Origin: a virus
Virus record (IMG/VR): IMGVR_UViG_3300035162_002291
Coordinates: 1-22,432 of that record
DNA length: 22,432 bases
Direction: 5' to 3' (one strand)
Below, piece after piece: positions 1 to 22,432 of the stretch (positions are counted from its first letter, which is position 1; the number at the start of each line of letters is the position of its first letter). The translations under genes were made by a program, and so were the position numbers. Below the pieces are notes generated by a model. That model made no database searches and was not told the DNA's origin. It was given only the letters and a program-made list of their open reading frames with translations.

Positions 1-80
1 CCATCTAAATCGCATAACGGTTTGCCTTCAAATCTTTTAGATCCCCATCTAGCGGGTATAAGAATAGCTGATAATGTCAT
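1..80 (-). CDS. kdsB: CMP-KDO synthetase (3-deoxy-manno-octulosonate cytidylyltransferase), N-terminus only
   Basis: This is the first 26 codons of a gene that runs off the left edge. KdsB activates KDO with CTP to give CMP-KDO, the sugar donor for lipopolysaccharide inner core. The start ATG lies inside the 3' end of kdsA in another frame (32-base overlap), preceded by a GAAGGAG ribosome binding site six bases upstream. The predicted protein begins MTLSAILIPARWGSKR and continues with F-E-G-K-P-L, matching the family's N-terminal nucleotide-binding signature IPARxxSxRLPGKPL. The R-W-G-S-K-R version differs slightly from the bacterial R-Y-A-S-T-R form. The overlap with kdsA makes translational coupling likely. 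Only the N-terminus can be judged, so whether the rest is intact is unknown. Confidence 0.85.
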   Translation of the reverse strand, partial: MTLSAILIPARWGSKRFEGKPLCDLD

Positions 81-822
81 CTACGACTCCTTCAAAATCT
101 TCTAGTTTTAACATATTTGGTCCATCTGATGGTGCGTTGTCAGGGTCTGGATGCACTTCTAAAAAAAAGCTTTGAACCCCAAGAGCAGAGCCAGCCCTGC
201 AAAGAGAAGGAACATAAGAACGGTTCCCCCCAGATGAGGTTCCTTCTGAGCTTGGGAGTTGGACTGAGTGCGTAACATCGTATACAAATCTATCCCCAAG
301 AGCACTGAGATTATCAAGCATCCCAGTGAAATCATTAACCAAACGTCCATACCCAAAACTTGTACCCCTCTCAGTTATCCAAACTTCTTTGGCTCCCTCT
401 GTCTTACTAAGAATACCTTGAATATCCCAAGGAGCCATGAACTGACCTTTCTTAATGTTGACAATCATATCAGTCTCACACGCTCTTTGAATAAGATCTG
501 TCTGTCTACTTAGAAATGCTGGTATCTGTAAGATATCAACACACTTCTCATCACTGATTTGATCTATGTCTAGTTTGTCATGAACATCAGTGAGTATCTT
601 AAGATCATGCATTTCTTTTTTCATAGTAAAGAAATCTATAAGAGTATCACAGATACCCCACCCACGCTCTCCAGAAATATGAGTTCTGTTAGCCTTATCA
701 TAACTTGCCTTGAATACATAGTCTACGCTATACTTGTAGCACACATCAGCACAGTGTCTTGCTATCTCTAAAGATTGTTCAAGAGATTCGTGTTGGCATG
801 GGCCAGCAATAATCCTTACCAT
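49..822 (-). CDS. kdsA: 3-deoxy-D-manno-octulosonate 8-phosphate synthase (KDO-8-P synthase)
   Basis: The enzyme condenses phosphoenolpyruvate with arabinose 5-phosphate to KDO-8-phosphate, the committed step of KDO synthesis in the cytoplasm. The 257-residue protein carries the family blocks in order: IAGPC near the N-terminus, FKASYDKANRT, TDVH, QIPAFLSRQTDL, NIKKGQF, TERGTSFGYGRLVNDF, DVTHSVQLP and, near the C-terminus, FFLEVHPDPDNAPSDGPNML. Metal and substrate-binding positions (Cys in AGPC, the His of DVTH, the Glu/His of LEVH) are present. Length is slightly below the usual 275-285, mostly at the N-terminus. A GGAAGA site precedes the ATG. The start overlaps the end of the upstream 64-residue gene, and the 3' end overlaps kdsB. 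It presumably supplies KDO for host surface or virion glycan changes (inference). The family call is very secure. Confidence 0.97.
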   Translation of the reverse strand: MVRIIAGPCQHESLEQSLEIARHCADVCYKYSVDYVFKASYDKANRTHISGERGWGICDTLIDFFTMKKEMHDLKILTDVHDKLDIDQISDEKCVDILQIPAFLSRQTDLIQRACETDMIVNIKKGQFMAPWDIQGILSKTEGAKEVWITERGTSFGYGRLVNDFTGMLDNLSALGDRFVYDVTHSVQLPSSEGTSSGGNRSYVPSLCRAGSALGVQSFFLEVHPDPDNAPSDGPNMLKLEDFEGVVDDIISYSYTR

Positions 823-1010
823 TGTCTATATCTTCCATCTAACTCGTGAGTACGAGAGTTTTGAACGGCCCACCAAAAGCAGTTAAACTTACTATACTTT
901 GAATAGTATGCTAAGTGCGATTGGTCTTTGCCGTATAATCTAACACCTTCTTTTCTTAACTGAAGGTAATGTCCTTTAAATAGTGTAACACGTTTTTTCA
1001 GTTTAGTCAA
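816..1010 (-). CDS. Small conserved-context protein of unknown function, TTG start
   Basis: I do not recognise this 64-residue protein. It is basic at the N-terminus (K-L-K-K-R) and rich in Tyr and Trp in the second half (LAYYSKYSKF, FWWAVQNS). No membrane segment or known motif is visible. The only in-frame start is TTG, one base after the stop of the phosphoribosyltransferase gene, with a purine-rich AGAAGAAG upstream; there is no internal Met. Its stop overlaps the kdsA start by a few bases. The tight packing and the uninterrupted frame between two real genes support it as coding, but the non-ATG start and lack of homology keep confidence moderate. Confidence 0.6.
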   Translation of the reverse strand: MTKLKKRVTLFKGHYLQLRKEGVRLYGKDQSHLAYYSKYSKFNCFWWAVQNSRTHELDGRYRQW

Positions 1011-1011
1011 G

Positions 1012-1461
1012 CTACTTCTTCTTATCGACTATCTTATATCTTTCTGCCGTAACCTCAGGCATCGTGAATAAAGCACGTGTATAAAAAGGTTGAACGTTAC
1101 TAGGTTTACGTGCAAACACTACCCACCTATAACCCATACCTTGAGTAAAAGTAGGAAATTTTTCTTTAATGAAATCTATCATACTAGTTCCAGTAGTGAA
1201 CACATCATCACATATTAATGGGAAGTCGGTATCATCACCAGAAGCATATTCGTTCAGTGCCTCTGCTAGTTTAACTCCACCACGTGGTATGCCGACTGCC
1301 TTACTAAATGGACGATCCTGATAATCCATAATCATCTTTGCTAGGCACTGCCACTCTTCGTCTGTAATAGCATCACACTCTAGTTTCCATTTGAGTGGTA
1401 GCCCTGCGTGACTAGTAAAATCTCCCATTTGAAATAAACTAGCATCTGGATCATACGGCAT
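1012..1461 (-). CDS. Phosphoribosyltransferase-like protein
   Basis: The 149-residue protein has the type I phosphoribosyltransferase signature: a hydrophobic strand followed by two acidic residues and a P-loop, LICDDVFTTGTSM, at residues 82-94, which binds the phosphate and ribose of PRPP. The upstream GIPRGG (57-62) corresponds to the pyrophosphate loop. Length is short for nucleotide-salvage enzymes (about 170-200), and the C-terminal hood that selects the base is not recognisable, so the substrate is unknown. Start and the stop of the upstream methyltransferase share one base (TAATG), indicating translational coupling. It could serve nucleotide salvage for phage DNA synthesis or act with the adjacent DNA-modification genes; the sequence does not decide. 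Confidence 0.8.
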   Translation of the reverse strand: MPYDPDASLFQMGDFTSHAGLPLKWKLECDAITDEEWQCLAKMIMDYQDRPFSKAVGIPRGGVKLAEALNEYASGDDTDFPLICDDVFTTGTSMIDFIKEKFPTFTQGMGYRWVVFARKPSNVQPFYTRALFTMPEVTAERYKIVDKKK

Positions 1462-2228
1462 TAAATAAACTCCTTAAGGTTGTTTCTAGAACCCTCAAAC
1501 TCTAACCACTTTTCGGCATTATCAGAGTATTCTTCACTCATCTCTATACCAATAAATTTTCTATTGGTCTTAATACAAGCAACACCAGTAGAGCCAGATC
1601 CCATAGTATTATCTAGCACCGTATCATTCTCATTAGAATATGTCTTTATGAGCCACTGCAAAAGATCTTGTTGCTTTTGTGTTGGGTGACACTTTATACC
1701 AAGTTCTTTTGGCATATCATATTTTGAGTGAGAGTACGGACCTAATGTAGTTCTAGGATACCTATCTTCAGCACCACCACGTGATGATTGTTTCATCTCT
1801 GTTTTGCTGGCATATAGTTCACTACCACCATAATGACTTGCAGTTTTAGTACCTACATGAACCATCTGTGGGTTATATGTAGGTTGATTACGATAGAATA
1901 CATTAATATCTTCGTGATCAGGCATTGGACGCCTTTTGGCATTCATCCAGTTGGTAGCATAAGTCTTCTGATATACCATAGAGTATTTAAAGTTATCTAT
2001 GTTGCTTGAGATTAATATTGTAGTGAATGGTTGTGCTGAAGTTAAAACAATAGCGGCCTCAGGTTTACAAACTCTATGGTATTGTTCCCACAATTTATCA
2101 AGGGGGATAATACTATCCCACTTACACTGTGTTGTCCCATAAGGTAAATCGCATAGAACCATGTCAACAGATTGATCTTCAATATCATCCATTACCAAAA
2201 GACAATCGCCTTTGTATGTCTGTATCAT
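1461..2228 (-). CDS. DNA methyltransferase, beta-type amino-methyltransferase
   Basis: This is a 255-residue S-adenosylmethionine-dependent DNA methyltransferase of the N6-adenine/N4-cytosine class. The catalytic motif IV appears first, DLPYG at residues 27-31 (a D-L-P-Y variant of D/N-P-P-Y), and the SAM-binding motif I is near the C-terminus, VLDNTMGSGSTG at about 204-215. This is the beta-class order. Between them lies a variable region that would choose the target sequence. It is a solitary enzyme with no restriction gene beside it, so protection from host restriction or epigenetic marking is more likely than a restriction-modification system. ATG overlaps the stop of a 30-codon ORF upstream (ATGA), and the 3' end overlaps the phosphoribosyltransferase start. 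The exact base methylated cannot be read from the motif. Confidence 0.92.
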   Translation of the reverse strand: MIQTYKGDCLLVMDDIEDQSVDMVLCDLPYGTTQCKWDSIIPLDKLWEQYHRVCKPEAAIVLTSAQPFTTILISSNIDNFKYSMVYQKTYATNWMNAKRRPMPDHEDINVFYRNQPTYNPQMVHVGTKTASHYGGSELYASKTEMKQSSRGGAEDRYPRTTLGPYSHSKYDMPKELGIKCHPTQKQQDLLQWLIKTYSNENDTVLDNTMGSGSTGVACIKTNRKFIGIEMSEEYSDNAEKWLEFEGSRNNLKEFI

Positions 2229-2317
2229 GTTGCGGAGTCAACATGCTCTGGATTATCCTGAGAGTTTGACTTGTATGGCAAATCTAAACAACAATTAAAG
2301 AACTGTTTCATTTTCAT
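2225..2317 (-). CDS. Possible 30-residue leader or small protein
   Basis: A short reading frame starting MKMKQFFNCCLDLPYKS fills the space just upstream of the methyltransferase, and its TGA overlaps the methyltransferase ATG as ATGA, the same coupling used elsewhere in this genome. AAAGAGAT lies about eight bases upstream of the first ATG as a weak ribosome binding site. Nothing identifies a function. It may be a real small protein or simply a translated leader that delivers ribosomes to the methyltransferase start. Confidence 0.45.
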   Translation of the reverse strand: MKMKQFFNCCLDLPYKSNSQDNPEHVDSAT

Positions 2318-2346
2318 TTTATATATCTCTTTGTTACTTCACACTC

Positions 2347-2375
2347 TTTATATACTGATTCGTATAGATTGCCAA
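2347..2375 (-). promoter_or_regulatory. Possible sigma70-like promoter before the methyltransferase operon
   Basis: On the minus strand TTGGCA (2375-2370) is followed after exactly 17 bases by TATAAA (2352-2347). It lies in the short gap after the glycosyltransferase gene and would drive the 30-codon ORF, methyltransferase, phosphoribosyltransferase and kds genes. The match is imperfect in both boxes. Confidence 0.45.
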
Positions 2376-2378
2376 TCA

Positions 2379-3284
2379 CTATATTCTATCATCAATAGCA
2401 CGTCTGCCAATGTTCTCTCTGCCAATATCTATAAGCTTCATTCCATACTCTGGATCTTTAGCATACAAGACATTATCAACTTCTTTTAAATAGTTCTTCT
2501 TAAATGGTCTATAGTCCACATGGTGGTGCCATCTATTAAACTTCCAAACAACCTCAGTAACATCAGGGTGCATTTCTTTTAGCATCTCTGACTTAGGTAG
2601 TGTGCCTTCTTCAGCATAAAACTCTTTATCGTTACCACCAATAGTTCGTTGAGTTGTTCCCTTGTCTGCTAGGAATGCATTGAACTGTATTGTACACCAA
2701 CCATCTTTCAATGCTCTTAAAGATAAATCAGTATCTTCATTATATCGTCCACGCCATCTGTAAGGAATATCATTACGGATTAGGAGACATGAGTATATTC
2801 TTGTATTGAAGACAAGTGGTGGAACCTTATCGGTTGCCTTACAGAACTTACTATAGTTGGGGCCAGCGATTGCTACGTTGGAGTATCTGTCACAGAAGTC
2901 TTCCATGGCTCTGAACCATGCCATAGTTCTTACAGCGGCCTTTACATTATTGTTTAGTCTGTGAAAGTCGTAGATGTTATCATCCATAACCCAATGGCAC
3001 TTGGCACCATAGGTTGTAGTAGAATGCTCCCAAGCAAAGTTTCTTGCCGCCCCCGGACCCTTACTCTTACTCTGACCCAGATCATCACACGTATCGTAAT
3101 AGTCTAAGTAACTTCCATCAAGGGTTAAGAGTTTGTCTCTGTCATGGTATTCAGCATACTTATCTAGTTGATCTTCCTCAACCACAATATGATAGTCCAC
3201 CGAAAGTCTGTCAAGGAGTTCAGCGGTCTTACATTGATCCCAACGATTCTTTGAGACCACATATACTGGATACTTATTTTTCAT
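2379..3284 (-). CDS. GT-A type glycosyltransferase, resembling TET/JBP-associated glycosyltransferases of phages
   Basis: The 301-residue protein begins with a nucleotide-sugar transferase-like strand (YPVYVVSKNRW) and has an acidic metal-binding motif, WVMDDN at 98-103, followed later by YNEDTDLSLRAL, which fits the catalytic/acceptor Asp region of GT-A enzymes. The MDDN block and overall plan resemble the TET/JBP-associated glycosyltransferase (TAGT) family linked to phage DNA base hypermodification; that match is from memory. It overlaps the preceding methyltransferase-like gene by four bases (ATGA) and precedes a DNA methyltransferase, so modification of phage DNA is a reasonable inference. 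No TET/JBP dioxygenase is in this window, although a cupin-type oxygenase lies at 10286. An alternative is a glycosyltransferase for protein or surface glycans. Confidence 0.72.
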   Translation of the reverse strand: MKNKYPVYVVSKNRWDQCKTAELLDRLSVDYHIVVEEDQLDKYAEYHDRDKLLTLDGSYLDYYDTCDDLGQSKSKGPGAARNFAWEHSTTTYGAKCHWVMDDNIYDFHRLNNNVKAAVRTMAWFRAMEDFCDRYSNVAIAGPNYSKFCKATDKVPPLVFNTRIYSCLLIRNDIPYRWRGRYNEDTDLSLRALKDGWCTIQFNAFLADKGTTQRTIGGNDKEFYAEEGTLPKSEMLKEMHPDVTEVVWKFNRWHHHVDYRPFKKNYLKEVDNVLYAKDPEYGMKLIDIGRENIGRRAIDDRI

Positions 3285-3787
3285 TTCGGATTATTTACCC
3301 AATAGATTGTATTCGGTGGTAGGAACCCATGTATAAACCAAGCGTTACCAAACATAGGAGAACCACCACCAGTAAAGTCCACACGATTATTATAAACCAG
3401 TGCAGACATACCATGGTCTATAAACATTTGTCCACGTCTTTTACCTTGGAATGACGCAACAGGTAAGAACAATGCGAATGGCTTACCTAGATCATAGCAA
3501 TGTTTGATGAACTTGTCTTTCAAACTGTATGGTGGATTTGTTATGATGCCATCGTACACATCATTCACCTTACAATCAAAGAAGTCTTTCTCATCTGATC
3601 CAACTATATTATAACCGTATTTGTTGAAACCGTCAAGTATATTAGAACTCTTTCCACTGGTTGCTTCGTAGTAAGTCTTATCCTTGTCCAAGTATTCCAA
3701 CAAAGGCTGGACCTGATCAGACGGGGTATAACACTCATCACTCTCAGCGGTATTGCTAAGTTGTTTAAGTATGTTAAGACTTGTCAT
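3281..3787 (-). CDS. Methyltransferase-like protein with NPPY motif
   Basis: The 168-residue protein has the DNA/RNA amino-methyltransferase catalytic motif NPPYS at residues 84-88, preceded by a shortened class I SAM-binding region (YEATSGKSSNI at 40-50, followed by an acidic Asp at 65). Motif I is degenerate: the usual glycine-rich loop D/E-x-x-x-G-x-G has T-S-G-K instead. The early CYTPSDQVQPLLEYL is typical of proteins that modify phage DNA in the Dam-like group. It overlaps its neighbours on both sides (14 bases with the upstream 89-residue gene, four with the glycosyltransferase), placing it firmly in the modification-linked operon. Substrate and activity are uncertain; a catalytically weakened or RNA-directed enzyme is possible. 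Confidence 0.75.
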   Translation of the reverse strand: MTSLNILKQLSNTAESDECYTPSDQVQPLLEYLDKDKTYYEATSGKSSNILDGFNKYGYNIVGSDEKDFFDCKVNDVYDGIITNPPYSLKDKFIKHCYDLGKPFALFLPVASFQGKRRGQMFIDHGMSALVYNNRVDFTGGGSPMFGNAWFIHGFLPPNTIYWVNNPK

Positions 3788-4043
3788 TTTCTACCCAACG
3801 TAAGCCACCGTTCTTACCACGATCTAGTTGTGGGTGCCAGATACTTTTTGTTTTAACATTAACCTTCTGACCAATCATTTCAGAAAACTCTTTCAAGTCC
3901 TGTTCATTATCAAAACGAACAATGACCTTCGCATATGGCTCTACCTTTTCAGATACGAACTCAGGCATATTGACCCATTCCTTTTCTGGAAAGTTTCCTA
4001 CCTTATCATTGTCTGAGTCCAAGAACTCAAGTAAAGTGCTCAT
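3774..4043 (-). CDS. Small conserved phage protein of unknown function
   Basis: The 89-residue protein has a compact alpha/beta look: VIVRFDNEQDLKEFSEMIGQ resembles a small ferredoxin-like or RNA-binding-type half, followed by a lysine-rich TKSIWHPQ and a tryptophan near the end. The KxKSIWxP pattern recalls short proteins often found in phage DNA-modification neighbourhoods, but I cannot name the family. The ATG overlaps the stop of the primase-like gene by four bases, and the 3' end overlaps the NPPY methyltransferase gene. Good coding structure and position; no function assigned. Confidence 0.75.
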   Translation of the reverse strand: MSTLLEFLDSDNDKVGNFPEKEWVNMPEFVSEKVEPYAKVIVRFDNEQDLKEFSEMIGQKVNVKTKSIWHPQLDRGKNGGLRWVENDKS

Positions 4044-4990
4044 GATATAACTCCATTCTTATATGCATACTCTAAAGCGTTGTTAGCCTCTACATGAAGA
4101 GGCCGACTCTCATATCGATTACCAGTTTCAGAATCTAACTGCCTACATAATGTTTCGATTTCATTGGCAGTAATAGCATACTGTTTACCAACAGCGTTGC
4201 TTGCTATCGATACCATTATCTTATAGATCATAGCATATCTACCGCTATTGTCAATATGGGCAATGTTCTTAAAGTCTTTTACAAGTCTCTTGTTAACGAA
4301 TGGACAATCATCATACCCTGACCAAACAATGTCAGTGTTAGTCATTTTATCTTTACGATAGTCTAGGATCTGTCTCTGCCATTCCTCAGGTAGACGATCC
4401 ATGAAGTTCTTGCTATCTTTCTTTTCGCTATACTCCCACTTGGACATTAGCTCCGTAGGATTTATGTGGCTACCGCCAGTATTAGTAAAAATAAAGTTGA
4501 AAGCACCATTGTACGTAGCAGGGACATAATACATTCTAGATAAGTCTTTAGTCTGTTTATCTCCAATCGAATTGAGTTCGGAGTTGAGTGCAAACCAGAA
4601 ATGTTTGATAGACTCTTTTTCGATAGGCGTTCTAGTTGGGAAGCATAACCTAAACTTTGGTAAACCATGCTTACTGCTTGCAGTAGAATAGCAAACAAAA
4701 TAGTAGTCACCATAAAGCCTAATAAGTTCATCTTTTAGATCCCCCTCAAATGTGTGATCATCAACGTCAACAGCACACCAACTTGCCCACCGCAATACAT
4801 TTTTATTGGATCTAGTTGTGCCATCCTGATATATAGCGGGTGAAATAAGTTCAGCATTTTTCTTTCCTTCCAGAGGTCTTTCTGATAATTTATATAGAAA
4901 CTTCTCAAACTTATCCCACTCATCGAAATCTAATGTACGATGAGTCTGATTATCATATTGACTCTCAAATATAGTTACTGAATACATCAT
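4040..4990 (-). CDS. Archaeo-eukaryotic primase-like protein
   Basis: I place the start at the ATG whose ATGA overlaps the polymerase stop, giving 316 residues; the frame continues 14 codons further up inside gp43, which is less likely. The protein shows the layout of archaeo-eukaryotic primases: an acidic motif I in AVDVDDH (Asp75, 77, 78), motif II with a histidine in [14 protein letters not shown] (His108), then DLSRMYYVP as a candidate motif III. The C-terminal third is helical and may be the PriCT-type or helicase-linker part. It would synthesise primers or short DNA at the fork, fitting its position directly after gp43. T4 itself uses the unrelated DnaG-type gp61, so this would be a different primase. 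There is no helicase domain. Family call is by motif only. Confidence 0.65.
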
Positions 4991-7476
4991 CCAAAGAAGT
5001 CTTCTAGCGTTGCTCTTGGTTCTACATTCCACCCTATAGCGTCAAGTATAAACTTAAGGGGTTCAATGAATGTCTTCCCAAACATTATATCATAATCTAC
5101 ATACTTATGCAAGTGCATTTCTGTAGGTAAAACCGCTGGAAACGATATTATGTTTTCCTTGATAGGGTTTGGCTTGCGTAAGTAGATAAACTTAATCTTC
5201 TCACCGTTCTTGATAGTTTCGTACTTGCGTTCAAGTGAGTTGTCTTTGATAGCTTTGTTGTATAGTAAAGACCCACGCACGTGTATTGGTGTTCCTTTTA
5301 AGTATATATCTTGTTTAGACTCCCACTTACCAATGTCGCTCACACCTCTAGGAAATGCTACAGACTCTGGTGGTAAAGACTTAAACTCTGTTCTGAAATC
5401 CCTTATGAACTTCTGAACATCAAGTTCGGTTCCTTCTATGATCACACGAAAGATCTCTTTGAACTTATTACGAACAACCTCAGGTGTCGAAGACTTGATA
5501 GCCTCAATGCCCATCATCTTGAGTTTGGGTTCTGCGTATTGAACACCTTCGTTGTTATGCACGTTTAGGATGTATCGTTTCTTGGCTACCCATATACCAC
5601 GATCAGCAATCACCTCACGACCCATAACCATACGAGGTTTGAAGGCATTCATTTTGTCAAACAGTGCAGAGTAAGACTTCTCTAATACCTTTTCGAAGTG
5701 GTCTTCACATATCTTGCTAAGTGTCTTGACAGGATCTTTTGGGTTTAACTTGGAAACAAGTGGAGAAAAGTTGACGTACAATGAGTCAGTATCAATAGCG
5801 ATAACATAGTCTTTGTCTACAGTTCCCAGCAACTTATTCATCTCTTTGTTCATGGCAATCTCTGCCCAACGAATTGATAGTTGCCCTGATAAAGTAATAC
5901 CCTCTGCCACACGCATATCAAAGTATCTAAAGTATTGATTGCCCAGCGCACCATAGAGAGAGTTGAGCAAGATCTTAATAGCCATCTGCCTATTCTCTAG
6001 TTGGTTGATCTCACGCTCAAGCTCAATAGTCTTCGTCTTCTCATATGCCTGTTGAGCAATAAGCATGGACTTCTTAATAACACTACGCTCAGAATAATAG
6101 TTCTCAATAATCTTTGGAACAATACCTTGGAACTCTTTTGTGAATGCAGAGCCGTTTGCGGCTACGGAGACGCCCTCTGTGTCGCAAGACTTGTTAAGAT
6201 AGTAGTCTACCCCATGAGGAAAAGATTTGTTAGGAAGTATTGTCTCTGGTGACATATTGTATTGGACAATGAGATTAGGATACAGACTGTTCAAGTCGAA
6301 AGATACTACCCAATCATGAGAGCCAACCATAGGTTCTTTGACATACCCGCCGGGGTAAGGTGATTTCATCTTATGTTTGTTGGGTGGAACAATAGTGCCA
6401 GTAGCATTCAGTTCCCGATAGATGATTGAATCCCATATGGCTGTAGTGCCAAAGGTATCCGCATAGTTCACGCCACCCCTATATGCCATAGTTATAGCAA
6501 GGGTAATCAGACCCATCTTCTCTTCTAGTCGCTCAATAAGTTCTACGTCTCGAATGTTATAGTCAATGAACTTCTGATGATCTTCTTTGTACAGAGTGTA
6601 CAAGTTACCATGTTCTTCGATAGACAGTTTACGTTCCCCAAGAACCACGTAAGCAATATGGTCTAGCTTGTAGGACTCCTGTGCTCCATACGAATAGCCA
6701 AACTTCTGAAACAGATCATAGTAATCAAGTTGCTGAACACCAGTGATCTCATAGGCATCCATACGTTTACCTTTGATATGAAGTTCACGTTGAGACACTA
6801 GCCCCCATGGAGATAGTCGCTTGACTGCTTCCTCAGATCCAATACGTCTGATACGATTGACAAGATAGGGAATGTCGAATAGTCGCACGTTCCAACCTGT
6901 GATTACATCAGGACAGTTTTTGCCCCACCACTCCACAAACTTGGCAAGTAGTTCTACCTCACTCTTACAATGTCGATACTGCACAATAAGTTTATCACTG
7001 TAAACCTTCTCAACATCATACTCATCTAAACCCCAAACATGATATACATTACTAAGACTAGACTTGAGAGCGATAGAGATAACAGGGTGAGCGGCATCCT
7101 CAGGAAACGGGAAGCCTTCATCAGATGCAACCTCAATATCAATGTAACATACATCGACTTTGCTACTATCAAACTTTATTTCTGTGGGGAACTTGTTAGC
7201 GATAAACTGATGTATGAAGTTCTGATTACCATACACATCTAGGTTATCAACATCTTTATATCTTTTTAGGAAGTCTTTTGTTTCAGACATAGAAGAAAAC
7301 TTTATCTCTTCTAACTGAGCACCGTCTATAGACTTGTGCTTTGCTGTTATCTTATTAGAAGGAAGGTAGAGTTTTGGCTCAAACTTGTACTTGGCTTCTA
7401 TTCGTTTTCCATAGTTATTTACGCCACGATACAAGATGGAATTGCCGTATCGATTCACGCTAGTATAAAAGTTCAT
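4987..7476 (-). CDS. 43: T4-like family B DNA polymerase gp43
   Basis: The 829-residue protein is the replicative polymerase with 3'-5' proofreading. Exonuclease motifs are visible as DIEVASDEG (about residue 112), [15 protein letters not shown] and [13 protein letters not shown]. Polymerase motifs are [20 protein letters not shown] (motif A), [12 protein letters not shown] (motif B) and [11 protein letters not shown] (motif C, catalytic Asp pair). Length is somewhat below T4 gp43 (898). The C-terminus ends in LEDFFG, a hydrophobic tail suited to binding the gp45 clamp. A very strong ribosome binding site GGAGGATAT precedes the ATG, and a sigma70-like promoter lies just upstream. It works with gp44/gp62, gp45 and probably the adjacent primase-like protein. 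No inteins or breaks are seen. Confidence 0.98.
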
Positions 7477-7504
7477 ATATCCTCCAAACTTACACTTAGC
7501 TTAT

Positions 7505-7533
7505 ATTGTAACCTATTCTATCAAGAAAGTCAA
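7505..7533 (-). promoter_or_regulatory. Sigma70-like promoter of gene 43
   Basis: TTGACT (7533-7528) and TACAAT (7510-7505) are separated by exactly 17 bases. The -35 box overlaps the stop codon of the upstream QueC-like gene, and the leader to the gp43 ATG is short. The -10 region continues as TACAATATAAGCTAAGTG, nearly identical to the promoter at 8226-8254. Confidence 0.75.
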
Positions 7534-8198
7534 CTACGAATTTTATAACCATCGTAACTTTTAAAAGCCCAGTAACGCTCTTCGCACCACCAGCATTTTT
7601 TGCATGGCAGTTTTTGATCACCAGTACAACTAGATGTTAAAGCGGATAGATCACTTAATCCTAGTGTCTTATATTGGTGAGCTATAAATTTCTTATCAAC
7701 AGTAGCAAAAGGAAACCTTAAAGGATATTCTTTGGACATTGCAATGACTTCTTCATTTGTAAGGTCATATTTATCTTCATTCCAATTTGGGCGTTTTCTA
7801 TCAGGCATACCTAATGTCATCGCATCCAGCATATCTTCTATGTTGTATTTGTTCTTTAAATATATGTAGTTGGGGAAAAACCACTCATATTTTCCTACGG
7901 GTTTGTTTTTATAAAATGCAAAAGTATGCAGAGGTGGAACCTCTATATTAAAAAGAGATACTATATATTCGTATACAGCATCAGCCGCTTCATAACTTCT
8001 AGCTACTGTTCTGTATGTATCATATCCATGCATTGTATATACTAGAGTATCTTGATTTCGGTCAGATAAAGTTTTTAATAAGCAATAAAATGCTAATGCA
8101 GAATCAGCCCCCCCAGAGAGAGATAATCCCACAGACTTAATATCCGTAGGAAATGTTTCAAAATAGTCTAGGGAAGTTGTGCCATCAGTTAATATCAT
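7530..8198 (-). CDS. PP-loop ATPase, QueC-like (7-cyano-7-deazaguanine synthase family)
   Basis: The 222-residue protein has the PP-loop SLSGGADSA at residues 26-34, which binds ATP for adenylation. Its C-terminus has a zinc-type cysteine cluster, Cys-x7-Cys-x2-Cys-x2-Cys within SCTGDQKLPCKKCWWCEER. Bacterial QueC has the same arrangement (Cys-x8-Cys-x2-Cys-x2-Cys), and length (about 220-230) also fits. QueC turns 7-carboxy-7-deazaguanine into preQ0, used for tRNA queuosine and, in some phages, for 7-deazaguanine in DNA. However, the middle of the protein (WFFPNYIYLKNKYNIEDML) is not typical, and no queD, queE, folE or DNA transglycosylase gene is in the window, so another PP-loop reaction is possible. 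It has its own promoter and sits between the DUF1127 pair and gp43. Confidence 0.75.
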   Translation of the reverse strand: MILTDGTTSLDYFETFPTDIKSVGLSLSGGADSALAFYCLLKTLSDRNQDTLVYTMHGYDTYRTVARSYEAADAVYEYIVSLFNIEVPPLHTFAFYKNKPVGKYEWFFPNYIYLKNKYNIEDMLDAMTLGMPDRKRPNWNEDKYDLTNEEVIAMSKEYPLRFPFATVDKKFIAHQYKTLGLSDLSALTSSCTGDQKLPCKKCWWCEERYWAFKSYDGYKIRS

Positions 8199-8225
8199 AT
8201 ACTCTTACTCTCTCACTTAACTTAT

Positions 8226-8254
8226 ATTGTATACTAAAGGGGCAAAAATGTCAA
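8226..8254 (-). promoter_or_regulatory. Sigma70-like promoter of the QueC-like gene
   Basis: A consensus TTGACA (8254-8249) is followed after exactly 17 bases by TACAAT (8231-8226), about 28 bases before the ATG at 8198. The -35 box falls within the loop of an inverted repeat (8239-8266). The sequence after the -10 box repeats that of the gene 43 promoter. Confidence 0.8.
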
Positions 8255-8266
8255 CACCCTTGCCCC
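8239..8266 (-). terminator. Hairpin overlapping the QueC-gene promoter, possible weak terminator
   Basis: A perfect 7-bp inverted repeat, GGGGCAA and TTGCCCC, encloses a 14-base loop. On the minus strand it is followed only by TTT then AGTATA, so as an intrinsic terminator it is weak. It lies between the 55-residue gene and the QueC-like gene, and its loop and 3' arm contain the -35 box and spacer of the promoter, so it could end the hsp20 transcript or modulate the promoter. Confidence 0.4.
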
Positions 8267-8275
8267 CTATTGTTC

Positions 8276-8443
8276 TTATAGTTTTTTAAGCTCTAACATA
8301 CATCTCTTGGCTTGAGTATGATACCCCTGCCTTGCGAGTTCCACTGCCGCTCTTTTGTAACCCCCCATCAGAAACCATCGTTCTAATGAAGACCACAAAC
8401 CCGACAAGGGCGAGAATATATAGTTGTCTACTAAAACTGTCAT
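8276..8443 (-). CDS. Small 55-residue protein coupled to the DUF1127 gene
   Basis: This frame starts at an ATG overlapping the DUF1127 stop (TAATG), with AAAGGATGG as a ribosome binding site. The protein has amphipathic helices (LSGLWSSLERWFL, then YKRAAVELARQGYHTQAKR) and ends LELKKL. Its second half resembles the short 'arginine-rich, x-R-A-A-x-E-L-x-R-x-G-Y' tails seen in small proteins near DUF1127, but I cannot name a family. It competes with an overlapping 78-codon frame on the same strand; the coupled start and composition make this one the better choice. It is probably cotranslated with the DUF1127 protein. Confidence 0.65.
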   Translation of the reverse strand: MTVLVDNYIFSPLSGLWSSLERWFLMGGYKRAAVELARQGYHTQAKRCMLELKKL

Positions 8444-8709
8444 TAGACCCATCCTTTAAGATTGACGTTTTCTTTACAATCTGTAATAACGGGTTTGCTT
8501 CTAGCTGTGTAGTAAATATCACCTCTGCTTAATCCTATGTCGGCTAGTTCATAATCAGATAGTTTCCTAAGTTCTCTTTCAGTCTCTCGTATTGCTGATT
8601 TAGTTTCTGCAATGGCTCTAAGTTTAGAGAAGAATCTTAGTATCGTTTGTATTAAGTCACTTATCGGACTCAGTAAGTAGTTGGCTTGTACTAGTATTAA
8701 TTGTGTCAT
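8443..8709 (-). CDS. DUF1127 (YjiS-like) domain protein
   Basis: With the start at the ATG following GAGGAAACAAC, the protein is 88 residues; an in-frame ATG seven codons upstream lacks this spacing. The C-terminal half carries the DUF1127 signature RELRKLSDYELADIGLSRGDI, preceded by a helical, charged stretch. DUF1127 proteins are short, arginine-rich and common in Alpha- and Gammaproteobacteria, where some act as RNA-binding or stress/phosphate regulators. The gene overlaps the 3' end of hsp20 by 53 bases and is coupled to the 55-residue gene, so it is expressed with the heat-shock protein. A host origin is likely (inference); the role in infection is unknown. Confidence 0.88.
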   Translation of the reverse strand: MTQLILVQANYLLSPISDLIQTILRFFSKLRAIAETKSAIRETERELRKLSDYELADIGLSRGDIYYTARSKPVITDCKENVNLKGWV

Positions 8710-9130
8710 GTTGTTTCCTCGTTTGACCAATATTGATTTTACGAGGACGCATTTCTTCTGGGATAATATACTGCAAGTCTATTGCCAGAATACCATCTTG
8801 AATATCTGCTCCATTTACTTTTACGTGTTCGGACAGCCTAAAGGTTCGTTTAAATTTCTTTGTTGAAATGCCACGATGGATAAATTCTCTACCTTTAGAG
8901 ACGTGTTCCCCTGTGATTGTTAAAGTTCTATCTTTAACTTCTACAGATATCTCATCTTGTGTAAACCCAGCCACAGCAAGTTCGATGAGGTATTGATCAT
9001 CTCCATGCTTTATAACGTTATGTGGTGGGTAGTGGTCTTGGGCGTGTTTAGCAGTAAATTCTAGTTCACTAAACAGATGGTCAAATCCAACAAAAGATGA
9101 ACGTGGGAATAGTTGATGTAAGCCTGTCAT
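8657..9130 (-). CDS. hsp20: Small heat-shock protein, Hsp20/IbpA type
   Basis: The protein is 157 residues from the ATG at 9130, chosen because AAGGAG lies six bases upstream; an in-frame ATG seven codons earlier lacks a site. It opens with an IbpA-like region (LFPRSSFVGFDHLF), then the alpha-crystallin domain from PPHNVIKHGDDQYLIELAVAG through VKVNGADIQDGILAIDL, with the A-x-x-x-G-I-L motif as DIQDGILAIDL. The usual C-terminal I-x-I motif appears as INI. Small heat-shock proteins hold unfolding proteins for refolding; T4-like cyanophages also carry hsp20, probably for capsid assembly or stress. It is preceded by both an early-type and a T4-type late promoter, and its 3' end overlaps the DUF1127 gene. 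Confidence 0.96.
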   Translation of the reverse strand: MTGLHQLFPRSSFVGFDHLFSELEFTAKHAQDHYPPHNVIKHGDDQYLIELAVAGFTQDEISVEVKDRTLTITGEHVSKGREFIHRGISTKKFKRTFRLSEHVKVNGADIQDGILAIDLQYIIPEEMRPRKINIGQTRKQHDTINTSTSQLLTESDK

Positions 9131-9241
9131 TTGTATCTCCTTTTTGATCAAGCAAGATTATATTGTAGCCAGATTATCTGCACTACTAATACTATAATAT
9201 TATTAATAGACCTAAAATAGGTATTAGTAATATCATGCTAT

Positions 9242-9249
9242 TATTTATA
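9242..9249 (-). promoter_or_regulatory. T4-type late promoter before hsp20
   Basis: A perfect TATAAATA box on the minus strand, the -10 element recognised by gp55-RNA polymerase in T4, lies in the intergenic region about 110 bases before the hsp20 start. gp55 itself is encoded in the window. It sits just downstream of a sigma70-like promoter, giving tandem early and late control. Confidence 0.6.
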
Positions 9250-9255
9250 ATACAT

Positions 9256-9284
9256 AATATAACACTAGTTATGCTATTTGTCAA
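9256..9284 (-). promoter_or_regulatory. Sigma70-like promoter before hsp20
   Basis: TTGACA (9284-9279) and TATATT (9261-9256) are separated by exactly 17 bases, placed just after the tRNA. It would start a leader of about 120 bases before hsp20. A further isolated TACAATATAA at 9167-9158, with no good -35 box, lies closer to the gene. Confidence 0.7.
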
Positions 9285-9295
9285 TACCCCTTATG

Positions 9296-9302
9296 AAAAA
9301 AA
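9296..9302 (-). terminator. T-run after the tRNA, possible terminator or 3' trimming site
   Basis: Seven consecutive Ts on the minus strand follow the encoded CCA after two bases. The GC-rich T arm and acceptor stem of the tRNA precede it, so the tRNA itself could serve as a terminator hairpin for the synthetase-like gene transcript. Confidence 0.35.
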
Positions 9303-9304
9303 CT

Positions 9305-9389
9305 TGGCTCTGGGGGAAGGAGTCGAACCTTCAAAGCTTTCGCCACACGATAAACAGTCGTGCGTGTTTACCAGTTTCACCACCCCAGA
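9305..9389 (-). tRNA. tRNA with GUU anticodon (Asn codons), class II long variable arm, encoded CCA
   Basis: All arms fold. The acceptor stem TCTGGGG pairs perfectly with CCCCAGA, followed by G73 and CCA. The D arm is GTG/CAC around AAACTGGTAAA. The anticodon stem CACGA/TCGTG carries the loop CTGTTTA, so the anticodon is GTT. The T arm GAAGG/CCTTC encloses TTCGACT. The variable region is 13 bases, TGGCGAAAGCTTT, with a short GGC/GCT stem capped by a GAAA loop: a class II arm otherwise found in Leu, Ser and bacterial Tyr tRNAs. The D arm is Leu-like, while G73 and U35 fit Asn. Position 37 is T rather than the purine expected for ANN codons. It lies six bases after the stop of the synthetase-like gene and is surely cotranscribed. 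True charging identity is open: Asn, Ser or Leu. Confidence 0.88.
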
Positions 9390-9395
9390 TTATTA

Positions 9396-10226
9396 CTATA
9401 TTGTTTCGATAGCTTGAAGTGCTGGTATCATTCTAGTAATACCGATACCGCCACCAACTCTAGGAAAGAAGTCAAACTTAAAGAACTCTTCTAGTTCTGC
9501 CTCTACTCTCTCTTTACCAAATAGTTCGAACAACAACTTTGAGTACGCACCTTCGGTTATGCTGTAGAATGTATCTCGCATCATATCTACGTCACAACTA
9601 CGTTCAGCACTACCGATTGTTTCCATGCCACCCAAGATAACATCAATCTTCTTACTGGTCTCTCCACCTTCATTCCTACTCATATTCCAGAATGGGCTAG
9701 TCATCTCTGGGAAGTCTGTGATTAGTGTGGGTCCAAAGAAATTTTGCATTGCTAGTTCATGTTGTGCTGTAAGTTCTGAATTGATATGAACACCATAATG
9801 CTGTTGCCATTCTCTGTATGTTTTTTCTGTAGGCTCTTTGAAACCTAAGTATTCACATAACTCATATTCCATTGCCTTAAGATCATTTATGTCACCGGGC
9901 ATTTCAAACTCAAACATTGGGAAGATTATGTCATGGCGTCCGGGGATTGCGTTTGGCTCTTGTCTATATGACGTGGAGACACAAAAAAAGCCCTGCGAAG
10001 AGGGCTTGGTGAGTAACTCATGTTCTAGCCACATCTGGCCTGTTTGGGGAAGGGGCCACGTTTCCCCTGCATAATTATACGTTGCCACATTAAATGGGTC
10101 TTCACAAGCGGCTAGGATACTCAATCTATTCTGCGTGTGTACTTCTAAAAATCCTTTAGACAAAAAAAATGACCTTAAAAGGCCAACTGTGTCTGTAAAT
10201 TTTTGGGGGTCTATTAGTTGCGTCAT
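9396..10226 (-). CDS. Class II aminoacyl-tRNA synthetase-like protein (Asp/Asn type core) lacking the anticodon-binding domain
   Basis: The 276-residue protein is only the catalytic core of a class IIb synthetase. Motif 1 is seen as FFLSKGFLEVHTQ (20-32; the usual Pro is Gln32). Then come LPQTGQMWLEHELL, motif 2 as SYRQEPNAIPGRH with FEFE (Arg88, Glu90, Arg97, His98, Glu106/108), and motif 3 GGGIGITR (258-265, Arg265). The N-terminal OB-fold that reads the Asp/Asn anticodon is absent. Family B proteins of this shape include archaeal asparagine synthetase (AS-AR) and EpmA/GenX, which do not need an anticodon domain. It could therefore make asparagine, charge the neighbouring tRNA, or attach an amino acid elsewhere. 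A GAAGGAAAAATA site precedes ATG, a TATAAATA late box lies upstream, and the tRNA follows after six bases. Confidence 0.88.
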   Translation of the reverse strand: MTQLIDPQKFTDTVGLLRSFFLSKGFLEVHTQNRLSILAACEDPFNVATYNYAGETWPLPQTGQMWLEHELLTKPSSQGFFCVSTSYRQEPNAIPGRHDIIFPMFEFEMPGDINDLKAMEYELCEYLGFKEPTEKTYREWQQHYGVHINSELTAQHELAMQNFFGPTLITDFPEMTSPFWNMSRNEGGETSKKIDVILGGMETIGSAERSCDVDMMRDTFYSITEGAYSKLLFELFGKERVEAELEEFFKFDFFPRVGGGIGITRMIPALQAIETI

Positions 10227-10260
10227 TATTTTTCCTTCATTGCCTGACTCACATTGAGGT

Positions 10261-10268
10261 TATTTATA
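10261..10268 (-). promoter_or_regulatory. T4-type late promoter before the synthetase-like gene and tRNA
   Basis: A perfect TATAAATA box on the minus strand lies in the 59-base gap between the cupin gene and the synthetase-like gene, about 35 bases upstream of the ATG. As the only recognisable element there, it suggests late expression of the synthetase-like gene and tRNA by gp55-RNA polymerase, besides read-through from upstream. Confidence 0.6.
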
Positions 10269-10285
10269 CAAGTAAAACTAAAAAC

Positions 10286-10807
10286 TTACACCCAACCAAA
10301 AGAAAAACCTACTCTCGAACTATCAGGTATTGCACAATGATAAACTCCCTTAGGCACATATACAAAATCGCCTTGAACTAATCTTCTGGAGAATGTAGAT
10401 TTACTTGTCATAGTCTGTGTCTTATCATTATAGTCGCACCCATCCTCAAATATCTTCCAAGGCATAGATCCTTGTATCATAAAAAACAATACGTGCATTG
10501 GATCACAGTGAGGTGGAGATGCTACTGCATTAGGACTAAAGCCAGCATAACAATGACAAGATATATCGACACTATTGATCAGCGTTCCAAGCAACACTTT
10601 TATCTGTCGGACTATAGGAAAATCTTCAGATAAAACATTGCAAAATATTTTGTGCGGATCTCTTGCTCTTTTGTTACCATTAAGAAACGAACTGTCGAAG
10701 TATGGTACTAAATCATTCCAATCAGGAAAAGCACTCTCTGGTATATTAGATTTACTGTAAAGAGCTTTCCTGTTGGTTATGGCTTCTCTTAGTTCCTCAG
10801 GAATCAT
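10286..10807 (-). CDS. Cupin/JmjC-like Fe(II)/2-oxoglutarate oxygenase family protein
   Basis: The 173-residue protein has the double-stranded beta-helix metal site: HCD (about residues 98-100) within SPPHCDPMHVLFFMIQG, and a distal His in YVPKGVYHCAIP, giving an H-x-D...H triad. GDFVYVPKGVYH is typical of cupin_4/JmjC hydroxylases, in which the beta-helix positions an Fe(II) and 2-oxoglutarate. These enzymes hydroxylate proteins, ribosomal residues or small molecules; here the substrate is unknown. The start shares one base with the RegA stop (TAATG), so it belongs to the clamp-loader/RegA operon. It could act on the products of the halogenase cassette, on phage proteins or on nucleic acid, but nothing in the sequence favours one. 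Confidence 0.8.
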   Translation of the reverse strand: MIPEELREAITNRKALYSKSNIPESAFPDWNDLVPYFDSSFLNGNKRARDPHKIFCNVLSEDFPIVRQIKVLLGTLINSVDISCHCYAGFSPNAVASPPHCDPMHVLFFMIQGSMPWKIFEDGCDYNDKTQTMTSKSTFSRRLVQGDFVYVPKGVYHCAIPDSSRVGFSFGWV

Positions 10808-11220
10808 TACTGCTTGTTTCCAATATTATACTTAGGACAAAGCTCCCATTCACTCTTCTCTTTAAAAGGAATAATCTTAATCAGACGTAGAGGAGCACAA
10901 GGATGTTCAGCATCCTTTACTGCCCAATCAAGTAACCCCCAATCACTTAACAATGTAGCGATTGTGTTTCTGCGCTCTAAGTCGCTCTGTTCTAGATTAG
11001 CTTTCTTACCATCAAGCATGAATAGTTCTTTGAAGTGAACTATAAAGTATCTACCTTGCTTGTGTAATATATGACATGATTGAAATAGTTTTTTATCTTT
11101 GCGGGAAGCCACACCAATACGTGTAAGCGTTTCTCTTATTTTTAAAAAATCATCTGGCTCATTCAGAGTGACTTCAAGCATATCACTTGGCACCCATTTT
11201 ACAATGTTATTTTCTTCCAC
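10807..11220 (-). CDS. regA: RegA translational repressor
   Basis: RegA binds mRNA near the start codon of early phage genes and blocks ribosome binding. The sequence matches T4 RegA block for block: MLEVTLNEPDDFLKIRETL, SCHILHKQGRYFIVHFKE, then LLSDWGLLDW, and near the C-terminus PKYNIGN. T4 RegA is 122 residues and aligns from Met14 here. The frame opens with a GTG at 11220 preceded by GGTGAG, giving 137 residues; the ATG at 11181 would give the T4-like start but has no clear ribosome binding site. The gene overlaps gp62 upstream by 14 bases and shares a base with the cupin gene downstream. In T4 it also lies between 62 and 43. Confidence 0.95.
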   Translation of the reverse strand: MEENNIVKWVPSDMLEVTLNEPDDFLKIRETLTRIGVASRKDKKLFQSCHILHKQGRYFIVHFKELFMLDGKKANLEQSDLERRNTIATLLSDWGLLDWAVKDAEHPCAPLRLIKIIPFKEKSEWELCPKYNIGNKQ

Positions 11221-11587
11221 CTTTGCTCACCTTCTTTATTATTATTATTATTTGATCAGGTGATAATAGGGGGAGAACTTGTTTGGCTTTTTCTTTGCTA
11301 TAACCATAGTATTCTTGAACCGCATCAATATCACTTTCACTTTCGGCTTTCATCCATTTAGAAAAACGTTTCCGCTTCCTGATGATATTTATAAGAAAAT
11401 GATATTGTAGTTTTTTGTCGAGGTGGTGATATTGATTCACCACATTTGCAAGACCGACAGTATCAGCAAAATAACTAAGAGAACGATTAATATAGAAAGC
11501 GTTATAGACATTTGCATCTCTATCGTCCTTCATAAGATCTACCTTAGAAGTATTTATGCTTGTAACATAATCAAAAAGTTTTGGCAT
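11207..11587 (-). CDS. 62: Clamp loader small subunit gp62
   Basis: gp62 joins four gp44 subunits to load the gp45 clamp on DNA. The 126-residue protein shows the phage family pattern YINRSLSYFADTVGLANV followed by HHLDKKLQYHFLINIIRKRKRFSKW, highly conserved in T4-like cyanophage gp62. It is shorter than T4 gp62 (187), as in marine relatives. A poly-Ile stretch precedes the C-terminal KKVSKGGRK. Its ATG shares a base with the glutaredoxin stop (TAATG), and its stop overlaps regA. It is separated from gp44 by five accessory genes, whereas in T4 the two are adjacent. Confidence 0.92.
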   Translation of the reverse strand: MPKLFDYVTSINTSKVDLMKDDRDANVYNAFYINRSLSYFADTVGLANVVNQYHHLDKKLQYHFLINIIRKRKRFSKWMKAESESDIDAVQEYYGYSKEKAKQVLPLLSPDQIIIIIKKVSKGGRK

Positions 11588-11892
11588 TAAAATTCTTGTT
11601 CTCCATTACCCTCAGGCCAATCAGTAGATGATACATCAAGTCTTGCTTGATTTATAATATTAGATAGTTCTTCTATACTATACTCAAGAGTATCCTTTTT
11701 GTTAACATGAGTATCACCGACATACAACTGAGGTACAGTCTTATGGTTACGCTCTTTCAGAAAACGTTTAGATCCATCTACTTTAGTTATGTCTATAGTA
11801 TAATACACATACCCAGCTTTGTCCAGCATTTCTTTTATAATATCACAATAGCCACATAGAGGTTGTGTATAAAGTCTTATTTCATGTTCCAT
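11587..11892 (-). CDS. grx: Glutaredoxin
   Basis: The 101-residue protein begins with a thioredoxin-fold strand and the active site CGYC (residues 14-17; LYTQPLCGYCDIIKEML), then has the cis-proline loop TVPQLYV that binds glutathione. Length and order are those of a monothiol/dithiol glutaredoxin. It reduces protein disulfides or ribonucleotide reductase using glutathione. T4-like phages often carry a glutaredoxin near replication genes. AGGAGATT precedes the ATG, which directly follows the desaturase stop. Its place beside the desaturase and halogenase may be chance or may supply reducing power (inference). Confidence 0.95.
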   Translation of the reverse strand: MEHEIRLYTQPLCGYCDIIKEMLDKAGYVYYTIDITKVDGSKRFLKERNHKTVPQLYVGDTHVNKKDTLEYSIEELSNIINQARLDVSSTDWPEGNGEQEF

Positions 11893-12615
11893 CTAATCTC
11901 CTAGTTTTAAAAAATATTTTATCGTCCAACCAGTAGGGTCTAGATGATACCATTTAACCTGATTAGAATACCTAGTGCCATCTTCATGATGATTTTTATG
12001 CCAACCTTCTCCCAAGGTAAGTATGGCACATAAAATATTATTATTAGGTTTACCACCCAAATGATTCAACCAGTTTATAATAATACCTGTTGAGTAAAAA
12101 GCGTGTAAGTTTACAATACCCATAATAAGTCCGGGCAACACTGGATCAATAATAAACAATATTACATTTAGTGTTACTATAACTTTGAAGTAATGCCTCT
12201 GACAAAACTTTATATTTTTATCTTGTATGAGATCACTAATCAGTCTTCTGTGTAATTTTGGTTCTTTATAAAACCCTAGTAATATTTGCCACCACTTCAA
12301 TGTTGTTGGTGAGTGTACATCTTCTTCAGTATCACTATGTGCATGATGCCATCTATGAATAGCACAAATAGTAAGAAGCTTTCCAATCCCTTGAATAGCC
12401 CCCAACCATAATAGAATAAACTTTCTAATCCTACCTGTCTCATAACTTCTATGGATAAAGTGTCTATGCCATCCAGCATAACCGCCTACCACCACAACAA
12501 CAACAGACCATATTAAAGATGCTATGATAGCATAAGAGGATACGCTTAAAAAACTATACAAGACAGTTAAATGACTACTGATCCACAGCAATCTTAATTT
12601 GGTGCCATAGTTCAT
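11893..12615 (-). CDS. Membrane fatty acid desaturase, delta-9 type
   Basis: The 240-residue integral membrane di-iron protein has all three histidine boxes: HRHFIH (with preceding W), the second box RWHHAHSD, and the third box HKNHHEDG. Hydrophobic spans (WISSHLTVLYSFLSVSSYA; IIASLIWSVVVVVVGGYA) and later membrane segments fit the stearoyl-CoA/acyl-lipid desaturase fold. It would introduce a double bond into an acyl chain in the host membrane using electrons from a ferredoxin. Length is a little short of bacterial DesA/DesC types (300), mainly at the ends. It overlaps the unknown 197-residue gene by four bases. Phage desaturases are uncommon; marine T4-like phages are the usual source. The substrate, free lipid or a CoA/carrier-bound chain from the adjacent ligase, is unknown. 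Confidence 0.9.
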   Translation of the reverse strand: MNYGTKLRLLWISSHLTVLYSFLSVSSYAIIASLIWSVVVVVVGGYAGWHRHFIHRSYETGRIRKFILLWLGAIQGIGKLLTICAIHRWHHAHSDTEEDVHSPTTLKWWQILLGFYKEPKLHRRLISDLIQDKNIKFCQRHYFKVIVTLNVILFIIDPVLPGLIMGIVNLHAFYSTGIIINWLNHLGGKPNNNILCAILTLGEGWHKNHHEDGTRYSNQVKWYHLDPTGWTIKYFLKLGD

Positions 12616-13205
12616 GCCTTATCTAACTTTGATAAAAAACTTTCATCCATTTTATCATAAAACTTCCATGTGCTAAAGTAGTATATAGTTTGTTCAATAT
12701 TTCTAAATTTACTTTCAGTCCATTTAATATCGGCTCTTTCGCCCATGACAATCTTAACACGTTTTTTATTTTTCCACTTCCCCATATCTTTTTTGGTAGT
12801 CGGAAATAGATGCCTAGTAAAAAACACTGTATCAATGTTATCAGCATCTAAAAGAGGTTGAAGATGTTTAGCATACATTTGATGCTCTTCTTGCAAAAAT
12901 CTCATAGTTATATCTTTAGACGTACTTAACTTATACCACCTACAAAAACATCTAACTACATTTGAAGGCAGATTTTTATACTGAGTTAAAAACCATCCCA
13001 TGAACGGTACATCATCTTTTAACCACAGTATAACGTATTTAAATTTTAATGCCGAAAGTCTGGAATAAGTAAACGGATCGTCTACTAGACTATTCGTATT
13101 TCTATAGTCAGTTTCAATACTCCACATAAACTCGTCAAGGTAATCATCTCTGGGATTGTCTGTAATGTATAGCTCATATCCACTCCTACTTTTTTCACGT
13201 AGCAA
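12612..13205 (-). CDS. Unknown protein in the halogenase-desaturase cassette
   Basis: I do not recognise this 197-residue soluble protein. It is rich in aromatic residues, has an alpha/beta look with strands such as FKYVILWLKDDVPFMGWFL and a basic C-terminal part. A GNAT-like acyltransferase fold is conceivable from the layout, but no acetyl-CoA signature (Q/R-x-x-G-x-G/A) is present. It overlaps the ANL ligase by 11 bases and the desaturase by four, and so must be translated with them. Its constant position between a ligase and a desaturase suggests a transfer or tailoring role (inference). Confidence 0.8.
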   Translation of the reverse strand: MLREKSRSGYELYITDNPRDDYLDEFMWSIETDYRNTNSLVDDPFTYSRLSALKFKYVILWLKDDVPFMGWFLTQYKNLPSNVVRCFCRWYKLSTSKDITMRFLQEEHQMYAKHLQPLLDADNIDTVFFTRHLFPTTKKDMGKWKNKKRVKIVMGERADIKWTESKFRNIEQTIYYFSTWKFYDKMDESFLSKLDKA

Positions 13206-14187
13206 TGATTTGATTCCTTTTTACCTTACGTAGATTATCATCAATAGCAATGCTATCAACTTTCTTTGGAACAACCTCGTAACCACAAACGTGATCTTTG
13301 ATAAAGTTTTTAATATTCATATCACCTGTGAAATAAACTATACATTGCTTACTCACTTTTCTACACAGTGCTAAACTCGCACCATTTTCTATAGCAACCT
13401 TTTCTATCTGTTCTGGATATACTCTATCACCACAGTTCTCCATCTTAAATGCGTTGTGTTGCCGCCCTGCAAAGAAGAACTCGCCTTTACTATTATATTC
13501 TATGAGGTCTCCACTATTCCACCATTCATCTTGATCTTTATACTTACAAGCAAACTCTATAGAACCATCTTCATGATTAATATTCTTATAGTCTATCATA
13601 GGATTTATATCATTGAAGTGATAAATGTCTTGCTGTTCAGTGGACATGATTAAAGGTGGAACCTCTGTGCTTCCATAAGCCGTGTTAACTTGTTGCGCTC
13701 CTTTAGACCTTAGATCTTCCATCATACCATTGGGAGTAACATCACTTCCTACTTGAAGTTGTTGCACCCCACTTAAGTCTAAACTCTTCCACGCCTTATG
13801 TCTGTGCCAAGTCTTCCACACATTAGGTAACATAAGAGAGTGAGTTGGATTTATTTCTCGTATTCTATTAGGATAATCTGATACTGTAGTCTCTATAAAA
13901 ACATCACAGTTTGCTACCGCACAAGGATATAAACTCATAGAGGAGAAGCCAATACCTCTTGGATTATACAGAGCCATCATAGTGCTATTTGAACTTAAAC
14001 CAAATGCTTCAGCATTGTACTCTGCAATCTTATGCATAAGTTTACTATCATGCTTAAAAGTCTTAGGCTTACCAGTTGTTCCACTAGTGCTTACAGTTAT
14101 ATTCCAATTTTCTAAATAATCTATGACTGAAGATCTAACATGATCATTATCGCTTTTAAGATATTCTACGCCATCAATATGAATCAT
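13195..14187 (-). CDS. Compact ANL-superfamily adenylate-forming ligase
   Basis: The 330-residue protein has the AMP-binding core motifs in order: the phosphate loop STSGTTGKPK (33-42), YGSTE (171-175), SGDL (225-228), the hinge GRQHNAFK (241-248; usual GRxDxxxK with His for Asp), and a C-terminal KVKRN, in place of the GKxxR lysine motif. It would activate a carboxylic acid as acyl-AMP, then pass it to CoA, a carrier protein or an amine. It is much shorter than typical ANL enzymes (500 or more), lacking most of the N-terminal domain, as in small OSB-CoA-ligase-like or phage/lantibiotic forms. ATGA overlap with the halogenase and 11-base overlap with the next gene make it part of a fixed operon. 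The acid substrate is not predictable. Confidence 0.88.
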   Translation of the reverse strand: MIHIDGVEYLKSDNDHVRSSVIDYLENWNITVSTSGTTGKPKTFKHDSKLMHKIAEYNAEAFGLSSNSTMMALYNPRGIGFSSMSLYPCAVANCDVFIETTVSDYPNRIREINPTHSLMLPNVWKTWHRHKAWKSLDLSGVQQLQVGSDVTPNGMMEDLRSKGAQQVNTAYGSTEVPPLIMSTEQQDIYHFNDINPMIDYKNINHEDGSIEFACKYKDQDEWWNSGDLIEYNSKGEFFFAGRQHNAFKMENCGDRVYPEQIEKVAIENGASLALCRKVSKQCIVYFTGDMNIKNFIKDHVCGYEVVPKKVDSIAIDDNLRKVKRNQIIAT

Positions 14188-15860
14188 TTTTCTGCTATCG
14201 CCTCTTCTAATACTTCATTATGAGTTCTACCACCATACAGATGTTTACTACTCCAATCATACACATGAGGTGCTATTTTGGATGTATATAACCCCTTATC
14301 CTTTATATAGTTATAATCCATTTCAGCCAAAGGTACGAGAGTGGGATCAATGTTTAATTTACACAAGTCCGTATCCCATTGATCCATATACATCTGTTGA
14401 TCAGCCCAGTGATAATCTAAAAAGAAATTAGATCCTAGATAGCCTCTTGCACTTCTATACTCTTTCCAGTTCTTCTCTCTATGATTATTGTCAATACCAT
14501 ACTGGCCCCACTTACGCCAGAAGTCAGTATCTCTTCTTTTACTTAATGTGTAATGATAGCATATAAAATCGTCTATTTGATTTTGAAGTTTATGAAGTTC
14601 TCTTGATACAGCTTTCTTAGTATTTTCTTTTACTACTTTACCTTTATATTTGTTTAGCACTTGATTGAGCATTTGCATACCAGCTTGAGCAACGTATATA
14701 ACATTGGCTTCCATTGGATCTACAAATCCACCAGACATTCCTATAGCCATTACATTCTTTTCCCATGACTTCTCATAGTAGCCTTGGTCCCAAGATAAGA
14801 ATCTGGGTTCAGCCATGAACTCATACCCATCCCAATACTTTATAAAATCTTCTCTGGCTTGATCTTTATCATAACTATTAGCGTCAAATATATAACCTGT
14901 TCCCATTCTACTGAACAATGTTATAATAAATTGCCAACCAGCTTTACGGGCATAGCTTTGAGTGTATGGTCTCATTTCTTTATAAGGATCTTTATACTTA
15001 ACAGGAGCAACCCAAGCACTCTGAGTGGGCTGTTGTTTAATACTTTTCCATTTAACACCCATGGTTTTCATTAAAACTTTACTAAAACCAGTAGCATCCA
15101 AGTATAAATCAGCGGATACTTTTTCCCCCGATTCTAAACTTAGTTCTGTTATATAACCATCATCGTCTTTATTTATCCCTTTAACATGATCTTGTTTCCA
15201 TATTACTCCTAATGGTAAAGCAGATAGTTCTCTTATCATTTTAGGGAATCGGTTGGCATCAGTGTGCCACGTATAAGCTCCATAATCTCCTACCACAGGA
15301 TATCCATCATCATAACGGGCCGCCCTATTATTCATTGAAGGATAGTATTGAGCCATCGTATACTCACCCTGTTGATGCCAATCATACTTGCCAGTATTAA
15401 CTAAATGATACCAGTAGTCTCTGCTTTTATTATCAATACCAAACTTACCATTATTATCATAAAAGTAATCTTTTTTATTTCTATTATGATATAAAGTGTT
15501 TCTAAAAGTATCAGTTTTATTCGTAAAACTAAAAGTATAATAGTGCTGATGTTCTTTTTTAGCATTCCAATGATCGTGAACGGTTTCCATGGGGGTTTCT
15601 GTGTTCCATCCTACAAAATGATTTCCCATCTTGTGAATACCATGTACTCCCGCTAACCATTTATTTTCATCTATATCTAACCACTTAAGCATATCCCCTA
15701 GTTGTGGGACCATACTTTCTCCTACACCTAAAATAGGAACATTAGGAGATTCGATTAAAGTTATATCTAAATGTTTATTAAATTTTTTTAAGTATGCGGC
15801 AGTAAACCAACCAGCCACACCACCACCTAAAACTATAATACTATTAATTGGTTTTTTCAC
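14184..15860 (-). CDS. Flavin-dependent halogenase-like protein (tryptophan halogenase family)
   Basis: The 558-residue protein opens with the FAD-binding GGGVAGW (12-18) and has the family's GVGES block (45-49), then a Lys77 in GIHKMGNHFVGW that aligns with the catalytic lysine of PrnA. The distal GGFVDPMEA block (377-385) supplies the glutamate (Glu384) seen in PrnA. The diagnostic WxWxIP motif is replaced by WQFIIT (309-314), so the active site is altered. A viral halogenase of this superfamily, VirX1, has been described from a T4-like cyanophage; this protein may be a relative (from memory, not tested). It would oxidise halide with FADH2 and O2 on an aromatic or other substrate. It overlaps gp44 and the ligase by four bases each. 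A flavin reductase is not present in the window. Confidence 0.88.
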   Translation of the reverse strand: MKKPINSIIVLGGGVAGWFTAAYLKKFNKHLDITLIESPNVPILGVGESMVPQLGDMLKWLDIDENKWLAGVHGIHKMGNHFVGWNTETPMETVHDHWNAKKEHQHYYTFSFTNKTDTFRNTLYHNRNKKDYFYDNNGKFGIDNKSRDYWYHLVNTGKYDWHQQGEYTMAQYYPSMNNRAARYDDGYPVVGDYGAYTWHTDANRFPKMIRELSALPLGVIWKQDHVKGINKDDDGYITELSLESGEKVSADLYLDATGFSKVLMKTMGVKWKSIKQQPTQSAWVAPVKYKDPYKEMRPYTQSYARKAGWQFIITLFSRMGTGYIFDANSYDKDQAREDFIKYWDGYEFMAEPRFLSWDQGYYEKSWEKNVMAIGMSGGFVDPMEANVIYVAQAGMQMLNQVLNKYKGKVVKENTKKAVSRELHKLQNQIDDFICYHYTLSKRRDTDFWRKWGQYGIDNNHREKNWKEYRSARGYLGSNFFLDYHWADQQMYMDQWDTDLCKLNIDPTLVPLAEMDYNYIKDKGLYTSKIAPHVYDWSSKHLYGGRTHNEVLEEAIAEK

Positions 15861-16792
15861 TTAAACCTCACTTGAGACATTATCTCTGTCATCGATGCAA
15901 CTATATTTAGCTCGTGATCAGCAACGAATGCGTCCTTATATTGGTAGTCTGCGAGAATAAGAATAAGTTGTGGGATGCTTTGAGGCTCGACATATTCACT
16001 AACGTTGTCATACAATGCCCTAAAGATTGCTATGGTATCCATGTCCATGTTGTCTACAACCCAACGCCGCATAGCCTTAAAGTTTTTATCTTTAAGTGAA
16101 GAGACTAGACCTGATATATCATTTCCGCTAGTACTTGATACAGCATTAATGTTACCGCTACCGCCTATGGATAATCTCTGTGCTTCGTTGAGAACTCTAC
16201 GCCAATCAGGAGCGTGTTTCATAACTAAATCTATAGAAGCCTTCTGATCTACCTTCACACCTTCTTCTGATAGTATGTTTAAGAACCTCTTGTGAAACTG
16301 TGCCGCAAGTTGAGCAAGACCTTTCTTGGTTGTATTGAACTCATACACACCACAGCGTGAGTGGAGTGGTTCTATGATACGGTTCTTAAAGTTACAAGTA
16401 AGTATAAACCTACAGTTATTACTGAACTCTTCGATAAAAGCACGTAAGGCTGGTTGAGTTGATTGTGGGTTGAGATAGTCAGCCTCATCTAGAATGACAA
16501 CCTTGTAGCCGCCTTGTAATGATATAGAAGATGCGAACTGCTTGATCTTACCACGTAAGGTATCAATGTTGCCTTCTTCAGATCCGTTGATTAGAATGTA
16601 GTCAAGGCCAAGTTCTTTACATAAGGCTTTGGCTACAGTGGTCTTACCAAGTCCAGCCGTTCCAGTGAAAAGCATATTGGGAAGTTCTTTGGTAGATACC
16701 ACAGCCTTAAAAGTATCTTTTAATTCCTTTGGTAGTATACAGTCATCTATAGTCTGTGGGCGATACTTTTCTACCCATAAAAATTCATTCAT
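15857..16792 (-). CDS. 44: Clamp loader large subunit gp44
   Basis: The 311-residue AAA+ ATPase loads gp45 onto primed DNA with gp62. Visible motifs are EKYRP at the N-terminus (8-12), Walker A FTGTAGLGKTT (42-52), Walker B VVILDEADYLN (about 97-107), the sensor strand FILTCN and the SRC arginine-finger motif in PLHSRCGVYEF. Length is close to T4 gp44 (319). The start overlaps the preceding 39-codon gene as ATGA, and the stop overlaps the halogenase start by four bases, so the first accessory gene is translationally coupled to a core replication gene. Confidence 0.97.
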   Translation of the reverse strand: MNEFLWVEKYRPQTIDDCILPKELKDTFKAVVSTKELPNMLFTGTAGLGKTTVAKALCKELGLDYILINGSEEGNIDTLRGKIKQFASSISLQGGYKVVILDEADYLNPQSTQPALRAFIEEFSNNCRFILTCNFKNRIIEPLHSRCGVYEFNTTKKGLAQLAAQFHKRFLNILSEEGVKVDQKASIDLVMKHAPDWRRVLNEAQRLSIGGSGNINAVSSTSGNDISGLVSSLKDKNFKAMRRWVVDNMDMDTIAIFRALYDNVSEYVEPQSIPQLILILADYQYKDAFVADHELNIVASMTEIMSQVRFK

Positions 16793-16908
16793 ATTACTAC
16801 CCCATCAAAACCCCAACTTTTTGCCTTTGATTCGTATTTTTTATACCATAATCTTAAAAGTTTATCACGGGCAAAATTTAAATCAAAGGCAAGAAGTTCT
16901 TTGTTCAT
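16789..16908 (-). CDS. Small 39-residue protein between the clamp and clamp loader genes
   Basis: The frame beginning MNKELLAFDLNFARDKLLR has its ATG overlapping the stop of the upstream 76-residue gene (TAATG), and its TGA overlapping the gp44 ATG (ATGA). Both joints use the coupling pattern of this genome, and without this gene there would be a 115-base hole in a gapless operon. The peptide is basic and helical (KLLRLWYKKYESKAK). I cannot assign a function. Confidence 0.7.
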   Translation of the reverse strand: MNKELLAFDLNFARDKLLRLWYKKYESKAKSWGFDGVVI

Positions 16909-17138
16909 TACTCTGAGTCTGCCGCCGCATCTTGCTGATACGTCTCAGCCATCTGAATAAGTTGCACTGACTGATCACGTAGTTGACCTAATGTGGACAA
17001 CTCTTCACCCTTAACGGCACCACGTTGGACCATAGTATCAATCACTGCTACAGTTGAACGGCATACTCGACTTGCCATATCGTATACTGGAGCATGAGAT
17101 TCATGCGCCAACTTCACTTCGTCTTCATTTTTAGCCAT
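16908..17138 (-). CDS. Small helical protein downstream of gp45, unknown function
   Basis: The 76-residue acidic protein is nearly all predicted helix (AHESHAPVYDMASRVCRSTV; GEELSTLGQLRDQSVQLI) and has no known motif. It lies three bases after the gp45 stop and shares a base with the 39-residue gene. Similar small genes occur between clamp and clamp loader genes in T4-like marine phages, as far as I recall. It may be a coiled-coil adaptor; nothing more can be said. Confidence 0.8.
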   Translation of the reverse strand: MAKNEDEVKLAHESHAPVYDMASRVCRSTVAVIDTMVQRGAVKGEELSTLGQLRDQSVQLIQMAETYQQDAAADSE

Positions 17139-17141
17139 TTT

Positions 17142-17816
17142 TTATTCTCCGTAAGTTGATGACTTTTCTAATGCAACCCAATACTTTATGGTTGCGTCTG
17201 AGTTACTAAACTCAGAAATAAGTTTTGATGATATTTTAACCTTGTAATCGTCAGAGACCATCTTAAGATTGTTAATATTTATAACGAATTTAAATACGTC
17301 TTTGTTATATCCCCCATCTACTACTACTGCATAAGTGTTAGCAGTGCTATTCTCAGGATCATTCACTGATAACTTGATAGCACCATCGTCTGCTTCAATG
17401 ACCATTTGTCCATGCCCAAAGATACTTGCCGCACGTTTTATACCATTGAGTGTATTCATATCCAAGTCAAACCAAACATCTGCCTCTGGCATTTCGATTG
17501 GTTTAGTAGGACTTGTCAACATCTCTGTATCAGCATAGTAATACTTAATAAGTTCTCTACCAGACTGACCATTGATATTCATAAAGTTATCTTCAAACCT
17601 AACGCTAGGAGTATCAACTAGTCCTAGCATATTTAGAAACTCAGATAGATCGTAAATGCCTACAACATCATCAAAGGTTTCTTTTACTTGTGCTTCCGCT
17701 AAGATGTTCTTAGCTTCAGATATAGTCATTATCTTATTCCCCGGCCTAATAACTATATTAGCATTTATACCTGAGAAGTTCTTTAGCACATTTACTGTTT
17801 CTGCACTGATTTCCAT
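17142..17816 (-). CDS. 45: Sliding clamp gp45
   Basis: The 224-residue protein is the T4-type trimeric processivity clamp (T4 gp45 is 228). It begins with the usual ETVNVLKNFSGINANIVIRPG pattern split over a strand and helix, and has a central DVVGIYDLSEFLNML and the strands FKFVININNLK near the end. gp45 rings tether gp43 and also bind gp55 to switch on late transcription. An AAGGAAAC site precedes the ATG, which shares a base with the gp46 stop. The position between gp46 and the clamp loader is T4-like. Confidence 0.95.
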   Translation of the reverse strand: MEISAETVNVLKNFSGINANIVIRPGNKIMTISEAKNILAEAQVKETFDDVVGIYDLSEFLNMLGLVDTPSVRFEDNFMNINGQSGRELIKYYYADTEMLTSPTKPIEMPEADVWFDLDMNTLNGIKRAASIFGHGQMVIEADDGAIKLSVNDPENSTANTYAVVVDGGYNKDVFKFVININNLKMVSDDYKVKISSKLISEFSNSDATIKYWVALEKSSTYGE

Positions 17817-19537
17817 TATAAAGTTTCCTTAATTTTACTAAAGTTTTTGTCTTTGTATATTTCTATTTTATTCTCGAACCTATTCTCCATCATCTCACCT
17901 TTATGTGATATAACAAATACATTGGTATCGTTGTCTAAACTATATATGATTTTCATGAGATTGTCAACCCCTTCATGATCTAAAGAAGAATCAAATGTCT
18001 CATCAAGTATAAGTAGATTAGTCGCAACACTATTCTTCATCTTGGCTATGTGCCGCCATGTAAATAGTAATGATAGATCTATACGTGACTTCTCACCTTC
18101 TGAGAATGATTGATATGAGAAGTTATCTCTGTGTCTAGATCTAATAGTTTCTTGAAATGATTCGTCTAGGTTAAAGGACACGAAGAAGTCTAGTGTCTGT
18201 AAATACCTGTTGACAAGCATATTAATAACTGGTAAGTACTCTTTCACAATCTTAGTCTTGATACCAGTGTCTTTAAGCATTTCACCTATAACAATATTAT
18301 AATTGGATTGCTCATTTAATATTAGTTTCTCTTCCACCAAAGAATCCCTATTGTCTGAAAGGGTGGTGAGTTCATTGTTTGCTTCATCCATATCTATGTT
18401 GCGATCAAGTTTACCAATCTCTTTTTGAGTGCGATCAATAGAAGATTGAAACTGTGATATGGATTGGTTGTTTACTGCTAGTTCATTCTGTTTCTGTCTA
18501 CAAGTTTCTATTATTTGAGCGGCAGATACTAATGCTGATTGGGCTGATAATAGTTCTTCATCAGCCTTACTAGATGCAGTCTGAAGTTCTTTGGCTCTTT
18601 CCTTACCTTTAAACACATGATCTTTTTTAGTATCTTCTGTGATAGGTTGAGTGCAAGTAGGACATATATCATTAGTCTCAAAGAACTGTACTTCTTTCAC
18701 AAGCTTCTTTATTTCTGTACCAAACTTAGTCTTATACTTCTCAAGAGATTTTATTTCACCTTCACGTTTTGCTTTCTCTTCATCAGCAAAAGGAAGATAC
18801 TGTTGAATGCTATCGCTTAGTTCAGTATTCTTTCCGTTAAGAGTTTTGATCTCATTCTGGCAATCTGCAATGAGTTCTAGTTTCGCTTCTTTCTGTTCTT
18901 TGTTGATTGATTTGATATCTTTGATATACTTTTTCTGCGCCTCAAGTTGCGTCTGATTAACAGTGCTTTGATGGGCAACATCTTTTATCTGATCCTTTAG
19001 TGTGCTATGTTTTGTTTTCAGTAAACCATTCATCTTTGAGAATACATTAATGTCCAGAAGATCCTCAATAACATCTCTACGATTAGGCGATGAGAGTTGC
19101 ATAAAAGGAATGAATGAAGACGATCCCAACACTACAATCTGGTGAAAGCTTTTATGATTAAGCTTCAAGATGTTTTGCTCAAGGATCTTCTGGTACTCTT
19201 TTGCATGAGAAGACTGATCTATAAGTTTTCCGTTATGCATTATCTCAAATATGTTTGGTTTTATTCCCCTACGAATAAGGTAATCAGAACCATGCACAGT
19301 AAACTCTACTTCAACCATACTATCCTTATTGTTTATAGAATTGACTAGTTGAGGTTTAGATATGTTACGATGAGCCTTGCCGAATAGGGCAAACGACAAC
19401 GCATCAAGCATTGTAGATTTACCAGCCCCATTATGGCCTATCACTAATGTAGATTTGTGGGCTGTAAAATCAACCTTAGTAAAGTTATTACCAGTACTAA
19501 GGAAGTTCTTCCATGCCAAAGTTTTAAATATAATCAT
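17816..19537 (-). CDS. 46: Recombination endonuclease subunit gp46 (SbcC/Rad50-like)
   Basis: This 573-residue SMC-like ATPase works with gp47 in DNA end processing and recombination-dependent replication. It has Walker A GHNGAGKSTMLDALSF near residue 35, then two long coiled-coil arms flanking a zinc hook CPTC (DICPTCTQPI), the ABC signature SFSEGEKSRIDL and Walker B LLILDETFDSSLD, followed by the switch His in VISHKGE. Length fits T4 gp46 (560). It follows gp47 directly (stop TAA then ATG) and shares a base with gp45. Confidence 0.98.
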   Translation of the reverse strand: MIIFKTLAWKNFLSTGNNFTKVDFTAHKSTLVIGHNGAGKSTMLDALSFALFGKAHRNISKPQLVNSINNKDSMVEVEFTVHGSDYLIRRGIKPNIFEIMHNGKLIDQSSHAKEYQKILEQNILKLNHKSFHQIVVLGSSSFIPFMQLSSPNRRDVIEDLLDINVFSKMNGLLKTKHSTLKDQIKDVAHQSTVNQTQLEAQKKYIKDIKSINKEQKEAKLELIADCQNEIKTLNGKNTELSDSIQQYLPFADEEKAKREGEIKSLEKYKTKFGTEIKKLVKEVQFFETNDICPTCTQPITEDTKKDHVFKGKERAKELQTASSKADEELLSAQSALVSAAQIIETCRQKQNELAVNNQSISQFQSSIDRTQKEIGKLDRNIDMDEANNELTTLSDNRDSLVEEKLILNEQSNYNIVIGEMLKDTGIKTKIVKEYLPVINMLVNRYLQTLDFFVSFNLDESFQETIRSRHRDNFSYQSFSEGEKSRIDLSLLFTWRHIAKMKNSVATNLLILDETFDSSLDHEGVDNLMKIIYSLDNDTNVFVISHKGEMMENRFENKIEIYKDKNFSKIKETL

Positions 19538-20599
19538 TTATGCTATCTCTAAAGACTGTGCCTCTATCATGAGCGAAGACATTTCTTTTTTGATTCGGTC
19601 TTTATCCAAATCAGTGTCTACTGCGTCTACATAAGTATACAACAATTCTGAAGTATCTTCAACCGAAATCTCACCATCTTTAACATTTTTTCCAATAAAT
19701 TCGTCAAAGTTCTCAGCAATCTTTAGTTCTAGGATCTTACGAGACTGAACCTTATCGACAAACCTGTCAAACTCATATGGATCAGACTTATTAATAACAA
19801 CGATCTTTACGAACTTGTTATCGACCTGATCTAGATTATAGTCAAGATAATCATGCTTACTATCATCATAACGAATACGATGGAATATAGTATGAGGATT
19901 TCGAATAGCCTCAAGATTACGTGTCTCCGTATCCAAGACATGAAAGAACTTATCATCGTGAGCATCATTCCAGAAGAACTCCATTTGTGATCCAAGGTAC
20001 TTGATATTACCTTGCTCTGACTTAGTATGAAAATGTCCTGATAGGACTTGTTCGAATCTCTGGAAGACCTTACGATCAAGACCACCATCAAACTTTATGC
20101 CCTTCATCATTTCATAGCCATTGATCTCAAAGTGACCAGCAAGCCAATCACACTTTGCAGACTCTAAAAACTTTAAAGTTGTCTCTTCATTCTCATCATC
20201 AATCCAAGGAACTAATCCTAACCTAAAGCCATCGTATTCCATCACAGTGGGTTCATGGATAATATTGATCTCATTCATGTAGTGACCAAGCAGTTCCTTC
20301 AGAGAGTTTAGTTCTCCAGTGTTTTTGTAGAAGGTGTCGTGGTTTCCCCTGATGATATCCATAGTGATTCCAAGTTCTCTGAGAGGTTGGAGAAAATGTT
20401 TTCTATTACAGTTAAGTGCTCTAAAATTAATGTATTTCCTATTATCGTAATAATCGCCCAAGTGAACAATATGACTAATGTTGTTTTCCACAAGATACGG
20501 AAAAAAGGTATCAGTATAGAATTTATCAGCATTGGTAATAAACAAATCGCTACTATTACGTATGCCACAGTGAGTATCATTTAATATCGCAATCTTCAT
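19538..20599 (-). CDS. 47: Recombination endonuclease subunit gp47 (SbcD/Mre11-like)
   Basis: The 353-residue protein is the nuclease partner of gp46. Metallophosphoesterase motifs are in order: LNDTHCGIRN (motif I), HLGDYYDNR (II), IRGNHDTF (III), a later WLAGHFEING (IV) and SGHFHTK (V), providing the two-metal site. Length equals T4 gp47 (339) within a few residues. It overlaps the gp55 stop by four bases (ATGA) and leads directly into gp46. Confidence 0.98.
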   Translation of the reverse strand: MKIAILNDTHCGIRNSSDLFITNADKFYTDTFFPYLVENNISHIVHLGDYYDNRKYINFRALNCNRKHFLQPLRELGITMDIIRGNHDTFYKNTGELNSLKELLGHYMNEINIIHEPTVMEYDGFRLGLVPWIDDENEETTLKFLESAKCDWLAGHFEINGYEMMKGIKFDGGLDRKVFQRFEQVLSGHFHTKSEQGNIKYLGSQMEFFWNDAHDDKFFHVLDTETRNLEAIRNPHTIFHRIRYDDSKHDYLDYNLDQVDNKFVKIVVINKSDPYEFDRFVDKVQSRKILELKIAENFDEFIGKNVKDGEISVEDTSELLYTYVDAVDTDLDKDRIKKEMSSLMIEAQSLEIA

Positions 20600-21192
20600 A
20601 AAAAGCCACTCAAGTCGGAATCAACAGAAACGTTTTTCTTGAGCCGCTTGGTAGCCTTCTTTTCTTCTTTAGCAAATATCTTAAATTCATTATCTTTCTC
20701 TTTCACTTTATCGATACGTCCTTTTAACGTATTTACAAACGCCGCCGCAACATGAGTTCCAGTTTCGTTATTGCTCATAATATATTCTTCTATACCAGAA
20801 GATGCCATATACTTTAACTTAACATCTTGCTGTTTCTTTTCTTTGGCTATACGCCTTAGAAACGCATACCAAGAGATCTGTGTGAAGTAAGCAAACGCAT
20901 TAGGGTTACCTGTGCGAGTAGCCGCTTCAATGTTATAATTTTCAATGGCTTTAAGACAGTTCTCTACTGCATCCATAACCATCTCTTCACGATAGGTATA
21001 TCGAATGAAGTTAGATTTATGAGACAGTCCTTCACATATTTTTAGGAAACAGGTTGCGATGTAATCAGGTACAATAGGCAACTTAATCTCAGTTTTTTTA
21101 GCTTCCGCTAGTTCAGTACAATATACTACAACAGCCTGAGAGAACTCTTTGTTGTTCACGTAATGAATACTTTTTCGCTTAGTTCGTGCCAT
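20596..21192 (-). CDS. 55: Late-transcription sigma factor gp55
   Basis: The 198-residue protein is the T4-type late sigma factor, which directs host RNA polymerase to TATAAATA. The N-terminal HYVNNKEFSQAVV matches T4 gp55, and the region NPNAFAYFTQISWYAFLRRI fits its sigma region-2-like helix and DNA-contacting part. The C-terminus ends SDLSGFL, corresponding to the hydrophobic tail with which T4 gp55 (ending SLDFLYE...) grips the gp45 clamp. GAAGGATTTATA precedes the ATG, and a strong sigma70-like promoter lies just upstream. It starts the gp47-gp46-gp45 operon. The two perfect intergenic TATAAATA boxes in this window are its natural targets. Confidence 0.93.
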   Translation of the reverse strand: MARTKRKSIHYVNNKEFSQAVVVYCTELAEAKKTEIKLPIVPDYIATCFLKICEGLSHKSNFIRYTYREEMVMDAVENCLKAIENYNIEAATRTGNPNAFAYFTQISWYAFLRRIAKEKKQQDVKLKYMASSGIEEYIMSNNETGTHVAAAFVNTLKGRIDKVKEKDNEFKIFAKEEKKATKRLKKNVSVDSDLSGFL

Positions 21193-21214
21193 TATAAATC
21201 CTTCAATTCATTAG

Positions 21215-21243
21215 AGTATAGCATATATTTTTATTAGCGTCAA
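21215..21243 (-). promoter_or_regulatory. Sigma70-like promoter of gp55 and the core operon
   Basis: TTGACG (21243-21238) and TATACT (21220-21215) on the minus strand are exactly 17 bases apart, about 23 bases before the gp55 start. It should give early expression by the unmodified host polymerase. Its -35 box is one half of an inverted repeat shared with the divergent promoter. Confidence 0.82.
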
Positions 21244-21263
21244 GTGTAAAAAAAGACTTGACG
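21238..21263. repeat. Perfect inverted repeat joining two divergent -35 boxes
   Basis: CGTCAAGT and ACTTGACG form an 8-bp perfect inverted repeat around a 10-base A-rich centre. Each arm contains one -35 box (TTGACG) of the two divergent promoters. It could be an operator for a dimeric repressor or simply the result of two matching promoters. Confidence 0.6.
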
Positions 21264-21286
21264 AATCACCAAAAGGTGTATATAAT
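21258..21286 (+). promoter_or_regulatory. Consensus sigma70-like promoter on the plus strand, antisense to the lipase gene
   Basis: TTGACG (21258-21263) and a perfect TATAAT (21281-21286) are exactly 17 bases apart. The spacer contains a small hairpin CACC-AAAA-GGTG. Downstream there is no plus-strand gene, only the 3' end of the lipase gene on the opposite strand. Confidence 0.65.
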
Positions 21287-21292
21287 TAAAGA

Positions 21293-21393
21293 GTAGGCTT
21301 TGAGGAGTAGAGAATACCCTAGTCTATTGCTTTGATGTGTTTGATATATTCTGTCATGGAATGATCACTAAAGTTATCAACTTTACCTTTTTT
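21293..21393 (+). ncRNA. Candidate short antisense RNA to the lipase mRNA
   Basis: From the plus-strand promoter, an RNA beginning near 21293 would run into a terminator-like structure: stem TAAAGTT / AACTTTA (21369-21375 and 21379-21385) with loop ATC, then CC and TTTTTT (21388-21393). No convincing reading frame lies in it. It would cover the last 75 bases of the lipase gene. The hairpin is AT-rich and weak, so this is a hypothesis. Confidence 0.28.
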
Positions 21394-22074
21394 CAAACCC
21401 ATCCACATACCATTCAACTTATCTTTAACTCTTTGCCACTTGGTAAGACTAATATACTTACCATATGCATTTATATAGTGCTGTGTTCCATGGTGAACAT
21501 ATCCCATCAAACGTAGAGGAACTGTGGTGACGATATCATTATTATTCTTCCACCTATGATGGACTACAGATAAACTTTTAACATACCTTCTCCAACCTAC
21601 ACGAGGAGATCCATATGTGTATAGTTCTTGAGGGTTAGGAACCTTATCATTGAAATGACACCTACTTGCCATAATAGTAGCCATAGCCGCTCCTAAAGAA
21701 TGACCACAGAACCAAAGTTCTCTTTTACCCTTTAAGCCCATTATGTCAGCCATAACTCTAGGCCACAGCATATCTACTTCTGCTTTAAATCCTCTATGAA
21801 CTCTACTAAGAGTTTCTGCTATCACTGGCATTGCTTTTAGATCAGCACTGATATCATTGAACTCTGTAGGTTGTGTACCACGACAAGCAACAACTAGATC
21901 AGTCTTATTGCCAAACCTATATGCTTGTGCGCCTTCTTTATCATAAAACTCAACAGTTGTAAAGCCTAACTTCTTTGCTTCAGTCTTAACTTTGCTTGGC
22001 TTGTTATAAGATATGCTTGCAAGCTTTGCGAATAGAAGAGATCTCTCTTTGAAATTTAGTTTTTGTATGCTCAT
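21319..22074 (-). CDS. Class 3 lipase (alpha/beta-hydrolase)
   Basis: The start at 22074 is chosen because GAAGGAAATGAC precedes it; the frame runs 30 codons further but into the previous gene. The 251-residue protein has the serine nucleophile elbow FCGHSLGAA (Ser126), a catalytic Asp in NNNDIVTTVP (Asp180) and a His in FSDHSMTEY (His238), plus CRGTQ forming the oxyanion side. This is the lipase_3 fold, acting on acylglycerols or phospholipids. No signal peptide or membrane segment is visible, so it would work in the host cytoplasm or on the inner membrane, perhaps in membrane turnover or lysis (inference). It lies downstream of a gene that continues beyond the window. The 3' end faces a divergent plus-strand promoter. 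Confidence 0.92.
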   Translation of the reverse strand: MSIQKLNFKERSLLFAKLASISYNKPSKVKTEAKKLGFTTVEFYDKEGAQAYRFGNKTDLVVACRGTQPTEFNDISADLKAMPVIAETLSRVHRGFKAEVDMLWPRVMADIMGLKGKRELWFCGHSLGAAMATIMASRCHFNDKVPNPQELYTYGSPRVGWRRYVKSLSVVHHRWKNNNDIVTTVPLRLMGYVHHGTQHYINAYGKYISLTKWQRVKDKLNGMWMGLKKGKVDNFSDHSMTEYIKHIKAID

Positions 22075-22084
22075 GTCATTTCCT

Positions 22085-22432
22085 TCAATGCATTTTGTTT
22101 CTGGGGTTTGGGAATGATAGCACATTAGGACTATCTGAATCGTGATATAATTCCAGACCATCACGTATCTCTTTTAGTTTTTCAACATACTCACCCACTT
22201 TTTCTATTAGTTCGTCTTCTGATAGTTCATTATTATCTATTGCTTCTTTATAATTTTTTACCATTATAAGATCTGGATTGGCTTCTCCTACAAGATGATT
22301 ACCATCTAAAGAGATAAACATATCACCGCCTTCTTGCAAAGCCATCCAAGGTCTAAAGGTATAATACCTATTACCGTTTTTATCAAAGGTAGTTCTTAGT
22401 TGTAAGACCCTACGAACAACTAGTCCACTGAA
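22085..22432 (-). CDS. Conserved unknown protein, start beyond the window
   Basis: The frame is open from the right edge, so the gene is 5'-partial: 29 codons precede the first internal ATG at 22345 without a stop, reading a plausible folded sequence (NGNRYYTFRPWMALQEGG). The rest, MFISLDGNHLVGEANPDLIMV, suggests a beta-rich domain, followed by an acidic helical tail (ELSEDELIEKVGEYVEKLK). I do not recognise the family. The lipase ribosome binding site lies within its 3' end, making the two genes one transcript. Confidence 0.78.
   Translation of the reverse strand, partial: FSGLVVRRVLQLRTTFDKNGNRYYTFRPWMALQEGGDMFISLDGNHLVGEANPDLIMVKNYKEAIDNNELSEDELIEKVGEYVEKLKEIRDGLELYHDSDSPNVLSFPNPRNKMH

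Follow-up and report, generated by a model that had tools for sequence, protein, structure and literature searches.

Why would a virus carry a tRNA with the identity elements of asparagine on a body of another kind, and what is it for? The gene that raises this question lies at positions 9305–9389, minus strand, of the window, by which we mean the whole stretch of viral DNA analyzed (22,432 nucleotides, IMG/VR record IMGVR_UViG_3300035162_002291). It is the single tRNA that ARAGORN finds in the whole window, called as tRNA-Asn (gtt), and Rfam RF00005 matches it with 51.8 bits (E=1e-8) and an 11-nt insertion in the variable region. On the minus strand it reads TCTGGGG-TG-GTG-AAACTGGTAAA-CAC-G-CACGA-CTGTTTA-TCGTG-TGGCGAAAGCTTT-GAAGG-TTCGACT-CCTTC-CCCCAGA-G-CCA, and the 3' CCA is thus encoded. 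The anticodon G34 U35 U36 is at 9353–9355, the discriminator is G73 and the first pair is T1-A72. The D stem has 3 bp with a Leu-like loop, position 37 (9352) is T, and the 13-nt variable region (9333–9345) forms a 3-bp stem in which GGC pairs with GCT around a GAAA cap, so that the loop is not of the normal short kind.

The original prediction, made from the letters of this DNA, had described the anticodon, G73, T1-A72, the Leu-like D arm, T37 and the GAAA-capped variable stem, which are indeed all present, and had proposed that the tRNA might cause serine misreading of Asn codons, similar in idea to nematode nev-tRNAs. Its picture of a class II, Leu-type body with the identity of Asn stands, as does the significance that it attached to T37, whereas misreading with serine (or leucine) is not supported; the tRNA is real and is strange for a better reason than serine misreading, which is unlikely. 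What the prediction missed is the AsnRS-like gene 7 bp upstream of the tRNA, here called X, and a link to pyrimidine synthesis.

A covariance comparison of homologues, which had been suggested as a check together with ARAGORN, showed that the cloverleaf is kept by 146 distinct viral relatives. In a 39-sequence alignment, 99.8% of cells pair and double changes are seen at 17 of 26 pairs. The possibility that the tRNA is a chance match or an artefact was ruled out by this covariation and by the hundreds of relatives. When a covariance model of the X-linked tRNAs was run on 12 cellular genomes with X, 19 of the 20 top matches checked were tRNA-Leu and one was tRNA-Tyr, and A15 and U48 are present in 146/146 of the X-linked tRNAs; a Leu body with Asn labels is therefore a fair description of the family.

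Within the family, some positions are kept without exception and others are relaxed. GUU, U1-A72 and G73 are each found in 146/146 tRNAs. At position 33, 131 of the tRNAs have U, 13 have C and 2 have G; at position 37, U (118) is followed by A (19), G (5) and C (4). As controls, we took 84 distinct other tRNAs from the same viral loci: a purine at 37 was found in all 84 (that is, a pyrimidine in 0/84) as against 24/146 X-linked tRNAs (a pyrimidine in 122/146), and U33 in all 84 as against 131/146, although ARAGORN may itself favour U33. Fisher tests gave P=3e-41 (position 37) and P=0.001 (position 33); as the sequences are related, these values are guides only. The variable region also drifts, from 5 to 39 nt, with 12–39 nt in 141 of the tRNAs and 5–7 nt in the remaining 5.

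This pattern matches no ordinary isotype entirely. The anticodon, G73 and U1-A72 are those of a decoding tRNA-Asn, but the purine at 37 is missing in most of the relatives and in the window tRNA, U33 is missing in some relatives, and the variable region of the window tRNA, with 13 nt, is not a short class I loop. For a tRNA-Ser, G73 is right, but a conserved long arm is lacking in the family; for a tRNA-Leu, the body is right, but the discriminator A73 is replaced by G73 throughout. It has been reported that Asn identity consists of the anticodon and G73, which are enough when transplanted into another tRNA, and that G73 is an antideterminant against LeuRS (PMC9976931). U1-A72 is the determinant of the amidotransferase for the amidation of Asp-tRNAAsn, and t6A37 acts against AspRS in yeast (PMC9976931, PMC4206432). 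Taken with the counts in the 146 tRNAs, this literature means that the tRNA keeps the positions needed by charging enzymes and relaxes those needed by the ribosome.

Several variants were observed beside X. In one contig only (L319), a tRNA about 5–110 bp after X has the Asp anticodon GUC together with U1-A72 and G73; this single case fits charging by AspRS followed by amidation, as far as its sequence goes. The X-linked tRNAs of L273, L277, L286, L303 and L253 have a class I variable loop (5–7 nt) and G37, and perhaps represent an ancestral or decoding-competent form. In L168, TCCGGGGTCCCCCGGAGCCA alone remains directly after X, corresponding to an acceptor stem, G73 and CCA with no tRNA body; a deletion, an assembly artefact and a minihelix are candidate explanations. 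The isotypes Glu, Asp, Gly, Ile and Stop given by ARAGORN for some relatives were found to be misfolds when checked against the sequence, as the loop reads GTT each time. Because of the long variable arm, ARAGORN misnames or misses many of the relatives (L009–L084), and annotations of marine phages will therefore undercount the X-linked tRNAs.

The partner gene X (9396–10226, minus strand) encodes 276 amino acids and matches PF00152 (E=1e-16) and PHROG 29758. Its best NCBIfam matches are asparagine--tRNA ligases, at 33.1 bits against the asnS cut-off of 342.6 bits (TIGR00457); on this difference, together with the missing N-terminal anticodon-binding domain, X was rejected as a simple member of the AsnRS family. 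An AlphaFold2 model built with 54 relatives (mean pLDDT 94) predicts a stand-alone class IIb catalytic core of the AsnRS type. The structures closest to the model are AsnRS enzymes, with human AsnRS:Asn-AMP in first place (Z 27.5 over 247 residues), and structures of archaeal asparagine synthetase A also align, with Z about 23.5. The arginines R88 of motif 2 and R265 of motif 3 are invariant in the 54 sequences, as expected for a class IIb enzyme. Asparagine is the likelier substrate, since the substrate motif TGQMWLE of X resembles SGQLxxE of AsnRS and not SPQLYKQ of the aligned AspRS chains. As X has no domain that would read GUU, the constraint on the anticodon points to a host AsnRS or AspRS, or to decoding.

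The pairing of X with the tRNA is tight. We collected 322 loci with 212 distinct X proteins from IMG/VR and phage records, and an automatic parser placed a GTT tRNA directly downstream of X in 185 of the 212, at a distance that is for the most part 4–11 bp; nearly all spacings fall within 3 to 18 bp, and the largest is 226 bp. Among the others, the parser had missed the tRNA in several (L010, L017, L041, L257, L271, L276 and others) or the contig end cut the locus; elsewhere a nearby tRNA is truly absent, for example in the huge phages behind L004, L085, L401 and L402. In the 735-kb phage of L085, a long inverted-repeat RNA (TTGGCGA...TCGCCAA) was seen upstream of X, at 3835–3925 of the locus. 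The reverse search with a DNA pattern of the tRNA core found X directly upstream in 78 of 79 contigs, the last being truncated, and no contig without X. The Prochlorococcus phages P-SSM7 and P-SSM5 have the tRNA, annotated as tRNA-Asn, about 9 bp after a gene called 'tRNA ligase', and the same tRNA sequence also follows a 'tRNA ligase' gene in P-SSM2; in P-SSM2 and P-SSM5 (252 kb each), it is the sole tRNA. Sullivan et al. (2010) listed 'tRNA ligase' in P-SSM2 and P-SSM7 and one tRNA in P-SSM2, but did not link the two (PMC3037559).

X is not confined to viruses. Cellular relatives are about 50–60% identical, and the tRNA-bearing X of phages nests inside the cellular radiation and keeps the same conserved residues as cellular X, which stands without such a tRNA. 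Relatives of X at L163–L242, which adjoin pyr or argininosuccinate-lyase-like genes, come from Patescibacteria, DPANN, symbionts and Pasteurella atlantica and make up an enzyme family of wide distribution. No dedicated tRNA adjoins X at the cellular loci examined. We also considered whether cellular X has a class II GTT tRNA elsewhere in the genome, but none was present among the 20 covariance-model matches checked in the 12 genomes, which were ordinary tRNA-Leu or tRNA-Tyr. The chemistry of X may therefore not need a tRNA.

In cells, X adjoins pyrD, pyrE or pyrF in Pasteurella atlantica, Midichloriaceae, Myxococcota, Dependentiae, Chitinophagaceae and Gammaproteobacteria, and a pyr match was found in the flank of 21 of 80 genome-derived X loci, a few of which are phage contigs in bins. 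The earlier enzymes of the pathway are scarce in the same genomes. A pyrB over the cut-off was found in 6/50 X genomes against 14/14 controls, and 19 of the 23 X genomes with pyrE (of the 50) have no pyrB over the cut-off; carB over the cut-off was found in 0/12 X genomes against 14/14 controls, and pyrC_multi, the one pyrC family searched, in 1/12 against 11/14. These comparisons must be read with the knowledge that MAGs are incomplete and that loss of pyrB and carB is common in reduced genomes for unrelated reasons. P. atlantica has AsnRS and AsnB and lacks GatB, and the X genomes as a whole are mixed for asnS, asnB and GatB, so no single source of asparagine is implied for cellular X.

The same linkage is seen in a subset of the phages. 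The order pyrD-X-tRNA-pyrE was found in L311 (the same contig as L485), L148 and L486; in L311 and L148, the pyrD (DHO_dh, E=1e-17), X, the tRNA and a phosphoribosyltransferase gene are all on one strand. In L269, a phosphoribosyltransferase gene precedes X and the tRNA, with pyrF upstream. A search with phage pyrF showed X and the tRNA adjoining in 7 of 8 viral pyrF loci, and a search with phage pyrD showed pyrD-X-tRNA-pyrE in 2 of 9 viral pyrD loci, the only two with X in the examined flank. A pyr gene could be recognised in the 3–4 kb flanks of only 16 of the 212 distinct viral X, and nothing in P-SSM2 and P-SSM7 matched the queries used for pyrD and pyrE. The window itself has a short pyrE-like phosphoribosyltransferase gene (1012–1461, minus strand), which is related to the gene adjoining X/pyrF in Midichloriaceae and Pasteurella (tblastn to the Midichloriaceae gene, 41% identity, E=2e-20; Pfam Pribosyltran sub-threshold, E=0.02). 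In the open-access literature searched we found no description of the module of X and an Asn-identity tRNA, nor of an asparagine route to dihydroorotate; over part of its range, this module, undescribed there, is connected with UMP synthesis.

Since the tRNA pairs with the AsnRS-like X and nucleotide genes lie nearby in some viruses, it probably feeds asparagine into nucleotide synthesis and does not misread protein codons. The reading that we favour, for which we see about an even chance, is that X and the tRNA form one two-gene module in which a dedicated, mainly non-decoding Asn-tRNA serves X in an alternative route to dihydroorotate. The tRNA would be built for charging with asparagine, because GUU and G73 suit AsnRS or a non-discriminating AspRS and U1-A72 suits GatCAB, and would not be optimised for ribosomal decoding, given U37, the relaxed U33 and the drifting length of the variable arm; its role is most likely that of an Asn-tRNA donor or cofactor for X. 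X would open an alternative path to UMP by producing the dihydroorotate that normally comes from CarAB, PyrB and PyrC, and PyrD, PyrE and PyrF of the phage or the host would complete it.

Dihydroorotate is, atom for atom, asparagine plus one carbonyl that bridges the amino and amide nitrogens, and an enzyme that captures CO2 after activating Asn, or after binding Asn-tRNA, could for this reason replace CarAB, PyrB and PyrC. It is chemically plausible that CO2 is taken up by the amino group of activated asparagine (Asn-tRNA or Asn-AMP) and that the side-chain amide then closes the six-membered ring. Because many bacteria make asparagine only on tRNA, a dedicated phage Asn-tRNA would supply X without draining the pool for translation. 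A more specific version, to which we give a tentative place somewhat below an even chance, is that the AsnRS-derived enzyme uses the phage Asn-tRNA as its substrate, once host AspRS/GatCAB or AsnRS has charged it, and makes dihydroorotate from it, bypassing carbamoyl phosphate, PyrB and PyrC, and that cells with reduced genomes use free asparagine or ordinary tRNA-Asn instead. What the sequences show is the pairing, the pattern of identity elements, the relaxation at decoding positions, a predicted fold like that of AsnRS, the linkage to pyrD, pyrE and pyrF, and how seldom pyrB (and, in the 12 genomes, carB) is present. The use of Asn or Asn-tRNA by X, dihydroorotate as its product, the small part of the tRNA in translation and the reason for a phage tRNA are inferred from structure and gene content.

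Among the other explanations, the one that survives best, though we regard it as unlikely, is an orthogonal translation pair, in which X, as a minimal AsnRS, would load Asn onto the class II tRNA that belongs to it and so allow AAC and AAU in phage mRNAs to be decoded once host tRNA-Asn has become scarce or has been destroyed. The predicted AsnRS-like fold with class IIb motifs, the tight pairing with a GUU tRNA and the retention of GUU and, mostly, of U33 opposite an enzyme lacking an anticodon-binding domain are all in line with it. Some decoding by the tRNA is indeed possible in view of U33 in 131/146 and the one clade with class I arms and G37. However, a decoding tRNA would not be expected to have a pyrimidine at 37 in most of the family and a non-U33 in 15/146, when neither occurs in any of the 84 control tRNAs; the conserved residues of X are the same as in cellular X, which adjoins pyr genes with no such tRNA, and the linkage to pyrD, pyrE and pyrF in phages would be left unexplained.

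It is also conceivable, with a distinctly smaller chance, that X is a stand-alone pyrimidine or asparagine enzyme resembling asparagine synthetase, and that the tRNA beside it is a separate translational or regulatory element such as a processing signal or a sensor. The X of cells and of some huge phages (L004, L085, L401 and L402), with no adjoining tRNA, and the alignment with archaeal asparagine synthetase A agree with this; but the pairing has been kept over more than 100 diverged sequences despite the changing spacing, and a mere processing signal would have no need of invariant Asn identity elements. Slightly less probable still is defence evasion, in which changes in its anticodon loop would protect the phage tRNA-Asn from anticodon nucleases of the host and thereby sustain translation. 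Anticodon-loop changes in mycobacteriophage tRNAs have been linked to nuclease resistance and proposed to keep translation going, and U37 and C33 are changes of this kind (PMC10264068), but evasion explains neither the obligate pairing with X and the pyr linkage nor the normal loops of the other tRNAs at the same loci. The original proposal, in which the tRNA would be charged by SerRS or LeuRS and would misread the Asn codons of late phage proteins, is very improbable and was rejected. Arm lengths in the family vary from 5 nt (class I-like) to 39 nt while the Asn elements are invariant, so that the long-arm signal of the SerRS type is not the conserved feature; SerRS needs neither GUU nor U1-A72; and Asn makes up 5.8% of codons in 11 window genes, so that misreading would be proteome-wide. 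In its favour, a Leu body whose A73 is replaced by G73 can, in some contexts, switch to serine (PMC9976931).

Other genes of the window, all on the minus strand, were also noted. A TET-associated glycosyltransferase gene (2379–3284) and a DNA methylase gene (1461–2228) suggest that the phage DNA is modified, a tryptophan halogenase gene lies at 14184–15860, and the C-terminal part of the gene at 7530–8198 resembles QueC (E=4e-6) from the synthesis of queuosine, of which tRNAs with GUN anticodons are targets.

If the favoured reading of X and its tRNA is true, asparagine, possibly as aminoacyl-tRNA, would replace carbamoyl phosphate and aspartate in a new entry to pyrimidine synthesis, which is among the most conserved pathways. 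This would explain how UMP is made in many Patescibacteria and intracellular symbionts that have pyrD, pyrE and pyrF but no carAB, pyrB or pyrC, and it would give a phage tRNA a concrete role outside translation. For the study of tRNA identity, too, the module offers a natural test case, in which Asn labels sit on a body of another kind and the partner enzyme has no anticodon domain, and it may be a source of orthogonal pairs.

The components of the proposed module can be compared with several known systems. AsnRS (TIGR00457) shares with X the class IIb catalytic fold, motifs 2 and 3 and the SGQLxxE-type substrate motif, but X lacks the anticodon-binding domain, falls below the cut-off and is linked to pyrimidine genes. 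Archaeal asparagine synthetase A (AsnS-like, 3p8t) and EpmA/GenX are, like X, stand-alone cores of class II aminoacyl-tRNA synthetases with no anticodon domain and a non-translational use; their sequence match to X is weak, and, unlike for phage X, we know of no dedicated tRNA for either. The nematode nev-tRNAs combine a class II body with a mismatched anticodon, as the X-linked tRNA does, but they have Leu-type identity, so that the likeness first drawn to them fails on the invariant Asn identity elements of the 146 relatives. In tetrapyrrole synthesis, glutamyl-tRNA reductase uses Glu-tRNA, and an aminoacyl-tRNA is thus the start of primary metabolism as in the proposed module, although the tRNA-Glu is an ordinary one and the enzyme belongs to a different family from X. 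The non-proteinogenic tRNA-Gly of Staphylococcus are dedicated isoacceptors for cell-wall synthesis, normally charged and diverted from translation, which is the part proposed here for the X-linked tRNA; they are host genes that bring glycine to peptidoglycan, whereas the X-linked tRNA is encoded by phages, has Asn identity and is associated with pyrimidine genes.
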